Shown here one piece after another: positions 1-64,000 of a stretch of DNA of 64,000 nt (within the stretch, counting starts at the first letter, position 1; every line of letters starts with the position of its first letter). The notes below the pieces were generated by a model. The model made no database searches. It saw only the letters and a list, made by a program, of their open reading frames with translations, and was not told the DNA's origin. Made by a program: the position numbers and the translations under genes. Source of the stretch: a virus; IMG/VR virus record IMGVR_UViG_3300024252_000004, positions 216,770 through 280,769 of that record. The stretch is one strand, 5' to 3'.

Positions 1-5
1 ACGCA

Positions 6-230
6 ATGGACTTTATTCGTAAGGAAATAGATAGCGGAACCAATATCATTGACGTGTCCACCATCACTATGCTATACGCTGCTCGTGTTCTTCATAAGCG
101 AGGCGAGCTTGAGATTGACCATGTGATGTTCGGAGACAACATCGCTCTTGTAGATAAGGATGGAAGACTGTCACGGTGGCCGAGTAGCGGCTGTGATATT
201 TTTGACAAATACCTCGATGAGTTGGCGTGA
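6..230 (+). CDS. C-terminal part of a gene cut by the window edge, unknown
   Basis: An open frame runs from the window edge to TGA at 228-230. The first ATG is at 6, but the frame is still open upstream, so the real start may lie outside. The last residues (DGRLSRWP, then DKYLDEL) are reminiscent of the C-termini of some AAA ATPases of the DUF3696 type; this is a weak resemblance from memory. The next gene starts two bases after the stop. Confidence 0.5.
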   Translation: MDFIRKEIDSGTNIIDVSTITMLYAARVLHKRGELEIDHVMFGDNIALVDKDGRLSRWPSSGCDIFDKYLDELA

Positions 231-231
231 T

Positions 232-1170
232 ATGAGTTGGCAAGACCTATTGGCAGAGGACAATGAAACTATTGTCGCACCATGGATTGGTGGTAATACT
301 GTCTATGCTAATGATAGAACATTCAGAATCAAGGGACGACGCCCTAATGAGTTCGGCTGGTATAGCTTTGAACTTGTGGGAGCAAGAGGTGTCAAGGTCA
401 TTGAGTCAGCAGAACCGGACATGGATTGGGAAGAGTCTCACTCTTCGACAGTTGGTTACCTAATCGGTGATAGGCTTGTAGCTGATGATGTCGGCTTCAA
501 GATTGATCCAGAAGATATTTATCGTCACGGGATCAGGGTTAATATCCTTGAGGCTGGACTGGATATGTTTTCAAGGATTAGGGTTGCTAACTACGAAGAT
601 AAATTCTATGTCTATGTTGGAGAGGAATTCCCTCTTGGTCCAGAGTCTCAAGTGTTTGAGGCTTTCGAAGACAGGAAGGATACTATCGCTGACATTCCAG
701 AGGTAGTCCCATCCCTCGATCTATCTTTTAGGTATGAGGTATATAGAAGGGCTGAGGTTGAAGAGAGACGAGCAGAGCTTGAGAGGATCAGACTTGCAGA
801 AGAAGCTGCAAGAATTGAGGCTGAACGTCGAGCTAACATTATGCGTCAGGTCGGAACAGGTGCAGGCCGAAGAGAGCTTGCACAGATTGACTTTGGTGCG
901 GCATGTAAGGCTTCTCTTGAACAGTCAGGAGCGGAGTACATTGGTCATAACGTCACAAGAAACCGCAACGAAACTGCCGTAAGGTATAGGTTTCGTGGGC
1001 AGAGACTTGAATGCGTTGTTGACAATCGGACTCTAAGAATTGTGGACGCAGGAATCTGTCTATCGGCAGGTGGTGTTCGCGGAGATACATTCTTCACCTT
1101 GGAATCACTACCGGCAGTTGTCGGTCAAGCTATCGACGAAGGACTACTTCATGTCTACCGCTACGTTTAG
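232..1170 (+). CDS. Hypothetical protein with central charged helix
   Basis: Start chosen at ATG 232, directly after the stop of the previous gene; the frame is open further upstream but would overlap it heavily. The product is about 312 residues. Residues 190-230 are rich in E, R and A (VEERRAELERIRLAEEAAR) and look like a coiled coil. The last 80 residues may form a small separate domain. I do not recognise the family. It overlaps the next gene by 20 bases, which suggests translational coupling. Confidence 0.8.
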   Translation: MSWQDLLAEDNETIVAPWIGGNTVYANDRTFRIKGRRPNEFGWYSFELVGARGVKVIESAEPDMDWEESHSSTVGYLIGDRLVADDVGFKIDPEDIYRHGIRVNILEAGLDMFSRIRVANYEDKFYVYVGEEFPLGPESQVFEAFEDRKDTIADIPEVVPSLDLSFRYEVYRRAEVEERRAELERIRLAEEAARIEAERRANIMRQVGTGAGRRELAQIDFGAACKASLEQSGAEYIGHNVTRNRNETAVRYRFRGQRLECVVDNRTLRIVDAGICLSAGGVRGDTFFTLESLPAVVGQAIDEGLLHVYRYV

Positions 1171-1489
1171 AGCCAATATTAGGCTTGCACTAATTGCTCT
1201 CGGATACCAAGAGAGCAAGCCTACATGTTGGACAAAGCCTGTTGGTTATCATCTTCTTACGTTCGAGGAAGAGCGTGGAGAGACTGGTGAGTGGACTAAT
1301 TGGTTCAGAGGTTGTGATAAAGATGGAACTATGTGCAGGTGGAATACTAAAGAGGTAACTATTGATAAGGAACAGCCAGAACCTACTATAAAAAAGATCA
1401 TTCAGACTATGCAGTATTGGGAAGCTTATGCTCCAGAGTATTGTAAGGGTGGTGGTGTGAACTTTACCTATAGAGCATTGGATCTATAA
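1151..1489 (+). CDS. Hypothetical protein, 112 aa
   Basis: The frame is open from 1040, but the ATG at 1151 (MSTATFRANI) is the likely start because it overlaps the previous gene only slightly. The protein is rich in W, C and T (GEWTNWFRGCDKDG). No family is recognised. It lies 18 bases before the DNA ligase gene and is probably co-transcribed with it. Confidence 0.65.
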   Translation: MSTATFRANIRLALIALGYQESKPTCWTKPVGYHLLTFEEERGETGEWTNWFRGCDKDGTMCRWNTKEVTIDKEQPEPTIKKIIQTMQYWEAYAPEYCKGGGVNFTYRALDL

Positions 1490-1507
1490 CTCCAACAGGG
1501 AGAATAC

Positions 1508-2668
1508 TTGAAAGAACTTGTGACACTATACGCCAGAGACTCAAAGAACAGAACCAAGCAGTGGGGAGTATACTCCGAAGAGTTTGAAGATGGTACGGCA
1601 AGATATGTCGTAACTCATGGTCTCATGGACGGGAAGAAGCAGTCGAGCCCAAAGTATATTAAGCAGGGTAAGAACATTGGTAAGTCTAACGAGACTACAC
1701 CTTACGAGCAAGCATGTTCCGATGCTCAAAGCAAATGGAACAAGCAGATCGATAAGGGATATGTTCCAGATCCTGATAACATTCCTTGGGCTTGGGAGCT
1801 TGAAAACTATCTTCCAATGCTCGCTCACAAGTATGAAGAGAAGGGGCTTAAGCATATTAAGTTCCCTTGTGCTATTCAGCCGAAGCTTGACGGCTTCAGA
1901 GGTGTGGCAGGTAGGCGACCGGGTCCTGACATTGTATTGTGGTCAAGAGCAAGGAAGACTTTCTCTGCTCCTAACCTGATCATTGCGGAGCTTGAAGCAA
2001 CAGTTGAGCCTAACGGTAACCGTGATGGCGAAATCTATAGGCACGATTGGAGAAGCCCTACTAATGAGCCTGATTTTCAGAGGATGTCATCGGCGGCTAA
2101 GAAGCGTAAGCCTGACACTGACTCTCTTGAATATCATGTTTACGATAGACCTATTCCAGAAGATCCAGATGCTACGTTCTACGACAGATTCTATAAGCCT
2201 GCCTTCATTGATGGGACCATCGTTGAGACTGAGCATGTAAAGATTGTAGAAACAATCATCGTGAACTCTTTCGAAGAGATCATGGAGTATTATGAGCTAT
2301 GGACCTCAGGTGATCTTCCTTACGAAGGTTTGATGGTTCGTAACCTTGATAGTGTGTACTCTTACGATAACAGAAGCGTTGATCTTTTGAAGATTAAGCC
2401 TCTTGATACTGACGAGTTCGAGATCATTGGCGGGAAAGAAGCGACGGGACGTGATGAAGGAACTGTAGTTTTCCTCTGTGTGACAAAGGATGGCGTAGAG
2501 TTTGATTCACGTCCGAAGGGTTCTTATGAACAGAGGGCAGAGTACTTTACGAATCTTGATGGATACGTTGGACAGATGTTAATGGTGGAGTTCAATGGCT
2601 ACACAAACTCTGGTATCCCTCGATTCAATCGTGGTGTAGGAATCAGGCCCGATTGGGATATCTCGTAA
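1508..2668 (+). CDS. ATP-dependent DNA ligase with N-terminal WGR-like domain
   Basis: Joins nicks in DNA through a covalent lysyl-AMP intermediate. The nucleotidyltransferase motif I, KLDGFR, is at residues 126-131, with K126 the predicted adenylated lysine. Motif IV (YEGLMVRN) and motif V (LLKIKP) follow, and a C-terminal OB-fold-like part ends the 386-residue protein. The first 80 residues (NRTKQWGVY, later GKKQ) resemble a WGR domain, a DNA-end-binding module. Start is TTG 1508 with a GGGAG ribosome site. Likely role: phage replication or repair. Confidence 0.9.
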   Translation: MKELVTLYARDSKNRTKQWGVYSEEFEDGTARYVVTHGLMDGKKQSSPKYIKQGKNIGKSNETTPYEQACSDAQSKWNKQIDKGYVPDPDNIPWAWELENYLPMLAHKYEEKGLKHIKFPCAIQPKLDGFRGVAGRRPGPDIVLWSRARKTFSAPNLIIAELEATVEPNGNRDGEIYRHDWRSPTNEPDFQRMSSAAKKRKPDTDSLEYHVYDRPIPEDPDATFYDRFYKPAFIDGTIVETEHVKIVETIIVNSFEEIMEYYELWTSGDLPYEGLMVRNLDSVYSYDNRSVDLLKIKPLDTDEFEIIGGKEATGRDEGTVVFLCVTKDGVEFDSRPKGSYEQRAEYFTNLDGYVGQMLMVEFNGYTNSGIPRFNRGVGIRPDWDIS

Positions 2669-2895
2669 TGTTTTCTCGGTCCAAGGGTAGTTCTCCTGTT
2701 AAGTGCGCCGACAGAACTAAGCGTTGGTATGTTGATGATAAGCTTCATCGACTTGATGGACCTGCCATTGAGTACACCAACTGAGCTAACTATTGGTATG
2801 TTGATGGCGTGCAGTACAGCTTAGCTGATTACCTTGATCTTGTCTCCGAGGAAGTCCTTGAAGACATTGTGTTAAACCACTTACCGGGATTTTAA
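2668..2895 (+). pseudogene. Interrupted copy of the MORN-like repeat family
   Basis: Reading from ATG 2668 (TAATG overlap with the ligase) gives one 23-residue repeat (RWYVDDKLHRLDGPAIEY), then an in-frame TGA at 2782-2784, then the family C-terminus (YSLADYLDLVSEEVLEDIVL) ending at TAA 2893-2895. In the intact paralogs at 42.8-44.5 kb this position is a GGA glycine codon, so one G-to-T change explains the stop. The reading frame is otherwise intact, so the break is recent or is read through. Confidence 0.85.
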
Positions 2896-3273
2896 ATGAG
2901 CATTGAAACGGCAGTAGTATTCGGCAATGATATGGAGGCGATCCATTGGCATCTTCCTGCTGGAAGGTCAGCATCTTATATGCCTGACTCAGCAGATTTG
3001 TGGTCAGTGTTGATGAAGAACAAAGAACAGGTAATGGGAGTAGCCCACTCTCACCCTGGTTATGGTTCTCCTGCTCCGTCATGGACAGACATCACTACCT
3101 TCTCTGGTTGTGAACTTGGGCTCGGCAAACGCCTTCTATGGCCAATCATTTCAAGAAACAGGGTCTCCTTCTATATGTTTGAAGGCCCTCATAAGTATAA
3201 TTACAGAGAGGTCTTTGTCGATCAGGAATTGTTCTGGTTGCCAAAGCTGATAGAATTTTCTTACAATATATAA
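2896..3273 (+). CDS. JAB/MPN (JAMM) domain metallopeptidase
   Basis: Predicted zinc isopeptidase or peptidase of the JAMM superfamily, which removes ubiquitin-like or sulfur-carrier proteins or trims their C-termini. The zinc motif is complete: H51-S-H53-P, then S62 and D65 (HSHPGYGSPAPSWTD). The 125-residue protein is one domain. The catalytic glutamate should lie in the N-terminal strand, with E14 a candidate. It is the first gene of a cluster with a possible beta-grasp protein and an E1-like enzyme. A role in phage tail assembly, where JAMM proteins also occur, is the alternative, but no tail gene is nearby. Confidence 0.88.
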   Translation: MSIETAVVFGNDMEAIHWHLPAGRSASYMPDSADLWSVLMKNKEQVMGVAHSHPGYGSPAPSWTDITTFSGCELGLGKRLLWPIISRNRVSFYMFEGPHKYNYREVFVDQELFWLPKLIEFSYNI

Positions 3274-3291
3274 TTAGACAAGGAGGTAGCA

Positions 3292-3576
3292 ATGACTACA
3301 CTTAATGAGCTTAGCGCTCTGAACGAAGATGAAGCAACACTGAACATCACTTGGGGTGGAGAGAATGGAAACCTCTCTGATCCTATTCCATTCGGAGCAT
3401 CCACTACTGACATCAAATCTTGGGCATCCGAGGCTGTTAGTAACGGAAATGTCGCAGGAATTGCGGAAGACACTAACGTGGACTTTGGCGACTTCATTGT
3501 TGACCGTTATAGGGCGTCCACTGAGAAGCCTTACAATTCTGTTTTCCTTAGGCCCAAGACTCCGTTCGGTGTCTGA
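3292..3576 (+). CDS. Small protein, candidate ubiquitin-like modifier
   Basis: 94 residues behind a perfect AAGGAGG ribosome site, so probably well expressed. The order of predicted strands and helix (LNITWGG, turn, DPIPFG, helix TTDIKSWASEAV, later strands) and a tail ending TPFG-V are compatible with a beta-grasp fold whose final glycine would be exposed after removal of V94. This is inference: no diagnostic sequence motif exists. The neighbouring JAMM peptidase and E1-like gene are what make the idea reasonable. Confidence 0.45.
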   Translation: MTTLNELSALNEDEATLNITWGGENGNLSDPIPFGASTTDIKSWASEAVSNGNVAGIAEDTNVDFGDFIVDRYRASTEKPYNSVFLRPKTPFGV

Positions 3577-3809
3577 TGTCCAGCATCGTTGATATAGCTG
3601 CACTGAGCGAGAAGCTAAACCTCACAGAGGAACAGAAGCTTCTGCTCAGTGCGGCTATGGAAGAGATCAGAAACAAGTATGCGAAGGTCGAGAATGAAGA
3701 CAAGTCTTCAATGGCGATACGTATGTATTGCAACGGCGTTGCTGACGGTTTGAATCACGCATACAAAATCGTCAATGGTATTGATGATGACTATAACTTA
3801 AAGACTTAA
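3576..3809 (+). CDS. Hypothetical helical protein, 77 aa
   Basis: Starts at ATG 3576 inside the TGA of the upstream gene (TGATG), so translation is probably coupled. The protein looks all helical and charged (EEQKLLLSAAMEEIRNKY). No family is recognised. It sits in the middle of the JAMM/E1 cluster and could be a small subunit of whatever that cluster makes. Confidence 0.7.
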   Translation: MSSIVDIAALSEKLNLTEEQKLLLSAAMEEIRNKYAKVENEDKSSMAIRMYCNGVADGLNHAYKIVNGIDDDYNLKT

Positions 3810-3820
3810 GAGGTAACTCC

Positions 3821-5200
3821 ATGGGTTCGTTTGATGCCACTTGCATCCTATCTGATATCGGCATCAGTTATGGTGACGAAGTTTATGTATTCCTTTTGTG
3901 TTCCGGTAATGGCGGACGAACAATGGGTGGAAACAGATCTTGGTATCCTATCACATATGGTGTGCCAGGAACCTATGCTGACTATGGAAGAGTATCTCTT
4001 AACGGAGAATACCCTCAGCATATTCTTGATACACTTGCACAATTTGTTGTGCCTTTTGAGCAGGGAAGCAATTCGTGCCATGAGCATGCGGTTGATCCTA
4101 ATGCTCTCACTTGGAATTCCCTTGAGGAGGCAGATAGGCAGAGTAGGCTTTGGGCGCAGAGAGCGCCCGTCAATTATATGAAAATGAATAATGCCGAGGA
4201 AGAGTGGAAACACCCCATTCAGAAAATCTGCGATGATAATGACATTAGCATTCGCGTCTTCCCCGTTGCCCTATCTGGTAGCACATTTCTCTATGGAGAA
4301 ATTGAGATATGGGAATCAGATAAGCAGAAGGAGATAGAGGATAAGCTGCGCGCCTGTCCTGAATTCATTAACTCTCCTTATCAAGTTGTTTCCGTTCCGA
4401 AAGCAGGTGTAGGTTACTCCGAGGAAAACAAACCTGCTCTCGATAGCGAAGATGGTTGGTACAGAGGATTGCTTTTTGCTCCGAAGTTGAAGCAGCATAA
4501 CCTTGGTTCCTTCTTCGGCTATACCCCTTCAGATGAAAGGGTTCGGGTAGCAATTGGCTACGTCCGCAAAGATGTATTTGATGCCCTTATAGTTCTTGAC
4601 AGGGAGTCTGTGGAGATTGCTTCACTTGTCAGAGAGAAGGTTGAAATTTGTCAAGAATATGAAGCAAAGAAAGTTTCCAACCATTGGGACCCTGATAGCA
4701 AGTATTATCTTAGGGATGTGCTTAGAAGTCTGAAGCCTAATGCTACTTACGGTACGCGAAGGGGTTTGTCGTATGGAGGTGAGGGGCACGGAATGTCTGA
4801 GACTATCCTCACTGAAATGATTTACAGCTCTCCAGTTGATACATTCGAGCCATTCAATGGTTGGGTGCGAGCGATTGATATGTATAACAAAAGCCAATAC
4901 TCCTTAAGAAAAGGGCTGCAACCTACGGTAGACTATGCCGGTAGTCAATGTGCCAGTGAAGACTGGCCGGACCAGCTTGAGTTTCACCAGAAGATGGCCA
5001 AGATTTGTGAGGCAGCAATACAGGAGAACTTCTACATCTGTGTCGGAACGATTGGGATGACTGATGGTGTAGACTTTGATAGTTTCGATGATTTCAAAAT
5101 TTGGGCTAACGAAGCTATGTTTGATGGCAAGAATCCCAATTTGACTTATAAAGAAGCAATGCAAGCTCTCAAAGATAGCAAAGTTTTCAAGCAAGAATAA
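3821..5200 (+). CDS. Large protein of unknown function in the JAMM/E1 cluster
   Basis: 459 residues, start ATG 3821 after an AGAGGTAA site. The N-terminus (FDATCILSDIGISYGDEV, then FLL) resembles a widespread uncharacterised bacterial protein family with a CxxS...GDxV start. Several cysteines (C8, NSCHEH, RACPEF, SQCASEDWP) could be reactive or bind metal. I see no E2 signature, but it is the only large unassigned protein between the JAMM and E1-like genes, so it is the best candidate for a conjugation partner or target. Confidence 0.75.
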   Translation: MGSFDATCILSDIGISYGDEVYVFLLCSGNGGRTMGGNRSWYPITYGVPGTYADYGRVSLNGEYPQHILDTLAQFVVPFEQGSNSCHEHAVDPNALTWNSLEEADRQSRLWAQRAPVNYMKMNNAEEEWKHPIQKICDDNDISIRVFPVALSGSTFLYGEIEIWESDKQKEIEDKLRACPEFINSPYQVVSVPKAGVGYSEENKPALDSEDGWYRGLLFAPKLKQHNLGSFFGYTPSDERVRVAIGYVRKDVFDALIVLDRESVEIASLVREKVEICQEYEAKKVSNHWDPDSKYYLRDVLRSLKPNATYGTRRGLSYGGEGHGMSETILTEMIYSSPVDTFEPFNGWVRAIDMYNKSQYSLRKGLQPTVDYAGSQCASEDWPDQLEFHQKMAKICEAAIQENFYICVGTIGMTDGVDFDSFDDFKIWANEAMFDGKNPNLTYKEAMQALKDSKVFKQE

Positions 5201-5210
5201 GAGGCGAAAT

Positions 5211-5783
5211 ATGAATATTGGACTCGTAGGCGTTGGAGCATTGGGATCTAATCTTATGCTCTTCGCAAGGAACGTTAACGCTGACTGGACGGTCGTTGAT
5301 TTCGATAGGGTCGAGACAAAAAACGTTATGTCTCAATTCCATACTAAGATGAGCCTTAGGCAAAACAAGGCGAATGCTTTGGCTAAGTCAATGAAGGCTC
5401 TGTTTGGAATTAAGATTAAGGCTATCCCCCACAAGTTGACTACGGATAACGTAGACGCATTGCTTGGCAAGGCTGACCTTGTGATTGATTGTCTTGACAA
5501 TGGAGAGTCCAGGCGTGTCATCCAGAAGTACGTCAGAGACAAGAACATTCCCTGTCTTCATGGAGCCCTCGCGGCGGGTGGAGCATTTGGTCGTGTCGTA
5601 TGGGATGACAGCTTCTTCATTGATGACGAGACAGGAGAGGGACAGGCAACCTGTGAAGACGGAGAGCATCTGCCATTCATTGTGCGGACCTCAACCTGTC
5701 TTGCGGAATCTGTAAGACTCTTTGTGAACGAAGGGAGGATGGCCAATTGGCAAATCTCTCCCGCAGGAACAGTAAGGCTTTGA
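5211..5783 (+). CDS. E1/ThiF/MoeB-like adenylating enzyme (short form)
   Basis: Rossmann adenylation domain of the family that activates the C-terminus of ubiquitin-like or sulfur-carrier proteins. Seen: GVGALG at residues 7-12, the acidic pair in VVDFDRVE (D30, D32), N38 and Q42, and the VIDCLDN strand. C163 in RTSTCLAES is a candidate thioester cysteine and C148 lies nearby. At 190 residues it is shorter than MoeB/ThiF (about 250), lacking clear zinc CxxC pairs. Last gene of the cluster, followed by a terminator-like hairpin. Confidence 0.88.
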   Translation: MNIGLVGVGALGSNLMLFARNVNADWTVVDFDRVETKNVMSQFHTKMSLRQNKANALAKSMKALFGIKIKAIPHKLTTDNVDALLGKADLVIDCLDNGESRRVIQKYVRDKNIPCLHGALAAGGAFGRVVWDDSFFIDDETGEGQATCEDGEHLPFIVRTSTCLAESVRLFVNEGRMANWQISPAGTVRL

Positions 5784-5808
5784 TTTGATGCGTTGTTAGA
5801 TTAAACCT

Positions 5809-5849
5809 CGAAAGGGCTCCGGCACCACACAAGATGCCGGAGCCCTTCG
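5809..5849. terminator. Strong hairpin between convergent genes
   Basis: An 11-bp GC-rich stem (GGGCTCCGGCA with TGCCGGAGCCC) extended by CGAA/TTCG around a 10-nt loop. It lies between the plus-strand E1 gene and the minus-strand gene at 5973, so it may stop transcription from both sides. There is no long T run. Confidence 0.65.
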
Positions 5850-5972
5850 TAAAACTCATTGATAATCATGAGTAAAAAAGTTTAAAACGCTATTGATAAT
5901 CAATAGATTCTGAGCCATAGCTCCAGATGTTTTTCTATTGCAGCTACGGTAAAATATAAGGGTGAGGGGAGT

Positions 5973-6578
5973 TTAGCTCTCTGCTTGAATGAGGGCTTGA
6001 AGACCTTTATCGGCAGTATTTAGGAGTAGCTCCGCAGCCCAAGAGATAATCATTTTGAACATATCATCGCTGTGTTTCACAAGCAGATCCCCATGAGGTA
6101 TATCGGAGATTCTTTTCGTAACCTCATTGGACTTCAGCCTTGTGAAGACGGATTGAATTTGTCCTTGATGGTTCATAATCTTTTGAGCTATTGGCTTAAG
6201 AAACTTTAAGTCACTTACCTTATATGCTTTGGTGACGTACTTAGCAATCTTTGATGCGTCACCAAAGCCTGATACCATTGATACGATCGATACAGCAGCG
6301 TTAAAGGTTGATGTAATCGTGACACCTTCGGAGAGATATAGACCGGCGTTGGCCAAGTCTGCAATCTCTCCTGCACCTGGGATAATGCCGAGCATATCTA
6401 ATATGATATGAGTTCCACCTTTTAGAACCTTAGGATCTAATTCGTCGAACTGTTTCTTGTTAAACTGTAATTGTTTATCTGACGGTTCCCAGGATAATTT
6501 TAGTAGACTAACCTCTTCAGCTTCTGCCTTAAGGTTTAGTTCTTCTAAGCTACGTTGTAGGTTCTTAAGTCTATCCAT
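5973..6578 (-). CDS. Hypothetical minus-strand protein with hydrophobic helices
   Basis: One of only four convincing minus-strand genes. Start chosen at the internal ATG (MDRLKNLQRS) because GGGAG lies just upstream; the frame is open to 6668. About 201 residues. The N-terminus is helical and charged. The middle is hydrophobic and glycine-rich (ILDMLGIIPGAGEIADLANAGLYL), a pattern seen in pore-forming or toxin-like phage proteins. Function unknown. Its opposite orientation implies separate control. Confidence 0.8.
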   Translation of the reverse strand: MDRLKNLQRSLEELNLKAEAEEVSLLKLSWEPSDKQLQFNKKQFDELDPKVLKGGTHIILDMLGIIPGAGEIADLANAGLYLSEGVTITSTFNAAVSIVSMVSGFGDASKIAKYVTKAYKVSDLKFLKPIAQKIMNHQGQIQSVFTRLKSNEVTKRISDIPHGDLLVKHSDDMFKMIISWAAELLLNTADKGLQALIQAES

Positions 6579-6622
6579 TTGATCTCCCTCAACATAGCGA
6601 AACATATTAGTAAAGGATAAAT

Positions 6623-7117
6623 ATGGGTAAAGATATCGAGCATTTCTATGCCAAGTATGGTGTGTCACAGGTAAGAGATCAGAGTTACATAGATGAGTTC
6701 AAAGAACTGCTGGAAGCAGTCTTCGCTGCCGAAGAGAAGATTCAGTTGATTGTGTTCAGAGGATACACTCCATCATTCAATGATGGTGACCCGTGCCGAC
6801 ATAGTTCTGGCATCTCCGTACTAACGACTGATGGTCTGGAAGATGATGATGAGATCGTTTGGCCTGACGTGGAGGAGCACTACGATGATACGATAGAAGA
6901 TGCCGTATTGCTTGACGAAGTGTTTGGAGTGAGGCTTGCTACGCCAGTCTCTTCTCACATTTTTGATTCAACAACAGCCATTAGCAAAAAGGTTGATAGA
7001 GTAATCTATGGCAATGATTTGGCGGATATAATCTACGACACTAACTATCTTGTGAAGGTATATCGCACAGCGAATGGCATCACAATTGAGCATAAGGAGT
7101 ATCACTGTGGCTGGTAA
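6623..7117 (+). CDS. Hypothetical protein, first of a paralogous pair
   Basis: 164 residues, divergent from the minus-strand gene. It shares with the next gene the pattern FRGYTPSFNDGDPCRHS versus FQGMTPAWQDGERCEHS followed by an acidic segment, so the two arose by duplication. The conserved C and H residues might bind metal. No known family is recognised. It overlaps the next gene by 11 bases. Confidence 0.75.
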   Translation: MGKDIEHFYAKYGVSQVRDQSYIDEFKELLEAVFAAEEKIQLIVFRGYTPSFNDGDPCRHSSGISVLTTDGLEDDDEIVWPDVEEHYDDTIEDAVLLDEVFGVRLATPVSSHIFDSTTAISKKVDRVIYGNDLADIIYDTNYLVKVYRTANGITIEHKEYHCGW

Positions 7118-7628
7118 ATTTGACGAACTATATGACAAGTATGTGAAAAGCGAAGTTGTGAAGGAGCAGTTTAAGGCTGATCTTGACGAGCTATTGCTCG
7201 CGACCTTTGAGGCTTACCCTACCCTTCGGATGATAATCTTTCAGGGTATGACCCCTGCTTGGCAGGATGGAGAAAGGTGTGAACATAGCGAGGAGATTAT
7301 GCTCGTATGTGATGATGGCCTCTATGATAGCGGCTTTGCTTCGGATTACAGTTTCGATTCTAATGAGTTTACCGATAAGTACGGAGACAAGGCCGAGAGT
7401 ATGATCGGGAAAGTTCTTAAGTTTCCTGGAGCAGAAACTGTCTATGTAGAACTTCCAGTTAATGTTGGACCACACCCTAAGAAGCTACCCAAAATGGAAA
7501 AGGTGAAACAAATCCTTAAGGCTCAACTTCTTACTACTTTGATCCATGACACTGATTATGTCTTAGCGATTACAAGAACAGAAGAAGGATACGACTCTAA
7601 CGTTCAGGAATGCTGGGATGAATACTAA
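7107..7628 (+). CDS. Hypothetical protein, second of a paralogous pair
   Basis: Start chosen at GTG 7107 because an AAGGAG site lies 8 bases upstream; the frame is open from 7074. About 173 residues, paralogous to the gene at 6623 (shared TPxxxDGxxCxHS). Overlaps both neighbours by about 11 bases, which is typical of a coupled operon. Confidence 0.75.
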   Translation: MAGKFDELYDKYVKSEVVKEQFKADLDELLLATFEAYPTLRMIIFQGMTPAWQDGERCEHSEEIMLVCDDGLYDSGFASDYSFDSNEFTDKYGDKAESMIGKVLKFPGAETVYVELPVNVGPHPKKLPKMEKVKQILKAQLLTTLIHDTDYVLAITRTEEGYDSNVQECWDEY

Positions 7629-8235
7629 ACCATATACATTCCTGGCGCTTGATAAGAGGCCAGTGAAGTATATAGAGCCGCCTACATGGGACTCTATTAA
7701 AGATCAACGTAGCTTTAAGTATGCCGCGTTGGATTTTGTAATGCGGAATAGTACGGAGCCTATCAGGGCCATTTTGAAGCAGATGCCTATCGAGGGTAAT
7801 CATCGTTATGTCGTAGTGGATGTTAAGTTGCACGACATAATTGAGGGACAGTTTCCATGTCTGCCGGGATGGCACATGGACTGTACCCTAAACCCTTGGC
7901 ATGATACTAAGCCTGACGTTCACCATATCTATGTGGTTGGCGCAGGATGCAGGACAAGATTTCTTGCAGAGGATTTCACCATGGAATTTCCTACTGTGAT
8001 TCCTGCACAGGTTAAGACTCTTATGAACTCAGTTGAGCATAAGAGTTGGAAAGCAGAAGAGGCTCATGTATATCGCTATGATAGATTCGGACTCCACGCT
8101 CCGTCCGTCGCTGAGTCAACCGGAAAGAGGATGCTCATTCGGGTGACAGAAACCGATCTTATCAGACCGAACAGACGATATTTTTCTAAATTTACCACAG
8201 GACGTTATAAGGGTACGAGCCGTAGCCGCAGATAA
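7618..8235 (+). CDS. Hypothetical protein, possible 2OG-Fe oxygenase-like fold
   Basis: 205 residues. A GWHMD motif (HxD) in the first half and a later histidine followed by GKRMLIRV are arranged like the metal and 2-oxoglutarate ligands of double-stranded beta-helix oxygenases. This match is weak. The basic tail (KGTSRSRR) could bind nucleic acid. The phage promoter at 8181 lies inside its 3' end. Confidence 0.55.
   Translation: MNTKPYTFLALDKRPVKYIEPPTWDSIKDQRSFKYAALDFVMRNSTEPIRAILKQMPIEGNHRYVVVDVKLHDIIEGQFPCLPGWHMDCTLNPWHDTKPDVHHIYVVGAGCRTRFLAEDFTMEFPTVIPAQVKTLMNSVEHKSWKAEEAHVYRYDRFGLHAPSVAESTGKRMLIRVTETDLIRPNRRYFSKFTTGRYKGTSRSRR
8181..8210 (+). promoter_or_regulatory. Phage promoter copy 1
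   Basis: TTTTTCTAAATTT, then ACCACAGGAC, then GTTATAA. One of nine copies of a conserved ~30-bp motif with about 16 bases between TTTTCT and GTTATA. It lies inside the end of the preceding gene and would drive 8269 and the AAA operon. Confidence 0.75.
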
Positions 8236-8268
8236 AAGCGGTCCCCGTCCCTTTGCAGTGAGTGATAA

Positions 8269-8442
8269 ATGGAAAAGGTCACACTTTGGTATGAGATCGT
8301 GGATGGACAGGATGGTAGTGCTGAGCTTTTTTGGTATTTTGATCGCCCTAAGTGGCGCGAGTATCAGATGAACACTGGATCAGTAGAAACCTTTGTTGGT
8401 TCCGATATTCATAAAGAAGCTGCTTTTGGATACGATGATTAA
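8269..8442 (+). CDS. Small acidic protein, 57 aa
   Basis: ATG 8269 to TAA 8440-8442, with TGAGTGA upstream as a weak ribosome site. The product is acidic and aromatic (FWYFDRPKWREYQM). The stretch DGQDGSAELFWY is similar in style to the gene at 32798 (GGDGSASIDWY), so they may be distant relatives. First gene after promoter copy 1. Confidence 0.6.
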   Translation: MEKVTLWYEIVDGQDGSAELFWYFDRPKWREYQMNTGSVETFVGSDIHKEAAFGYDD

Positions 8443-8445
8443 ATC

Positions 8446-8580
8446 TTCAGCCGAATGTAAAGGCTGAATGAAGACCGAGCAACACTATACATATAGCGGG
8501 ACAATGCTTGGTCTTCTGGGAGAGGAACGAAGAGGTCGCTCTGCTAACTTGGCGGCTTAGCAGAGAGGGTGGGTCTCTTC
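8446..8580 (+). ncRNA. Structured RNA element with three hairpins
   Basis: Three stems fill the space between two genes. Stem 1: 8446-8452 with 8462-8468 (7 bp). Stem 2: 8470-8481 with 8505-8516 (12 bp, one G-U). Stem 3: 8539-8547 with 8557-8565 (9 bp) enclosed by GAAGAG 8529-8534 with CTCTTC 8575-8580. No tRNA or known riboswitch is recognised. It may be a leader controlling the AAA operon or an independent small RNA processed from promoter copy 1. Confidence 0.6.
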
Positions 8581-8606
8581 ATCAATTTGGATAAAGGAAG
8601 TGTGGC

Positions 8607-8975
8607 ATGGAGCTTGGAACAAATGTTCAGAATGAACTTGGTGCAATCCAGTCACTGAATGCCAAAAATCAACTGACGATAGATAATCTTCGTGAGCTTT
8701 GGTCTCAAGTCTTCAGACTCAATTTGGGCAAAAATTCTAATATGACGTTCAGTCCGGAAGGTTGGAATCATATCACCATTCGTTTCTACAACTTCGGAAT
8801 GGTCGTAAGTGCCAGAAAGGAACCAAAAAGATGGAGCGCCGATTGGTTCTGTGGAGCCAGCGGAGAAACGTGTGGCTTCTATGTGAGAGAGGAATCCACT
8901 TTCGAAAAGCAGTATGGTTCGTTTGAAGATTGCACAGAAGTAATGGAACTCGTTCTACAGTTTCTACAAGAATAA
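8607..8975 (+). CDS. Hypothetical protein, 122 aa
   Basis: Starts at ATG 8607 behind AAGGAAG. A helical N-terminus is followed by a mixed domain with many aromatic residues (FYNFGMVVSARKEPKRW). Unknown family. It precedes the large AAA ATPase by 13 bases and is probably made with it. Confidence 0.7.
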   Translation: MELGTNVQNELGAIQSLNAKNQLTIDNLRELWSQVFRLNLGKNSNMTFSPEGWNHITIRFYNFGMVVSARKEPKRWSADWFCGASGETCGFYVREESTFEKQYGSFEDCTEVMELVLQFLQE

Positions 8976-8988
8976 AGTAGGTTAAGAT

Positions 8989-11268
8989 ATGTCTGACGCA
9001 CTAGTTAATGCTCTCCTTGATAACTCAAAGGCTGGCAACCCACGGCACTATGCCGCTGTCATTAGAGCTACGGAATCTGAAGAGGTTGCCGTTCTAAAGG
9101 CTCAGCTTGACAATCTCAAAGAGCAGATGGAGAATGCCGCAGCTTCCAGTGAAATCTTTGGAAGCATTCGCAATGCCATTCTTGGCACTGGATATGCTCG
9201 CCGCAGAAAGGCGACGAAGGATGACCTGTTCGGCAGTCTTTCTGCTGCTCCTATGGCTGGAGCTAACACAACTATCATCGATATTGTGACCTATCAGACT
9301 GCATTCATTGGTTCGTTCTCTCGTATGATCTATGAGGGTGCCGAACTTGTTTGCAATTCGAATATCATTTCCTTTGATCAGGCTAAGACTGATCTATCGG
9401 AACAGCTTGGAGAAGACTCTAAGGTGATCGGTAAGAGTAGGGCTGATGCTATCCTTGCTAAGCTGGGGAACGCAGAGAAGGATGCGCTACAGTCTCTTGC
9501 ACTGGAGCAGCAGGTAAATGCCAGCGCAGTTACTAACTTTATGACAGGAGTTAGAAGGCTTGGTCAGGCTCTAATGATGGGTGAGGACTACTGCGCAAAC
9601 ATGCTTAACAGCTTTGATGGTTACTACAACCGTCTTCGTCATCGTCACACCGAGGAAGGCATTGTCGTGCAGCCTTGGCATGGAATCCCATGTCCCGTCC
9701 TCACAGACGTGGCTATCAATGTCTGGGATAATTTGGACCGTGCCGGAGAGATTGAAGGCGGAGCTTCTACTCGTGAAGAGATTGGAGTTTATACCGTTAG
9801 GCGAGCTAAGGCTATGATTGAAGCCTGTCATTCTCTGAGGGTTATGTTTGCCAACGCTAATGACTTCTTTGCGATGGAGCTTGAAGATATCAGAGCTACT
9901 ACCACTGCCCTGCGGTCTACTGTTGTAGCACTTGATACGATTCTTGGCAACAGTGTCTGGAAGTATTCGCCTTACAAGTTCGATGCATACGCCAAAGAGC
10001 TTTCCGATGCTTATATCGACATGAATCTGCTCGACATCCCTCCCGAGGGAAGGACTAAGGAAGCACTGGATAAGTCTGAGACTTTCGCGCTTAAGCATAG
10101 GAATGATTGTATTGCAGATATTGCAGCAATGATTGCCTCCGAGCGTCCCGTTGATGAGATTGTTGAGGTTGCACTAGAACTGAAGCTCGAAGAGAAGGCA
10201 TTCCTTCTTGAAGAGAATAGTTTCTTTGTGTGCAAGATCGGAACGGGGAACTCCTTCCTTGGTGAAGCTCCCGGTGCTATCGAAGTGATGCCGGGAGAGA
10301 AGCCTACCGCAAACCTTGACAGGATTTGGGGCTCTGGCTTTGACGAAATGCGTCATTACATCGCAGGTCTTCATACTATCAAGAAGTGGGCTCCGCTATA
10401 TCTCGCAACAAGTCCAAGCTTCAGTACGGACAAGAGCAACGTTCTTCTTGTTGGACCACAGGGTTGTGGTAAGACTGAGCTTCTGAGGGCAGTTGGTGCA
10501 GACAATGGATCCATTTCCATCTTTGCTACTGGCTCTGACTTTCTGACCTGTTGGATGGGTGAGGCTCAGAAGAACCCAAAGCGTCTCTTCAATGAGGCAC
10601 GAAAGCTTCAGAAGGCTTCTGGTCGTGATGTCAATATCCTTATTGATGAGATTGATCAGGTGCTTAAGAAGGGAGATGGAAGCTCCGGTAAGGTTGACCT
10701 GTCTCTTGAGTTCCAGAACCTAATGGATGGTGTGGTTGCATACCCTGGCATTAGAATCTGGGGAGCTACTAACTTCCCCGACCTGATTCCTACTCCTATG
10801 CTTCGACGCTTTGCTCGTGTTGAGATTGTCGGAGAAATGGATCAGGAAGATAGAGAGCAGACTCTCAGATACTACATCGGCAACTTTCTTCCCACTACTG
10901 AGGATTGTGAGGATAAGTACGAAGGTTGGGCCAGAGGTCTTGAAGGTGCGACTGGAGACATTCTTCGCAAGGTTGCAGACGATGTTTGGCGCGGAACCGT
11001 TCGCTCTCTGATTGATGTGAATGAGGATCTTGCAGAAGAGATTGTCACGTACCTTGTCGATACCTACGGAGAACGCTTCTCCGCTCAGGATCTTTCTGAC
11101 GAGGATAGAGAACTTATCAAGGAAATGATGGGCGAGCACAAGGTAGGTCCCCTTGTCGTACAGTCCTGTATCACTAAGCTACTTGGCAATCAGGCAATCA
11201 AGGATCAGATTGCCGGTGCCAGCAATACTTACGCTCTCGCCAGACAGATGAAGCGTAAGAGTCAGTAA
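8989..11268 (+). CDS. Large AAA+ ATPase, predicted unfoldase
   Basis: 759 residues. The N-terminal half is mainly helical without a recognised domain. The AAA module near residues 480-640 has Walker A GPQGCGKT, a pore-loop-like segment CWMGEAQKN, Walker B NILIDEID and an arginine-bearing sensor segment (PTPMLRRFARVE). The classic AAA pattern (katanin/FtsH/Cdc48 relatives) predicts a ring that remodels or unfolds proteins with ATP. The next gene encodes a 499-aa protein whose paralog sits beside the second E1-like gene, which hints at a link to protein conjugation. Confidence 0.9.
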   Translation: MSDALVNALLDNSKAGNPRHYAAVIRATESEEVAVLKAQLDNLKEQMENAAASSEIFGSIRNAILGTGYARRRKATKDDLFGSLSAAPMAGANTTIIDIVTYQTAFIGSFSRMIYEGAELVCNSNIISFDQAKTDLSEQLGEDSKVIGKSRADAILAKLGNAEKDALQSLALEQQVNASAVTNFMTGVRRLGQALMMGEDYCANMLNSFDGYYNRLRHRHTEEGIVVQPWHGIPCPVLTDVAINVWDNLDRAGEIEGGASTREEIGVYTVRRAKAMIEACHSLRVMFANANDFFAMELEDIRATTTALRSTVVALDTILGNSVWKYSPYKFDAYAKELSDAYIDMNLLDIPPEGRTKEALDKSETFALKHRNDCIADIAAMIASERPVDEIVEVALELKLEEKAFLLEENSFFVCKIGTGNSFLGEAPGAIEVMPGEKPTANLDRIWGSGFDEMRHYIAGLHTIKKWAPLYLATSPSFSTDKSNVLLVGPQGCGKTELLRAVGADNGSISIFATGSDFLTCWMGEAQKNPKRLFNEARKLQKASGRDVNILIDEIDQVLKKGDGSSGKVDLSLEFQNLMDGVVAYPGIRIWGATNFPDLIPTPMLRRFARVEIVGEMDQEDREQTLRYYIGNFLPTTEDCEDKYEGWARGLEGATGDILRKVADDVWRGTVRSLIDVNEDLAEEIVTYLVDTYGERFSAQDLSDEDRELIKEMMGEHKVGPLVVQSCITKLLGNQAIKDQIAGASNTYALARQMKRKSQ

Positions 11269-11281
11269 AAGAGAGGCAATC

Positions 11282-12781
11282 ATGAATGAGCTAAGAACTT
11301 CTGCCGAGAACATCGGTGTGTATCGAGGATTCTATAATCGGCAGTACAATGGGGGCGGAAGGCTTGTAACTAGCGGCGCAGGATATACTGACCGTGAGAA
11401 TGACGATGCGGTCATTAAGCTGATCACTGGCAACAAAAAGGCTGGTCCATTCGGAGAACTGTATCTGGAAAACCGAGCAAAGGTTATTCGCTATGGCGAT
11501 ACCTTTACGGTTCACACCCCTGGATTCTACATCTATCGCAACATGCGCAAGAGAACTAAGGGAAAGTTTAACGTAATCCTCTTTACTCGGGTAGGTACAT
11601 TCGACTCTTGGTCGATTTACGATAAGCTCGATCGCTACGGTGATTCGTTTGCTGAGTTTGGAATCTTCGGAGAAAATGAACTATTTTCCGGTGAGGAATT
11701 CGAGAGATCCACACTTAAGTGTTGCATCCCTTACGGTGGTTATGGCACTCCGACGAGCCCGGTCCTCCTAGTTGCTGACATATACGGTCAGACGCTATAC
11801 ACTCAGTTGATGAGTAAGATTCTCGGAACGGAAAATGTCGAAGAGGCAGCCGAAGAGGTTGTCGATGAGATCAGGGTTGAGTCTGAGTATGCCTTGTTTA
11901 ATGGGTACATTCCCGTCTTTGCTTCGAACAATTCAGTTATCACTGTTAAAAGCGATGGCACAGTTGAGGACTTCAAGTTTCCTTACTCTCCAGATGCAGA
12001 TCCGTCTAGTGTTGCAGGGAACATTAAGGATGGCACAGCCTATTGGGGACGCAGAAGTATCATGAGGCACTGGAATTCCGATTATGATGACTATTCTCCT
12101 GCCGAGTTTATCTTCTACGATGAGTTCAAGAATGAGATTGTTTGGTGCGATCAGGCACAGGAAGAGTTCGCTGCATTCTGTGATACAAACCAGAAGGTGA
12201 TGAAGGCTTCCTTTGATGAAAGAACCGACAGACTGCATGATGATCCGCTGAGGGATCTGTTTGTCGGATACCTTGAGGCGATGAGTCCTATTGCGTTTAA
12301 GGAGTACATGAATGATTACTTCAAGAAAAAGGGACTCCCTAATCTGGAAGTAACGGAAGTGTGGCCAGCCATGTGCTGCGGTGGAAAAACCGTACACGAT
12401 TGGGACACAGGCCATAGTGAGTTTATGACCTCAAAGGATATGGGGTATTACATTGAGGTTGCTTATAACGGTAAGAAAATCATTGGTGGGAACTCCGGAA
12501 CCTCTTTCTCCTGGCTTGCCGTAAAGCATCAGAGGGAGAAGGATAGGGTCAGACTGATTCACTCCAGTCGTTGTCAGCACATCTCTTCGTGGTCCAAGCA
12601 TACAACTGATCAGGGTTACGCTCACTGGGAGATTTCGGACTGGATTACTGGTCCGATGGCTGAAGAGTCCCGGCTTAAGATCGGAGATTGCCCTGCTGTC
12701 TTCATGGGTCGTGACTCTACTGGTAAGTCCAGAAAGAAGCTTGCGATGGAGACTCTGAGGGCAAGGATGGCGAATCTCTGA
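11282..12781 (+). CDS. Unknown 499-aa protein, paralog of the 20839 product
   Basis: Start ATG 11282 behind GAGAGGC. Paralogy with the 20839 product is clear in the C-terminal third: EVTEVWPA versus EITEFWPK, SDWITGPMAEE versus ADWLSGPFAEK, and CPAVFMGRDSTGKSRKKLAM versus CVFAGNKMVDRKKSALDK. Domain unknown. Because one copy follows an AAA ATPase and the other precedes an E1-like gene, it may be a shared adaptor or target. It overlaps the next gene by one base. Confidence 0.75.
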   Translation: MNELRTSAENIGVYRGFYNRQYNGGGRLVTSGAGYTDRENDDAVIKLITGNKKAGPFGELYLENRAKVIRYGDTFTVHTPGFYIYRNMRKRTKGKFNVILFTRVGTFDSWSIYDKLDRYGDSFAEFGIFGENELFSGEEFERSTLKCCIPYGGYGTPTSPVLLVADIYGQTLYTQLMSKILGTENVEEAAEEVVDEIRVESEYALFNGYIPVFASNNSVITVKSDGTVEDFKFPYSPDADPSSVAGNIKDGTAYWGRRSIMRHWNSDYDDYSPAEFIFYDEFKNEIVWCDQAQEEFAAFCDTNQKVMKASFDERTDRLHDDPLRDLFVGYLEAMSPIAFKEYMNDYFKKKGLPNLEVTEVWPAMCCGGKTVHDWDTGHSEFMTSKDMGYYIEVAYNGKKIIGGNSGTSFSWLAVKHQREKDRVRLIHSSRCQHISSWSKHTTDQGYAHWEISDWITGPMAEESRLKIGDCPAVFMGRDSTGKSRKKLAMETLRARMANL

Positions 12782-12984
12782 TGACTAAGATCATTCTGCG
12801 ATTTCCGAACGTTTCCAAAGAGGACCTGAAAAAGAAACTTGATCCTGCGGTTGAGAACTTCAATCTCTCCGCAGAGTATCAGGACGAAGAGGTTGCTATT
12901 GTTGGGCCGGAAAGAGCTATCAATGCTATCCAGCAGGCTTATCTAACTCAGAAGCTGATGAGTGATCTGGGAGTAAGGTTCTGA
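12781..12984 (+). CDS. Small protein, 67 aa
   Basis: ATG 12781 overlaps the previous stop (TGATG). A beta-strand, helix, strand, helix pattern (IILRFPNV, KEDLKKKL, VAIVGPERAINAIQQAY) suggests a compact alpha/beta fold. Unknown function; last gene of the AAA operon. Confidence 0.6.
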   Translation: MTKIILRFPNVSKEDLKKKLDPAVENFNLSAEYQDEEVAIVGPERAINAIQQAYLTQKLMSDLGVRF

Positions 12985-13009
12985 TCCGATAAGGATCGTC
13001 CTTCAAACA

Positions 13010-13312
13010 ATGGGGTTCACGATGTATGGTGTCACTTTTGAATTCGCAGAGAAGGCAAAGCATTTTGTCTCCTACCAGTATGATAACTGCAAGATTTATA
13101 TTCCAAGAAGCTATGTAGACGAACGATATACGAAAATGGGCCTTCCGTATTTCTGGTCGTATAAAGATGACGGAAGCTTTAATATGAGTTGGTCGAATAT
13201 GTCTCACGAATATATATGTTACGGAAAATTCTATTCCATTTTGAACGAAGATGAGAAGCTGGAATTTGCTTCAGATATTATGCCAGAACTAGAGAAACTT
13301 TGTAGACGTTAG
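13010..13312 (+). CDS. Small protein of the LG-F-EE family, member 1
   Basis: 100 residues from ATG 13010; ATG 13022 (MYGVTFEF) is an equally possible start. The C-terminus (CYGKFYSILNEDEKLEFASDI) matches the ends of the genes at 16637, 58815, 59146, 59466 and 59792, which defines a phage paralog family. Function unknown. Confidence 0.65.
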   Translation: MGFTMYGVTFEFAEKAKHFVSYQYDNCKIYIPRSYVDERYTKMGLPYFWSYKDDGSFNMSWSNMSHEYICYGKFYSILNEDEKLEFASDIMPELEKLCRR

Positions 13313-13352
13313 GTGATCACGCAGGTTATCTTCCGTTGTTACTGAGGCAATA

Positions 13353-13961
13353 ATGTTTACTTCATACGGAAGACTAAGGTATGATCCTAAGTTTCGTAAA
13401 AGGTTTGATCCCTGGTGGGCGCTGCTTGAGTGCAACGACCATGACTATAACCTTTACAGGTGGCTAATCAAACAGAGAAGGTCCTACAAGATGCACTCTG
13501 CTGACTGGCTAAAAATGGTCGGACTGCCGGAGAGTGATAAGGTATGGACGGTTGATGTCCCTTACGGTCCAGTAGTGAGGCCAGCTTGGGGGACACATAT
13601 CTCTGTTGTTAGAGGTGAGAAGCCTTCAAACCCTGATGCTTGGAGAAAGTATCAGGGCAAGAGGTTTAAGTTCACTTACGATCCTGAGTATATAAACACT
13701 AACGGTAGACACTGGTGGTTCAGGACACATTGTCCTGAGCTTGAGGAAGTAAGAGTCGAGCTTGGCTTAACTCCTCAGCCAACATATGTTCATCGGTATA
13801 CGAAGAGAACGAAGATCAATCACATGCATCTAACATTCGGGAAGAATGTAGAGACTCCTTCATACAAAGCCCTCAAGAAAAATGCGAGAGCAACCTCTCG
13901 AAAGGCTCCGAAGAAAACCCAGCCAGAAGTGGTTGTTCATCGGCGCAGGCGACGCAAGTAA
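13353..13961 (+). CDS. 2H phosphoesterase-like protein
   Basis: 202 residues with the paired HxS/T motifs of the 2H superfamily: THISVV near residue 81 and HMHLTFG near residue 155, separated by a beta-rich segment. 2H enzymes cut 2',3'-cyclic phosphates in RNA or cyclic oligonucleotides; phage Acb1 (T4 57B), which destroys CBASS signals, belongs here. The strongly basic tail (HRRRRRK) suggests RNA binding, so RNA end processing is equally possible. Confidence 0.65.
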   Translation: MFTSYGRLRYDPKFRKRFDPWWALLECNDHDYNLYRWLIKQRRSYKMHSADWLKMVGLPESDKVWTVDVPYGPVVRPAWGTHISVVRGEKPSNPDAWRKYQGKRFKFTYDPEYINTNGRHWWFRTHCPELEEVRVELGLTPQPTYVHRYTKRTKINHMHLTFGKNVETPSYKALKKNARATSRKAPKKTQPEVVVHRRRRRK

Positions 13962-13965
13962 GGAA

Positions 13966-13995
13966 TTTTTCTAAATTTCCCCTAAGATGTTATAG
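13966..13995 (+). promoter_or_regulatory. Phage promoter copy 2
   Basis: TTTTTCTAAATTT, CCCCTAAGAT, GTTATAGG. It lies just after the 2H gene and upstream of the HNH and metallophosphoesterase genes. Confidence 0.75.
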
Positions 13996-14045
13996 GAAAA
14001 TGAGGGGGGGCACCATATCTTTGAGCCTTCTATTGACCTACTAAT

Positions 14046-14074
14046 ATTCACCTTTCACATAGTGAGAGGTGAAT
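14046..14074 (+). promoter_or_regulatory. Hairpin sequestering the HNH ribosome site
   Basis: ATTCACCTTTCAC pairs with GTGAGAGGTGAAT over 13 bp (one T-G) around loop ATA. The 3' strand carries the GAGAGGTG ribosome site and ends directly before GTG 14075. The transcript would hide its own start, as reported for phage-borne homing endonuclease genes. Confidence 0.7.
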
Positions 14075-14737
14075 GTGCCAAAAAAGAAATTCAGTTGTAA
14101 AAACTGTAATACGGTCACAGAAAGATATAGGAGCACGGTAAGAAATCCAGACAAAGTCTTTTGTTCTAAAGAATGTAAAGGCTCTTGGCAAAAAGGTAAG
14201 ACTACCGGAAAGGATAATCCAAACTATCGCGGCGGACTACACTGCGAACAATCCTACTGCAAGTGTGGTTCTGAGAAAGACTATAGAAGTGAGCAGTGCA
14301 TGAACTGTCGTTCTATCGTTTTCAATATGGATCAAATCCTGTTGGCAATAGCGAATAGTAAGAGCTACAGTGAAGCTTCAGTCAATCTTGGAATGTCGCG
14401 AACATACCTAACGAAATATATCAAAGAGCACAAATTAGATATAGCACACTTTAGGCCGGGAAGAAATAGGGAGATTCCTAACGAAGAGTTATTCTCAAAA
14501 TCTTTTTCGAGAAGAAATAACACGGTTAAAAAAAGAATAACTAGAGATAAACTGCTTGTCAATTCCTGTTTGTGGTGTGGAATTACAGACACTTGGAATG
14601 ACAAGCCTATAACATTAGAACTTGATCACATCAATGGTGATCCTACTGATAATCGTATTGACAATTTGCGTTTACTGTGTCCTAATTGCCACAGCCAAAC
14701 TCCCACGTCGAAAGGTAAAAACAGTAGAAAAAAATAG
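14075..14737 (+). CDS. HNH homing endonuclease
   Basis: About 220 residues. An N-terminal treble-clef-like zinc finger (CKNCNTVTERY, then FCSKECKGSW) is followed by a helix-turn-helix-like region (SEASVNLGMSRTYLTKYI) and the HNH nuclease core (LELDHINGDPTDN, then RLLCPNCHSQT). GTG 14075 fits the GAGAGG site better than GTG 14069. Free-standing HNH genes spread by cutting alleles that lack them. This one lies directly upstream of a metallophosphoesterase interrupted by a bypass-like insertion, exactly where its target site would be expected. Confidence 0.92.
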   Translation: MPKKKFSCKNCNTVTERYRSTVRNPDKVFCSKECKGSWQKGKTTGKDNPNYRGGLHCEQSYCKCGSEKDYRSEQCMNCRSIVFNMDQILLAIANSKSYSEASVNLGMSRTYLTKYIKEHKLDIAHFRPGRNREIPNEELFSKSFSRRNNTVKKRITRDKLLVNSCLWCGITDTWNDKPITLELDHINGDPTDNRIDNLRLLCPNCHSQTPTSKGKNSRKK

Positions 14738-14748
14738 GAGGTGCCGCT

Positions 14749-15398
14749 ATGTCAGGTCAGAAGACTTTTTTCACTTCTGACCTCCATTAGCTGGAGGTCA
14801 CTTTTTTCATCACAATATAATTAAATATTCTAACAGACCTTATCGTGATTCGCATGGCGAGCCTGATGTGAATGCAATGAATGAGGGAATTGTTAATAAC
14901 TGGAATGAAGTAGTTGGTCCTAAAGACCGAGTATTTATCCTGGGCGATGTAGCAATGGGCGGAATGTCTAAAGCTCCTTACCTCGCAGAATACCTGCGTC
15001 GTCTTAACGGTGACAAATATTTGGTTCCTGGCAACCATGATACTTACATTCTCAATAGCGAAGAATGTATGGAAGAGCTAACCTTGCTTCCTGCCGTTTA
15101 CGAACTGAAGATTCCAGATGACACTCTTCCTAAGCGAAAGAATGGTCGTATGAAGCGTCAGACGATTGTTCTGTGTCACTACTCTATGAGAGTATGGCAC
15201 AAAAATGGCAAGGGTGCTTGGCATCTATTCGGCCACAGTCATGGCAGCATGGATGGCATCGGACTATCTTTCGATGTTGGTTTCGACGGACCATACTCTA
15301 ATCATCGCCCTATGAGTTATGAGCAGGTTCGCGACGTTATGAGTAACCGAGAAATGGCTCTACTTGATCATCACGGCGAACATACAAGCTACCATTAA
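14749..15398 (+). CDS. Calcineurin-like metallophosphoesterase, coding sequence interrupted by a 14-nt gap
   Basis: GGAGGT then ATG 14749 reads MSGQKTFFTSDLH and hits TAG at 14788-14790. The same family continues in another frame from CAC 14799 (H-FFHHNIIKYSNRPY) to the stop at 15398. Joined at His, the product is about 211 residues with DLH, GDV, GNHD and GHSHG metal motifs in order, matching the family without missing residues. Without the join the N-terminal metal ligands are lost and only an ATG at 14868 remains. Either a programmed bypass restores the gene or it is recently broken. Confidence 0.8.
14779..14801 (+). other. Candidate translational bypass element
   Basis: GACCTCCA (14779-14786) pairs perfectly with TGGAGGTC (14792-14799), loop TTAGC. 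The His codon CAT 14785-14787 is followed at once by the TAG stop, which lies in the loop; the His codon CAC at 14799-14801 begins in the last base of the stem. A hop from CAT to CAC skips 14 nt and restores the frame. T4 gene 60 also has a matched codon pair, an immediate UAG and a hairpin at take-off. Confidence 0.55.
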
Positions 15399-15408
15399 GA
15401 GGTGTTCT

Positions 15409-16626
15409 ATGCAGTTCGAGGACTTCTGTAAAGCTCTCAACGAAAGCAAGTGGCGAGGCTGGATTCACGAAGTTGGATTCGGCCTCCCTTTGCAGGCTTC
15501 TTATCTCGATGTTCCTGGGGCTTCCGCTACCATTATCAGTACAGGCTGTCTGTATGATAAAAGTGTGCAGGGTCTTGGGAGTATTCGTTCTGTAAGCAGA
15601 GAAGGCGCCACAAGGTTTGCTGCTGGCTTCATGGAAGGTCAGTTGGGCAAGCTCCCTGAGTCTTATGAGGACCTGTTCAGCATCGCTGTGAGTGGGGCAC
15701 ACAAGACTGCTGAGAAGCGTGGTGATAGTCATGCCTGGATCTCTCTCATTACTGTCTCCACCGGATTTGAGCTTGATGGAGAAGAATGGAATGTGCATGT
15801 AACCTTCGATAAGGATGAGTTCGAAGACAGAAAGGTTGCCGGTCAAGTGCTGGCACAAATCTGTCAAGACCTTATGTGTTCGGTCTTTAAGCTTGACGTT
15901 TGGACAGTCGATAGGTTCATCCGAAAGTATCGTGATGCTTCCGGCTTCTCTGTCGATGTTGTCAGTAATCATTTCCCTGGAAATTGCCTGACTCTTGAGC
16001 AGCAAATCTCTTTGGCAGGAACAGGTAAGCCTGTCTTCATCAGAGAAGGTAAGCTTGTTCGTCCGACTGACATTCTGAGAGAGAAGACCACAATCTACAG
16101 GGGTTCATTCAATCCTCCGACCAAATCTCACGATGCTATTGGTGGCGATGCCATCTATGAAATCGTCATCTATAATGCTCGAAAGGGTATGGCCGACTTG
16201 GGAGACGTAGCACACAGAGTTAGAATGCTCAACGCTATGGGCAAGACAGTTATGATCACCTACTCTGAGGCATTGTTTTCAGAGATTGATTTTGTCTTGA
16301 GAAGGATTGTTGACGCAAACTATAGTTATATTGTTGGAGTTGATACTTTCAATGCAGTTGTAGACCCGAAGTGGTATGACTATTACCCTTACGAACTTGA
16401 AACTTTCAAGAACGGTAGTCGCTTTATCGTAGCTGGAAGAGACGATGCTCCGATCAAGAAAACTGTCATTGCGGAGTACATTCAATACGAAAGGCTAACC
16501 GGTGTTGAGTATGATCACGCCATTAGTTCTTCGAGAGTTAGAGGTGGAGAGAGCAATCTCTGTCCCGAATCAGTTCAGAAATACATTGCTGATAACAAGT
16601 TGATAAACTATCCCGCAAAGTCTTAG
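15409..16626 (+). CDS. CinA/PncC-like domain fused to NMNAT-like nucleotidyltransferase
   Basis: Start ATG 15409 behind AGAGGTG. Residues 1-190 resemble the CinA C-terminal (NMN deamidase) domain (YLDVPGASATIISTG, later AVSGAHKTAEKRGDSHAWIS). Residues 225-405 are a nucleotidyltransferase of the HxGH superfamily (IYRGSFNPPTKSHDAIGG, then ISSSRVRGG), the fold of NMN adenylyltransferases; the first histidine of HxGH is replaced by T. The fusion would join NMN processing and NAD synthesis. Activity of each half is inferred. Confidence 0.7.
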   Translation: MQFEDFCKALNESKWRGWIHEVGFGLPLQASYLDVPGASATIISTGCLYDKSVQGLGSIRSVSREGATRFAAGFMEGQLGKLPESYEDLFSIAVSGAHKTAEKRGDSHAWISLITVSTGFELDGEEWNVHVTFDKDEFEDRKVAGQVLAQICQDLMCSVFKLDVWTVDRFIRKYRDASGFSVDVVSNHFPGNCLTLEQQISLAGTGKPVFIREGKLVRPTDILREKTTIYRGSFNPPTKSHDAIGGDAIYEIVIYNARKGMADLGDVAHRVRMLNAMGKTVMITYSEALFSEIDFVLRRIVDANYSYIVGVDTFNAVVDPKWYDYYPYELETFKNGSRFIVAGRDDAPIKKTVIAEYIQYERLTGVEYDHAISSSRVRGGESNLCPESVQKYIADNKLINYPAKS

Positions 16627-16636
16627 GATTTTTCAA

Positions 16637-16951
16637 ATGACTATTACCCGAAAGAATGATCCGGATCTTCGTTTTGATTTTCTGACTTCAGAAAAATATC
16701 AGTTTAATCCGAGCGACTATGATACGACCGGTCATTACTCTGCTGACAGAAAGGCACTTCTAATCCCAGGTGTCTATGATGTGAAGGATCCTCAGAAAAA
16801 AAACGGGAACGTTACTTATCTTTTTAAAGCAAGAGATAATGGGCGAGCAGTTCGAAAGCGCCTTTGCTTGGGAGAATTCGCAGCACTTCTGAACGAAGAA
16901 GAGAGGGCGGCTTTTGCAATGATCGCAGAGGAATTGACCGTCGGATTCTGA
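16637..16951 (+). CDS. Small protein of the LG-F-EE family, member 2
   Basis: 104 residues. The end (CLGEFAALLNEEERAAF) matches the paralogs at 13010 and 58815-60142. The middle is basic and aromatic. Unknown function. It follows the fusion gene by 10 bases. Confidence 0.65.
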   Translation: MTITRKNDPDLRFDFLTSEKYQFNPSDYDTTGHYSADRKALLIPGVYDVKDPQKKNGNVTYLFKARDNGRAVRKRLCLGEFAALLNEEERAAFAMIAEELTVGF

Positions 16952-16977
16952 TGATTATTAATATCTTTTTATACCTT

Positions 16978-17013
16978 CTGTGTGATGATTCACACAGAGA
17001 TTCACGGTATAAT
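16978..17013 (+). promoter_or_regulatory. Promoter-like site with inverted repeat
   Basis: CTGTGTGA and TCACACAG form a perfect 8-bp inverted repeat (16978-16997), followed by TATAAT at 17008-17013. The repeat occupies the -35 area, so it could be an operator or a terminator of the upstream gene. The start codon of the next gene is at 17034. Confidence 0.45.
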
Positions 17014-17033
17014 TAAAAGGTGGAAGGTACATA

Positions 17034-17309
17034 ATGAAAAGAGTTCTTTATGCTGAAATTGAGGCACTGAACATTAATGCTTGGGTTACCAGCCTTGGTG
17101 TGCCAGAGGACTCTGTTTCTATCGTGGAGTTTCTGCTGACTGGTCACTATAAATCAGAGAGACTTGAAGTCTCTTGGGAACCGAGCGAAGCTGTGGAGAT
17201 TTATCTGCTTGCTCTTTGGAGTGCAGGATTCGGAGGCCATCATCACTCTAAGAGTGTAGCGAAAGCTGCCGTAAAGAAGCACATCTTCGGATCAGATTTC
17301 CTATTGTAA
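17034..17309 (+). CDS. Hypothetical protein, 91 aa
   Basis: ATG 17034 behind GGTGGAAGG. The protein contains an FGGHHHS stretch that could bind metal. No family recognised. It is the first gene after the promoter-like site at 17008. Confidence 0.65.
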   Translation: MKRVLYAEIEALNINAWVTSLGVPEDSVSIVEFLLTGHYKSERLEVSWEPSEAVEIYLLALWSAGFGGHHHSKSVAKAAVKKHIFGSDFLL

Positions 17310-17318
17310 AGGTGAGGT

Positions 17319-17552
17319 ATGGACGACGAGAATGATGACATTTTTGAGGAAGAAGATTCCGGAACACTAATGTATCACGTTGTCTTTAAGGGAGGTGGTA
17401 TGCTCAGAGTAGAGCTTCCCATTGATGAAGTACCTCAGTCTAAAGATGAATTGGTTCTGGCCAGAAACGTCAGTCCAGTAGTTTACTACACAGGTGCGAT
17501 TCTTGACTGGAATCAAGTTGCTGCTTGTGTTCCCGATTACTCTACAGTATGA
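17319..17552 (+). CDS. Hypothetical acidic protein, 77 aa
   Basis: ATG 17319 after AAAGGTGAGGT. Begins with an acidic stretch (DDENDDIFEEEDS) followed by a short beta-rich part. Its stop at 17550-17552 abuts the 3' end of the minus-strand HNH gene. Confidence 0.6.
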   Translation: MDDENDDIFEEEDSGTLMYHVVFKGGGMLRVELPIDEVPQSKDELVLARNVSPVVYYTGAILDWNQVAACVPDYSTV

Positions 17553-18242
17553 TTAATAAGATTTGCCATCTTTATATCTTTCGCGCCTCTTATATCTTCC
17601 CATGCCTTTGTTCTTACCTTTATAAGTATCAGTCTGAGCATGACAATTTGGACAGATTAATCTAAGATTCGATAAAGAATTGTTTTCTGAGTTACCATCG
17701 ATGTGATCTAATTCAATCGGCATTGGTAACTCATTCCATTCTAACAAATCGCACACAGAACATTTGCTTCCGTTGTGTTTTAAAAGATATCTTTTTCCAA
17801 CTACCGCAGAAAACTTTCCAGATGCTATTCTTTTCTCAAGATCAAAATCATGCTGGCAATAGTTTGAGCAATACTTTGCAGAACCTCTCTTGGTTTTTTT
17901 GCCGCAATTTACACAATCTGATGCGGGTTTACCATTTCTGGTGACGCCTACATTGTGAAATGAAGCAGAGCAGCTATGAGAACAAAATTTGGAATTAGCT
18001 TTAGCGTAGTTGGTGAATGAATTGCTGCAACCTAAACAAATATATTCTACGAGAACTTCATTAAATAAACTCCTGCATTGACCTGAACAAAATGAATGCG
18101 TAAGATTTTTTCGAATGGAACGCAAAACTGAATGCTTATTTATGCGATAAGCTTCATCGCATTGATCACACTCAAGAGTTACAATTTCTCTTGATTTGAA
18201 GTCTGATAACCACTCTCTGATGTTATCATCTGAATATTTCAT
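17553..18242 (-). CDS. HNH homing endonuclease (minus strand)
   Basis: 229 residues read from ATG at 18242 behind AAGGAAG. Several CxxC zinc pairs (LECDQCDEAY, YICLGCSNSF, CVNCGKKTKRGSAKYCS) precede an HNH core (IELDHIDGNSENNSLSNLRL, then CPNCHAQTDTYKG). It is related to the HNH genes at 14075 and 36058, which share the same final motif, but has a different zinc-finger N-terminus. It sits 13 bases from tRNA-Thr, suggesting insertion next to a tRNA gene. Confidence 0.9.
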   Translation of the reverse strand: MKYSDDNIREWLSDFKSREIVTLECDQCDEAYRINKHSVLRSIRKNLTHSFCSGQCRSLFNEVLVEYICLGCSNSFTNYAKANSKFCSHSCSASFHNVGVTRNGKPASDCVNCGKKTKRGSAKYCSNYCQHDFDLEKRIASGKFSAVVGKRYLLKHNGSKCSVCDLLEWNELPMPIELDHIDGNSENNSLSNLRLICPNCHAQTDTYKGKNKGMGRYKRRERYKDGKSY

Positions 18243-18255
18243 GTCTTCCTTTTAT

Positions 18256-18333
18256 GGCCGTCTAACTCAATTGGCTTAGAGTACCTACCTCGTAAGTAGG
18301 AAGTTTCCGGTTCGAGCCCGGAGTCGGCCTCCA
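18256..18333 (+). tRNA. tRNA-Thr(CGT), CCA encoded
   Basis: Cloverleaf: acceptor GGCCGTC/GTCGGCC with one T-T mismatch, D stem ACTC/GAGT, anticodon stem CCTAC/GTAGG with loop CTCGTAA giving CGT (reads ACG), T stem TCCGG/CCGGA, encoded CCA. Confidence 0.9.
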
Positions 18334-18411
18334 TATGCTTTATCTTAAGAAAATAATAGAAGTATCACTTCATTAAAAATAAATTGCTCCATAACATATA
18401 GGAAAGCTATA

Positions 18412-18819
18412 ATGGCTAAATACGATATGTCTCCACACATCAGAAACCTTGATAATTTCGTCGGCTGGATCTTTATCCGCACTGTTACCAGAGAGGCTGA
18501 AAAGAATCTTGGTGATGGCGGAAAGTTCTGGGAACAGTTCCCTGGAATGCGGGAGGCACACAAAGCAGGAGAGATTGATATCTCTCTGACGATTCAGGGT
18601 GTTGAAGTAGACTTTGTCGATGTGATGAATCAGGTTTACGCAGAGTACCGTAAGGCTGTCGCCGATGACTCTCGCACTCTCGCCAAGACTCTTATCTCTG
18701 ACGAGTTGTCTGATAAGATTGATCTTATCAAGGACATGCTTGACGAGGTTGAGTCTAAGATTGCGGAAGAGATTCCTGAGGATAAACTGGCGAACATTAG
18801 AGAATGGCATAGCGATTGA
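18412..18819 (+). CDS. Hypothetical helical protein, 135 aa
   Basis: ATG 18412 (MAKYDMSPHIRN) behind GAAAGC. The C-terminal half is acidic and helical (DKIDLIKDMLDEVESKIAEE). Unknown function; no domain recognised. Confidence 0.7.
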   Translation: MAKYDMSPHIRNLDNFVGWIFIRTVTREAEKNLGDGGKFWEQFPGMREAHKAGEIDISLTIQGVEVDFVDVMNQVYAEYRKAVADDSRTLAKTLISDELSDKIDLIKDMLDEVESKIAEEIPEDKLANIREWHSD

Positions 18820-18842
18820 CTATGCTATAACTTAGGAGTTCA

Positions 18843-19274
18843 ATGACCGAAGGAACCATAGGATTTACGGGAACAAGAGAAGGCTTGACTAATCTTCAAG
18901 TTTTCGAATTGGCCCGGTTGTTTGTGATAAATTCAGAGCTATACGATACGTTCATACACGGGGACTGTATCGGTGCTGATGCTGACGCAGACCACATTGC
19001 GTACTCATTGGGTTACGCAATTAAGATGAGACCATGTACTCTCGAAAGTATGAGAGCTTACTGTCGATCCGGTATAATAGTAGCAGAGCCAATGCCTCCC
19101 TTGGAGCGAAATAAGTTAATCGTCGGTGATTCGAATCTGATGATTGCTTGCCCCAAGGAAATGAAAGAGGTTCGTCGCTCTGGTACTTGGGCGACAATTA
19201 GGCACTCTATCAAGATGGGCACTAAATTGGTTATCATATATCCTGATGGTAGTCTGGAGGTAAAGAATGACTAA
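18843..19274 (+). CDS. SLOG-like Rossmann-fold protein
   Basis: 143 residues with a GFTGTREGLT start, then IHGDCIGADADADHIAYSLG and a later IACPKEM, a pattern of the SLOG superfamily (DprA, LOG, YspA), which binds nucleotide-like ligands. SLOG domains sense or process NAD-derived molecules in several systems. The exact ligand is unknown. It overlaps the next gene by 8 bases. Confidence 0.65.
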   Translation: MTEGTIGFTGTREGLTNLQVFELARLFVINSELYDTFIHGDCIGADADADHIAYSLGYAIKMRPCTLESMRAYCRSGIIVAEPMPPLERNKLIVGDSNLMIACPKEMKEVRRSGTWATIRHSIKMGTKLVIIYPDGSLEVKND

Positions 19275-19491
19275 GAGTAGAGAAGAGTTTTTGCATAGAA
19301 AGAGTTTGATCCTGGGTAAGATGTTCCGCGAGGCTTATGAGCGTTGTGGCAAAGATCATCAAATCACTAAGGATCTTCTTGAAAGATATTGCAATACTCG
19401 CAGAGAGCTACCGGGTGAAGGGAATGACGGTCAACGTCAGTCTACAAGACTTGGAGCGTATGAGGCTTTCCAGTCAACGCAAGAAGGCTAA
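19267..19491 (+). CDS. Hypothetical protein, 74 aa
   Basis: ATG 19267 behind GGAGGTAAAG, inside the end of the SLOG-like gene. Charged and helical. It is followed by a classic terminator, so it ends this transcription unit. Confidence 0.65.
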   Translation: MTKSREEFLHRKSLILGKMFREAYERCGKDHQITKDLLERYCNTRRELPGEGNDGQRQSTRLGAYEAFQSTQEG

Positions 19492-19514
19492 GAAAGAAAC
19501 ACATTCTGCATAGC

Positions 19515-19547
19515 AAAAAAGGGACACTGTAATGGTGTCCCTTTTTT
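19515..19547 (+). terminator. Rho-independent terminator
   Basis: GGGACAC and GTGTCCC enclose loop TGTAATG and are followed by six T; the preceding A run extends the stem. Textbook form. Confidence 0.9.
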
Positions 19548-19555
19548 CGTGGCCG

Positions 19556-19568
19556 CCGGGGAGAAAAA
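19556..19568 (+). repeat. 13-bp repeat upstream of promoter copy 3
   Basis: CCGGGGAGAAAAA, identical to 24819-24831. Both copies lie 12-35 bases upstream of a phage promoter and are followed by TGAT and CGG, so this may be an upstream promoter element. Confidence 0.55.
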
Positions 19569-19580
19569 CTTGATAGCGGA

Positions 19581-19610
19581 TTTTTCTACATTTCTCACAA
19601 GACGTTATAC
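19581..19610 (+). promoter_or_regulatory. Phage promoter copy 3
   Basis: TTTTTCTACATTT, CTCACAAGAC, GTTATAC. It is the first of two tandem copies ahead of 19762 and 20212. Confidence 0.7.
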
Positions 19611-19688
19611 TAAGCCAGCAGCACGGCGCTGCAAACAACGTACAGCATCGGGCAAGCGGAAAACGAAACAAACTGTCGATAGACGAAA

Positions 19689-19718
19689 GTTTTCCAAATT
19701 TCCCACAGGATGTTATAC
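19689..19718 (+). promoter_or_regulatory. Phage promoter copy 4
   Basis: GTTTTCCAAATTT, CCCACAGGAT, GTTATAC. Second tandem copy, 108 bases after copy 3. Doubling suggests high output. Confidence 0.75.
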
Positions 19719-19761
19719 GATGGTGTCGGGTGAGCCGATAACGATTAAGGAGCGCGAAAGC

Positions 19762-20142
19762 ATGTCAAGTCGCAATGCAAAGTGGGATAAGGCGGTCAGT
19801 GATAAGACGCCTCTGAACCCAGAAGATACTCTCGCTTACTACGAGAATGTTCAGCTTGACCCCACCGCTGGTCTTTCCAGCCGTGACCGTGCTCGAATTG
19901 CTGGATGGATGAGTGCTACGAAGAATAGCTCCAACCAGCCTGATACTGTCGAGCTTTCAGATGGCGACAAGAGATACCTTGCCCGTCTGGACAAGAGAGC
20001 TAACGCTCTCCCCGCTGACAACACACAGTTTATACAGCCGGTTGATTACTACAAGCTCCTTGGAGACGCATGGGACAATATGTACGTGTGGTTTAAGGGG
20101 AACAGTTGGCCAAAGGCCCGACCGGTTACTACAGAGTCTTAG
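19762..20142 (+). CDS. Hypothetical protein, 126 aa
   Basis: Start ATG 19762 behind AAGGAG; the frame is open from 19549 but would cross both promoters. Hydrophilic protein (SSRNAKWDKAVSDKTPLNP) with an aromatic C-terminus (YVWFKGNSWPKARPV). Unknown. It is transcribed from the tandem promoters together with 20212. Confidence 0.7.
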   Translation: MSSRNAKWDKAVSDKTPLNPEDTLAYYENVQLDPTAGLSSRDRARIAGWMSATKNSSNQPDTVELSDGDKRYLARLDKRANALPADNTQFIQPVDYYKLLGDAWDNMYVWFKGNSWPKARPVTTES

Positions 20143-20211
20143 AGAGAAGAAGGAAAGGGTTGCTATTTTGACCTTGACCAATTAATTAAAACAAAAGAAA
20201 GGAAATTACAT

Positions 20212-20679
20212 ATGTCTGCTGAATTCGATCTTCGTCCCGATGACCTCGTCATCATTCGTCTTACCCTTCGCGGTCGCGATGGCGGTGCTGCCGTCAACGT
20301 GAATGAGACCCCTACTGTTGCTGATCTCGGCCTCGGTCAGGATGCTCCTACCGTCGAGCCCCCAACGCTCGATACTGCCGAGTACGCTCGCCTGCTTTCT
20401 GCTGGCGGAAGTGATGCTGAGGCTGCCCTTCGTATGCTCGCTGAGTTTAACGAGGCAACCGCTGACTTCATGGCTGCTGGTGGAACCCCTCCTGCTGAGT
20501 CTCTGGCTCAGGCAGTGGTTGACTGGGTCGTTGAGACCCGTCCTGGCGGACACAAGTTCGTTACCACTGACTCCGCAGACGGCTACGTGATCTCCGCTCG
20601 TGAGATCAACATCCACCAGGTTAGCCTTGGTGATGATGACCGTGCCTTCCGTGTCACCGCTGTCGGTACTTGGGGCTGA
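20212..20679 (+). CDS. Probably abundant small protein, 155 aa, unknown
   Basis: ATG 20212 behind AAAGAAAGGAAA. Tandem promoters upstream and a strong terminator downstream isolate it. Its codons are unusually uniform (GCT, GTC, CGT, CTC, ACC), unlike most neighbours, which suggests selection for high expression. Alanine-rich middle, beta-like ends, last residues GTWG. Function unknown; a structural or decoy protein is possible. The terminal glycine and the nearby E1-like gene make a modifier role conceivable but unproven. Confidence 0.75.
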   Translation: MSAEFDLRPDDLVIIRLTLRGRDGGAAVNVNETPTVADLGLGQDAPTVEPPTLDTAEYARLLSAGGSDAEAALRMLAEFNEATADFMAAGGTPPAESLAQAVVDWVVETRPGGHKFVTTDSADGYVISAREINIHQVSLGDDDRAFRVTAVGTWG

Positions 20680-20733
20680 TTAACTGAGCGTAAAGCTTAG
20701 TTAGTCGCGAAGGGTCAAAAATAGCTAAACACT

Positions 20734-20770
20734 GGGGGTCGGTAGTTCGGAAGTTCTACCGACCCCCTTT
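20734..20770 (+). terminator. Rho-independent terminator
   Basis: A 12-bp stem GGGGGTCGGTAG/CTACCGACCCCC with loop TTCGGAAGTT, followed by TTT. It closes the unit containing 20212. Confidence 0.88.
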
Positions 20771-20838
20771 GTCCATTCTTCTCTAAAGAATAAAACATTA
20801 AACATAACACCAATAACCTTTACTCATAGGTGATTAGA

Positions 20839-22251
20839 ATGTCCGATATTGGTAAGCTTTGGTCCACGGTAGACGTAGACCTTGAAAAGTATAAGGCCGG
20901 CACAATGCCGGAGGTTCGCAGGAGCGGCAGTTACAGTAACTGCAATTGTTCCGAGTGCCAGAGTCTTAAGGCTCTGCGTGACAATATTCTCGCCGCACGA
21001 AACGGAAGTACATTCTTCGGCATCTCCCGAGATGTGCAGGCAAAGGTCGAAAAGGTCAAGATGTCTCTGGTCGTAGAGACTCCAGGCTTCTATAGTCTTG
21101 GCCCTATCTCGGATCAGACGAATGGTATCTTCGATACGGTCTACTTCTCCGAGCCCGGAAAGTATTCTTTCGTCAAGATTTACAAGGCCGCACGCAATGC
21201 TCCAGATGGTCTGATGCTCATTGACGATGAGATCAGCGCTGCCTTTGGAGAGGGTGGAATTACGTCTGCTTACAGAGAGGCTTTCGGAAAGGTCTTTGTT
21301 ATGGGAGAGCTTGCCGGCGATGCTTGGGGCGCTCTGAAGAATAAGATCAATCTCGCTATCCAGGGTGTTGTGCCTGAGGAAGATGAGCCTATTCTCGAAG
21401 AGGTTAACTTCGATGGAGTGTTTCTGGTCAATGACCGATACATCCCGATGTTCTACTTCAATGACACCTTCACTATCATCACGAGTGCCGATGGTAATAG
21501 TAAGAAGTGTGAGTCCATCCCTGGTCTTCCCACTGATGATGCGACTAAGTCGATGAACTACATCAAGAGCATCGCCAAGAAGCTTCCTAAGTGCTTCGGC
21601 TTTGCTGATGATAAGCACGCGATCCCATTCGTCTATGATACCGAGACGCATTCTCTTGCGACTGGTGTTGGGATCTCTGATGTCATTCATTGCCTTGTGA
21701 ATGAGAATAAGGATAAGTTCTCTGAGGCCATTCAGAATGTCTTTGGTCACGTTCTGAGTCCGCTTGAGTTTATTGATGCAGTGAAGCAGGACTTCGCAGT
21801 CAATGGTGCAGATGAGTTTGAGATCACCGAGTTCTGGCCTAAGCATGTTACGGCACGCTGGTCGGAGTGGGAGACTCACGATAAGCTGGACCACTCTGTT
21901 ACCTTCTCTGGCTATCTTGCAGGAGTTAGTTTCCAGGGTAAGCCTCTGGTTGGGAAGAATGGTTCTCAGCGTGGAGACATCCACATTCGTTTCAACCCTG
22001 AGACTGGCCGTCCTTGGCTTATGAAGTCTCCCTGGTGTCAGCGAATCAACTCTTGGTCTAAGAAGAATCATGGAGTTATCGATCAGCTTTATGATATCTG
22101 GGCTCTCGCTGACTGGCTGTCCGGTCCCTTCGCTGAAAAGTGCAACCTCAACATGAAGTCTGCTCCTTGTGTCTTTGCTGGAAACAAGATGGTTGACCGA
22201 AAGAAGAGTGCTCTTGACAAGCTTCGTGCCAAGCTTAACGCTGTAGGCTGA
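20839..22251 (+). CDS. Unknown 470-aa protein, paralog of the 11282 product
   Basis: ATG 20839 behind AGGTGAT (the frame also allows GTG 20830). The C-terminal third aligns with the 11282 product (FWPK, ADWLSGPFAEK, then CVFAGNK). A cysteine cluster (SNCNCSECQS) near residues 33-42 is absent from the paralog and may bind zinc. It is followed by the second E1-like gene. Confidence 0.75.
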   Translation: MSDIGKLWSTVDVDLEKYKAGTMPEVRRSGSYSNCNCSECQSLKALRDNILAARNGSTFFGISRDVQAKVEKVKMSLVVETPGFYSLGPISDQTNGIFDTVYFSEPGKYSFVKIYKAARNAPDGLMLIDDEISAAFGEGGITSAYREAFGKVFVMGELAGDAWGALKNKINLAIQGVVPEEDEPILEEVNFDGVFLVNDRYIPMFYFNDTFTIITSADGNSKKCESIPGLPTDDATKSMNYIKSIAKKLPKCFGFADDKHAIPFVYDTETHSLATGVGISDVIHCLVNENKDKFSEAIQNVFGHVLSPLEFIDAVKQDFAVNGADEFEITEFWPKHVTARWSEWETHDKLDHSVTFSGYLAGVSFQGKPLVGKNGSQRGDIHIRFNPETGRPWLMKSPWCQRINSWSKKNHGVIDQLYDIWALADWLSGPFAEKCNLNMKSAPCVFAGNKMVDRKKSALDKLRAKLNAVG

Positions 22252-22297
22252 AGCTTAGTTTCCCCGCTACATAACACTAACTATACAGGTGTAACAA

Positions 22298-23089
22298 ATG
22301 CTACGTAGACCCACTATTGCCATCGTTGGCTGTGGCTTTATCGGCTCGCATCTTGCAGACGAGCTTGCTAAGCTTTTCTACTCTCAGGATGTATTCCCTT
22401 TCCACTTCCTCTTCATTGACTATGATGAATGGGAGGACCGGAACGCTGCGAACCAGAATGTGTCTTACGAGATCGCAAATAGTGAAGAGCCTAAGGCTAT
22501 CACTTGCGCTCGGTATGCCAATCAGTACCCGAACAACGAGGGCAAAGCTGTCGTTGAGAAGCTGACTCATGCAAATGCTGCTGAGCTTCTAAAGGATGCT
22601 GTGCTTGTCATTGATGCAGTGGATAACATTCCTACTCGTCAGATCCTTTGGGCTATGGGTATTGGTGGAGCTACTGCTCCCTGTATGCATGTTGGTATCT
22701 CGCGGAAGGGTGACGGTATCATCAACTGGTCTTCGACCAAGCTTGATACCTTCCCTTTCAACCCGGTTGCAATGGCCGGTCGTGATCTCGCTGAGCAGGA
22801 TGTCAAGGAGCCGCCTTGTGAAATGTATAAGTATCGTGCCTCTGGCATGGTTCTTTTCCAGGCAGCAGCTAAGGCTGTATCCTTCTTCTTCGGAAAGGAT
22901 CCTTGGAATTATCTTGAGTGTGATGGGGTCACTGAGCGTGGAACCATGACTTGCTGGACTACCAGTGTTGAGAACGGAGCGAAGCTTCTGACAGATGATA
23001 TGTATCTGGATATGGAAGAGGGCTTTTTCCCTGTTGATTGGCGGGACGTTGACTTCCACGCTATCAACGCAGAAACGGACGAGGACTAA
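22298..23089 (+). CDS. E1/ThiF-like adenylating enzyme (second copy)
   Basis: 263 residues, normal length for ThiF/MoeB relatives. GCGFIG at residues 11-16, the acidic segment FIDYDEWEDRNAANQN, and the VIDAVDN strand are the adenylation motifs. EPPCEMYKY carries a candidate active cysteine. It is not closely similar to the E1-like gene at 5211, so the two probably serve different partners. Neighbours are the 470-aa paralog and a 541-aa zinc-ribbon protein. Confidence 0.85.
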   Translation: MLRRPTIAIVGCGFIGSHLADELAKLFYSQDVFPFHFLFIDYDEWEDRNAANQNVSYEIANSEEPKAITCARYANQYPNNEGKAVVEKLTHANAAELLKDAVLVIDAVDNIPTRQILWAMGIGGATAPCMHVGISRKGDGIINWSSTKLDTFPFNPVAMAGRDLAEQDVKEPPCEMYKYRASGMVLFQAAAKAVSFFFGKDPWNYLECDGVTERGTMTCWTTSVENGAKLLTDDMYLDMEEGFFPVDWRDVDFHAINAETDED

Positions 23090-23091
23090 AC

Positions 23092-24717
23092 ATGACTAAT
23101 CGTAATTGGGGCAGGTCGAGTACGCCCACAAAGAAGACTGCTCACGCAAAGATCACGATCTACAGTGGCGAGATTCCAGAGGATGATAATACTGATGATT
23201 CCACTTGGGAGGTCGAGGGTGAGTATTACGTCGGAGAGCAGAGGCTCGGACAGGCTATTGACAATGCTGTTGATGTCCTTCAGGTCTACTCCGATGTAAT
23301 CAAGGATGACAACAAGTCGTACAAGATGCCTACTGGTAAGGACACTATTCCTAACCTCTTCATGAAGAAGGGAAGTGTTCCTACTAAGAGGACTTGGACC
23401 CGAAATGTTGCTTGCTGTGCATACAATGCAACTGACGGCTACATGAAGCACTGGCTTGGTCGCCAGTTTGATCGGGATGATAGGGATTGGTACTGTCGCC
23501 ACCATTTGGTGACCCCTGATGGTCTCCCTCAGGAGTTCAGTTTCACTGTGCTTCAGCAGCTTGTTGAGGCTTATGACTGTGGTATCAAGGGGATTCAGGT
23601 TCCACGAACCAGTCGTCGCTTTGATGAGCAGAAAATCTTCATTGAGGCTCTCGGCGCAAACCCTCTCTTTAAGGTGAATGGAAACACCACCAACGAAGAG
23701 GCTTATGAGGTTCTTTATCCCGAGGCAGCTATTCCTATCTTCCTTGAGAAGGAAGGTCTGGATGATACTCCGAAGGGTCGTGCCGAGCTTAAGAAGCGTG
23801 TCTTTGACACTTGGCGATTCGAGTGTATTGATATGCCCGATCTCGGTGCAGTCATCATGCGGCAGTTTTCTTTGAGCATGGTAGGACACAATGGTGGTTC
23901 TAACTACTATGGTCCTCGCTCTAAGTTCTCGGTGAATGATGATACTGATAAGTGGCTGATGGCTGTGCAGTTTGCAGAGCTTAAGGACATCGACTATCTT
24001 GTTCCGCTGGAGCTTGAGGCATACAAGGAGTATGACGGTACTCTGATCTATGATTGGTGGGGAATCAAGTGCGATGCTTCTAAGACTCTTAGAGGTTACG
24101 CTCCCAAGTATCAGAGCACCAGTTCTTACCGAAGCGGCTATGGCGGCGGCAGCAGCTACAACGGTGATACTTCCGGCTCTGGCAAGGGAAAGACTGATTA
24201 CTTTGTTCCTCCACTTCGGGCTCTTGGATACGATGCTTCACAGATTCTTCTGATGTCTTGGAAGACTGCTCGGACCCTAAAGGAAGGTAAGATTTCTGCG
24301 AAGGGTACGGTCATTAAGAGTGATGGTACTTGGCTGTCTGAGAAGGATAAGAGTTCTTCCTCTAAGGATGGAGGACAGATGAAGCTTATCACGGACAAGG
24401 AGAATGTTTCGACAGAGGTGAAAGTCCTCGCTTACCCGCCTCTGTGTGAGGGTTGTCAAAAGAATCCAGGCGATACGGTCTATGATATCAATGATAACCT
24501 AAAGTGTGAGAACTGTGGTGATCTTGTCGAGGCGTACCTCGTTCCCAGGAACAACCTTCTGAGCGGCTGGACTGCTGTTAGCGAGCGAGCACTGTCTCAG
24601 CTTGATGACGACAGTGATGACGACCTTGAGGATTGGGAATACCAGTGGCTTCTTGGGGGCGATGACACCGATGAGATAGATTTCAGTGGAGACTCTGGGA
24701 ACATTCACCTTCCTTGA
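23092..24717 (+). CDS. 541-aa protein with zinc ribbon and acidic tail
   Basis: ATG 23092 two bases after the E1-like stop. A glycine/serine/tyrosine-rich linker (SYRSGYGGGSSYNGDTSGSG) lies near residue 350. A zinc ribbon CEGCQKNPGDTVYD...CENCGD lies near residues 454-480, and the tail is very acidic (DDDSDDDLED). Family unknown. Its place behind an E1-like gene suggests a partner, possibly a target-recognition or ligase-like role, which is inference only. Confidence 0.7.
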   Translation: MTNRNWGRSSTPTKKTAHAKITIYSGEIPEDDNTDDSTWEVEGEYYVGEQRLGQAIDNAVDVLQVYSDVIKDDNKSYKMPTGKDTIPNLFMKKGSVPTKRTWTRNVACCAYNATDGYMKHWLGRQFDRDDRDWYCRHHLVTPDGLPQEFSFTVLQQLVEAYDCGIKGIQVPRTSRRFDEQKIFIEALGANPLFKVNGNTTNEEAYEVLYPEAAIPIFLEKEGLDDTPKGRAELKKRVFDTWRFECIDMPDLGAVIMRQFSLSMVGHNGGSNYYGPRSKFSVNDDTDKWLMAVQFAELKDIDYLVPLELEAYKEYDGTLIYDWWGIKCDASKTLRGYAPKYQSTSSYRSGYGGGSSYNGDTSGSGKGKTDYFVPPLRALGYDASQILLMSWKTARTLKEGKISAKGTVIKSDGTWLSEKDKSSSSKDGGQMKLITDKENVSTEVKVLAYPPLCEGCQKNPGDTVYDINDNLKCENCGDLVEAYLVPRNNLLSGWTAVSERALSQLDDDSDDDLEDWEYQWLLGGDDTDEIDFSGDSGNIHLP

Positions 24718-24759
24718 CAATTCGTTACGGTTCAAGCAGTAGACGTAACTCTTGATTAA

Positions 24760-24796
24760 CAAGAAGAGGGTAGACCAAGTGTCTATCCTCTTCTTG
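24760..24796. terminator. Long hairpin, terminator-like
   Basis: CAAGAAGAGGGTAGAC pairs with GTCTATCCTCTTCTTG over 16 bp (one G-U), loop CAAGT. It lies after the 541-aa gene and before promoter copy 5. No T run follows, so it may also be a processing site. Confidence 0.6.
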
Positions 24797-24818
24797 CCGT
24801 TTGATTCTGCCCCGCCCA

Positions 24819-24831
24819 CCGGGGAGAAAAA
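24819..24831 (+). repeat. 13-bp repeat upstream of promoter copy 5
   Basis: CCGGGGAGAAAAA, second copy of the element at 19556-19568, again just upstream of a phage promoter. Confidence 0.55.
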
Positions 24832-24865
24832 GCTGATTCGCGGCTCTTGGCGGGGGTTAGTTTAA

Positions 24866-24896
24866 ATTTTTCTGACTTTCCCATAGGACGTTATAG
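24866..24896 (+). promoter_or_regulatory. Phage promoter copy 5
   Basis: TTTTTCTGACTTT, CCCATAGGAC, GTTATAGG. It drives the RNA-repair and CoA genes that follow. Confidence 0.75.
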
Positions 24897-24924
24897 GAAG
24901 CCAAAGGATTTTTAAGGTAAAACA

Positions 24925-25443
24925 ATGAAGAAGATATGCTACATTATGCGGGGAGTTCCAGGTTCTGGAAAAAGTACTGCCGCCCGTTCAATTGCTCGAA
25001 CAGCACCGCCCGGAAAGGTTGGTGAGTTCTGGCATCACATTGGCGAGTTTGGTCCTGATCAGCGTTGCGCTCTATACTTCGGTGAGCCTGACGGTGATAT
25101 CTTTTCTGCCGTTCATTCTGCGGACGATTACTTTCTCAACGAGGAAGGGGTCTATGTGTTCAACAGGATGGCACTAGGAAAGGTTCACTCCAAGAACTTC
25201 AAGTCTTTCAGGGAGTCTTGTGAGCTTGACATTCCTATTGTCATATGTGACAACACGAACCTTAGGCGGAAAGAGTGGAAGAAGTACGCAGCCTGCGGGG
25301 ATAACCGAGGATATATCGTCGCCTTTGTAGAGATGCCTCTTCCAAATCCTCAAGTTGCAGCAGAGAGAAACTCACACGGAGTTCCACTTGCTGACATCAA
25401 ACGAATGATTAAGAATTGGGAACCATTTAATGGGAAAATATAA
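24925..25443 (+). CDS. Polynucleotide kinase-like P-loop protein
   Basis: 172 residues with Walker A GVPGSGKST (residues 10-18), the SADDYF segment and CDNTNLRRKEW, the pattern of the N4BP2/PNK-like kinases that phosphorylate 5' ends of RNA or DNA. With the RlaP-like nucleotidyltransferase (26210) and RNA ligase (42210) it could repair tRNA cut by host anticodon nucleases. First gene after promoter copy 5. Confidence 0.8.
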   Translation: MKKICYIMRGVPGSGKSTAARSIARTAPPGKVGEFWHHIGEFGPDQRCALYFGEPDGDIFSAVHSADDYFLNEEGVYVFNRMALGKVHSKNFKSFRESCELDIPIVICDNTNLRRKEWKKYAACGDNRGYIVAFVEMPLPNPQVAAERNSHGVPLADIKRMIKNWEPFNGKI

Positions 25444-25702
25444 TTGGCGTAAGCTACTATTTAAGCCTTTCGGCATCCTTGTAGTTATCTTGAGGCACAT
25501 AACCTCATGGTACATTGCTCCAATATGGGCCTTCTGCTTTCCCTACTTTGTAGGTGATGAAAGCTTCCTTCTGAGTGCCGCAATGGCGCTCGTTGTTGGT
25601 TTTGGATCGTACAAACTGTGGTCAGATTACGAGCCAGAACTGGATGGACAGATTACTATTGACGAATTGAAAAATCCTGTTAAGGATGATTTGTCTGAGT
25701 AG
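25430..25702 (+). CDS. Small membrane protein, 90 aa
   Basis: Overlaps the kinase gene by 14 bases. Two hydrophobic segments (ILVVILRHITSWYIAPIWAF and LLSAAMALVVGFG) predict inner-membrane insertion, followed by an acidic soluble tail. Unknown function. Confidence 0.7.
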   Translation: MGKYNWRKLLFKPFGILVVILRHITSWYIAPIWAFCFPYFVGDESFLLSAAMALVVGFGSYKLWSDYEPELDGQITIDELKNPVKDDLSE

Positions 25703-25743
25703 TTTTAACAACGGTACTAGATCCTAGACAAGGGTTATCGAAA

Positions 25744-26076
25744 ATGGGTTTGCGTTTCTACTCAGGTTCTCCGTTTGAACCTGAGCATGTGTATGTTCCT
25801 GAGTTGATCCCAGAAGGTGAACCGCTCGCCTATGGGAACACTAGGGCGGTTTGTTTGATCCTTGAGGATTTGAATCAGGTTAATCAAGAATTTGATCTCG
25901 GCATTTCCTTAAGTGGAAGCGATTGTGCATTGGATCCTATTTCTGCTGATGATGCTTTGAGGTTGGCTTCTGCGCTGGAGATTTATCTATTGGATGTTCT
26001 CAAGCAAGATAGGCTTGATGGGCCGAAATTTCTTATCACAAGCGTTCTTAATGAGCCTCAGGGGGCCGATAGATAG
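25744..26076 (+). CDS. Hypothetical protein, 110 aa
   Basis: ATG 25744. No recognised motif; acidic, with a helical C-terminal half (DALRLASALEIYLLDVL). Lies between the membrane protein and nucleotidyltransferase genes. Confidence 0.65.
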   Translation: MGLRFYSGSPFEPEHVYVPELIPEGEPLAYGNTRAVCLILEDLNQVNQEFDLGISLSGSDCALDPISADDALRLASALEIYLLDVLKQDRLDGPKFLITSVLNEPQGADR

Positions 26077-26077
26077 C

Positions 26078-26179
26078 TTGAGTGAGTTGAGCTTCACGCC
26101 GCAATATCAAACGAGACGCGAGCTTCTCATGGAATTCGTTGAGTTTCTGAGGTCTTGCGATGGGTTTTACGCATGGTGA
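26078..26179 (+). CDS. Possible micro-ORF, 33 aa
   Basis: TTG 26078 to TGA 26177-26179 encodes a helical peptide (TRRELLMEFVEFLRSC). The ribosome site is poor (GGGGCC). It fills an otherwise empty 130-base gap, so it may be real, but support is weak. Confidence 0.3.
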   Translation: MSELSFTPQYQTRRELLMEFVEFLRSCDGFYAW

Positions 26180-26209
26180 ACTGCTACAAAGAAGAGTTGG
26201 AGAATTAAA

Positions 26210-27397
26210 ATGGATGTTAAGCTGCCGGAAAATCATTCTGAATTTGATATCAGAAAGCATTCCATCATCGTTGGGCTTGGAGGTTCCAAGTCATATGGGA
26301 CAAACCATCCTCTTAGTGATACTGATTGGAAGGGTGTGCTCGTAGCGCCTCGCCGTTACAATATGACGGATCTGTATAACTTCGATCAAACTACTTGGAA
26401 GTCTGAGGAGAAATCTGGCAGGCTCTCTGAGCAGGCAGGTCTTGAGGAAGCAGACGAAGAGGGTGTTATCTATGGTTTCAATAAATTCGTTAAGCTATGC
26501 GCTGCGTGCAATCCGAACGTAATCGAACTTCTCTTTCTTCGAGAAGAAGATTACGCTATCGTAACTGACGAAGGCAGATACCTTATCGAGAACAGGGATC
26601 TGTTCCTTTCTCAGAGAGCACTGTATACCTTCACGGGTTACGCTATGTCTCAGCTTAAGAGGATTCGCACTCACAAGAGTTGGATCGATAACCCACCCAC
26701 ACATAAGCCTACTCGGGAAGAGTTTGGTCTGCCAGAGCACAGGGCATTGCCAAACGATCAGTTGCAGGCTGCTCGAAAGCTTGTTACTCGTCACCTATCG
26801 TCGCTTGCTCCGTGGCTTCTTGATGCAAACAATGAACACAAGGAAGTCTTTTACGAAGGGCTCTACAACATTGTGGGTCTGCTTGCCGAAGAGTCGGGAG
26901 TATCTCTACCAGAGTGCGATAGTTGGCTTGAGATTGAAGAGGTAGCTGAGAACTGTGCTGCTAAGACTCTTGGTTTCGACTCTAATTTTATGGATTATCT
27001 CCGTAGAGAAAAGGTATACGGTCAGAGGCGGCAGCAGTACAAGCAGTATACTTCTTGGCTTAAGAACAGAAATCCTGCAAGGGCAGAGATCGAGTCTCGA
27101 TACGGCTACGATTGTAAACATGCGATGCACCTTGTCAGACTTCTTAGGATGGGAGAAGAGATTCTTCTTACGGGAAACATGAATGTGTACCGCCCTGACA
27201 GGAAGGAGCTTCTTGAGATCCGCAATGGTTCTTGGAAATATGATTACCTTGTCGAGTGGGGCGATGCCAAGGTCGAAGCCCTCAATCAGATGGTAAGAGA
27301 AGGCGCGGCTGTTGTGCCAAAGACTCCGAAGCTGGCTGAGATTGCAGAAGTCTCAATGGAAGTTAAGGAAAGGTTCCTCGCGAGAGTTGGAGAATAA
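26210..27397 (+). CDS. Predicted nucleotidyltransferase, YcgL/RlaP-like
   Basis: 395 residues. The Pol-beta-type motif is GSKSYGTNHPLSDTDWKGV near residues 24-42 (GS then SDxD, metal ligands). This matches COG3541 proteins, including RlaP, which occurs with RNA repair genes. The long helical C-terminus is typical of the group. Probably adds nucleotides to RNA ends or modifies a small molecule. It lies four bases before CoaD. Confidence 0.8.
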   Translation: MDVKLPENHSEFDIRKHSIIVGLGGSKSYGTNHPLSDTDWKGVLVAPRRYNMTDLYNFDQTTWKSEEKSGRLSEQAGLEEADEEGVIYGFNKFVKLCAACNPNVIELLFLREEDYAIVTDEGRYLIENRDLFLSQRALYTFTGYAMSQLKRIRTHKSWIDNPPTHKPTREEFGLPEHRALPNDQLQAARKLVTRHLSSLAPWLLDANNEHKEVFYEGLYNIVGLLAEESGVSLPECDSWLEIEEVAENCAAKTLGFDSNFMDYLRREKVYGQRRQQYKQYTSWLKNRNPARAEIESRYGYDCKHAMHLVRLLRMGEEILLTGNMNVYRPDRKELLEIRNGSWKYDYLVEWGDAKVEALNQMVREGAAVVPKTPKLAEIAEVSMEVKERFLARVGE

Positions 27398-27400
27398 AGT

Positions 27401-27892
27401 ATGACTACGGCAATCTATGCAGGATCATTTGATCCGTTTACCTTTGGCCACCTATCAATCGTTACTGCTGCGGCAAGAATGTTTGACGAAGTGCTGGTAC
27501 TTGTAGCAGATAATCCTGAGAAGGAATGTCTGTTCTCTCCAGACGAAAGAAAGGACCTAATCCATACCGTAATTAGGGATGGATTTAAAGGGCTTGGCAC
27601 CAACGTTAGGGCGGTGAAGTACAGCGGATACATTGTTGATTTTGCTAATGTAGTTGGTGCCGAAGTCTTAGTGAGAGGCATTCGTGATGCAAGTGATGTT
27701 GTGTACGAAATGAATGTTGCCGAGATCAATTCAGCTTTTGCGCCAGGTATTCAAACAGTTTTCCTTCCTGCTAATCGCTCCTTGTCAGAGGTTAGTTCGA
27801 GCGAGGTAAAGCGTAGGTTTGCCGCAGGAGAAAGTATTAACTATTACTGCCCTCCACAAATCGTTAGAGCAATGAAAGTAAAGGCAGAGTAA
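27401..27892 (+). CDS. coaD: Phosphopantetheine adenylyltransferase (CoaD)
   Basis: Makes dephospho-CoA from phosphopantetheine and ATP. 163 residues, normal for CoaD. GSFDPFTFGHL (TxGH in place of HxGH, usual for CoaD), the RGIRDASD segment, and the SEVSSSEVKR ATP motif are all present. It overlaps CoaE by one base (TAATG), so the last two CoA steps are coupled. Confidence 0.95.
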   Translation: MTTAIYAGSFDPFTFGHLSIVTAAARMFDEVLVLVADNPEKECLFSPDERKDLIHTVIRDGFKGLGTNVRAVKYSGYIVDFANVVGAEVLVRGIRDASDVVYEMNVAEINSAFAPGIQTVFLPANRSLSEVSSSEVKRRFAAGESINYYCPPQIVRAMKVKAE

Positions 27893-28494
27893 TGTATGTA
27901 GTTGGCGTAACCGGAGGCATTGGTTCTGGAAAATCTACTGTATGTAGAGTATTGGCTGAGCGATTTCAGATCCCTTTCATCTATGTTGATAAGATTTCGA
28001 GAGAGATCGTGCAGCCGGGGATGCCTCTTAACGTTGAGATCCGTGAAGTGTTCGGGGATGAAGCCATGCTTTCCGATGGAAACATCAACAGAGCATACTT
28101 TAGAGCTATGATTATCGCGGACCCAGAGCAGAAGGCACTTGTTGATAAGACTTTCTATCCTCACATGAAGAATGAGATCGATAGGAAGCTTGCAAATCTA
28201 AAGGAGAACGGCTTCTTGGTTGTCGGTATTGAGAATGCTATGATGATTGAGTTCGGAGCAACGTCTTACGTCAACAAGGTTGTGGTTGTTGCTTGTTCTG
28301 AGGAGTCTCAGCTTCGCAGAGTGATGGAGCGAGATAATCAAACTGAGGAGTCGGCAAGGGGAATGATGAAATTGCAGATGCCTCTTGAGGAAAAGAGGAA
28401 ACATGCAGACCTTGTCATCACAAACGATGGCACGCTTGCAGAGCTACGCGATCAAATCAATTCTCTTTATGAAAGTCTCCCGAGAATCAAATGA
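27892..28494 (+). CDS. coaE: Dephospho-CoA kinase (CoaE)
   Basis: Phosphorylates dephospho-CoA to CoA. 200 residues with Walker A GGIGSGKST at residues 7-15, the VDKISREIVQPG segment (usually DAD) and the late RVMERDNQTEESAR lid, all family hallmarks. Coupled to CoaD upstream and overlapping the thioesterase downstream. Confidence 0.93.
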   Translation: MYVVGVTGGIGSGKSTVCRVLAERFQIPFIYVDKISREIVQPGMPLNVEIREVFGDEAMLSDGNINRAYFRAMIIADPEQKALVDKTFYPHMKNEIDRKLANLKENGFLVVGIENAMMIEFGATSYVNKVVVVACSEESQLRRVMERDNQTEESARGMMKLQMPLEEKRKHADLVITNDGTLAELRDQINSLYESLPRIK

Positions 28495-28886
28495 ATGTAT
28501 TTCAAGAGTACACTAAGTGTTCGTGGTACATTGTTAAGCATCCTCAGCTAAATGCTACAACCAATCTATTTGGTGGGCAGCTATTGGCATGGCTTGATGA
28601 GGCTACAGCTATCTATGCTTCAACTTACATGGCAGAGAATAGAGTTGTTACTGCAAGATTGAATGGCCTTGACTTTCAGATTCCAACAGAGCTTGGAATG
28701 GTTGTTACGATTTGGGCCAAAGTAATCAAAGAGGGTAATTCTTCATTGACGCTTGAGGCTGTCGCAACGAAGCGTCGCATGGGTGATCAGGAAGAGATAG
28801 AGGTAGCGAAGACGACCCTGGTATTCGTCGCTATTGATGACGAGGATAACTCTAAGGTATGGAAGCCCGAGAGATTTACTAATTAG
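28491..28886 (+). CDS. Acyl-CoA thioesterase, hotdog fold
   Basis: 131 residues of the YciA/acyl-CoA hydrolase type: NLFGGQLLAWLDEATAIYA with the catalytic acid in the long helix, then a beta sheet. Releases CoA from acyl-CoA. With CoaD and CoaE it forms a three-gene CoA set, which would raise free CoA in the infected cell. Confidence 0.88.
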   Translation: MNVFQEYTKCSWYIVKHPQLNATTNLFGGQLLAWLDEATAIYASTYMAENRVVTARLNGLDFQIPTELGMVVTIWAKVIKEGNSSLTLEAVATKRRMGDQEEIEVAKTTLVFVAIDDEDNSKVWKPERFTN

Positions 28887-28913
28887 TTTATATCATGTGA
28901 CGAGGAATCGCAC

Positions 28914-29711
28914 ATGAAAATTTTCATTCTTGCACATCAACTATATAGACTTGGATTCGTAAAGGAATCTCAGAAAGCAATGGGTTTAGGTAACGTATTG
29001 CAGACCTGGGATTTTGATAAAGATCAGTCTACTGATCAGGAAATGTATGATAGCGACGACTCTGCGACATACGAAGAGGATAGCCGCACGATTAATGACA
29101 CTCAGATCAGTAACCAGATGGGTCTTCAGAATTCTCCAAGAGAAACCCAGCAAGCAAGCTCCGAAGTATTATGGCAGAGCGCCCCTCTGCCGAGAGATCA
29201 CGCAATCATCAAGAGACTGACAGATTACTTCGCTAAAATTTGGCCTGCCATTAAGTCTGAGCCGGGGGCAACAATCTCTGCTTCCGATGCTACAAAGGCA
29301 GCCAAGGTATTTAAGTATTTCGATCAGAGCTTCAAAGATAAAATGGACAGGCCGGGCCGGATTGCGCAAAGCGGTATGGCTATTCAGCCTGCACAGGCAA
29401 TGGAGATTGTATCTCTTGCTACTCAAGAGTTCCTACTTTCCGTATCTGATGCAGATTATCAGTATCAGTACCTAAAAGAATTGCAAGATTGGGGACACGG
29501 AATCTATCAGGAATATGCAGACTACTATTACGATAGGGTAGACCCTTCTGGTAGAGAGCAGTGGATGGCCGACGCAGTCAAGAGAGTAGATGAAGCTCCA
29601 GAGATAACAGATAATGAATTCACTGATCTGAAGAGGAGATTTAATGAGGGACAAAGACGATGGGAAGAGTCCCAGGGAAGAACTTGGGGTGACCAAGAAG
29701 ACGTGGACTAG
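28914..29711 (+). CDS. Hypothetical protein, 265 aa
   Basis: ATG 28914. The N-terminal helix (IFILAHQLYRLGFVKESQKA) resembles the start of the 45131 product (YFHLERLREALKKAGFKRQA). A Q/S/D-rich linker follows, then a helical domain with SDATKAAKVFKYFDQSFKDK. Unknown; the shared N-terminal helix may be a targeting or assembly signal. Confidence 0.7.
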   Translation: MKIFILAHQLYRLGFVKESQKAMGLGNVLQTWDFDKDQSTDQEMYDSDDSATYEEDSRTINDTQISNQMGLQNSPRETQQASSEVLWQSAPLPRDHAIIKRLTDYFAKIWPAIKSEPGATISASDATKAAKVFKYFDQSFKDKMDRPGRIAQSGMAIQPAQAMEIVSLATQEFLLSVSDADYQYQYLKELQDWGHGIYQEYADYYYDRVDPSGREQWMADAVKRVDEAPEITDNEFTDLKRRFNEGQRRWEESQGRTWGDQEDVD

Positions 29712-29730
29712 AGTAATCTTTGAGGGACAC

Positions 29731-30087
29731 ATGAAGATTCATTGGGTTCCCGAAGAGTTTCTTGGAAATCTTATTGCAGATATAAATCACAGATATGATG
29801 TCTGCCCTTCCCTCATTGAGCAAAAGGATGTTTTAATTCTTGATCCTGGCGGCATGATGATGCTGCACAGTAAGCCTATCGAATTTGAAGTTGACGGCTA
29901 TCGTTTTGATCTGCGACCAGAATGGCATTCTCGCATTGAGTATAGGTGGAGCAGGGGGAAGGAGCGAGTAGGGTTGATGAAGGTATATATGAATAGTAAT
30001 TGCTACCTCCTACCCGAAGACCTTTACGAGAAGGTTTCTGATAAGCTAAAGGAGCTTGAACCTATAGCTGAGAGGCTTTTAAGGTAA
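29731..30087 (+). CDS. Hypothetical protein, 118 aa
   Basis: The frame is open from 29644 but ATG 29731 (MKIHWVPEEF) has GAGGG four bases upstream and avoids a long overlap. A mixed alpha/beta protein; no family recognised. Its stop faces the minus-strand methyltransferase. Confidence 0.65.
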   Translation: MKIHWVPEEFLGNLIADINHRYDVCPSLIEQKDVLILDPGGMMMLHSKPIEFEVDGYRFDLRPEWHSRIEYRWSRGKERVGLMKVYMNSNCYLLPEDLYEKVSDKLKELEPIAERLLR

Positions 30088-30103
30088 GCTTCTGTGCGAG
30101 CCG

Positions 30104-30628
30104 CTACTTATTAGCAATGACAGTTAGGTTTTTCGGTTTAGATTTTACCTTCTTAACGCTTTTGAATCCATTTTCCAAAAGTATATCTTTTAGAAGCTCG
30201 AAATCATAACCTGATTTATGAACATCCCAAACTAATCCTTTTTCCGATTCCTTTTGATGTCCCCAAAATCCAAAACGAGCCACAGCTTCGTAGCTAAATT
30301 GACGACGCATTTTAGTTTTTCTATTGGGATCTAAGAATTGCTCTATGTGAAGTCTTAAATTTGGAACAATAATTTCGCAGACGCCATCATTTTTCAAAAT
30401 AGTGTGCCAAGCTTTAATGGTTCTATTTGCATCATAAAATGTGAGATGTTCTAAAAAGTGTCTGCTAAAAATAGCATCAACTGATTCTGGCTCCACATGC
30501 TCTGTGATCTCCCAGGCATTGCAAACGTATTTTACGTTTGGGAAGGAACGAATGTCAACACCATCATATTCTTCCCTTCTTGGTCTATCACCACAACCAA
30601 ATTCTAAGCCGATAATTTTGTTTTTCAT
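30104..30628 (-). CDS. SAM-dependent methyltransferase (class I)
   Basis: 174 residues on the minus strand, ATG at 30628 behind GGAGTT. Motif I GLEFGCGD near residues 7-14, acidic VDIRS, then DAIFSRHFLEHLTF and IIVPNL are the Methyltransf_11 pattern. Substrate unknown; such phage enzymes act on sugars, small molecules or nucleic acid. The region is more AT-rich than its surroundings, as are the HNH genes, so it may be a recent arrival. Confidence 0.85.
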   Translation of the reverse strand: MKNKIIGLEFGCGDRPRREEYDGVDIRSFPNVKYVCNAWEITEHVEPESVDAIFSRHFLEHLTFYDANRTIKAWHTILKNDGVCEIIVPNLRLHIEQFLDPNRKTKMRRQFSYEAVARFGFWGHQKESEKGLVWDVHKSGYDFELLKDILLENGFKSVKKVKSKPKNLTVIANK

Positions 30629-30687
30629 AGGAACTCCATATAGTAAATAGAAATATTACCACTAAGTAATGAGTGTGTTGAAAAAAA

Positions 30688-30720
30688 GTTTGCTAAATTT
30701 CTCACAGGATGGTATAAAGG
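30688..30720 (+). promoter_or_regulatory. Phage promoter copy 6
   Basis: GTTTGCTAAATTT, CTCACAGGAT, GGTATAAAGG. It lies 25 bases before tRNA-Gly. Confidence 0.75.
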
Positions 30721-30744
30721 GAACGTGGCGAGAGCCATTTTTAT

Positions 30745-30820
30745 GCGGGTATAGCTCAGTTGGTAGAGCGTCAGCCTTCCAAGCTGAATGTCGTGGGTTC
30801 GAACCCCATTGCCCGCTCCA
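30745..30820 (+). tRNA. tRNA-Gly(TCC), CCA encoded
   Basis: Acceptor GCGGGTA/TGCCCGC, D stem GCTC/GAGC, anticodon stem TCAGC/GCTGA with loop CTTCCAA (TCC), T stem GTGGG/CCCAT, encoded CCA. All arms pair. Confidence 0.95.
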
Positions 30821-30847
30821 TAAGCGTAGATAAAAGAGGTGAACTAA

Positions 30848-31060
30848 GTGGACAAAGTCGTAGGTTACACGAGGTATAAGTTGGACACTGATACGGGTGC
30901 TCTTGAAGCTGTTGGTCCAAGGCTAAAAACCTGTACGGCTTTCAAGGAAAGGGAGGATATCGTAATTATTCTTCCAGCAAGTGGCCCTCTTCATATGGGG
31001 CGCGAAATTCAAATCCCTATTGAGATTCTGAAAGAGTTTCTCGCAGAGAATGGTGATTGA
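30848..31060 (+). CDS. Hypothetical protein, 70 aa
   Basis: GTG 30848 behind AGAGGTGAA. Small beta-rich protein with no recognised motif. It lies between tRNA-Gly and the HD hydrolase. Confidence 0.65.
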   Translation: MDKVVGYTRYKLDTDTGALEAVGPRLKTCTAFKEREDIVIILPASGPLHMGREIQIPIEILKEFLAENGD

Positions 31061-31062
31061 AA

Positions 31063-31710
31063 ATGGAATACCCACTCGAATATCTTAGGCACAAAGAGAG
31101 GATGAGAGCTTGGCTGCTTGGTAGTCAATACTACGATGCAATTAAAGCGATGGCTTTTGCCGGTAAGTATCATGTGGGGATGAGAAAGGATGGGTTGACT
31201 CCAGAGTTTCACCATCAGATTTCTATCGCACATTACGTTAGGACACTTCCTAATCTGATCAATCCAGAACATGCATTGGTGACATCATTCCTGCATGACT
31301 TGGTGGAAGATTACGATGTGCCAGCGGATACAGTTCGTAATCAGTTTGGTGAAGTAGTTTGCACCGCAGTTCTTCTTATGTCTAAGAAGTACATGGGGCA
31401 CACGAAACCGACTGAAGAATACTATCTTGCAATGAGAGACAATTCGGTTGCCTCCATTTGTAAGGGAGCGGATAGGATTCACAATTTCCAGACGATGCCC
31501 TCTGTATTCTCATGCGAGAAGCAGCTAAGGTACATCGCGGAGTGTGAGCAACACATCCTTCCGATGCTTGCAGAAGCGAGAAATATATATCCTGTTCAGG
31601 AGTTGGCTTACGAAAACATTAAGCACGCGCTGAAGGGACAGATTGAGTTGATAAAGCTTGTGATTGCAGCAAGGCAGTCACCGGCAGAGGCAGATGTCAT
31701 AAAGGCATAA
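31063..31710 (+). CDS. HD-domain hydrolase, SpoT/MESH1-like
   Basis: About 215 residues. HH near the start of the domain, FLHDLVEDYDV (HD plus ED, as in RelA/SpoT hydrolases) and KGADRIHNFQTM (usual ADRxHN) are seen. Such enzymes remove pyrophosphate from (p)ppGpp or related alarmones with Mn. No synthetase domain. A second copy is at 60503. It could blunt stringent or alarmone-toxin signalling. Start ATG 31063 chosen over TTG 31057. Confidence 0.82.
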   Translation: MEYPLEYLRHKERMRAWLLGSQYYDAIKAMAFAGKYHVGMRKDGLTPEFHHQISIAHYVRTLPNLINPEHALVTSFLHDLVEDYDVPADTVRNQFGEVVCTAVLLMSKKYMGHTKPTEEYYLAMRDNSVASICKGADRIHNFQTMPSVFSCEKQLRYIAECEQHILPMLAEARNIYPVQELAYENIKHALKGQIELIKLVIAARQSPAEADVIKA

Positions 31711-31724
31711 TAAAAGGAGAAGTC

Positions 31725-32340
31725 ATGAGCAAGTTTAGTTTGCCAGCGGGTGTCAGAGGATACTCCGCTAATGATAGTCTCCAGCGGAGGTTGGTTCATC
31801 AGTGAACTGACTTCTTGGCTGGAAGCTTGGGGTTATAGATTCATTGAGGTGCCATCACTGGTCCCGCTTGAAACATTCAAAACCTGTACTGAAGGTACAG
31901 AAAACCGAATGTTTGAGCTTGACGAAAGTACGGTGCTGATTCCAGAGGTTACGAATTATGTTCGTGCTATGGGGTCGGCTAAGCTTGGTTGTTCTAAGGT
32001 CTATTACGTTGCCAGATGTTTCAGAAATGAAACAAGCACAGGCAAGGAGAGACTAAAAGAATTTACTCAGGTTGGTGTAGAACTTCTTGGAGATAATTCT
32101 CTCGATTGCCGCAAGGTAGTCAGAAGGGATGCCATAAGACTCTTCAAGAAGGTGCTGCCATCGGAAGCATGGACGTTAGAGGATGATGTTGAAAGAGGTT
32201 TGAACCTGTACGATGATACGGGGAAGACCTTTGAGGTGACATCTACTAAGTTAAAGAAACAATTGCTTGGCGGCGGACCATATGACGGTGGCGCAGGTTG
32301 GGCGTTAGGTTTGGAGAGGTTAATCCTTGCAAAAGAATAA
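31725..32340 (+). CDS. Minimal histidyl-tRNA synthetase-like protein, +1 frame change at UGA
   Basis: AAGGAG then ATG 31725 reads MSKFSLPAGVRGYSANDSLQ-RRLVHQ and stops at TGA 31803. Skipping the T moves to the frame ELTSWLEAWGYRFIEVPSL, which continues the HisRS N-terminus without a gap. The rest holds motif 2 (CFRNETSTGKERLKEFTQVG), a His-A-like segment (VERGLNLYDDTGKTFEV) and motif 3 (GGGPYDGG, then ALGLERLIL). About 204 residues: catalytic core only, no anticodon-binding domain. tRNA-His lies 940 bases downstream. Confidence 0.8.
31787..31805 (+). other. Candidate +1 frameshift site in the HisRS-like gene
   Basis: GGAGG at 31786-31790 lies nine bases before CAG-TGA-A. A +1 slip of the CAG tRNA past the U of UGA enters the downstream frame. 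This resembles prfB, where an internal ribosome-binding sequence and a UGA drive +1 shifting, though there the spacing is shorter and the slip codon is CUU. Confidence 0.4.
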
Positions 32341-32566
32341 TGTATTGGTGAACAAGAAGACTGGAGAAGTTCTTTATCGTAGGACAAAGGATGATAGTTC
32401 TTGCAGTCCTACGACCGCTGCTGCCATTACTCCTGTTAGTTCTGGCTCTCAGACTTTGCTGCCTCACCTTGAGTCTGACGATGGTTATTGTCCAATGTGT
32501 GACTGGGAGTTTGGTCCCTATGGGAATTGGTGTAATAATTCAAGTTGCCTTTCCTTTGGACTTTAA
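32327..32566 (+). CDS. Small zinc-ribbon protein, 79 aa
   Basis: TTG 32327 with GGAGAGG seven bases upstream, overlapping the HisRS-like stop. A serine/threonine-rich linker precedes CPMCDWEFGPYGNWCNNSSC, a four-cysteine zinc site. Unknown role. Confidence 0.55.
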   Translation: MQKNNVLVNKKTGEVLYRRTKDDSSCSPTTAAAITPVSSGSQTLLPHLESDDGYCPMCDWEFGPYGNWCNNSSCLSFGL

Positions 32567-32577
32567 TAGGAGTCATT

Positions 32578-32796
32578 ATGAATCTGTCTGATATGGTTAT
32601 GTCTTGGGCAAGAAGCCCGAAGTTGGTTGGCATTTTGACGAAGCCTGTAGTCGTAACTGACGAAGGAACTTTTGAGAAAGGAACCAAGAGCGACTTGCTG
32701 GTCTTGAAGGATGATGGAACTTATCACTTCGAAGTAGGTGATTGTGCATTCTCAGTTGCTAAGGATGAGATAGAAGTTTACGAAAGGAAGAATTGA
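32578..32796 (+). CDS. Hypothetical protein, 72 aa
   Basis: ATG 32578 behind TAGGAG. Small beta-rich protein, possibly SH3-like (VVVTDEGTFEKGTKSDLLVL, then GTYHFEVG). No family recognised. Confidence 0.65.
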   Translation: MNLSDMVMSWARSPKLVGILTKPVVVTDEGTFEKGTKSDLLVLKDDGTYHFEVGDCAFSVAKDEIEVYERKN

Positions 32797-32797
32797 A

Positions 32798-33277
32798 ATG
32801 AAACTTGAGCTTGCTTACAATATCGCCAACGGTGGCGATGGTTCCGCATCTATTGACTGGTATGAGAGCAGCGAACTTGCTGACTGGTACAATGACTACT
32901 CCCAAGGGAGAGGCGACGAAAGATATATGTGGGGTGAGCCGTGTAACGGCACTATCTCCATTACCTCAGACAGTCCTATGGAAGCCAATATCAGTGTCAT
33001 TACTGCTGTAAATCTCTATGGTAAAATGGTCTCTGACAAATACGATCAGGACCTTGAAGCTGCGGCATATCTCCTTGAGAATTTCCTTGGTGGAGAGAAA
33101 CCTGTCTTCACCGTGAAGTCTACCTCTTTTGTATATAGTAACAAGAGACGTTTCGGTATGGAAATTTTAATTGGAGATGAGAAGGTTCATGCAAAGTATG
33201 GAATAAGCAGTGAACCTACTGAGGCTGATCTGAGAAAGCTTGAGGACGAGCTTAACGCAATCGACCTCAACGAGTAA
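32798..33277 (+). CDS. Hypothetical acidic protein, 159 aa
   Basis: ATG 32798 behind AAGGAAG. The start (YNIANGGDGSASIDWYESSE) resembles the small protein at 8269. Ends in an acidic helix. It is followed after four bases by tRNA-His, so the tRNA is likely cut out of this transcript. Confidence 0.7.
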   Translation: MKLELAYNIANGGDGSASIDWYESSELADWYNDYSQGRGDERYMWGEPCNGTISITSDSPMEANISVITAVNLYGKMVSDKYDQDLEAAAYLLENFLGGEKPVFTVKSTSFVYSNKRRFGMEILIGDEKVHAKYGISSEPTEADLRKLEDELNAIDLNE

Positions 33278-33281
33278 ATAG

Positions 33282-33358
33282 AGAGGGTTGGTGTTAGCGG
33301 CCCAACATTTTCGCCTGTGACGTGAAAGACCTGGGTTCGAATCCCAGACCCTCTACCA
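33282..33358 (+). tRNA. tRNA-His(GTG), A73, CCA encoded
   Basis: Acceptor AGAGGGT/ACCCTCT, D stem GTGT/ACAT, anticodon stem TTCGC/GTGAA with loop CTGTGAC (GTG), T stem CTGGG/CCCAG. The discriminator is A73, not the usual C73; the base before position 1 is G. A73 tRNA-His is known from alphaproteobacteria. Confidence 0.9.
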
Positions 33359-33373
33359 TTTAAAGAGTTTGTA

Positions 33374-33628
33374 ATGTTTCTCAAAAGAGTAAGAGGACCA
33401 GTTCCTCGTGTGATATGTATTGATTGTAATGGTTACGGTTCTCATGCGGACTGTTTCGCTTTTCTAAGGAAAGGACTTGTAGTGAAGTGTTCTCGTTGTG
33501 CAGGAACCGGAGAGGTTAGCTGCTTCGCGGCGACTAACACTATGCCTCCTGCACCGTGGAGCCCTCGCTATGAGTATTATCACTACGCAAGAAACAAGCT
33601 GTTCTCACAGACTGGCGTGTTGAGGTAA
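33374..33628 (+). CDS. DnaJ-type zinc-finger-like small protein
   Basis: 84 residues with CIDCNGYG and CSRCAGTG, two halves of a DnaJ central-domain zinc site (CxxCxGxG). A single such unit is found in many small phage proteins and may bind unfolded protein or RNA. A similar one is at 34442. Confidence 0.7.
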   Translation: MFLKRVRGPVPRVICIDCNGYGSHADCFAFLRKGLVVKCSRCAGTGEVSCFAATNTMPPAPWSPRYEYYHYARNKLFSQTGVLR

Positions 33629-33631
33629 AAG

Positions 33632-34141
33632 ATGATTGAAGAACTGATGAAGATTCTCGATGAGGATATCTTTAAGTATTTTGAGGACCCAGGAAGTTGG
33701 AAGACTCTTTTTATCGATTACCATAAGCCGTATGTAGAAAGAGCTTACAGGGATCTGGATAGCGGAAGCCGTCTGTCGATTCATAGAATTCATACTTGCA
33801 CAGAAGAAGAGGCTTTGCTTCATCCACACCCTTGGCCCGCTGCGTTTATTGTTCTTGGCAGTTATGCAATGTCAATGGGGCAAAGTGAGACTCTCGAAAA
33901 GCCAGAGATTCTGTCAAGATTTTGGCTACAGAATTCTGCATACGAGATTCTTGACAAAAACACATGGCACAAGGTCTCTCCCATTAACGATTCCTGTATG
34001 ACGATCATGTTGTCAGGGAAACCGTGGGACAGAGAAATGCCAATCAAACCTACGAAGTCTTTCCGTGAGTTGACGGACACAGAGCTGGAAGCTCTTTTGC
34101 GTCATGCACGCTATGGATTGACAAACCCAAAAGGATACTGA
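33632..34141 (+). CDS. Cupin-like protein, 169 aa
   Basis: RLSIHRIH, then LHPHPWPAAFIVLGSYAMSMG and TWHKVSP, form a cupin-type beta barrel pattern with likely metal-binding histidines. Function unknown; possibly an oxygenase or sugar isomerase fold. One base separates it from the tRNA-binding gene. Confidence 0.65.
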   Translation: MIEELMKILDEDIFKYFEDPGSWKTLFIDYHKPYVERAYRDLDSGSRLSIHRIHTCTEEEALLHPHPWPAAFIVLGSYAMSMGQSETLEKPEILSRFWLQNSAYEILDKNTWHKVSPINDSCMTIMLSGKPWDREMPIKPTKSFRELTDTELEALLRHARYGLTNPKGY

Positions 34142-34142
34142 A

Positions 34143-34445
34143 ATGATTAGAACTATGATTGTACTACACGATATGGATCACCCGAAGGCCGATAGACTTA
34201 GGGTCTACGCTCTGAGAGCTACGCTTAGGGAGTCTCCGATTCAGGTCTGTGCTAACCTCACCAATGTATACGAAGCTGGCGACATTGTTGCTGTGGCTCA
34301 GATTGGTCATGATTTCGGTGATGACTTCGTCATTGGAGAGAGAAAGGTCCGTGGTGTTCTGTCTCAGGGCATGATGCTTGGAAAGGTTGAAGGCGCTGTT
34401 GGTACTGATGTTACGGCTGACTTCGTGGACTTCGATCCTTCATGA
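34143..34445 (+). CDS. tRNA-binding OB-fold protein (Trbp111/YtpR-like)
   Basis: 100 residues matching the EMAP/tRNA_bind domain: HPKADRLRVY, QVCANLTNVYEAGDIVAVA and RKVRGVLSQGMMLG. Such domains bind the tRNA elbow and normally accompany Met- or Phe-tRNA synthetases. A free phage copy may protect or channel phage tRNAs. Confidence 0.85.
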   Translation: MIRTMIVLHDMDHPKADRLRVYALRATLRESPIQVCANLTNVYEAGDIVAVAQIGHDFGDDFVIGERKVRGVLSQGMMLGKVEGAVGTDVTADFVDFDPS

Positions 34446-34669
34446 GAAATGAATACTCTGGTCATCAACAGGCTGCTATCTGGCGCAAAGCCATTGAATA
34501 TATCAGAGATAACTGTGATGACCAGAGAGAGATCATCGATACCATTGTAGCTGCGGCTCAAGATAAGATCGATAATGGTGTTCCAGTCAAATGCAGGCAC
34601 TGTTCCGATACAGGTTACGAAGACGTTCGCGGTATGTGTCCCTGTAGGAATAAGTGCCAAGCAAGGTAG
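34442..34669 (+). CDS. Small protein with cysteine-rich end, 75 aa
   Basis: ATG 34442 overlaps the previous stop. Helical N-terminus, then CRHCSDTGYEDVRGMCPC, a DnaJ-like zinc half-site. Similar in kind to 33374. Confidence 0.65.
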   Translation: MRNEYSGHQQAAIWRKAIEYIRDNCDDQREIIDTIVAAAQDKIDNGVPVKCRHCSDTGYEDVRGMCPCRNKCQAR

Positions 34670-34674
34670 ACGAA

Positions 34675-35457
34675 ATGCTCTATACAAGTGGAAGCCCGCG
34701 CTCGGAAGAGATTGCGGCATACATCAGAGATAATATCGGTGATAACCGAGAGTTCCTTGAGTCAGAAGAACTCGCCATCATTATTGGCGGTGATGGTTTC
34801 TTTTTCAAAATGATTAAGGAGCTTCCTGACGATACCAAGTTTCTACCTTTGAATGGTGGTTCGCTTGGTTACACCCTGAATGATACAGATGATCTCGAAG
34901 AGACTTTGAGGCTCATTGTTACTCAGGAATGGAAGCTGTACTCTTTCCCGAGGATGACCTGCATCTTCAGGTCGAGGGATAGGGAAATCTATCTTGATGC
35001 AGGAGCTAATGATGTATTCATTGAGCGGGCAACAGGTCAAACAGCTAAGCTAAACTTTCGCATTGACAATGTTGACATGCTTGAGAATCCTGTATCGTGC
35101 GATGGTATGATCATCTCAACAGCACTTGGCTCAACAGCTTATAGTCTGTCGGCTGGCGGGCCGATTGTTCATCCAGCAATGAAGTCATTTGGGATCACGT
35201 TCAGCAACCCTCATTACCCGAGACTCACTCCGATGATTGTTCCTGGTGATGTAGAGATTGTGGTTACAGTTTCAGAGCAGGAGAAAAGACCTGTCAAGAT
35301 TTACTGTGATGGGCGAGAAGTTGATTGGAGTGGCAAGACCGGCAGAGTCATAATCGAGGAAATCGTTCTCAGGTATGATAGCCATCCGGTATCTGTTTTC
35401 TATCTGAATGGATATTGTAGGACGAAGCAGCTTGCGAGCAAGTTTATCAGACGGTAA
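34675..35457 (+). CDS. NAD kinase
   Basis: About 260 residues. GGDGFFFK (the GGDG motif), the LNGGSLGYTLN segment and DGMIISTALGSTAYSLSAGG are diagnostic. Phosphorylates NAD to NADP. Start ATG 34675 fits better than GTG 34654. Together with NAMPT (50823) and NMNAT-like genes it gives the phage its own NAD(P) supply. Confidence 0.93.
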   Translation: MLYTSGSPRSEEIAAYIRDNIGDNREFLESEELAIIIGGDGFFFKMIKELPDDTKFLPLNGGSLGYTLNDTDDLEETLRLIVTQEWKLYSFPRMTCIFRSRDREIYLDAGANDVFIERATGQTAKLNFRIDNVDMLENPVSCDGMIISTALGSTAYSLSAGGPIVHPAMKSFGITFSNPHYPRLTPMIVPGDVEIVVTVSEQEKRPVKIYCDGREVDWSGKTGRVIIEEIVLRYDSHPVSVFYLNGYCRTKQLASKFIRR

Positions 35458-35469
35458 TATATCCGTAAT

Positions 35470-35563
35470 GGAGAGTCAATCCGAAAGCTGGCGACGGAAC
35501 CGGATTTGAAACCCGGCGAGACTTTATAGGTCCTTAAGAGTTCGACCCTCTTACTCTCCGCCA
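35470..35563 (+). tRNA. tRNA-Ser(TGA), CCA encoded
   Basis: Acceptor GGAGAGT/ACTCTCC, anticodon loop TTTGAAA (TGA), long class II variable arm, T stem AAGAG/CTCTT, discriminator G, CCA. One A-C mismatch closes the anticodon stem. Confidence 0.9.
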
Positions 35564-35607
35564 TTAAAAAGAAAGCATATTTTTAATCACCTTGTGTAAA
35601 GTAGGAT

Positions 35608-35985
35608 GTGGTAGTGTCATTTGAATACGGAACATACATTCTATCGAAAACAGATACCCTAATAGTCCTGTTCAGAACTATGGTGGAAAGCGAAGGTATG
35701 CTGCTCGCTCCCGAGATTGAGTTATGGGATTGGGAAGTCGAGAATACGATAGAGGGATATGCTCAGTTGTCTGAAGGAGTTATCCTGGCGAAAGGTGCGG
35801 AGCGTAGAGTGAGTGTCAAGGGGGCAGGCTCTAATCTTGGAACTGCTTTGAGCATTCTAATTAACACTTGGAATTTGCTTATTGAAATAGAAAGTGCAAG
35901 TTATTCTGAGCTTTCAGAAGAAGATAAGCGAGAAATTTCCCCTATTGATATTGATTTTGATCTTTATCTTAAGGAATTGGTATAG
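35608..35985 (+). CDS. Hypothetical acidic protein, 125 aa
   Basis: GTG 35608 or GTG 35614; no strong ribosome site decides. Acidic, alpha/beta. Unknown. It ends about 70 bases before the HNH gene. Confidence 0.6.
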   Translation: MVVSFEYGTYILSKTDTLIVLFRTMVESEGMLLAPEIELWDWEVENTIEGYAQLSEGVILAKGAERRVSVKGAGSNLGTALSILINTWNLLIEIESASYSELSEEDKREISPIDIDFDLYLKELV

Positions 35986-36032
35986 GGGCAGACACGATTT
36001 GGTTGCATCGTCAAATTTTCTACTACTAACTA

Positions 36033-36048
36033 TCCCTATATGTAGGGA
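36033..36048 (+). repeat. Small hairpin before HNH gene, copy A
   Basis: TCCCTA-TATG-TAGGGA. A near copy with compensating changes, CTCTA-TATG-TAGAG, lies at 36797-36810 beyond the tRNA-Ser gene; both are preceded by CTAT. Confidence 0.5.
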
Positions 36049-36057
36049 AGGTGAGGT

Positions 36058-36687
36058 ATGTGGAGAGACGAAGATTTACTTGATGCAGTTAAGAGTTCCA
36101 AAAGTTATAGCTCGGTACTTAAAAGTCTTAACATAAAATATTCTGGTCACAGGATGAGGCTTCTCAAAAAAGATATAGAAAGATTACAAATCGATGTCAC
36201 TCACTTCACGAGACATAGAGTATCTGATCAACAATTAGCTGACGCAGTTAAGATAAGCGATTCTTATGCTGATGTAATACGAAATGTCGGAACTTCAATA
36301 CGTGGTTCAAATATTGATCACTATAAATCTAGAATCTTAAAACTCAACTTAGACATTTCCCATTTCTATAGCAAAAAAAGAGAGCCTTGGAATAAAGGTA
36401 AGCTTGTTGAGTATTCTAGAAAGAAAAAAGAAGACATTTTAATTAGAAGGGCTGACGGGTACAGAACTAAAGCGTACCTTTTGAGTAGGTCCATGATAGA
36501 ATCTGGCTTAAAAGAAGAGTGTTTGAAATGTGGGCTTGGGAAGATATGGAACGAAAGGGAATTAGTTTTGCAAGTTGATCATATAGACGGAGATCGTTTT
36601 AATAATTTGATCGAAAACTTGAGATTCTTATGTCCTAATTGTCATACTCAAACAAAAACGTATGGTTCAAAAAATCGGAAGGTCTGA
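36058..36687 (+). CDS. HNH homing endonuclease
   Basis: 209 residues, ATG 36058 behind AAGGTGAGG. Two helical DNA-recognition-like repeats (DLLDAVKSSKSYSSVLKSLN and QLADAVKISDSYADVIRNVG) precede the zinc/HNH core (CLKCGLGKIW, QVDHIDGDRFNN, FLCPNCHTQT). The last 11 bases overlap the 5' end of tRNA-Ser(GGA), so the gene inserted exactly at a tRNA border. Confidence 0.9.
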   Translation: MWRDEDLLDAVKSSKSYSSVLKSLNIKYSGHRMRLLKKDIERLQIDVTHFTRHRVSDQQLADAVKISDSYADVIRNVGTSIRGSNIDHYKSRILKLNLDISHFYSKKREPWNKGKLVEYSRKKKEDILIRRADGYRTKAYLLSRSMIESGLKEECLKCGLGKIWNERELVLQVDHIDGDRFNNLIENLRFLCPNCHTQTKTYGSKNRKV

Positions 36688-36763
36688 CCTCACTGGTGCG
36701 GGGTGGTTGTCTGGAACACAATTGGTGGTAACACATCTGTCGGTTCGAATCCGATGCCTTCCT
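36677..36763 (+). tRNA. tRNA-Ser(GGA), CCA not encoded
   Basis: Acceptor GGAAGGT/GCCTTCC, anticodon stem GTTGT/ACAAT with loop CTGGAAC (GGA), extended variable arm, T stem GTCGG/CCGAT. The 3' end reads T-CCG, so CCA must be added or repaired. The 5' end lies inside the HNH gene. Confidence 0.85.
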
Positions 36764-36850
36764 CCGTTATTTATTCGCATTTTAGCTTGACGCTATCTCT
36801 ATATGTAGAGCTATGGGATTTTTCATCAGTTCTAAAATATGGAGAGTCAA

Positions 36851-37015
36851 ATGATGCTAGAACAATTAGAAAATTTAAGAACCGAACTAATAAAGAATTA
36901 TAACCAAGAAACAGATCTTGTAAAGAAGCAATTAATCCTGTTAGAATATGGGAAAGTTGAAGCTGATTTGGAAAAGTTTCACAAAGAAAATAAGGATACA
37001 AAATGTTTTACTTGA
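36851..37015 (+). CDS. Small helical protein, 54 aa
   Basis: ATG 36851 behind GGAG, stop TGA 37013-37015. A single charged amphipathic helix or coiled coil (EQLENLRTELIKNYNQETD). It overlaps the next micro-gene by 13 bases. Confidence 0.6.
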   Translation: MMLEQLENLRTELIKNYNQETDLVKKQLILLEYGKVEADLEKFHKENKDTKCFT

Positions 37016-37116
37016 TGCTATGGTTTGTTATGATGTGTTTCGGATTTGATCCGATAACCGCTGGATTATTCTGTGTTGTAGCATATTTCGTCTTTGACGA
37101 AGATGGTAATATTTAG
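37003..37116 (+). CDS. Membrane micro-protein, 37 aa
   Basis: ATG 37003 behind AAGGAT, stop TAG 37114-37116. Nearly all hydrophobic (FYLMLWFVMMCFGFDP, then GLFCVVAYFVF) with an acidic end, so a membrane-inserted peptide. Confidence 0.55.
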   Translation: MFYLMLWFVMMCFGFDPITAGLFCVVAYFVFDEDGNI

Positions 37117-37135
37117 CCTCTGAACAGAGGTGGAT

Positions 37136-37633
37136 ATGAAAACTATAGAGCTTCTGACGGATAGGATAAATGAATTATTCTCAGAAGGAAAGTATGTCGA
37201 AGACTTTGAAGTAACAGTTTTCGGCATGAAAAAGATTAAGTTCGACCGTGTGAATCAGGAACTCTTTGGTGATCCAACGTTGATCATTAAAGAGTTTGAG
37301 GAAAGATTCGCAGGTAAAGCTACAACCGAATTGGTAGATCATTTGATCAAAGCTGGCATGTCAACACTCATTAACTATGAGGGGTTACTCCAGCAGGAAA
37401 TGAGGTCAGTAACTCCATCGGCATCAGAGATAGTCTGTGCTCATATGAATGGAGAGATTAATCTTGACGCGCTAAACAAAAAGCGTCAAAGAGTCTCCGA
37501 GAAATGGTTCGCAGTTGTCATGGCGCAGCGTGAACTTGGAGAACTATTACAAGACATAAAGGCATCGGGACCAAAACTTCCAACAAGTGAGAAGAGATTG
37601 TCCAAATTTTGGTTCGGTCCTTTGCCAAAGTAA
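37136..37633 (+). CDS. Hypothetical protein, 165 aa
   Basis: ATG 37136 behind AGAGGTGG. Mostly helical with a basic C-terminus (GPKLPTSEKRLSKFW). No family recognised. Confidence 0.7.
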   Translation: MKTIELLTDRINELFSEGKYVEDFEVTVFGMKKIKFDRVNQELFGDPTLIIKEFEERFAGKATTELVDHLIKAGMSTLINYEGLLQQEMRSVTPSASEIVCAHMNGEINLDALNKKRQRVSEKWFAVVMAQRELGELLQDIKASGPKLPTSEKRLSKFWFGPLPK

Positions 37634-37643
37634 AGGAGTTGAA

Positions 37644-38123
37644 TTGCCTGACACATCGACAGAAGAGACCTATGAGATAATTGAATCTGTTATTGGCTTT
37701 GTCCTCATTGAGGGACTAATCCTATGCTTTAAACGTTCTGATAATGATAAAGCGTTTCCTGGTAAATGGGGATTCCCTGGAGGCAAAGTGAACAAAGGCG
37801 AGCAGCCTGCGTCTGTTTTGTTCGAAGAGGTAAGAAGAAAGACAGGGCTCAGCAAAACGGACAGCGTCTCTTTTGTTGGAAAATATAAGGCGATTCACGA
37901 TGCTCGAAAGAAAATCTATAAGATTTCCGCATTCCAGTTGGAGTATCAGTTCCCAGTAAATCTTAAGCTATCCAGCGAATACAGCGAGTTAAAGCTCTGC
38001 ACTCCGGAAGAGATTGTAGAGTTAGAATTAGCAGGTAAGGTGCCTGAAGGACTACTGAAACAATACATGAAAAGGGTCGGCCTTCTCGAAGAAGATGACT
38101 ACGAAGATAATGGGGAAGAGTAA
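37644..38123 (+). CDS. Nudix-fold protein with degenerate Nudix box
   Basis: TTG 37644 with AAAGGAG six bases upstream. The segment GGKVNKGEQPASVLFEEVRRKTGL aligns to the Nudix box Gx5Ex7REUxEExGU, but the REUxEE part reads EEVRRK, so the catalytic glutamate pair is replaced by R and K. The fold is probably kept (FPGKWGFPGG) while hydrolysis is doubtful; it may bind a nucleotide instead. Confidence 0.75.
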   Translation: MPDTSTEETYEIIESVIGFVLIEGLILCFKRSDNDKAFPGKWGFPGGKVNKGEQPASVLFEEVRRKTGLSKTDSVSFVGKYKAIHDARKKIYKISAFQLEYQFPVNLKLSSEYSELKLCTPEEIVELELAGKVPEGLLKQYMKRVGLLEEDDYEDNGEE

Positions 38124-38124
38124 G

Positions 38125-38568
38125 ATGCGAAAAGTGTATGTAGTTGTTCAAGAAGGATGGGATTATAATGATGAGTATTATTACCGCTCAGAGAGTAGTG
38201 GTGGTCAGCCTAAGCGTGCATTTGAGAGAGAGAATGATGCAGAGTCTCATTGCCGTGCTTTGAACATCAGAGAAGTTAAGGTTATTCTCAGTTCAGGCCC
38301 TGAAGAAATTTACTGCCATCTTGGAGAAGGGGAAACGATTACGTCCAGACTTACTGAGAGAAAGTATGGGACTAAGATTTCTCCGGAAGATTCCGCCAGA
38401 CTTCTCACTTACTTTGATGTCATTTGTGATTCTTATTTCTCAAATGATCCGGTCGGAATCTCTACTTCTGCACAGAACGAAGTTCCTGACGAAGATTGGT
38501 TGCTGCTTGGAAAGTATCTGAATCTTAATTCATACATGATGTACCCCATCCCATTCGGTATAGGTTAA
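38125..38568 (+). CDS. Hypothetical protein, 147 aa
   Basis: ATG 38125 one base after the Nudix-like stop. Starts with a strand typical of small alpha/beta proteins (KVYVVVQEGWDYNDEYYY). No family recognised. Confidence 0.7.
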   Translation: MRKVYVVVQEGWDYNDEYYYRSESSGGQPKRAFERENDAESHCRALNIREVKVILSSGPEEIYCHLGEGETITSRLTERKYGTKISPEDSARLLTYFDVICDSYFSNDPVGISTSAQNEVPDEDWLLLGKYLNLNSYMMYPIPFGIG

Positions 38569-38619
38569 ATAAAGGATTATGTGATAATCTTTAAACTTAC
38601 CGGTACAATGAAGTGACAT

Positions 38620-38692
38620 AGGACTGTAGCTCAGTTGGGAGAGCGCCTGCTTGACGTGCAGAAGGTCATCGGTTCAATCCCGGTCAGTCCTA
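38620..38692 (+). tRNA. tRNA-Val(GAC), CCA not encoded
   Basis: Acceptor AGGACTG/CAGTCCT perfect, D stem GCTC/GAGC, loop TTGACGT (GAC), T stem ATCGG/CCGGT, A73 followed by CCG. Confidence 0.92.
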
Positions 38693-38705
38693 CCGAGAGT
38701 TTTGA

Positions 38706-38858
38706 ATGAAGAGAAACTGGTATCACAAATGTGTGCGAAAAAAATATAAGCCGTATCCATGGATACTTTGCTCTCTGTGCCAAAAAAGAAAACTTGATGT
38801 GCTTTTAACTAAAGAAGAAGCCGACGAGCTTAACAGAAAGCTCAAACTGGAGAAGTAA
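38706..38858 (+). CDS. Small basic protein, 50 aa
   Basis: ATG 38706 to TAA 38856. Lysine/arginine-rich start and a CSLC pair, helical end (KEEADELNRKLKLEK). Possibly nucleic-acid binding. The ribosome site is weak. Confidence 0.55.
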   Translation: MKRNWYHKCVRKKYKPYPWILCSLCQKRKLDVLLTKEEADELNRKLKLEK

Positions 38859-38976
38859 TGTTTTACCTTAGTAATCGAAATATGAACGTGGCCTAACGAA
38901 AGCGATTAGGTCACATACGCCTAAACTTGCAGCTACATTTTTTTTGATTAACAGTTTATACAATAAGGTAATTACA

Positions 38977-40371
38977 ATGGAACCAGTATATGACGACGGG
39001 TCCAGCATATGGTATGCTTACACCGTCGATGAACTACACGGCATTACAGAGCCACGAAAGCATGTTGTTTTTCGTGGTTGGATTAAAACAATCAGACATT
39101 CCAAGGCCGGAATGTCATTCATTCACGTAACAGATGGGAGCGCTTTGCGCCCGTATCAGATTTTCGTTAAGGAGTCTGACGTAGAGGGTTACGATGAGAT
39201 TAAGAAGCTCACTTCTGGCTGCTCAATTGAAGTCTATGGCGAAGTCGTAGAATCAAAGGGTAAGGGTCAGGACTTTGAGCTTATCGCACAGAGCCTTAAG
39301 ATTCATGGTTTGGTCGAAGACCCTGCCACGTATCCTATTCAGGCCAAAGATACTTCAATGGAGTATCTCAGGTCTGTTGCTCACCTCAGACCACGCTCGC
39401 AGGTCTTCTCTTCTATTACGAGAGTAAGGACAGAGTTGGCTCATGCCACACAGAGCTTCTTCTACGGTAAGGGTTATCAGTGGATCCACACCCCGATCAT
39501 TACAGGCAGTGATTGTGAAGGTGGTGGTGAAATGTTTAGAGTCTCTACAGATTCTAAGGAAGAGTTCTTCGGTAAGCCTGCATTCCTCACTGTGTCTGGA
39601 CAGTTGAACGTCGAACCATTTGCATGTTCAATGGGCAAGGTTTATACCTTCGGTCCTACGTTCAGAGCAGAGAACAGCCAGACCTCCAGGCACCTGTCTG
39701 AGTTCTGGATGATTGAGCCAGAGACTGCATTTTACGATCTTGACGACAACGTCAAGCTTGCGACTGAGTTTCTACAATCAATCTTCAGAAGCTGCTTGGA
39801 CTATAGATATGAGGATCTTGAGTACCTTGCTGGTCAGTTTAGAGAAGGTCAAGCTTTCCTATCTACCCTGCAAAAGGTAGTCTCCGAACCTCCGGAGAGG
39901 ATGACATACACTGAGGCTATCAAGATCCTTGAAGCTACAGACCATCCTTTTGAGTTCCCTGTTTCTTGGGGAATCGATCTACAGTCGGAGCATGAGAAAT
40001 TCCTTTGTGAATACGTCGGCGGTAAGATTCTTGTTGTCACAGATTATCCCAAGGATATCAAGGCTTTCTATATGAAGCTTAGTGAGGACGAGAAGACTGT
40101 CGGAGCAATGGATATTCTCCTGCCAGGAATTGGCGAGATTATCGGAGGCTCACAGCGAGAGGAAAAGTTCGATGTTCTTTTGAGAAGGATTCAGGAAATG
40201 GGTCTGGAACGAGAAGAGTACGAATGGTACCTCGACCTGAGAAAGTATGGCACCGTGCCTCACTCTGGATTCGGACTCGGCTTTGAACGAGCAGTACAGT
40301 ATGTCACAGGTGTTCCCAACATTAGAGACACAATCCCTTACCCAAGGGCTGTAGGAAAGATGGAGTACTGA
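38977..40371 (+). CDS. Asparaginyl-tRNA synthetase
   Basis: 464 residues, near the usual length. N-terminal OB fold (HVVFRGWIKTIRHSKAGMSF), then class II core: motif 2 FGPTFRAENSQTSRHLSEFWM with the AsnRS-type MIEPE, and motif 3 GFGLGFERAVQYVTG. Attaches Asn to tRNA-Asn. No tRNA-Asn lies in this window. Start ATG 38977 behind AAGGTAA. Confidence 0.95.
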   Translation: MEPVYDDGSSIWYAYTVDELHGITEPRKHVVFRGWIKTIRHSKAGMSFIHVTDGSALRPYQIFVKESDVEGYDEIKKLTSGCSIEVYGEVVESKGKGQDFELIAQSLKIHGLVEDPATYPIQAKDTSMEYLRSVAHLRPRSQVFSSITRVRTELAHATQSFFYGKGYQWIHTPIITGSDCEGGGEMFRVSTDSKEEFFGKPAFLTVSGQLNVEPFACSMGKVYTFGPTFRAENSQTSRHLSEFWMIEPETAFYDLDDNVKLATEFLQSIFRSCLDYRYEDLEYLAGQFREGQAFLSTLQKVVSEPPERMTYTEAIKILEATDHPFEFPVSWGIDLQSEHEKFLCEYVGGKILVVTDYPKDIKAFYMKLSEDEKTVGAMDILLPGIGEIIGGSQREEKFDVLLRRIQEMGLEREEYEWYLDLRKYGTVPHSGFGLGFERAVQYVTGVPNIRDTIPYPRAVGKMEY

Positions 40372-40607
40372 TGTTACATCACGAGTTAAAGATTAAGGCT
40401 GAAAAGCTGTTTGAGAAAAACTATAGAGATGGCTTTGAATTCCTGAAGTCTTTAACTCGTGATGAAGCCGCAGAGGTTTGGATACATTGTGGTGCCAGTA
40501 TTGGCATAAGGCGTCAGATCAAAGCCATAACTAAAGATGATGAGTTTAAAACCTTTATTCAAAACCTATATTTGCCTGCGTCATATCAAGGACAGGAGCA
40601 AATATGA
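40371..40607 (+). CDS. Hypothetical protein, 78 aa
   Basis: ATG 40371 overlaps the AsnRS stop (TGATG). Helical. Overlaps the next gene by 4 bases. Unknown. Confidence 0.6.
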   Translation: MLHHELKIKAEKLFEKNYRDGFEFLKSLTRDEAAEVWIHCGASIGIRRQIKAITKDDEFKTFIQNLYLPASYQGQEQI

Positions 40608-41041
40608 AGACCATTCTTCAGCAGGAAGTAGACAACGCTGTTCTCAATTTTGATAACATGACCTTTAGCCAGATCAAAGACCTTTTGATTAAGGTACAAA
40701 AAGAGTATTGCGCAATTCATTATGGCTGTGAAGACGAATCGGAGTATGAGAGTTATGAGGAAGATGATTGGCTAAGTGATAGAAGAGAGCAAATGCTCTC
40801 CGAACTATACGATATAGCTAAAGAGTTTGAAAACAAAGCGGAGCGTGAGTCGAACCATGACAGGAAGGCTTACCTTTTAGATAATCATATGGGACTTCTT
40901 GAACTTTACAAAGATATGAGATATGGCGATTATAAAGCTGGAAAAGAAAAGCTTAAAAGCCCCATGATAAGGGCGCTAATTTCTTGTAGGCTCGAAGAAG
41001 CTATAGAAGATCTGATTAAAAAGTTGATTAAGGATGGGTGA
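40604..41041 (+). CDS. Hypothetical acidic helical protein, 145 aa
   Basis: ATG 40604 inside the preceding stop (ATGA) behind GGAGC. Very acidic and helical (DESEYESYEEDDW). No known family. Confidence 0.65.
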   Translation: MKTILQQEVDNAVLNFDNMTFSQIKDLLIKVQKEYCAIHYGCEDESEYESYEEDDWLSDRREQMLSELYDIAKEFENKAERESNHDRKAYLLDNHMGLLELYKDMRYGDYKAGKEKLKSPMIRALISCRLEEAIEDLIKKLIKDG

Positions 41042-41372
41042 GTCTAATGCTAATAGTATTGCTATAAGCAAAGGGTTCTCTTGGTTCTTAAGGATCATGG
41101 GGATAGCTCTCACTTCGTTTAGCGCCTGGGTAGGCGGAATGTATTTCAGCGAGCATTTACCTGAGGCTTTGATAATCCCTGTAGTTATGGGATCACTGCT
41201 CTGCGGAATTTGGTTATCGATGGATCTATTCATTGCCTCGGCATGGAGGGAATCTTCAAAAGAAGAAGAGAAGGTTTCACATGTGGTGGGTCCTCATAAG
41301 CCACTAAGTAAAAATTGGAAGTCTTCTGTGAGGAAAATTCCCCATGGGAAAAAAAGAAAAGAAACGAATTAG
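41034..41372 (+). CDS. Small membrane protein, 112 aa
   Basis: Two hydrophobic segments (FLRIMGIALTSFSAWVGGMY and ALIIPVVMGSLLCGIWL) followed by a basic tail. Inner-membrane protein of unknown role. Its 3' end overlaps the HNH fragment. Confidence 0.65.
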   Translation: MGESNANSIAISKGFSWFLRIMGIALTSFSAWVGGMYFSEHLPEALIIPVVMGSLLCGIWLSMDLFIASAWRESSKEEEKVSHVVGPHKPLSKNWKSSVRKIPHGKKRKETN

Positions 41373-41478
41373 GGCCAAGTTTAGGTCCGATGTATTTAGG
41401 AGAGATTGTTATGATTGTCTTATATGTGGTGCGTCTTACAGAGACGTTGCAAAAAATGGGGATGACATAATCTATTAA
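41344..41478 (+). pseudogene. Truncated HNH endonuclease fragment
   Basis: ATG 41344 to TAA 41476 encodes FRSDVFRRDCYDCLICG, the usual N-terminal half of a small HNH nuclease. The expected continuation (ISAHHI) appears just after the stop in another frame, then ends. A complete, unrelated HNH gene starts 16 bases downstream, so this looks like a remnant displaced by it. Confidence 0.6.
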
Positions 41479-41494
41479 TTAGCGCGCATCATAT

Positions 41495-42250
41495 ATGAAT
41501 AAAAATGATGCCAGAAAAATATTGAGACAAAAAAGATTTGAAAATGGTCTTTGCATTTATTGCGGTTCAAGCAACTATCTTAAAGGCAAAAAAGGCTGTC
41601 AAATATGTCTCAAGAAAAAAAGCGAAGCAACGTCAAGATACTCTAAAAATAATCAGGAAAGAATTAAGCTTCGAAATAAGAGGCTTAGAAAAGAAGTTCT
41701 TGAAAAATATGGAGGCAGATGTGTTTGTTGCGATGAAGTTAAGTGGGAATTTCTAACTATTGACCACATCAATAATGATGGGAATATAGAACGAATTCAA
41801 AAATATGGTTCGCAAAGTGGTAGTAGTTTAAGTTTTTTTTATGAATTAAAGCGAAAACCAATAAGAAGCGATCTTCAAGTTTTATGTTACAACTGTAATA
41901 ATGGGCGTCATGTTTTTGGCATCTGTCCTCATAAGCTTGAGTCGATTGATTTTTCCAAGTTGGATTTAGATTTAAGAAAGGATTCAAAAAAAGATAGTGG
42001 CTGCAAAATAAGCTGGCCTGAATCTCACCATTTGATTGAAACTATGAATCGCTTTGGATGCAAAAGAGTTGCGGAGGCATTAGGTGTCTCAATTCCTGCA
42101 ATTTCTGGAAGGCTAAAGAGAAGAAATATGTATCATCTTTATAATCGTAGTTGCGATAAAATTGTAGCTACAAAGGAAGAAATATTAAAATATATTGGTG
42201 AGACAAAGAATGAAACAGTATCCAAGTATCGCGGCGACAATTCGTCGTGA
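41495..42250 (+). CDS. HNH homing endonuclease
   Basis: 251 residues. Zinc pairs (CIYCGSSNY, CQICLKK; CVCCDEVKWEFL) then HNH core TIDHINNDGNIERIQKYG and VLCYNCNNG. A C-terminal HTH-like region (RVAEALGVSIPAISGRLKRR) would recognise DNA. AT-rich relative to its neighbours, a sign of transfer. Its 3' end overlaps the RNA ligase start by 41 bases. Confidence 0.9.
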   Translation: MNKNDARKILRQKRFENGLCIYCGSSNYLKGKKGCQICLKKKSEATSRYSKNNQERIKLRNKRLRKEVLEKYGGRCVCCDEVKWEFLTIDHINNDGNIERIQKYGSQSGSSLSFFYELKRKPIRSDLQVLCYNCNNGRHVFGICPHKLESIDFSKLDLDLRKDSKKDSGCKISWPESHHLIETMNRFGCKRVAEALGVSIPAISGRLKRRNMYHLYNRSCDKIVATKEEILKYIGETKNETVSKYRGDNSS

Positions 42251-42824
42251 CCAACCCTATTACGTATTCGACAAACTAGACGGTTCAAACATCAGAGTTA
42301 GATGGACAAAGAAGAAAGGCTTTGTCATGTTCGGAACACGAACCCAACTCATGGATGAATCAGATCCAATGTTCGGCCCGGCCAAAGGTCTTTTTCTTGA
42401 GAAGTATGGCGACGACCTTGATGAGATAATGAGAAAGGCTCGCATCGAACGTGCCCAATTCTATTATGAGTATTGGAGTCCTAACTCTTTCGGTGGCTAT
42501 CATGCGGACGAACCTCACGAGGTTACTCTGTTTGATGTTGATATCTACAGAAAAGGACTGCTACCTCCTAAAGAATTTTTGAAGCTCGTAGGTCATCTTG
42601 ATACAGCAAAGTTGTTGTACCATGGAAATATTACCCAGGATTTGATTGAGAGCATACGCAACGGTACTTTGGAAGGGATGACCTTCGAGGGCGTTATCTG
42701 TAAGGCTAAGAGTCAGAAGAAAACACCGATGCCAGTAATGTTCAAGATCAAAAATGTGGCTTGGTACCTCAGATTGCATGGCGTATGTCAAGGCGACGAA
42801 GGATTGTATGAGGAGTTGAAATGA
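42210..42824 (+). CDS. RNA ligase
   Basis: Start ATG 42210. Motif I is KLDGSNIR with K22 the nucleotidyl lysine, followed by motif III FYYEYW, motif IV EGVICKA and motif V FKIKN. About 204 residues, like Rnl2-type adenylyltransferase cores. With the kinase (24925) it could seal tRNA cut by host nucleases. A DNA ligase role is less likely because a larger DNA ligase is present at 1508. Confidence 0.85.
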   Translation: MKQYPSIAATIRRDQPYYVFDKLDGSNIRVRWTKKKGFVMFGTRTQLMDESDPMFGPAKGLFLEKYGDDLDEIMRKARIERAQFYYEYWSPNSFGGYHADEPHEVTLFDVDIYRKGLLPPKEFLKLVGHLDTAKLLYHGNITQDLIESIRNGTLEGMTFEGVICKAKSQKKTPMPVMFKIKNVAWYLRLHGVCQGDEGLYEELK

Positions 42825-43240
42825 ATACGTCACCAACTGAAAACTCCAATGGAACTAAGCGTTGGCATGTAAATGGTAAGCTTCATCGGCTTGGTGGACC
42901 TGCTGTTGAGCACTCCAATGGAACTAAGTATTGGTATGTAAATGGTAAGCGCCATCGGCTTGATGGACCTGCTGTTGAGTACGCCAATGGAACTAAGCAT
43001 TGGTATGTGGAAGGCAAGCGTCATTGCATTGATGGACCTGCTGTTGAGCTTTGCGATGGAGCTAACTATTGGTTTGCTGATGGTAAGCTTCATCGGCTTG
43101 ACGGACCAGCCATTGAGTACGTCAATGGAACTAAGCATTGGTTTGTTGATGGCGTGGAATACAGCTTAGCTGATTACCTTGATTTGGTTTCCGAGGAAGT
43201 CCTTGAGGACATCGTGTTAAACCACTTACCGGGGTTCTGA
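42821..43240 (+). CDS. MORN-like repeat protein 1
   Basis: 139 residues: four 23-residue repeats of the type NGTKYWYVNGKLHRLDGPA plus a half repeat, then the conserved tail YSLADYLDLVSEEVLEDIVL. It overlaps the RNA ligase stop (ATGA). The repeats resemble YwqK/MORN-type beta hairpins. Function unknown; a binding scaffold is likely. Confidence 0.8.
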   Translation: MNTSPTENSNGTKRWHVNGKLHRLGGPAVEHSNGTKYWYVNGKRHRLDGPAVEYANGTKHWYVEGKRHCIDGPAVELCDGANYWFADGKLHRLDGPAIEYVNGTKHWFVDGVEYSLADYLDLVSEEVLEDIVLNHLPGF

Positions 43241-43241
43241 A

Positions 43242-43739
43242 ATGACTACTGAGAAACCCACTGTTATTGAAAACTCGAATGGATATAAGTGTTGGTACAC
43301 AAATGGTAAGCTTCATCGGCTTGATGGACCTGCCGTTGAGCGTTTCAATGGAACTAAGCGTTGGTATGTTGATGGTAAGCTTCATCGGCTTGATGGCCCT
43401 GCCATTGAGCTATTCAATGGAGATAAGTATTGGTATGTTGATGGTAAGCTTCATCGGCTTGACGGACCTGCCATGGAGTACGCCAATGGATCTAAGTATT
43501 GGTTTATAGATGGTAAGCGTCATCGCCTTGACGGACCTGCCATTGAGTACGCCAATGGGTCTAAGGAGTGGTATGTAAAAGGTAAGTTTCATCGGCTTGA
43601 TGGCCCTGCCGTTGAGTACGCCAATGGAGATAAGTTTTGGTATGTTGATGGCGTGGAATACAGTTTAGCTGATTACCTTGACTTGGTTTCTGAAGAAGTC
43701 CTTGAGGATATTGTATTAAACCATTTACCGGGGTTCTGA
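43242..43739 (+). CDS. MORN-like repeat protein 2
   Basis: 165 residues: five repeats plus a half, same tail. Tandem with its paralogs, one base from the previous stop. The repeat number differs from gene to gene while the tail is nearly identical at DNA level, pointing to recombination between copies. Confidence 0.8.
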   Translation: MTTEKPTVIENSNGYKCWYTNGKLHRLDGPAVERFNGTKRWYVDGKLHRLDGPAIELFNGDKYWYVDGKLHRLDGPAMEYANGSKYWFIDGKRHRLDGPAIEYANGSKEWYVKGKFHRLDGPAVEYANGDKFWYVDGVEYSLADYLDLVSEEVLEDIVLNHLPGF

Positions 43740-43740
43740 A

Positions 43741-44031
43741 ATGGCTACTGATAAACCAACTGTTACTGAGCATTTAAATGGAGATAAGTATTGGTATGTG
43801 CATGATAAGCTTCATCGGTTTGATGGCCCTGCCGTTGAGCGCACCAATGGAAATAAACTTTGGTATGTAAATGGTAAGTGTCATCGCCTTGACGGACCTG
43901 CTGTTGAGTTCGCTGACGGAACTAAGTATTGGTATGTTGATGGCGTTCAGTACAGTTTAGCTGATTACCTTGATTTGGTTTCCGAGGAAGTCCTTGAAGA
44001 CATCGTGTTAAACCATTTACCGGGGTTTTAA
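43741..44031 (+). CDS. MORN-like repeat protein 3
   Basis: 96 residues: two repeats plus a half, same tail. Shortest intact member. Confidence 0.8.
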   Translation: MATDKPTVTEHLNGDKYWYVHDKLHRFDGPAVERTNGNKLWYVNGKCHRLDGPAVEFADGTKYWYVDGVQYSLADYLDLVSEEVLEDIVLNHLPGF

Positions 44032-44032
44032 A

Positions 44033-44461
44033 ATGACTACTGATGAACCCACTGTTACTGAGTACGCCAATGGATCTAAGCGTTGGCATGTAAATGGTAA
44101 GCTTCATCGGCTTGATGGACCTGCCATTGAATACGCCAATGGAACTAAGTATTGGTATAAAAATGGTAAGCTTCATCGGCTTAATGGACCTGCCATTGAA
44201 TACGCCGATGGAACTAAACATTGGCATGTAAATGGTAAGCTTCATCGGCTTGATGGACCAGCCATTGAGTCCGCCGATGGATCTAAGTATTGGTATAAAA
44301 ATGGTAAGCTTCATCGGCTTAATGGACCTGCCATTGAATACGCCAATGGAAGTAAGCATTGGTATGCAAATGGCGTTCAGTACAGCTTAGCTGATTACCT
44401 TGATCTTGTTTCCGAGGATGTCCTTGAAGACATTGTATTAAACCATTTGCCGGGGTTCTGA
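44033..44461 (+). CDS. MORN-like repeat protein 4
   Basis: 142 residues: four repeats plus a half. Repeats 1 and 3 (WHVNGKLHRLDG) and repeats 2 and 4 (WYKNGKLHRLNG) match each other best, so a two-repeat unit of 138 bases was duplicated recently. Tail has SEDVLED in place of SEEVLED. Confidence 0.8.
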   Translation: MTTDEPTVTEYANGSKRWHVNGKLHRLDGPAIEYANGTKYWYKNGKLHRLNGPAIEYADGTKHWHVNGKLHRLDGPAIESADGSKYWYKNGKLHRLNGPAIEYANGSKHWYANGVQYSLADYLDLVSEDVLEDIVLNHLPGF

Positions 44462-44462
44462 A

Positions 44463-44873
44463 ATGATAGTAATTTACACAGATGGTTCATGTAAACCAAC
44501 TAATCCCGGGCCATGTAGCTCTGGTGTGGCGTTAGTAATTGACGGAGAAGTTGTAGAGTGCCGCTCCATGTTTCTTGGAGAGGGAACTAACAACGTCGGC
44601 GAGCTAACTGCTATTTCGATAGCATTAGATGTATTGGAGTCACGAAATCTTTCGTGGAAATCCAGTACAATTATAACAGATTCCAAGTACGCAATCGGTG
44701 TATTAACCGGCGGTTGGAAAGCGAAGAAGAATGTTGAACTGATAAAAAATATCAAGGCAAAGCTTGAAAACTTTCCTAATACGGAACTCCAATGGATCAA
44801 GGGTCACAGTGGGGATAAGTTCAACGACTTGGTCGATGCTCTTGCTGGTCAAATCATCGATTCTAACGTCTAA
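44463..44873 (+). CDS. Ribonuclease HI
   Basis: 136 residues. IYTDGSCKPTNPG (first Asp), GELTAISIAL (Glu), TDSKYAI (Asp) and GHSGDKFNDLVDALA (His and last Asp) form the full catalytic set. Degrades RNA in RNA-DNA hybrids, for example primers. Starts one base after repeat protein 4. Confidence 0.94.
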   Translation: MIVIYTDGSCKPTNPGPCSSGVALVIDGEVVECRSMFLGEGTNNVGELTAISIALDVLESRNLSWKSSTIITDSKYAIGVLTGGWKAKKNVELIKNIKAKLENFPNTELQWIKGHSGDKFNDLVDALAGQIIDSNV

Positions 44874-44903
44874 GTTTTCTAAAATTCTCAGACGCTGTTA
44901 TAG
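44874..44903 (+). promoter_or_regulatory. Phage promoter copy 7
   Basis: GTTTTCTAAAATT, CTCAGACGCT, GTTATAG, directly after the RNase H stop. Confidence 0.65.
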
Positions 44904-44930
44904 AAAGGTGGGCCTATAAAGAGGGAGAGC

Positions 44931-45065
44931 ATGGACCAATCAGATTTATATAGTACGACAGAAGAGCCTGCGAAATCGGAGCCGGACGAACCTTTTCCGA
45001 TGTTGGTAGTGTTATCGATACCATTATGGTATAGAGTACTTGAGATGATTCACAGGATGATTTAA
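44931..45065 (+). CDS. Small protein with hydrophobic end, 44 aa
   Basis: ATG 44931 behind GAGGGAGAG, stop TAA 45063-45065. Acidic first half, then a hydrophobic segment (FPMLVVLSIPLWYRVLEMI) that could insert into membrane. First gene after promoter copy 7. Confidence 0.6.
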   Translation: MDQSDLYSTTEEPAKSEPDEPFPMLVVLSIPLWYRVLEMIHRMI

Positions 45066-45130
45066 CTGTCTCCATCAGCGCCTATTGAAAAGATACTAAT
45101 AAAGAAGTTCCTAACTGATAGGAGCTTAGA

Positions 45131-45736
45131 ATGTATTTTCATCTTGAAAGGCTTAGAGAAGCGTTAAAGAAAGCAGGCTTTAAGAGACAGGCATCAGCAG
45201 TTAACAGATTAAAATTGGCAGGCAATTGGGATGAGCTATCAGAAGAAGAAAGGGGAAGGTTCGAGCAGAGCACAAGTCCTTATGATTTAATGATAGAGGA
45301 TCCGGAAGAAACTTGGCAAAGAGAGGTTGGCGATAAATCTCCAGAGTCTGAGCGGGATTCTTTCAGATTCAGAAATAAGATGAAAAAGCGCCTTGTAAAC
45401 AATCGTATGGATCAGTTGTTTTCTGAGCCAAATTCTTTGCAGCAGAAAAAAATTGAAAAGTTCAAAGAGGCTGGTATCGAAGAAGATTATATTAGAGCCC
45501 TTTATGAGTTGTTCTATTTGTCTGCGGAGAAGGGTAGCAATATTTCAGATATCACAAAAGATATTGATGATGATGTTGAGATTTATCAAGTAAAATATTA
45601 CACCACAGGTTTTGAAGAACCAGATACATTTATGGCGTGGGAAGTAGGCGACAGTCACAAAGATAGTTTTTATGCTGTCAAAATTCCTGGTAAGGAATCT
45701 TCTAAAAAAGAGGGCTATCTCTACGGAGAATGGTAA
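45131..45736 (+). CDS. Hypothetical protein, 201 aa
   Basis: ATG 45131 behind TAGGAGC. The N-terminal helix resembles that of the 28914 product. A charged helical middle is followed by a beta-rich end. Unknown. After it, 45737-45993 is AT-rich and I see no gene, tRNA or clear promoter there. Confidence 0.65.
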   Translation: MYFHLERLREALKKAGFKRQASAVNRLKLAGNWDELSEEERGRFEQSTSPYDLMIEDPEETWQREVGDKSPESERDSFRFRNKMKKRLVNNRMDQLFSEPNSLQQKKIEKFKEAGIEEDYIRALYELFYLSAEKGSNISDITKDIDDDVEIYQVKYYTTGFEEPDTFMAWEVGDSHKDSFYAVKIPGKESSKKEGYLYGEW

Positions 45737-45993
45737 AAATATACCACTGAGGTTTTAAATTGCTCAGAGGTTGAGCGGATTATTCATGAGATATTTAGCC
45801 TCAAATTTGTATTGAACTCAACACAGATGGCTTTTGCTAAAGCTGTCTTATATAAAAGAACCGGAATTAAAAACTTAGGAATTATTATGACTTAGACTTG
45901 TTATGAATTTACATAGAACTATGCTCGCGGTCCTCCGTTTGTGATTTGAATTAAATATACTTTCAGATCAAACAATACAAATGGAGAATTAAA

Positions 45994-46308
45994 ATGACAA
46001 ACGAAATTAGAACTACATTCAAAAACAAAATTGCTAACATCACTATCAGCCGACGCAAGAGTAAGACCGCGCTGAAGGACATTCACAGAGAGGGCGGACA
46101 CTGGCAAGATATTCTAAACCTTCAAAGGGAGCCTTCCTATGTATCCCGTTGGGATGCAAGGCACACCATGCTTGCTTACGCAATGCTCAGGGGAACTCCT
46201 TACGAAAAGGTTGAAGCCTCTTGCAGAGAAGTTCCTTCATGGGGTCTTATCGAAACAATCTCTGGAAAGAGTGCCGATGAGATTGAAAGCTGGATCAGGG
46301 GCGAATGA
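45994..46308 (+). CDS. Hypothetical protein, 104 aa
   Basis: ATG 45994 behind GGAGAA. Basic N-terminus then helices (RHTMLAYAMLRGTPYEKVE). Unknown family. Confidence 0.7.
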   Translation: MTNEIRTTFKNKIANITISRRKSKTALKDIHREGGHWQDILNLQREPSYVSRWDARHTMLAYAMLRGTPYEKVEASCREVPSWGLIETISGKSADEIESWIRGE

Positions 46309-46352
46309 TGTTACTTGATAAAACTTAGACACAGAACACTGATAAACTGTAC

Positions 46353-46682
46353 GTGGTGACTCGAAAGGATCTGTTCCCTGGTGCTCAGATCGCACAGGCA
46401 CTACATGCCTTCAGAGAGTTCATCGAAGAATACCCCTCCCTTGATCAGGAATGGTATAAGACATCCAATTACATTGCAATCCTTTCCGCTCCTGATGAAG
46501 GAGAGTTGGAGCGTCTGTCTCTCAGATTGACGAAGAAAGGTATCAAGCATTCCTTATTCAGGGAGCCTGATTTTGACAATGAGTTGACGGCTATCGCCAT
46601 TGAACCCGGCAGAGACTCGAAGAGAGCTTGTAGCTCATATCCTCTCGCCCTTAAAGAGTATTCTCTTCAGGGTATGAAATGA
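46353..46682 (+). CDS. Pth2-like peptidyl-tRNA hydrolase (variant)
   Basis: VVTRKDLFPGAQIAQALHAF matches the Pth2 start (RKDL...GKIAAQCAHA), and FREPDFDNELTAIAIEPG the conserved second half. GTG 46353 would cut off the first strand residues. The same frame extends upstream through DKLY to ATG 46305 but holds a TAG at 46326, flanked by ACT codons. Either it starts at GTG, or the TAG is bypassed or read through. Would release peptides from stalled peptidyl-tRNA. Confidence 0.65.
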   Translation: MVTRKDLFPGAQIAQALHAFREFIEEYPSLDQEWYKTSNYIAILSAPDEGELERLSLRLTKKGIKHSLFREPDFDNELTAIAIEPGRDSKRACSSYPLALKEYSLQGMK

Positions 46683-47011
46683 GCGCCTGTACTGTTTATG
46701 GCTGTGCCAGAGATAAAGTGTACGCATTGATCAGGTCGGATGGAAAGTTGTCACGATTCAGCTTCTCTCGGTCTGTGCTTTCACATTGTGGAACTTTCCT
46801 TGATGATGGGTGGAGCATTAAGCATCTTCCATTTGTTACAGGGGAAAAGTTGACGCCGGGCGGTTCATCCCGTTCTGGCGTTTACGCCATTGTGGCAGCC
46901 ACCGGGTCTGCGGGTAAGACTCTTAGAGTTTGTTACTCGTCTGAAATGGCAGAAATGCTTTCTTACCCTGGGAATCGAGATGTTTACGAATTTTGGTTAA
47001 CGGAGGATTGA
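46679..47011 (+). CDS. Hypothetical protein, 110 aa
   Basis: ATG 46679 overlaps the previous stop (ATGA). Beta-rich small protein. Unknown. Confidence 0.65.
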   Translation: MSACTVYGCARDKVYALIRSDGKLSRFSFSRSVLSHCGTFLDDGWSIKHLPFVTGEKLTPGGSSRSGVYAIVAATGSAGKTLRVCYSSEMAEMLSYPGNRDVYEFWLTED

Positions 47012-47026
47012 TGACTGTTAGAGCAG

Positions 47027-47224
47027 ATGTCTGGTAGCGGCGGGAAAGTACTCGAAAGAGGAGAGGTTCTCGTAAAGACAAAGTGGCAACCATACGTTGT
47101 ATGGGAGCGATATGGTGACGGGTGGAAGAGATGCTTTGTGAATAACAAAGTAGATGGAAAGAAAGGCACCCGTCACTCTATGGCTTGGCTGAAGAAAAAA
47201 AGGAAAAATGGTGAAGTAAGATGA
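47027..47224 (+). CDS. Small basic protein, 65 aa
   Basis: ATG 47027. Many W, K and R (WERYGDGWKRCF, end LKKKRKNGEVR); possibly nucleic-acid binding. Overlaps the next gene by 4 bases. Confidence 0.6.
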   Translation: MSGSGGKVLERGEVLVKTKWQPYVVWERYGDGWKRCFVNNKVDGKKGTRHSMAWLKKKRKNGEVR

Positions 47225-47529
47225 AGCTTGATCATATCGCTGTTACTGTCCAGAATATTGAGTCCGGAGTCGAGTGGTACATGGGTCGATTTGATCTTCA
47301 GGTATTATATAAAGATGACTCATGGGCCATGCTCAAGGTAGCAGAGCCAGACATCAAGATAGCTTTGGTAATTGAGTCGCAGCATCCAAATCACATTGGA
47401 ATTAGCTGCGACTCTTTGCCTTCTTTTGCAAAGGAAGGTAACTTTCATCGTGATGGTAGCGAGTATCATTACGATACAGATCCTTGGGGTAATACCTGGG
47501 AATGGGTTAAGTATCCTAAGGAGAAATGA
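47221..47529 (+). CDS. Glyoxalase/VOC superfamily protein
   Basis: 102 residues: LDHIAVTVQNIESGVEWY at the start and DPWGNTWEWV at the end are the typical first and last strands of a VOC half-barrel with His and Glu metal ligands. Members include antibiotic-resistance and isomerase enzymes; the substrate here is unknown. Confidence 0.8.
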   Translation: MKLDHIAVTVQNIESGVEWYMGRFDLQVLYKDDSWAMLKVAEPDIKIALVIESQHPNHIGISCDSLPSFAKEGNFHRDGSEYHYDTDPWGNTWEWVKYPKEK

Positions 47530-47855
47530 TGAGAGTTGAAAGAAGGGGTCCATATCGCAAATTAGAATATCGTCGCAATTTTCAATGTAAAGATTGCGGT
47601 TCTGCTTTGTCTGAGTGGTCGAGTTGCCTTGTTCTTGAAAAGGGAGATAAGAGTAAAATTAGGTTTACTTGTCCTGTCTGCAAAGAGACGAACCGTATGG
47701 TTGCCACCAATCCATCTTCTTTTAGCAGAACGGTTCCTTCACCGAAGCAAAAGAAATATGGCAAAGCCAGTATTCCATGGGAATTCGTTTTAGTTATGGT
47801 ACCACTTGTTGTGCTTCTGGTACTTGGCGGACTATTCGCAGTCAATTTCATCTGA
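47526..47855 (+). CDS. Zinc-ribbon protein with C-terminal membrane anchor
   Basis: 109 residues: CKDCG and CPVCK form a zinc ribbon; the last 22 residues (FVLVMVPLVVLLVLGGLFAV) form a membrane helix. Tail-anchored topology places the ribbon in the cytoplasm. Confidence 0.7.
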   Translation: MMRVERRGPYRKLEYRRNFQCKDCGSALSEWSSCLVLEKGDKSKIRFTCPVCKETNRMVATNPSSFSRTVPSPKQKKYGKASIPWEFVLVMVPLVVLLVLGGLFAVNFI

Positions 47856-47890
47856 TCAGAATGACAAGATATTGGTGACACGAAGGAGTA

Positions 47891-48346
47891 TTGATGATTC
47901 GTGAATTTAAGGGGGATCTTTTGGCAAGCGATTGCGATGTAGTTATTCATTGCTGCAATTGCTTTCATACAATGGGTTCTGGAATTGCAAGGGTAATAAA
48001 GAAAATGTATCCTGAAACGGCGCGTGCTGATCATGAGACCAAGTTCGCCAGCAAAGATAAGCTCGGAACATTTTCGATGGCAGAGGTGGATGACGGGAGC
48101 AGAAAAGTTTTCAATGTGTACGGGCAGTATCGATATGGCGGCGGCGTGCGTAACGTGGATTATGATGCTCTCGAAACTGGTTTGACTAAGGTATACGAAT
48201 ACCTAAAAGATAATGATCTTCTCGACACAGTGAAGGTTGGAACATATCGGATTGGTTGCAACAGGGGCGGTGCAAGTTGGTCAGTAGTTGAGCCGATTCT
48301 GGAACGTTCTTTCCCTGATTGCGACGTTTACGTTTACGAGTTATAG
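47891..48346 (+). CDS. Macro domain protein (ADP-ribose processing)
   Basis: 151 residues. VIHCCNCFHTMGSGIARVI (ligand loop) and GTYRIGCNRGGASW (second loop) are macro-domain hallmarks close to Appr-1''-p phosphatases. Binds or hydrolyses ADP-ribose derivatives and could remove ADP-ribose from nucleic acid or recycle tRNA-splicing by-products. Near NAMPT and NADAR genes. Confidence 0.88.
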   Translation: MMIREFKGDLLASDCDVVIHCCNCFHTMGSGIARVIKKMYPETARADHETKFASKDKLGTFSMAEVDDGSRKVFNVYGQYRYGGGVRNVDYDALETGLTKVYEYLKDNDLLDTVKVGTYRIGCNRGGASWSVVEPILERSFPDCDVYVYEL

Positions 48347-48385
48347 TTTTCTCATAGCGGCCCTTTAAAAGGGAGCTATATGGAA

Positions 48386-48416
48386 TTTTTATAGGAAACT
48401 CAGAAGACGTTATAGG
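48386..48416 (+). promoter_or_regulatory. Phage promoter copy 8
   Basis: TTTTTATAGGAAA, CTCAGAAGAC, GTTATAGGG. The first part is less conserved but spacing and -10 match. It lies just ahead of Pth2. Confidence 0.6.
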
Positions 48417-48426
48417 GAGGTGAGAG

Positions 48427-48819
48427 GTGGCTGTTAAGCAAGTTTTGGTTGTCAGAAAAGACTTGAATATGGGGAAGGGTAAGATCGCGGCGCAATGCGC
48501 TCATGCTTCCCTTAAAGTCTTTTTCGATAAAGGTTCGCTACAGAAGATGAAAAGCAGCGTGATCTTTCGCGTCAAATTCTGGAGGGACGCAATCGAATGG
48601 TACAACGGTTCTTTTGCGAAAGTTGTTGTATGTGTAAATAGCGAAGACGAATTGCTTGAGATATATCAGAGGGCATGTAACGCCAAGATTCCAAGCTCCC
48701 TAATTGTAGACGCTGGGAGAACAAAGTTTCATGGCGTAGCAACCAAGACGGTTGTAGGAATTGGTCCTTTTAACTCAAGCGCAATAGACAGAATCACAGG
48801 AAACTTGAAGCTTCTGTGA
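48427..48819 (+). CDS. Peptidyl-tRNA hydrolase, archaeal type (Pth2)
   Basis: 130 residues. KQVLVVRKDLNMGKGKIAAQCAHA and the late VDAGRTKFHGVATKTVVGIGP are the full Pth2 signature. Frees tRNA from peptidyl-tRNA. Most bacteria use the unrelated Pth1, so this is a phage- or archaeal-type acquisition. GTG 48427 start behind GAGAGG. Confidence 0.92.
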   Translation: MAVKQVLVVRKDLNMGKGKIAAQCAHASLKVFFDKGSLQKMKSSVIFRVKFWRDAIEWYNGSFAKVVVCVNSEDELLEIYQRACNAKIPSSLIVDAGRTKFHGVATKTVVGIGPFNSSAIDRITGNLKLL

Positions 48820-48830
48820 AGGAGTAGAAC

Positions 48831-49124
48831 ATGAGAGTCGAAGAAGCAAGAAAGAAATACCGGGCAGCGCATGGTGAAAACGAAAAAGCTTTGTTTTCCG
48901 TTTGCATCTCATACGCTAAGTCTAAGATTGAGTCAGCCATTGATAGTGGCAGCAAAAGTGCTCAGGTGGATTGTTCTTCCAAGGAGGCTCTCCTTCAGGC
49001 CCAAAAGCACTTCAGAAATCTTGGATACACCGTATCGAGAGTTGAATATGAGGATGGCAGCCCTGAAGAAGGAAACATGGCTGGTGCAAGTTACTACTAC
49101 GTCACAGTGAGAGGTTGGGCTTAG
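48831..49124 (+). CDS. Hypothetical protein, 97 aa
   Basis: ATG 48831 behind AAGGAG. Alpha/beta protein with a DCSSKEALLQAQKHFRNLGY helix. Unknown. Confidence 0.65.
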   Translation: MRVEEARKKYRAAHGENEKALFSVCISYAKSKIESAIDSGSKSAQVDCSSKEALLQAQKHFRNLGYTVSRVEYEDGSPEEGNMAGASYYYVTVRGWA

Positions 49125-49132
49125 TAGTTTTT

Positions 49133-49161
49133 GTTTGTGACCGACAAGTTCGGTATAAAAG
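49133..49161 (+). promoter_or_regulatory. Weak match to the phage promoter
   Basis: TTTTTGTTTGTGACC, GACAAGTTC, GGTATAAAAG. Spacing matches copies 6 and 9, but the middle is less conserved. It would drive the NMNAT-Nudix gene. Confidence 0.45.
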
Positions 49162-49201
49162 AAATGGCGATAGAGCCAATAAAAATGATATGGAGTAGAC
49201 C

Positions 49202-50281
49202 ATGGATAAGGTAAGAGTCGGAGTTGCCATTGGCAGCTTCCAGCCTATTACGGCACCACAGTTTGAGAGCGTTGTAGTCCCCGCAGTCGAAGAGAATGAC
49301 ATTACTGTTGTCATTCTCGGTTCGTCGTTTAAGCCGAGGACTCCGCGAAATCCATTTGATATGGGAATGCGAGAAGCAATGATCTCCGCGACGATCAAGG
49401 CTTATTTTAATTCTTCGGAGGTATACTTCGCTGGCGTTCGAGATTATCTTTACAACAACACACAGTGGCTCTGCGATGTGCAGTCTGCTGTTTCTGACGT
49501 TCTAAAGGAAATCGAAATTGCGCCAGAGAATGCAGAGATTACTCTGTATGGTGCTGCACTTCGTGGAGACAAGAGTTTCTACCGTTCTTTTCCCAGGTGG
49601 AGAACCCAGGTTTTGCCACTTGAAGGCGGAGAGCTTGCGGACCTGAGAGTTAGAAACTTTATCTACGAAGAGATTCTTCGAATCAATGATGGAGACGAGC
49701 ACCCCTTCAGGACAGATACTTGGAGAGAGGAAGTTCCAGGCCCAGCGATTGATCTTATCGAGTCTTGGATCTCGTCAGAGGTGGCTGGTTTGATTGTAGA
49801 TGAAGATGCCTACATCAAGAACTATATCGCGGCAACTCAGACAGGAAGGTACTACAATATCCACCAGACAGTAGACAATGTAGTAATTCATAAGGGTCTG
49901 ATTCTGCTTGGCATTAGAGGCGCTCGTCCTGGCAAGGGATCGTTGGCGCTACCCGGTGGTTTCCTTAAGCACGATCTCACGGCGGTTGCCGGAGCGATGA
50001 AGGAACTTAGAGAAGAGACTCGTCTGCGTCCGAATACTGGATGGCTTGTTGATAGTGACAGGTTTGATCATCCAGATAGAAGTGAACGCGGCAGAACGAT
50101 TACAGAGGCTTTCCTCTGGCAGATTCCAGATCATATTAACCTTCCGACTGTGAAGGGGAGTTCTGATCTGAAGAGGGCCGGATGGTATGAGCTTTCTGAT
50201 GTAAAGAATAACCGGATTGGAGAACTGTTCGAGGATCATCTTGACATTATCGAGTCCATGACCGCAAGACTAAAAGGATAA
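49202..50281 (+). CDS. NadM-type NMN adenylyltransferase domain fused to Nudix hydrolase
   Basis: 359 residues. The N-terminal half has the NadM layout but reads GSFQPITAPQFE where GRFQPxHxGH is expected, and the usual SSTxxR loop is not obvious, so transfer activity is uncertain. The C-terminal Nudix half keeps its box (GGFLKHDL, then KELREETRL). NadM-Nudix pairs make NAD and clear ADP-ribose. It lies upstream of NAMPT, as expected for an NAD-rebuilding pair. Confidence 0.8.
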   Translation: MDKVRVGVAIGSFQPITAPQFESVVVPAVEENDITVVILGSSFKPRTPRNPFDMGMREAMISATIKAYFNSSEVYFAGVRDYLYNNTQWLCDVQSAVSDVLKEIEIAPENAEITLYGAALRGDKSFYRSFPRWRTQVLPLEGGELADLRVRNFIYEEILRINDGDEHPFRTDTWREEVPGPAIDLIESWISSEVAGLIVDEDAYIKNYIAATQTGRYYNIHQTVDNVVIHKGLILLGIRGARPGKGSLALPGGFLKHDLTAVAGAMKELREETRLRPNTGWLVDSDRFDHPDRSERGRTITEAFLWQIPDHINLPTVKGSSDLKRAGWYELSDVKNNRIGELFEDHLDIIESMTARLKG

Positions 50282-50327
50282 GTGATATTATGATTGTTTT
50301 CACTAACGCAATTAAGAATTCTTAAAT

Positions 50328-50353
50328 AAGAAGATTGCTTCGGTAGTCTTCTT
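50328..50353 (+). terminator. Hairpin with TTCG tetraloop
   Basis: AAGAAGA-TTGC, loop TTCG, GTAG-TCTTCTT: 11 bp with wobbles and the stable C(TTCG)G closure. Moderate terminator or processing signal after the NMNAT-Nudix gene. Confidence 0.6.
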
Positions 50354-50378
50354 TCACAAAGTATAGTGGGAAGACATA

Positions 50379-50783
50379 ATGAAAATAGAAATTAAAGACG
50401 GACAGAGAAAGGTAGTTGCAACAGGCGCGAAGAGTTTGAGAATTGTAGCTTCAGAAGAACATATTCAAAAGATGAGTAATGGATCTCTGAAGGCATATCG
50501 AACCAGAGTGCTGATGTATCACAAGTGGGTTAATGAATTCAAATTTCATTACCGAATTGACCGAGAATGTAACGCTGACAGTTTTCTTTACAAAGACAAT
50601 AAAGAAGTATATGATACTATTTATTGGCTTCAAAAAGCAGTTAACCGTGAGTGGTATAGGAGAGACAGAGCAGCTTACGCTGCATGGTCGAAGGAGAAAG
50701 GCGTATCAGGCTTTTCTCCCCGTCACTGGTATAAATCCGAGTATGCAGAGGCATACAAAACAATTAGAGCACCAAGCTCTTAA
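50379..50783 (+). CDS. Hypothetical protein, 134 aa
   Basis: ATG 50379. Basic, aromatic and helical (VNREWYRRDRAAYAAWSKEK). Unknown; lies between the two NAD genes. Confidence 0.65.
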   Translation: MKIEIKDGQRKVVATGAKSLRIVASEEHIQKMSNGSLKAYRTRVLMYHKWVNEFKFHYRIDRECNADSFLYKDNKEVYDTIYWLQKAVNREWYRRDRAAYAAWSKEKGVSGFSPRHWYKSEYAEAYKTIRAPSS

Positions 50784-50822
50784 CCGGGGATAGACCCCAT
50801 TTAAAATAGAAAGGAGAAAACA

Positions 50823-52328
50823 ATGAGTTTTCTAAATATTATTCCGGCATCGGTTCTTACCGATAGTTACAAGGCTGGTCACTTCGAGCAGTATCCTGAC
50901 GCAAACCAAATGACTGCATACGGTGAATTCCGTAAGCCGTTTGAGGGAATGGAGGATGAACGGATTGTCTTTCACGGCATTCGTTACATCGTTGAGAATT
51001 ATCTCAACCGTCAGTGGACAGAGAGAGACGTAGAGAAGGCTGCACTGTTCTACAGCACACACAACGTGCCGTTTACAGAGTACCCTTTCCCGAAGGCTCT
51101 CTTCTTGAAGGCAGTCAGAGAGAATAATGGTTATTTGCCAATCAAGCTTGAGGCTTTGCCCGAGGCTTCGGTCGTGTACGCACACACGCCTCTGTATCAG
51201 ATTACAGCAGGTAAGGGTACAGAGTTTAATGATAAGGAGTTCTCGCGGATCGTTACGTTTTTCGAGACTCTTCTGACTCAGGTATGGTACCCGTCGAATG
51301 TGGCTACGCTTTCGAGGCATACTCGTCAGGTTATTGAGGACTATTTCGATCTTAGTGTCGATGCCGAAAATAACTGGCAGGTAGTATATAAGCTTCATGA
51401 CTTTGGATTCCGAGGTGCCACTTGTGTTGAGGCAGCTTTGATCGGCGGTGTTGCTCACCTACTCTCGTTCGAGGGAAGTGATACAATGCCTGCCTGTTAC
51501 TATGCTCAGTTTGAGCTTAATGACGGCAAGCCGGTAGCTATGAGTATCCCTGCAACTGAGCATAGTGTTATGACCAGTTGGGACACCGAGCTTGAAGCTG
51601 TGATGAACATGGTGGATAAGTACGGACATGGAGTGTTCGCTACGGTTGCTGATAGTTACGACTACACAGCTTTCCTGAGAGACATTCTTCCGGTTGTTGC
51701 CCCTCTTGTCAAAGAGAAGGGTGGCACCCACGTTGTTCGTCCTGATTCGGGTGATCCTGTTTCGTGTGTGTTGGAGGCTCTTGAGTATTGTGAGAAGGCT
51801 TATGGCAGCTATGTGAATAGCAAGGGCTACAAGGTTCTCTATAACTCCGCAGTTATCCAGGGTGATGGTATCAATCACTTTACCGTGAGAGATATCCTCA
51901 AGGCTGTTACTGATGCTGGCTGGAGTGCAGTGAATGTTGCATTCGGTATGGGCGGCGGACTGTTGCAGAGACACAACCGTGACACCATGAGTATGGCAAC
52001 CAAGCTCTGTCAGATCGAGTACGCAGACGGACGTGTGCGTGACGTGATGAAGACCCCTAAGACTGACGATGGTAAGTACAGTCTTCCCGGTCGTCTCAAG
52101 GTCGTAAGAATCGATGGTGTGGCTATGGCTGTCCCCGAGGAATGCGAAGGCGAGAGTGAGTTTGTAACCGTCTATGACTGTGGACCTGTCGATGATGCTT
52201 GGGATGAGACTTTTGATGAGACTCGTGCTCGTCTGAATGCTCAGTGGGCAGCGGCTCCTAAGACTGCTAACGTTGTTAGTGAGGCTCTTAGAGAGAAGGC
52301 TGAAAGAATCATCAGTACGCGAAAGTAA
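50823..52328 (+). CDS. nampt: Nicotinamide phosphoribosyltransferase (NAMPT)
   Basis: 501 residues, full length. IPATEHSVMTSW holds the catalytic His, HVVRPDSGDP the phosphate-binding site, and FGMGGGLLQ the glycine loop. Makes NMN from nicotinamide and PRPP. AAAGGAG site; codon use suggests good expression. With an adenylyltransferase it forms the NAD-rebuilding route known in phages that face NAD-depleting defences. Confidence 0.95.
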   Translation: MSFLNIIPASVLTDSYKAGHFEQYPDANQMTAYGEFRKPFEGMEDERIVFHGIRYIVENYLNRQWTERDVEKAALFYSTHNVPFTEYPFPKALFLKAVRENNGYLPIKLEALPEASVVYAHTPLYQITAGKGTEFNDKEFSRIVTFFETLLTQVWYPSNVATLSRHTRQVIEDYFDLSVDAENNWQVVYKLHDFGFRGATCVEAALIGGVAHLLSFEGSDTMPACYYAQFELNDGKPVAMSIPATEHSVMTSWDTELEAVMNMVDKYGHGVFATVADSYDYTAFLRDILPVVAPLVKEKGGTHVVRPDSGDPVSCVLEALEYCEKAYGSYVNSKGYKVLYNSAVIQGDGINHFTVRDILKAVTDAGWSAVNVAFGMGGGLLQRHNRDTMSMATKLCQIEYADGRVRDVMKTPKTDDGKYSLPGRLKVVRIDGVAMAVPEECEGESEFVTVYDCGPVDDAWDETFDETRARLNAQWAAAPKTANVVSEALREKAERIISTRK

Positions 52329-52391
52329 TAATCCGGTACAATCCTAAGGGTAAGGGGCAGGTCATCTGTCCCCACCTTTAGGAGAGTACAG

Positions 52392-52670
52392 ATGTCAGAA
52401 CAGAACGAACATGCCCCCGATGATTTGGTGGCGTTTAAGCTTGTCCAACATTTCACCATGCAGGGTGAGGCAAGTTATGAAGATTTTATGCAGAGAGTAT
52501 CTGCCCTTAAGTTAATTGCTCAAAAGCTTGACCTGCTTAGGCAGGCTGAAGTGAAGTTAGCGGAACAGGAAAAATACATTGAACAATTAGAAGGCGAAGT
52601 CGAGGTTCTCAGATCACTGAGTCCGACGAGCGAAGAAGTGTTGCAGGATTTAGATTCTACAACGCAGTGA
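52392..52670 (+). CDS. Coiled-coil protein, 92 aa
   Basis: ATG 52392 behind TAGGAGAG. Long heptad-like helix (LIAQKLDLLRQAEVKLAEQE). Possibly a dimeric scaffold. CCGGTACAAT at 52331 upstream may be a promoter -10; the same string is near 38600. Confidence 0.65.
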   Translation: MSEQNEHAPDDLVAFKLVQHFTMQGEASYEDFMQRVSALKLIAQKLDLLRQAEVKLAEQEKYIEQLEGEVEVLRSLSPTSEEVLQDLDSTTQ

Positions 52671-52674
52671 GGTA

Positions 52675-53157
52675 ATGATGTCCAGTGAGCAGTTTACATT
52701 TTTTTGGGATGGGCCATTCAGTCAGTGGTATGAGTCATCTTTTATTATCGATAATGTCAGATACAACTGTGCTGAACAGTATATGATGGCGGAAAAGGCT
52801 CGCTGCTTTGGAGACAAAGAAGCTGAGCGAGAGATTATGAAGACTGACCATCCAAGGATTCAAAAGGCTTGGGGACGTAAGGTCAAAAACTTCAATGCAG
52901 ATAAATGGAACTCTGTATGCAAGGACGTTGTTCGTAGAGCAACGGTTGCTAAGTTCACACAGGATGATGCACTGCTTCAGATCCTTTTGGATACAGAAGG
53001 AACCACTCTTGTCGAGGCAAGTCCTTATGACAAGATTTGGGGAATTGGTCTTCAGGCTGATGATAAGCGGGCACAGTCTCGCAGTACATGGCGCGGTAAG
53101 AATTGGCTCGGAGAAGTGCTTACGTCTGTTCGTGACAGCCTTGGGAAAGCGGCTTAA
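52675..53157 (+). CDS. NADAR (YbiA/RibX-like) protein
   Basis: About 160 residues. FFWDGPFSQWYESSF, CAEQYMMAEKA and DKIWGIGL are the NADAR family signature. Members act on N-glycosidic bonds of ADP-ribose or riboflavin intermediates; some remove ADP-ribose from guanine, acting as antitoxins to DarT enzymes. In this NAD-rich region, reversal of ADP-ribosylation is the likely role. Confidence 0.88.
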   Translation: MMSSEQFTFFWDGPFSQWYESSFIIDNVRYNCAEQYMMAEKARCFGDKEAEREIMKTDHPRIQKAWGRKVKNFNADKWNSVCKDVVRRATVAKFTQDDALLQILLDTEGTTLVEASPYDKIWGIGLQADDKRAQSRSTWRGKNWLGEVLTSVRDSLGKAA

Positions 53158-53480
53158 GCTTCTAACAGGATCTGAACAACAGTATCATTAGTATCTGCGG
53201 CCAAGAAGATGGAGGTTATGGCAGTATTTTTGATACTTCTTAGTGCAAGATTAACTTCGAGCCAAGCATCAGCATCGACAGAACCATGATGTGTGGGGCT
53301 TACGTCTCCATCTGTGCCATCGAAAGTGAAGAAACCTGCGTTTGTTTCAAAACGAAGTGATAGTTTCTTTACATATTCTGGCAAGACAAATTCATTAAGA
53401 GTGTCTGCTACTGCAAGATTCCATCTGAACACTAATGGTAGTGACGTATCAAATTCGTCTTGGATAATTACTATTGCCAT
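53154..53480 (-). CDS. Hypothetical beta-rich protein (minus strand)
   Basis: 108 residues, ATG at 53480 with AAGGAG seven bases upstream on the minus strand, which makes it real rather than a shadow. Acidic, with a beta-sandwich-like pattern (LSLRFETNAGFFTFDGTDGD). It faces NADAR tail to tail. Unknown. Confidence 0.75.
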   Translation of the reverse strand: MAIVIIQDEFDTSLPLVFRWNLAVADTLNEFVLPEYVKKLSLRFETNAGFFTFDGTDGDVSPTHHGSVDADAWLEVNLALRSIKNTAITSIFLAADTNDTVVQILLEA

Positions 53481-53542
53481 TGGTATAGCTCCTTAGGGTA
53501 AAAGTTCAATACAAAGAAGATTATTAGCATAAGGCATCCGGG

Positions 53543-53573
53543 TTTGCTAAATTTCCCACAGGATGGTATAAGC
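53543..53573 (+). promoter_or_regulatory. Phage promoter copy 9
   Basis: GTTTGCTAAATTT, CCCACAGGAT, GGTATAAG. Nearly identical to copy 6; both sit directly before a tRNA gene. Confidence 0.78.
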
Positions 53574-53583
53574 TAAATATCGT

Positions 53584-53676
53584 GGAAGGTAGGTCGATAC
53601 GGCTTTTGCGGCGCCAGTTTGCTAAACTGGTCCGGCTTAACACCCGGTCAGGGTTCGAATCCCTGGCTTTCCGCCA
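53584..53676 (+). tRNA. tRNA-Ser(GCT), CCA encoded
   Basis: Acceptor GGAAGGT/GCTTTCC, anticodon stem CCAGT/ACTGG with loop TTGCTAA (GCT), long variable arm, T stem CAGGG/CCCTG, G73, CCA. Confidence 0.95.
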
Positions 53677-53699
53677 AATGAAATTAAAAGGTAGGATAC

Positions 53700-54242
53700 A
53701 TGCCCGTATACCCAGGTGATAATAAGATCGTTAGAAAAAGCGACATGCTCCGTGATGGGAAAATCGTTCCATCAATTGTAGAAAAATGGGTTTCGCAGAA
53801 CCTTGAGCACAGAGGTCTTCCTTGGGATTATGAGTTCCCTCTTCAAGAGTACCTCGAAGAGGTCGTATCAGAAGAGACTATCGCCTTATATGATAAGTAC
53901 AAGGATGGTGGCCTAATCTCAGATGGTAACATGACAATGTTGCATAGAGATATGCTAAGTCTAACAAATATACAGCGAGGTGTTGTGTGGATCATACTTG
54001 GCAATAAAAGAGAGTTCCGAAGAAAGATCCCTGTCATGAAACGGAACTCACCTTTTGTTAGGATGATAACCGATACGTATGTGGAAAAGAGTAATACGCC
54101 AGGAGGGAGGTCGAAAGCTTCACTGGAAGCTTCATTTGCTTTAGACCCCATGGGAGTCATTCTTCCAGAACATTTTGATCTGGGCAAAACGCCGAAAGAG
54201 ATTCTTAGAGATATTGTAGAAGTGGATAAGGAGAGACAATGA
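53700..54242 (+). CDS. Hypothetical protein, 180 aa
   Basis: ATG 53700 behind AAGGTAGG. Mostly helical, basic middle (NKREFRRKIPVMKR). Its overlap with the deformylase gene (ATGA) suggests coupled translation. Unknown. Confidence 0.65.
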   Translation: MPVYPGDNKIVRKSDMLRDGKIVPSIVEKWVSQNLEHRGLPWDYEFPLQEYLEEVVSEETIALYDKYKDGGLISDGNMTMLHRDMLSLTNIQRGVVWIILGNKREFRRKIPVMKRNSPFVRMITDTYVEKSNTPGGRSKASLEASFALDPMGVILPEHFDLGKTPKEILRDIVEVDKERQ

Positions 54243-54790
54243 GTTTGACACTAAAGGTAATTCCTTCTCAGGAACTAAATGATGAGTCGCGTTCGGTTGA
54301 GGCTGAAGAGTTTGGAGAAGACCTCCTAAGCCATATGGAGGATATGGCTCAGACAATGTACGCACATACTGGCGTTGGCTTGGCCGGCGTACAGGTAGGA
54401 GACATGAGGCGTATCCTTGTGGCTGACCTTGGATATGTGCGTACCCGTGTATATGGCGGTGACCTTCTTTACATGGTTAATCCAGAAATTGTTGAGCAGT
54501 CGGAAGAGGAAAACAAGGCTTCCGAAGGTTGTCTTTCTTTCCCCGGTCTTGAAGAGTTTGTGAAGAGGCCAGATTGGGTCGTCGTCAAGTTCATGACACC
54601 TCTTGGTGAGGAAAGAACTGAGAGGTTTCAGCAGTACGAGGCAAGGATTGTTCTGCACGAAATGGATCATTTTGATGGTGTTACGCTTCACGGAAGGCTC
54701 TCCAATTTTAAACGTAGACGGTACCAGAAGACTCTGGTTAGCAAGCTAAAAGAGCTTGGAAGAATGCTATCGGATAAGGCAAGGCTCTAA
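54239..54790 (+). CDS. def: Peptide deformylase
   Basis: 183 residues with all three motifs: GVGLAGVQVG, EGCLSFP and HEMDH. Removes formyl groups from new proteins. Phage deformylases are known mainly from marine phages, where they favour phage protein maturation. Overlaps both neighbours by 1-4 bases. Confidence 0.94.
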   Translation: MSLTLKVIPSQELNDESRSVEAEEFGEDLLSHMEDMAQTMYAHTGVGLAGVQVGDMRRILVADLGYVRTRVYGGDLLYMVNPEIVEQSEEENKASEGCLSFPGLEEFVKRPDWVVVKFMTPLGEERTERFQQYEARIVLHEMDHFDGVTLHGRLSNFKRRRYQKTLVSKLKELGRMLSDKARL

Positions 54791-55137
54791 TGAGTTTGGT
54801 TAGCAAGCCGTGGGGACATGAAGTAATTTGGTCTCATACAGAAAAGTATGTTGGCAAGTTGCTTGTAATCAACGCAGGCCATAAACTATCACTACAGTAT
54901 CACGAGGTCAAAGATGAAACGATTTATGTTCTTGAAGGAACATTGTCTCTTCATGTTGGAGAAACAGAGGATACTGTAGAGGTTGTTGAGCTAAAGACCG
55001 GAGAGTCTTATCACATTACACCAGGAACCATTCATCGTTTCGAGGCGAAAGAGCCTGTCACTTTGATTGAGGTTTCAACACCAGAGTTGGATGATGTCGT
55101 GAGACTAAGAGATGACTATGGTAGAGAGGGTACTTGA
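54790..55137 (+). CDS. Cupin, mannose-6-phosphate isomerase-like
   Basis: 115 residues: KPWGHEVIW, LSLQYHEVKDETIYVLEG and ITPGTIHRFEA match the C-terminal cupin of ManC/ManA proteins with its metal-binding His and Glu. Probably acts on a sugar phosphate, or is a catalytically free sensor. Confidence 0.8.
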   Translation: MSLVSKPWGHEVIWSHTEKYVGKLLVINAGHKLSLQYHEVKDETIYVLEGTLSLHVGETEDTVEVVELKTGESYHITPGTIHRFEAKEPVTLIEVSTPELDDVVRLRDDYGREGT

Positions 55138-55521
55138 ATGGCAGATACATTTGTCGAGTATTTGATTGAGAATTTTGCAGAAAGAGTAGGAAGAGTTAGA
55201 GGCAATTCTCTTAACGAGAAGGTGGCCTTTTTGAGAGGTAGATATCTGAAGACCGCTCTGGATGGCCGAAAGGAATCCGAAGCAGGAAATGATACCTCTA
55301 TCTATCGTTCTGCTTATGCTTCTGCGCACGAAGATATAGGAAACATGCTTGTTGACTTCGATGAGTCTATCGAGTATCTTGAGACTGAGATCATCAGCTA
55401 CATCGTAACGCTTATGGAAACTACCGCCGTTAATAAGACTCCATCCTCCGCAGGGTATTTGGATGCTTATGGCTATATGGTTGCCGAGCTTAGAAGGGCT
55501 GTGGAGGAATCAAATGTTTGA
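55138..55521 (+). CDS. Hypothetical helical protein, 127 aa
   Basis: ATG 55138 directly after the cupin stop. Helical. It overlaps the LysRS gene by 8 bases. Unknown. Confidence 0.65.
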   Translation: MADTFVEYLIENFAERVGRVRGNSLNEKVAFLRGRYLKTALDGRKESEAGNDTSIYRSAYASAHEDIGNMLVDFDESIEYLETEIISYIVTLMETTAVNKTPSSAGYLDAYGYMVAELRRAVEESNV

Positions 55522-56947
55522 GTTTGATAAGAGACAGCTAAAGAAGCTTTCTGAAATGAGAGCAGAAGGTGTCGATCCTTATCCCGTGGGGGAAAGCGGT
55601 GTGATGCCTCTGTCCGTAATTGATGGGCTAAGAGAGTTCTCGATGGGAGTTCTTGAGGGAACTGATCCTGTAAGAGTATTCGGAAGAGTTCGTTTTAAGA
55701 ATGAAATGGGAAAGCTTGGGTTCGGAAGGATCGAAGATGATGGCGGCCGAGTACAGATATGTGTTCGAAAGAACGAAGTATCTCCGGAAGCTTTCAAGGC
55801 TTGGAAGAGACTGGATCTGGGTGACTGGGTTTATGTCTCTGGTACATATGGTCGTACACGTTCGGGCGAGCTTACGATCTTCGTAACGGATATTAGTCTT
55901 GCATCGAAGTGTGTCTCCCCTATGCCTGATAAGCTGTCCGGCTTCACGGATGTAGAGCAGGAGTACCGTAAGAGGTATCTTCATCTTGCTGTATCGTCTG
56001 AGGCAAGGGACCTGTTTAAGCGCAGGTCCAACACAGTCTCTCTCATGAGAAGGATGCTTGAGGGTCGAGGATTCATGGAGGTAGAGACTCCTATGCTCCA
56101 CTCCATTCCTGGCGGAGCTTTGGCTAAGCCATTCGTGACGCATCACAATGCACTTAATCAGGAAATGTTTCTTAGGATTGCTCCAGAGCTTCATCTGAAG
56201 AGACTGTTGGTTGGCGGATTCCCCAGGGTATTCGAGATTAACAGATGCTTTAGGAATGAGGGAATTGGAACTAAGTACAATCCTGAATTTACTACGGTTG
56301 AGCTTTACCAAGCTCATGCAACATATGATGACCTTATCGAATTGATCTCGATTATTGTTTCAGAGCTTGGACAGTTTGCTTCGTCAGACAATCCTGTGGA
56401 CTTTGATAACATTACGCGAATCAGATTCGATGATGCCATTCGGAATCTTGGGATTGAAGATCCTTGGAACGTCGATCAGCTAAGGGCATTCTGGGTTGCT
56501 AACCGTGGAGAGAGCGAAAGCTTGCCGGATACTGTTGGTGATTGGTATGATATCATCTTCGATGCATTCATTCAGGATACGCTAATTGATCCTACCTTTA
56601 TCACTAACCATCCTTCCGAGACTTCACCTCTCGCAAGAAAGACTGATGGAGACTCAAGGACTGTTGATAGGTTCGAGCTTTACATTCGAGGCATGGAAGT
56701 GTCTGATGGATGGACAGAGCTTAATGATCCTGTTGAGCAGGCTGAGAATTTCGTTCAGCAGCTTGCACGAAGAGAGGGCGGGGATGAAGAGGCTATGCTT
56801 TTTGATGAGGATTTTGTAAGAGCATTGAGTTATGGTATGCCACCAGCAGCAGGAGTCGGACTTGGTATTGACAGGCTGATGATGGTACTTTGTAACAAGA
56901 AGAGCATTCGTGACGTAATCCTATTCCCTACTCTACGTAGGGAATAG
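55514..56947 (+). CDS. Lysyl-tRNA synthetase, class II
   Basis: About 477 residues. N-terminal OB fold (VRVFGRVRFKNEMGKLGFG), then VETPMLHSIPGGALAKPFVT (LysRS signature), motif 2 FEINRCFRNEGIGTKYNPEF and motif 3 GVGLGIDRLMMVL. ATG 55514 behind GGAGG. No tRNA-Lys is in the window. Confidence 0.95.
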   Translation: MFEFDKRQLKKLSEMRAEGVDPYPVGESGVMPLSVIDGLREFSMGVLEGTDPVRVFGRVRFKNEMGKLGFGRIEDDGGRVQICVRKNEVSPEAFKAWKRLDLGDWVYVSGTYGRTRSGELTIFVTDISLASKCVSPMPDKLSGFTDVEQEYRKRYLHLAVSSEARDLFKRRSNTVSLMRRMLEGRGFMEVETPMLHSIPGGALAKPFVTHHNALNQEMFLRIAPELHLKRLLVGGFPRVFEINRCFRNEGIGTKYNPEFTTVELYQAHATYDDLIELISIIVSELGQFASSDNPVDFDNITRIRFDDAIRNLGIEDPWNVDQLRAFWVANRGESESLPDTVGDWYDIIFDAFIQDTLIDPTFITNHPSETSPLARKTDGDSRTVDRFELYIRGMEVSDGWTELNDPVEQAENFVQQLARREGGDEEAMLFDEDFVRALSYGMPPAAGVGLGIDRLMMVLCNKKSIRDVILFPTLRRE

Positions 56948-56959
56948 GGTTACTCCTAG

Positions 56960-58336
56960 GTGAGAAGACAACTTCAAAGTATGATTGCCTCAGAGGCTTT
57001 AACAGTAGGAAAATCTATGTCCGGAAAAGATGCTACAGAACCGCTACTCACTCTTCGCCAGATGGTCGGAAGTGATTTCGAACTGACATATACCAGCGTA
57101 AAGATCACGGAGGAATCTTGGGATTACTTCGACACATATGGGGAGGTTGAGCCTTCCATGCTTGTGTCTGAGTATGGTTCTTTTGATTCCAGTCTTTCTT
57201 TTGCTATCTATCCAGTCAAGCGAGCTTTCAAGGCCATTTATGATTTGATTGGTACGGCGATTAAGTCTGTTGAAGTCGTAGGCTGTAGCTATAGTTCTGG
57301 AAATTCACGAGTGCCATCGGCCGTTACTCTTCGAGTTCTTCTTGCGAACGATTCTCACATTGTTATTGGCATGAAGAGTATGCGCTCGGTTAATGGTAAG
57401 GAGATTCCTGAGAGATTCAAGAAGTGGTTTTCGGACGATGGGAACCTGTGGCTTACTACCTACTCGAACCTCTGCTATAGAACTGCTGATATAGAATACG
57501 TATATCCTGTTGCTAATGCTATTCGAAGTGGAGCACTATCAAATGGTATGGCAGCTTTTGAGAAGCCCACCGTCGAGATCATTACCATAAATGCCATGGG
57601 GCTTGATGTAAGGGACGTTGAAATCCGAAACTCTAAAATGGATGATGAGGGTATGGCCCTTCACTATGGTGAGGATTTCCCCGAGTTTAACAAGACTCTT
57701 CTGGATGAAATGGGGGAACAGAATAAGGGAGTCGTTCTTCTGCATGGTCCGCCTGGAAACGGAAAGACTTACTACATCAGACACCTTGTATCTGCTCTTA
57801 GAACAAAGGGAAAAAGAGTCATCATCGTCCCAAAGCATGTGCTTGCGGAAATGGAAAGTCCTCAGTTCAATGATTTCATGATTGATGAGTTCTCTGAGGA
57901 TAACGCTAAGGCGGTGTTCGTCATCGAGGATGCCGAGTCTGTGCTTAGAGCGAGAGATAGCATGGGCGATGGGCGAGCGGTAGTTTCTACCATCCTTAAC
58001 TTGTCTGATGGAATTTTGAATGATGTGTTCAAGGTTCAGTTGATCTGCACTTTTAACACCGAACTTCAGAACATTGATGGTGCTCTACTTAGAGACGGCA
58101 GGCTCCTTGCCAAGAGAGAATTTCTTCCTCTTGATAAGGAACGGGCACAGGCTCTCATTGATCATCTTGGAAACGAGGTCGAAGCTCAGGACGAGATGTC
58201 TCTGGCTAACATCTATGCTACCAATTCCGGAGACAAGAACGAAGTCCTGACCGGAGTTAAGGGACTGAAGAAGAAGAAGAAGATTCCGCCCGGCTTTCAC
58301 AGCAAGGATTGGCTGAAGGAGAATGGATACAAATGA
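56960..58336 (+). CDS. AAA ATPase
   Basis: 458 residues from GTG 56960; ATG 56981 or ATG 57017 are possible. Walker A GPPGNGKT, Walker B AVFVIEDAE, sensor LICTFNTE and arginine segment DGALLRDGRLLAKREF show a classic AAA module like BCS1 or Rubisco-activase relatives. The N-terminal half is an alpha/beta domain that probably binds the substrate. The basic end (LKKKKKIPPGFHSK) is unusual. Confidence 0.88.
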   Translation: MRRQLQSMIASEALTVGKSMSGKDATEPLLTLRQMVGSDFELTYTSVKITEESWDYFDTYGEVEPSMLVSEYGSFDSSLSFAIYPVKRAFKAIYDLIGTAIKSVEVVGCSYSSGNSRVPSAVTLRVLLANDSHIVIGMKSMRSVNGKEIPERFKKWFSDDGNLWLTTYSNLCYRTADIEYVYPVANAIRSGALSNGMAAFEKPTVEIITINAMGLDVRDVEIRNSKMDDEGMALHYGEDFPEFNKTLLDEMGEQNKGVVLLHGPPGNGKTYYIRHLVSALRTKGKRVIIVPKHVLAEMESPQFNDFMIDEFSEDNAKAVFVIEDAESVLRARDSMGDGRAVVSTILNLSDGILNDVFKVQLICTFNTELQNIDGALLRDGRLLAKREFLPLDKERAQALIDHLGNEVEAQDEMSLANIYATNSGDKNEVLTGVKGLKKKKKIPPGFHSKDWLKENGYK

Positions 58337-58818
58337 TATTTACAGATTCATACAAGTTGTCGGCACATATTGACAAGGTTCATCCTGGCACAAAGATTGT
58401 GTTGACATCTGGTGGCTTTGATCCTCTGCACCTTGGACACCTACAGTGTATTCAGGGTGCGGCGGAGATAAAGGATGATGGCATTCTTGTTGTCGTATGC
58501 AATTCTAATGACTGGTTGGTCAGAAAGAAGGGCTACGCATTCATGCCTGAGATTGAACGACTGTCGATTGTTGATGCACTTAAGGGTGTAGACTATACTC
58601 TGGTTTGGGACGATGGAGGCCCCACTGTATGCGGAGCGATCGAAGCTATTCGGCCAGATATTTTCGCTAAGGGTGGAGATAGAGATAGCTCAAAGAATGT
58701 TCCGGAGTTTGATCTTTGCGAACAGCAGGGATGCGAAGTTGTATTCGGAGTTGGCGGAGGAAAGATTCAGTCCAGTTCCGAACTTGTTAAGAAGTTCAAT
58801 GATCGAGAGGGCACATGA
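58333..58818 (+). CDS. Cytidylyltransferase-like enzyme (HldE/RfaE type)
   Basis: About 161 residues, ATG 58333 in the AAA stop. TSGGFDPLHLGHLQ is an intact HxGH motif, and FAKGGDRDSSKNVPEFDLCE matches ADP-heptose or glycerol-phosphate nucleotidyltransferases. Activates a sugar or alcohol phosphate with a nucleotide. The substrate is not clear. Confidence 0.85.
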   Translation: MIFTDSYKLSAHIDKVHPGTKIVLTSGGFDPLHLGHLQCIQGAAEIKDDGILVVVCNSNDWLVRKKGYAFMPEIERLSIVDALKGVDYTLVWDDGGPTVCGAIEAIRPDIFAKGGDRDSSKNVPEFDLCEQQGCEVVFGVGGGKIQSSSELVKKFNDREGT

Positions 58819-59156
58819 GAGATCAACCTATTGTAATTGAAATATATGATAAAGGATCTGGGAAGATAAAAATTCCAAAACTGGAACTTGTCGAACCTTT
58901 CGTAAAGATTATATGGTGGGAATACACCCTTTACACCACTGAGAGTCTCGCCAAGATTCGCACCATTGGCGGAGCCCCAAGGTATTACATTTTTCCAAAT
59001 GAGGATGGAGGGGTTGATAGATTTACAGATCGTTCGAATCGCAGAAATCCGATGTGTGTCGGTAGTTTCTATAATCTTATGAGCAAAGAAGAGCAGTCTG
59101 AGTTCGATGAGAACATTGAAGTTCTGCTAGGGATTTTTGAAGCAAATGAGAACTGA
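58815..59156 (+). CDS. LG-F-EE family small protein, member 3
   Basis: 113 residues, first of four tandem paralogs. The end VGSFYNLMSKEEQSEFDENI matches the others; a preceding tyrosine-rich part carries YTTES. Overlaps its neighbours. Function unknown. Confidence 0.7.
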   Translation: MRDQPIVIEIYDKGSGKIKIPKLELVEPFVKIIWWEYTLYTTESLAKIRTIGGAPRYYIFPNEDGGVDRFTDRSNRRNPMCVGSFYNLMSKEEQSEFDENIEVLLGIFEANEN

Positions 59157-59469
59157 ACTACTTAAGTTTAGAGACATCGTTCACTCCAACACTATTCGGT
59201 ATGCACTTCCTGGGCTTGAACTAATTGAGCCATTCGGAGTAGCTCAATGGAACTCGACTTTAATATATTGCGCTCCTTCTCAGTTTCGTGAAAATGACAG
59301 ATATCCTAATTCATATGCATATTACAATGCTGCGAACCGTCGACCATGCATAAAGAACGGGCGGGGGAATGGGTGCCTTTCGGAATTTATCAGCGAGATG
59401 ACAGACGAAGAGCAGGCGCAGTTTAGAGAGAACATTGTTGAAATCTTTGAGATTCTTGGAATAAAATGA
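59146..59469 (+). CDS. LG-F-EE family small protein, member 4
   Basis: Start ATG 59146 (frame open from 59137). The end CLSEFISEMTDEEQAQFREN is the family motif. LPGLELIEPFGVAQWN parallels LNGLGPFKAALWA in member 5. Confidence 0.7.
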   Translation: MRTELLKFRDIVHSNTIRYALPGLELIEPFGVAQWNSTLIYCAPSQFRENDRYPNSYAYYNAANRRPCIKNGRGNGCLSEFISEMTDEEQAQFRENIVEIFEILGIK

Positions 59470-59795
59470 TTGGTGAATATCCGCTTGGAACATATTATAA
59501 CGGAACAGGAAAGATTAAGATTCCTGGCTTGAACGGGCTTGGCCCCTTCAAAGCTGCTCTGTGGGCGAGGCACACAGTGTACTCCACAGATAGCTTGTGG
59601 GAAAGTAAATTACGCCGAGCGCCGTGGAATCCTCCATACATTTGCAAGCGTAATTATGATGATCCAGAGATAAGGATATTCGGAAGAAGGGACCTTGTTT
59701 GTTTGGGGAAATTTATCAGCTTAATGTCGGATGATGAAAAGGCATTGGTAGAAGAGAACATTGATGAGATTATGAATGTATTGGGGATTTTATGA
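59466..59795 (+). CDS. LG-F-EE family small protein, member 5
   Basis: 109 residues, ATGA overlap. End CLGKFISLMSDDEKALVEEN. Shares YSTDSL with member 3 (YTTESL). Confidence 0.7.
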   Translation: MIGEYPLGTYYNGTGKIKIPGLNGLGPFKAALWARHTVYSTDSLWESKLRRAPWNPPYICKRNYDDPEIRIFGRRDLVCLGKFISLMSDDEKALVEENIDEIMNVLGIL

Positions 59796-60142
59796 GGGCA
59801 GAAAGATTAATTTTACCGGAAGCTATCAGTATATATCACCACCCTTTAAATCAGATGTATGTTATTGATGGCCTTGATCGGCTTGGTCCCCTTGGTTCCA
59901 TTAGACTTAACTCTAGGTATCTTTACAGTACGCCGGGGTTTGATCGGAAGCAGGGTCGCACAGCAGGGATGCTTCCGAGAACTTATTTTTGGGGATATAA
60001 TGGTAGGCTGAGAATTCAGATTAATAACAAATACATATCGAGTGCTTGTTTGTCTCGCTTTATGAAGGTGCTTGATGCACAAGAGCGATTTGAAATGGAG
60101 GAGGCGCTTCCAGAAATATTGGATCTACTAAACTACAGATAA
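59792..60142 (+). CDS. LG-F-EE family small protein, member 6
   Basis: 116 residues, ATGA overlap. The most divergent of the tandem set: end CLSRFMKVLDAQERFEMEEA, core LDRLGPLGSIRLN. Confidence 0.7.
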   Translation: MRAERLILPEAISIYHHPLNQMYVIDGLDRLGPLGSIRLNSRYLYSTPGFDRKQGRTAGMLPRTYFWGYNGRLRIQINNKYISSACLSRFMKVLDAQERFEMEEALPEILDLLNYR

Positions 60143-60147
60143 AGGGC

Positions 60148-60501
60148 ATGAAACCTATATTCGTAGAAAACAGTAAGATACCCGTATGGCTCAGTGCAGT
60201 CTCTCCGTTGGACGAGATAGCAGCGATTACCATATTTCCTTTCGTCTTTTCGAGAGGAACGATTGACGAAGCCACTCGCAACCATGAGACGATTCATTTC
60301 CAACAGTACCTTGAAACATTGGTAGTTGGATTCTTAGTTCTCTATCTTTTCGATTACCTAAAGGGATTGAAGAAGTATGATGATGGTGGTGAAGCTTACT
60401 ATCAGATAAGAGCAGAGCAAGAAGCATATGAATACGGTCACGAGCTTGACTACTTGGAGACAAGGAAGCGTTGGGAGTGGCTGAAAAAATACGAGGTTTA
60501 A
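60148..60501 (+). CDS. HExxH membrane-associated putative metalloprotease
   Basis: 117 residues. RNHETIHFQQYLE contains HExxH, and EQEAYEYG offers a third zinc ligand. A hydrophobic segment between them (LVVGFLVLYLFDYL) suggests a membrane helix. Small proteins of this kind occur in phages and bacteria without known function. Confidence 0.65.
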   Translation: MKPIFVENSKIPVWLSAVSPLDEIAAITIFPFVFSRGTIDEATRNHETIHFQQYLETLVVGFLVLYLFDYLKGLKKYDDGGEAYYQIRAEQEAYEYGHELDYLETRKRWEWLKKYEV

Positions 60502-60502
60502 A

Positions 60503-61033
60503 ATGTCTTACGAAACTGATTTGCTTGCTGCACAAGAATGGGCAGCAGAGAAACATGAAGGTCAGTTCTATGCCGGTGGTCCCTACACGGATCACCTGAA
60601 TCATGTCTATCAGGTATTGATTCGATTCGGATATAATCCTAACAGAGTAGACGCTGACAAGGCGCATCTTCAGCTTTCAAGAGACCTTACTATTGCTGCG
60701 TTGCTTCATGACATTGTTGAAGATACAGATGTAACTGTAAAGGATGTTAAAAAGAAGTTCGGCAAGAGGATTGCTTCTCTTGTTAATGGGGTAACTAATG
60801 AACCCGGAGCTAACAGGAAGATCCGTCATCAGAAGACTTACTACAAGACCAAGAGCATTCCCGATGCCTTCACTCTTAAGCAGGCCGACCGTATTGCGAA
60901 CATTGAAAAGTGCAGAGCAACGCATAACGGTTTGATTAATATGTACCGAAAGGAATGGGAAGGCTTCAAGGCAGAGTTCGAGGGTTACGGAGATAAGTAC
61001 ATGTGGGAATATCTTGAGCGCATTATCTCTTAG
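60503..61033 (+). CDS. HD-domain alarmone hydrolase, SpoT/MESH1-like
   Basis: 176 residues with AAEKHEGQFYAGGPYTDHL, LLHDIVEDTDV (HD-ED) and KQADRIANIEKC, the full small (p)ppGpp-hydrolase signature, better conserved than the copy at 31063. Start ATG 60503 one base after the previous stop. Confidence 0.87.
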   Translation: MSYETDLLAAQEWAAEKHEGQFYAGGPYTDHLNHVYQVLIRFGYNPNRVDADKAHLQLSRDLTIAALLHDIVEDTDVTVKDVKKKFGKRIASLVNGVTNEPGANRKIRHQKTYYKTKSIPDAFTLKQADRIANIEKCRATHNGLINMYRKEWEGFKAEFEGYGDKYMWEYLERIIS

Positions 61034-61079
61034 AAGACGAACCTATAAGCGTCAGAAGCTTAGAGGTCTTACTAAGATA

Positions 61080-61535
61080 ATGTGGACGATAGATGATAAT
61101 GGAGGCTGGGTGCAACCAGATTGGTATTATGAAATAAGCGTTGGGATCGTTCGGTTTCCAGAACAGAAGGCTGAACGGTTCCAAGCTTACAAAGCTCTAC
61201 AGGCAGGCTACGGTATTTACCTAAAGGATATCGTAAGCTCTGGTGGTTTCGATTCTCCATACTATGTTGATTCGTTTGTGTTAGAATGCAATGATCTCAC
61301 CAAGTGGAAAGAGATCAATGTTGAATCATCGATGAAAAACAAATTTGAGTGGTTTGATTCGGGAACTATGAGTCATCATGTTCGTATGCTGAAAGAACTT
61401 GAGTCTGTTGGCTGCAAGATGATTTACATAAATCGTGAAATGGTAGGTGGGGAATCCCTTATCGATAGAATCCCTGAGGAGTATTCGGAAGATTTCATTT
61501 GCAATATCGAATGGTTTAAAATGTTGATGAACTGA
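61080..61535 (+). CDS. Hypothetical protein, 151 aa
   Basis: ATG 61080; the frame is also open from TTG 61014 inside the HD gene. Alpha/beta protein rich in W and Y (GGWVQPDWYYEIS). Unknown. Confidence 0.6.
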   Translation: MWTIDDNGGWVQPDWYYEISVGIVRFPEQKAERFQAYKALQAGYGIYLKDIVSSGGFDSPYYVDSFVLECNDLTKWKEINVESSMKNKFEWFDSGTMSHHVRMLKELESVGCKMIYINREMVGGESLIDRIPEEYSEDFICNIEWFKMLMN

Positions 61536-61577
61536 TTGACTTCTGTGTGTCGGCGAGGTAATAAGGAGGGACAGCAT

Positions 61578-61653
61578 TGGGGATTGGTGTAATTGGCAAC
61601 ACGTTCGGTTCTGGCCCGGAAGAGTATAGGTTCGATCCCTATATCCCCAGCCA
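61578..61653 (+). tRNA. tRNA-Gln(CTG), CCA encoded
   Basis: Acceptor TGGGGAT/ATCCCCA, D stem GTGT/ACAC, anticodon stem TTCGG/CCGGA with loop TTCTGGC (CTG), T stem ATAGG/CCTAT, G73, CCA. The U1-A72 pair is the usual glutamine identity. Confidence 0.95.
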
Positions 61654-61668
61654 CACAAAGGAGATACC

Positions 61669-61926
61669 ATGGCAAAAGACATTCTATATAGACAGTGCAG
61701 CTTTGTTTGCGAGAGAGACGGCGGAGAATGTACCACAGTTGCATGGATTCCAGAAAAGAAAAACGGCACAAAAATTGAGCCTGGAGTTAAAGTAACCTTT
61801 AAGGATTCCTCTGACGACACTCAGTGGTGGACCGTTCGGTCTGTTGGTGATAAAACAATGACAGAGAGCAGAGTGAAAGAGAAGGAACGTCTCAATAGAA
61901 GATACAGAGAGACTACCGACATCTGA
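61669..61926 (+). CDS. Hypothetical basic protein, 85 aa
   Basis: ATG 61669 behind AAAGGAG, between the two tRNA-Gln genes. Contains QCSFVCERDGGEC (three cysteines, possibly metal binding), a small SH3-like beta part and a basic helix. Unknown. Confidence 0.7.
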   Translation: MAKDILYRQCSFVCERDGGECTTVAWIPEKKNGTKIEPGVKVTFKDSSDDTQWWTVRSVGDKTMTESRVKEKERLNRRYRETTDI

Positions 61927-61932
61927 TAACAT

Positions 61933-62008
61933 TGGGGTATAGTTCAATTGGTAGAGCACTGGCCTTTGACACCAGTTGTTGTAGGTTCGAGTCCTACTGC
62001 CCCAGCCA
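61933..62008 (+). tRNA. tRNA-Gln(TTG), CCA encoded
   Basis: Acceptor TGGGGTA/TGCCCCA, loop CTTTGAC (TTG), T stem GTAGG/CCTAC, G73, CCA. One C-A mismatch closes the anticodon stem. Confidence 0.93.
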
Positions 62009-62019
62009 CAGGAGAGCGT

Positions 62020-62289
62020 ATGTTCTTCAAGAAAAAGAAGCCTTGGTATGCTTGCGAGCCTCCCTACATGAAAAGGGAGGACCAGATAGCTTGGTTTAGA
62101 ACGGTAGAGGAACTTAGAGATCCCGACGAGGATATTCCGAGAGAGTTGCCGGGACAGAATATGTATCGCTGCCTTAATGGTAATTGCGATGAACCGACTT
62201 ATGAAAAGTTTTGTTCACGGTGCATCTGTGACCATGACTGCCTTGGCGCCTCATTGAATGAGAGAAAAAATGAAGACTCTTTATATTGA
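62020..62289 (+). CDS. Small cysteine-rich protein, 89 aa
   Basis: ATG 62020 behind AGGAGAG; the frame open from 61948 would cross the tRNA. Basic start, then CLNGNCDEPTYEKFCSRCIC, a zinc-binding cysteine cluster. Overlaps the ATP-grasp gene. Confidence 0.65.
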   Translation: MFFKKKKPWYACEPPYMKREDQIAWFRTVEELRDPDEDIPRELPGQNMYRCLNGNCDEPTYEKFCSRCICDHDCLGASLNERKNEDSLY

Positions 62290-63103
62290 AACTGGTATTG
62301 AAGAAGAGTACGAGAATGCTCTTATCGCATCAGCTAAGAAGATTGGCTGGAATGTTGTGACGATTATGCATATTCCATTTGGGGATATGTTCATCTATCA
62401 TAACGATGGCTATACGGGCAACCCTGTCAGAAAAGAAGACCTTGAGAATGAAAACTCTTGGTACCATGGCAGCATATCCGGTGGGAAAGCTGCACAGAGA
62501 GCCACCAAGTGGAAGGTTCATGCACCTTGGCAGCAGCTAAGGTGCTCCGTTTACTATGAGAAGCTGGGCGATCTTATCCTTCAGAAGGATCATAGGTTTG
62601 AAACGCTTGAAAGCATCTATGCCAAAAAGGATGAGCTTTACAATTCCTCTCTTGTTGAGGAAGATACCTTATTCTTTAGGCCAGATGGTAACGGAAAGGA
62701 ATTTACAGGAGGTTGTATTGCTTCGGACGAGTGGGAAAAGAAGTATAAACTGATTACTTTTTATGATCCACCGATGGACACAAGGGTGGTTGTCGCAAGA
62801 CCTCAGAAGATCCAAGCTGAAGCAAGATTTCTCATTGTTGATGGGAAGCTGATTACAGGTTCTTATTACAGAACCGGTGGGCAGACCGTAAGACTTGAGG
62901 CAGCAGGAGACCTCATTGAAACTGGTAAGTCGATACTGCAAGGGGCACTGTCAAGAGGATACAATCCTTCTCCCTCTTGGGTCTTAGACTTGGCTCAAAC
63001 AAATGGCGTATGGTATATCATCGAGGTGGGTGCAACGTCCTGCTGCGGATTATACAAGTGCAATACAGATGCTTTTATGGAGGCGTTGGATGGGATTATC
63101 TAA
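62270..63103 (+). CDS. ATP-grasp protein, R2K/DUF4343-like
   Basis: About 277 residues, ATG 62270 behind GAGAG. FFRPDGNGKEFTGG, ARFLIVDGKLITGSYYRTGG and WVLDLAQTNGVWYIIEVG mark the ATP-binding and metal sites of the R2K-type ATP-grasp group found in phages. Such enzymes join a carboxylate to an amine, for example peptide-tagging. Substrate unknown. Confidence 0.78.
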   Translation: MKTLYIETGIEEEYENALIASAKKIGWNVVTIMHIPFGDMFIYHNDGYTGNPVRKEDLENENSWYHGSISGGKAAQRATKWKVHAPWQQLRCSVYYEKLGDLILQKDHRFETLESIYAKKDELYNSSLVEEDTLFFRPDGNGKEFTGGCIASDEWEKKYKLITFYDPPMDTRVVVARPQKIQAEARFLIVDGKLITGSYYRTGGQTVRLEAAGDLIETGKSILQGALSRGYNPSPSWVLDLAQTNGVWYIIEVGATSCCGLYKCNTDAFMEALDGII

Positions 63104-63485
63104 AGAAGAAGTCGTAGAAGGAATGCTGCACGAACTCAAAAGGGAAGGCATGTGGCGTTCTCAAGCTAAGGCTCTTATCGACAGAGTCTTTAAGCCAAGG
63201 TATCTTCATGGATTTGAAATCGAAGAAAAATGGGAAATGCCTGAGCCTCCAAGAGAGGGGCTAATCCCCTGCTTTGATTTTCACGGTTGCGACGGACTCA
63301 GCCTATATTGGTGGGATGAATCATGGGGAAAGTATCCTAGTTTTTTAAAAGCCTGGGAGATGATAGAAGCCGAAGGAATAGAAGACACATTGAGTAATGA
63401 AAATCCTGTGATCGATCCTGACACTGGAGGCGCAATGTATAAGTCTTGTATGGATGCGTTTAGGGAGTTAGGTTTTAATGGGTAG
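63090..63485 (+). CDS. Hypothetical protein, 131 aa
   Basis: Start ATG 63090 behind GGAGG, overlapping the ATP-grasp end. Acidic and aromatic (LSLYWWDESWGKYPSF). Unknown. Confidence 0.65.
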   Translation: MGLSKEEVVEGMLHELKREGMWRSQAKALIDRVFKPRYLHGFEIEEKWEMPEPPREGLIPCFDFHGCDGLSLYWWDESWGKYPSFLKAWEMIEAEGIEDTLSNENPVIDPDTGGAMYKSCMDAFRELGFNG

Positions 63486-63657
63486 ATGGGATTACATGGG
63501 TCAGCCAAGTTTCAACCCTCCAAACGATGACTGTCCAGAATGTAAGGAAGCATCAAGGACATATTTCGTTGGAGCAAAGAAGGTTGATGGGGTGACTCAG
63601 CGTAGGTATACCTGCGAACATAAACACGAATGGATCGAAAGGGAAGGCGATGAATAA
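63478..63657 (+). CDS. Small zinc-finger-like protein, 59 aa
   Basis: ATG 63478 overlaps the previous stop; TAA 63655-63657. DDCPECKEAS and YTCEHKHEW give a C2-CH metal site. Unknown. Confidence 0.6.
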   Translation: MGRWDYMGQPSFNPPNDDCPECKEASRTYFVGAKKVDGVTQRRYTCEHKHEWIEREGDE

Positions 63658-63988
63658 CATTTACACAGAGGCATTTCAAAACATTTCTTGTGTTAGAGAG
63701 TTAACGATTGACGACTTTGTTCTTCCCGCTCTTGAATCTGCTGACGTTGTTTATGGAAAAGGTGCAAAAATTTATAAACTTTACGGCACAAAGTTCGCTG
63801 TGATGACTCATTCGGATCAATTCAAAAGCACACCAAACCAGATTACTTGGTATGAGGTGATGGGAGTCAATGAGGATGATTCCAGGATTGAGTTTATTAA
63901 TCTGATCGAAAAAGAGGTAGAAGATAAGATCCCAAATGAAATGTATGAAGAGATTCAATTTTTCATTAAGGCTTCGCAGAGAAGCTGA
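63650..63988 (+). CDS. Hypothetical protein, 112 aa
   Basis: ATG 63650 overlaps the previous gene. Alpha/beta, acidic end. Unknown. Confidence 0.65.
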   Translation: MNNIYTEAFQNISCVRELTIDDFVLPALESADVVYGKGAKIYKLYGTKFAVMTHSDQFKSTPNQITWYEVMGVNEDDSRIEFINLIEKEVEDKIPNEMYEEIQFFIKASQRS

Positions 63989-64000
63989 TGTCTGACAGAT
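63988..64000 (+). CDS. Start of a gene cut by the window edge
   Basis: ATG 63988 overlaps the preceding stop (TGATG) and reads MSDR before the window ends. The overlap style matches the rest of the genome. Confidence 0.4.

Follow-up and report, generated by a model that had tools for sequence, protein, structure and literature searches.

A candidate hairpin-assisted ribosome hop at an active-site codon of phage metallophosphoesterase genes

Is a phage gene that stops directly after an active-site histidine codon, and continues in another frame a few nucleotides later, a broken gene or a gene that ribosomes read by hopping? The question is raised by a calcineurin-like metallophosphoesterase gene (PF00149, phrog_547) in a 64,000-nt stretch of viral DNA, here called the window, that covers positions 216770-280769 of a 395,127-base virus record. 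The gene opens with 13 codons ending in GAC (14779-81), CTC (14782-84) and CAT, and TAG follows at 14788-90 (Table 1). The remainder of the protein, which begins FFHHNII and contains all later catalytic motifs, runs from TTT at 14802 to TAA at 15396-98, in a frame whose earliest start codon lies at 14868. Uninterrupted relatives carry the motif SD-x-HFFHHNII without a break (L018 and L019 read SDQHFFHHNIIKY and SDTHFFHHNIIKY), so joining the two frames at the histidine restores the family motif and a phrog_547 protein with D-x-H-F-x-H spacing. By the same spacing the net insert is 14 nt, that is, the 11-nt gap and one landing codon. The original prediction had described this layout, a CAT and immediate TAG separated by 11 nt from a second His codon, CAC, with an unbroken motif on joining, and both the window sequence and the uninterrupted relatives bear it out.

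Table 1. Features of the interrupted phosphoesterase locus, in window positions
Feature	Position	Strand	Basis or remark
HNH homing-endonuclease-like gene	14069..14737	+	phrog_10822, PF13392, PF01844; directly upstream of the phosphoesterase gene
Shine-Dalgarno GGAGGT of the phosphoesterase gene	14737..14742	+	sequence
ORF1, MSGQKTFFTSDLH then TAG	14749..14790	+	last sense codon CAT 14785-87, the putative take-off codon
5' hairpin, perfect 10-bp stem, 10-nt loop; arms AGGTCAGAAG (14754-63) and CTTCTGACCT (14774-83)	14754..14783	+	counterpart in 11/11 interrupted genes
Gap hairpin, TGACCTCCA/TTAGC/TGGAGGTCA, perfect 9-bp stem	14778..14800	+	stop codon in loop, T6 after
Putative bypassed gap, TAGCTGGAGGT, 11 nt	14788..14798	+	sequence and family comparison
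Putative landing codon CAC	14799..14801	+	family spacing and NAY rule
ORF2, rest of the metallophosphoesterase, 198 codons	14802..15398	+	PF00149, phrog_547; resume codon TTT

Two hairpins lie at the break. The 5' hairpin, overlooked in the original prediction, proved to be the conserved part of the element; the last base of its stem lies 2 nt upstream of the take-off codon, and a stem as long as its 10 bp appeared in 1 of 20,000 shuffles of ORF1. For the gap hairpin, the placement of the stop codon in the loop stands as first described, but the stem has 9 bp rather than 8 and ends at the second, not the first, base of CAC. The folding z-score of 14749-14830 is -3.1. The two hairpins have bases in common, and their full stems are mutually exclusive. 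The gap hairpin and its T6 are terminator-like as well; intrinsic termination may be a side effect at most, and it leaves the other phages described below unexplained. No further copies of the gap hairpin or of the insert were found in the 395 kb record.

From the window alone a recent inverted duplication that broke the gene was initially favored, because 13 codons are too short for a nascent-peptide signal like that of T4 gene 60 and GGAGGT directly abuts the landing CAC. Searches of INPHARED, IMG/VR and GTDB contigs turned up no close relative of the window phage. We recruited 80 relatives of the phosphoesterase through the part downstream of the break only, regardless of interruption. Three of them are interrupted at exactly the position seen in the window: L112 (GAC ATC TAG CGAGG ATC CAC TTT), L116 (GAC ACC CAC TGA AT TTT) and L155 (GAC ACC CAT TGA AT TTT). 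In all three, the codons before the break pair with a complementary stretch upstream in the N-terminal extension and form a strong hairpin. A pattern scan of IMG/VR (F-T-x-D-x-H, a stop, 2-32 nt, H-x-N-I) returned nine true cases, seven of them new (L166 is L155, and L177 is L116). With the window this makes eleven interrupted phage phosphoesterase genes, whose identity to one another has a median of 37% and a maximum of 56%. Interrupted copies in cultured phages were absent both from 60 evenly sampled INPHARED matches and from the best matches listed in further searches.

The eleven genes share one design. Each has an ORF1 of 13-24 codons with a start codon, and each has an ORF2 that is open to its end, with no stop or shift over ~1,900 codons in total. 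The stop lies directly 3' of the take-off codon in every case, although seven of the eleven are known only from a scan that demanded CAY plus a stop, so its position is independent evidence only in L112, L116, L155 and the window. The inserts measure 4, 5, 5, 6, 7, 7, 7, 8, 8, 11 and 14 nt. A hairpin of 12-18 pairs is predicted in 11/11; relative to the first base of take-off, its 3' arm ends at -1 to +2 nt, and several of the hairpins carry mismatches and bulges. Their z-scores range from -4.5 to -9.6, apart from that of the window, the weakest at -2.3; 66 intact genes have a mean z of -0.14, none of them reaches -16 kcal/mol, and in hairpin energy they do not overlap with the interrupted ones (Mann-Whitney p 6.5e-8). 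Synonymous recodings of ORF1 equaled the hairpin energy in 0-2 of 1000 trials. When arms were swapped between loci, the own partner was best in 10/11, and 0/100,000 permutations did as well. A second hairpin that folds the gap itself is present in the window and, with 5 bp recognized by eye, in L112, the two genes with the longest gaps. One intact phosphoesterase gene (L105:1420-1503) has a hairpin before D-S-H (z -5.5) without an insert, and this hairpin may be a remnant of the bypass design or a precursor to it.

The codons at which decoding would resume follow a rule of their own. Landing codons were assigned by letting decoding resume so as to keep the family spacing D-x-H-[FYL]-x-H. For the ten genes with a His take-off codon they are CAC, CAT, CAC, TAT, TAT, TAC, AAT, AAT, AAT and GAC, which is NAY in 10/10, with the first base free (background 0.154 per case, p~1e-8). 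In the eleventh case, L112, take-off and landing codons are both ATC. One tRNA reads both the CAT and the CAC of the window, and across the set positions 2 and 3 are kept. This is the pattern that would be expected if peptidyl-tRNA-His (anticodon GUG) re-paired at positions 2 and 3; it is not predicted by decay, by RNA removal or by decoding of an extra codon. The phage itself has a tRNA-His (GUG) gene at 33282-33358 of the window, the tRNA that would make the hop, and a tRNA-His gene lies near the L165 locus too. The choice of stop codon is similarly restricted. TAG is used in seven breaks and TGA in four, but TAA in none, whereas TAA ends 63% of the long ORFs in these contigs. TAA is read by both release factors. 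In small gene samples from L168, L170, L171 and L175, no gene terminates with TAG, yet TAG ends the phosphoesterase ORF1. Recoding of TAG in these four was rejected as an explanation, since long ORFs there are without in-frame TAG and the frame shift persists in all but L168.

Our comparison of the window with ten further phages, through the hairpin geometry, the landing-codon rule and the intact ORF2s, argues strongly for translational bypass as originally proposed. We consider it very likely, on this comparative sequence evidence, that the break is a short, hairpin-assisted bypass element of the gene 60 kind that works without a long nascent peptide. The ribosome would translate 13 codons and arrive at CAT at 14785, where its A site faces UAG. 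While CAU occupies the P site, the ribosome would cover the 3' arm of the 5' hairpin. Peptidyl-tRNA-His would then release, the mRNA would slip by 14 nt, and the tRNA would re-pair with CAC at 14799. Decoding would restart at UUU at 14802 and give a normal phosphoesterase with D-L-H-F-F-H intact. The drive is probably supplied by the 5' hairpin, which would be opened by the ribosome, re-form behind it and pull the mRNA through, and the gap hairpin probably folds the gap away.

Several other readings of the break need to be weighed against a hop. Each phage might carry a recent pseudogene, broken by an endonuclease cut or by a replication template switch, with the hairpins as scars. Template switching can make perfect hairpins in one step (PMC8794818), and endonucleases encoded next door would cut here. 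We nevertheless regard this as unlikely, given eleven ORF1s with start codons, ORF2s that have stayed open, landing codons that are NAY without exception and a stop that is never TAA. The position of the hairpin, moreover, varies by no more than a few bases among the genes, and in several of them the stem contains mismatches and bulges as if it had aged under constraint. No other broken gene emerged when the frames of the 395 kb record were scanned coarsely, by a procedure blind to breaks near gene starts. Inactivation of the gene by a small inverted duplication, offered with the original prediction as the alternative to bypassing, has likewise become unlikely, and a simple template-switch origin was rejected as the loop TTAGC is not templated nearby.

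If the insert were excised from the mRNA and the ends rejoined, as phage RNA repair enzymes might do, a message for ordinary translation would result. Such enzymes are common in phages, and the L168 contig has a gene for a polynucleotide-kinase-like protein. In the short-gap cases, however, the hairpin lies 5' of the insert and not around it, the 4-14 nt inserts are without intron-like features, and the element has no match in Rfam. Neither a landing codon compatible with tRNA-His nor the avoidance of TAA would be required for excision, which we consider highly improbable. The same sequences would also serve a forward frameshift of 3-11 nt after the His codon, in which the codon before the resume point is decoded and an extra H, N, Y or D enters between D-x-H and F-x-H; +1 shifts at a stop codon are known from the release factor 2 gene. 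This is very unlikely in our view, as the D-x-H-[F/Y/L]-x-H spacing is constant in the intact relatives inspected and re-pairing of tRNA-His, unlike decoding, accounts for landing codons that are limited to NAY. The window is a single metagenome contig, and a second copy of this phage was not found, but an assembly or sequencing artefact is next to negligible and is refuted for the family by ten independent contigs with the same design at the same codon. Other routes through the window gene were tried and rejected. A -1 frameshift at U UUU UUC (14766-72) meets TGA at 14778, TAG readthrough terminates at TAA at 14818-20, and a protein begun at GTG 14868 would lack the metal-binding motif.

The bypass reading also bears on why the inserts exist. 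The window phosphoesterase begins just downstream of an HNH gene, whose stop ends at 14737, so that 11 bases, not 12 as first counted, separate it from the ATG at 14749. The link to homing endonucleases that this neighbor first suggested holds statistically for the set and extends across unrelated endonuclease families. Homing-endonuclease-like neighbors were found at 7/11 interrupted loci against 2/65 intact loci (Fisher p 4.9e-6, with the two groups recruited differently). They comprise HNH genes in the window, L112, L155 and L175 (that of L112 called from weak NUMOD3 and phrog_23051 matches and a DHIYG motif seen by eye), apparently decayed LAGLIDADG genes in L168 and L171, and a phrog_559-type enzyme in L170. 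Neighbor families were taken from the 25 commonest in the family table, and motif searches added no others; among the intact loci, HNH-family matches account for 2/127 neighbors. The HNH gene of L175 occupies the same place as that of the window, to which it is 53% identical. A related HNH gene (35%) also lies directly upstream of an intact phosphoesterase gene, with a one-base overlap, in the cultured Pseudomonas phage 16Q (L178, 2109-3064), which indicates that the endonuclease can occur without a bypass.

Gene 60 of phage T4 has the endonuclease gene mobA as its neighbor, and a role in protection from cleavage has been proposed for its 50-nt insert. By analogy, it is plausible that the inserts described here protect the cut site from the neighboring endonuclease. 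Homing endonucleases probably aim at conserved active-site DNA; the insert would spoil the cut site, and the hop would hide the insert from the protein. Such targeting probably explains why one active-site codon is interrupted in so many phages. A second HNH gene of the same broad family lies at 17553-18242 (-) of the window, beside a tRNA-Thr gene (18256-18333). The L168 contig is rich in homing endonucleases, and an AAA ATPase gene there (L168:7870-10283), as judged by eye, is apparently split by endonuclease genes of the GIY-YIG and NUMOD types.

In a phylogeny of 77 phosphoesterases, the interrupted genes lie scattered and require 8 changes, at least 7 of them forced by well-supported branches; L112, for instance, is the sister of intact L108, with 67% identity. 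Hairpin and gap sequences differ from phage to phage, so repeated evolution fits better than the mobile cassette of the original prediction, taken as a sequence that travels. The signature is rare. A structure-based scan of 7771 stop contexts in AT-rich loci gave 13 sites, of which nine are phosphoesterase breaks and a tenth is the L175 break in another frame. A looser scan led to a polynucleotide-kinase-like gene (PF13671, HAD_PNKP) at L168:1539-2447, which reads MKSIKNINKAPGKIIVLQGPP, TAA, CCA and then ASGKSTWARE. Here a 10-bp hairpin stands against CCG-TAA-CCA inside the Walker A motif, with TAA as the stop, so that the stop-hop design extends to a second gene family. We lean toward the view that both families belong to a general class of short, hairpin-driven phage ribosome hops, repeatedly evolved, that would hide inserts spoiling homing-endonuclease targets in enzyme active-site codons, with a two-base-pair landing and no long nascent-peptide signal.

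The closest known counterpart is T4 gene 60, which shares a stop that immediately follows take-off, re-pairing of the codon at the landing site, a 5' stem-loop upstream of take-off together with a stem-loop that includes the take-off codon, an adjoining HNH-type homing endonuclease and an insert in a conserved enzyme gene (PMC3014915, PMC5009743). Its 5' stem-loop has likewise been proposed to re-form behind the ribosome and pull the mRNA through. In gene 60, bypassing requires a nascent-peptide signal located ~30 aa from the P site (PMC11194080, PMC5009743), and a Shine-Dalgarno-like GAG stands 6 nt before landing. In contrast, take-off here follows 13-24 codons, against 46 in T4, too short for a nascent-peptide signal like that of T4, and the GGAGGT of the window abuts its landing CAC. 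The inserts are 4-14 nt rather than 50, landing keeps two of three bases, the stop is TAG or TGA, and the element is found in many phages and in a different gene. Because the phosphoesterase element lacks two gene 60 features, the nascent peptide and the spaced Shine-Dalgarno sequence, we class it as a variant of gene 60-type bypassing. The different gene, the absence of a long nascent peptide and the many separate occurrences on the tree agree with the independence from T4 that was originally suggested.

Other systems resemble the element in part. The byp elements of Magnusiomyces capitatus mitochondria are also many short inserts hidden by translation, several with imperfectly matched landing codons (PMC5009743), but they are mitochondrial and apparently independent of mRNA context, whereas a hairpin stands at a fixed site every time in the phage genes. 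Stop-hops and tRNA-limited hops in E. coli use matched codons around a stop, 9 nt giving one residue, and a natural in-frame stop-hop was not known to a review of the field (PMC5009743). The CAT-TAG-CAT of L168 and the CCG-TAA-CCA of its kinase gene have this form; the E. coli examples are synthetic constructs, while those in the phage are natural and have a hairpin attached. A bypass proposed for the terminase of Streptomyces phage Hau3 has a similarly short gap in a phage gene, but it is associated with a UUA codon and has a Shine-Dalgarno sequence ahead of the gap, and a stop-plus-hairpin design is absent from the review's account (PMC5009743). The tape-measure gene of mycobacteriophage Corndog has an HNH insertion upstream and a protein without a normal start; RT-PCR shows no splicing, and bypass was suggested (PMC4351075). 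Its gene and layout differ from those described here. No bypass family of the present kind turned up in the literature covered, most subscription journals and preprints lying outside that scope.

In the same literature, efficient programmed bypassing outside mitochondria rests essentially on T4 gene 60, and the rules of bypassing have thus been inseparable from the oddities of that gene. Eleven natural examples, with hairpins and gaps that vary in sequence and length, would make bypassing a comparative problem. Their common features (a 5' hairpin at take-off, avoidance of TAA as the stop, re-pairing through positions 2 and 3 at landing) are testable in simple reporters. The idea drawn from mobA, that bypass inserts shield genes from homing endonucleases, gains independent instances in which the neighboring enzyme is of the HNH, the LAGLIDADG or another family, and our data suggest that some phage 'pseudogenes' are functional.

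A different repeated element was seen in the course of this analysis. About 35 copies of CGGGGAGA occur, at G000 143-162 kb (loci L075 and L076) and in the window at 19557 (+), 24820 (+) and 50722 (-). They lie mostly on the + strand of one region, most are followed by AAA, and many are preceded by strong hairpins of unrelated sequence. This element is probably a phage promoter or a 5'-end element of late genes.
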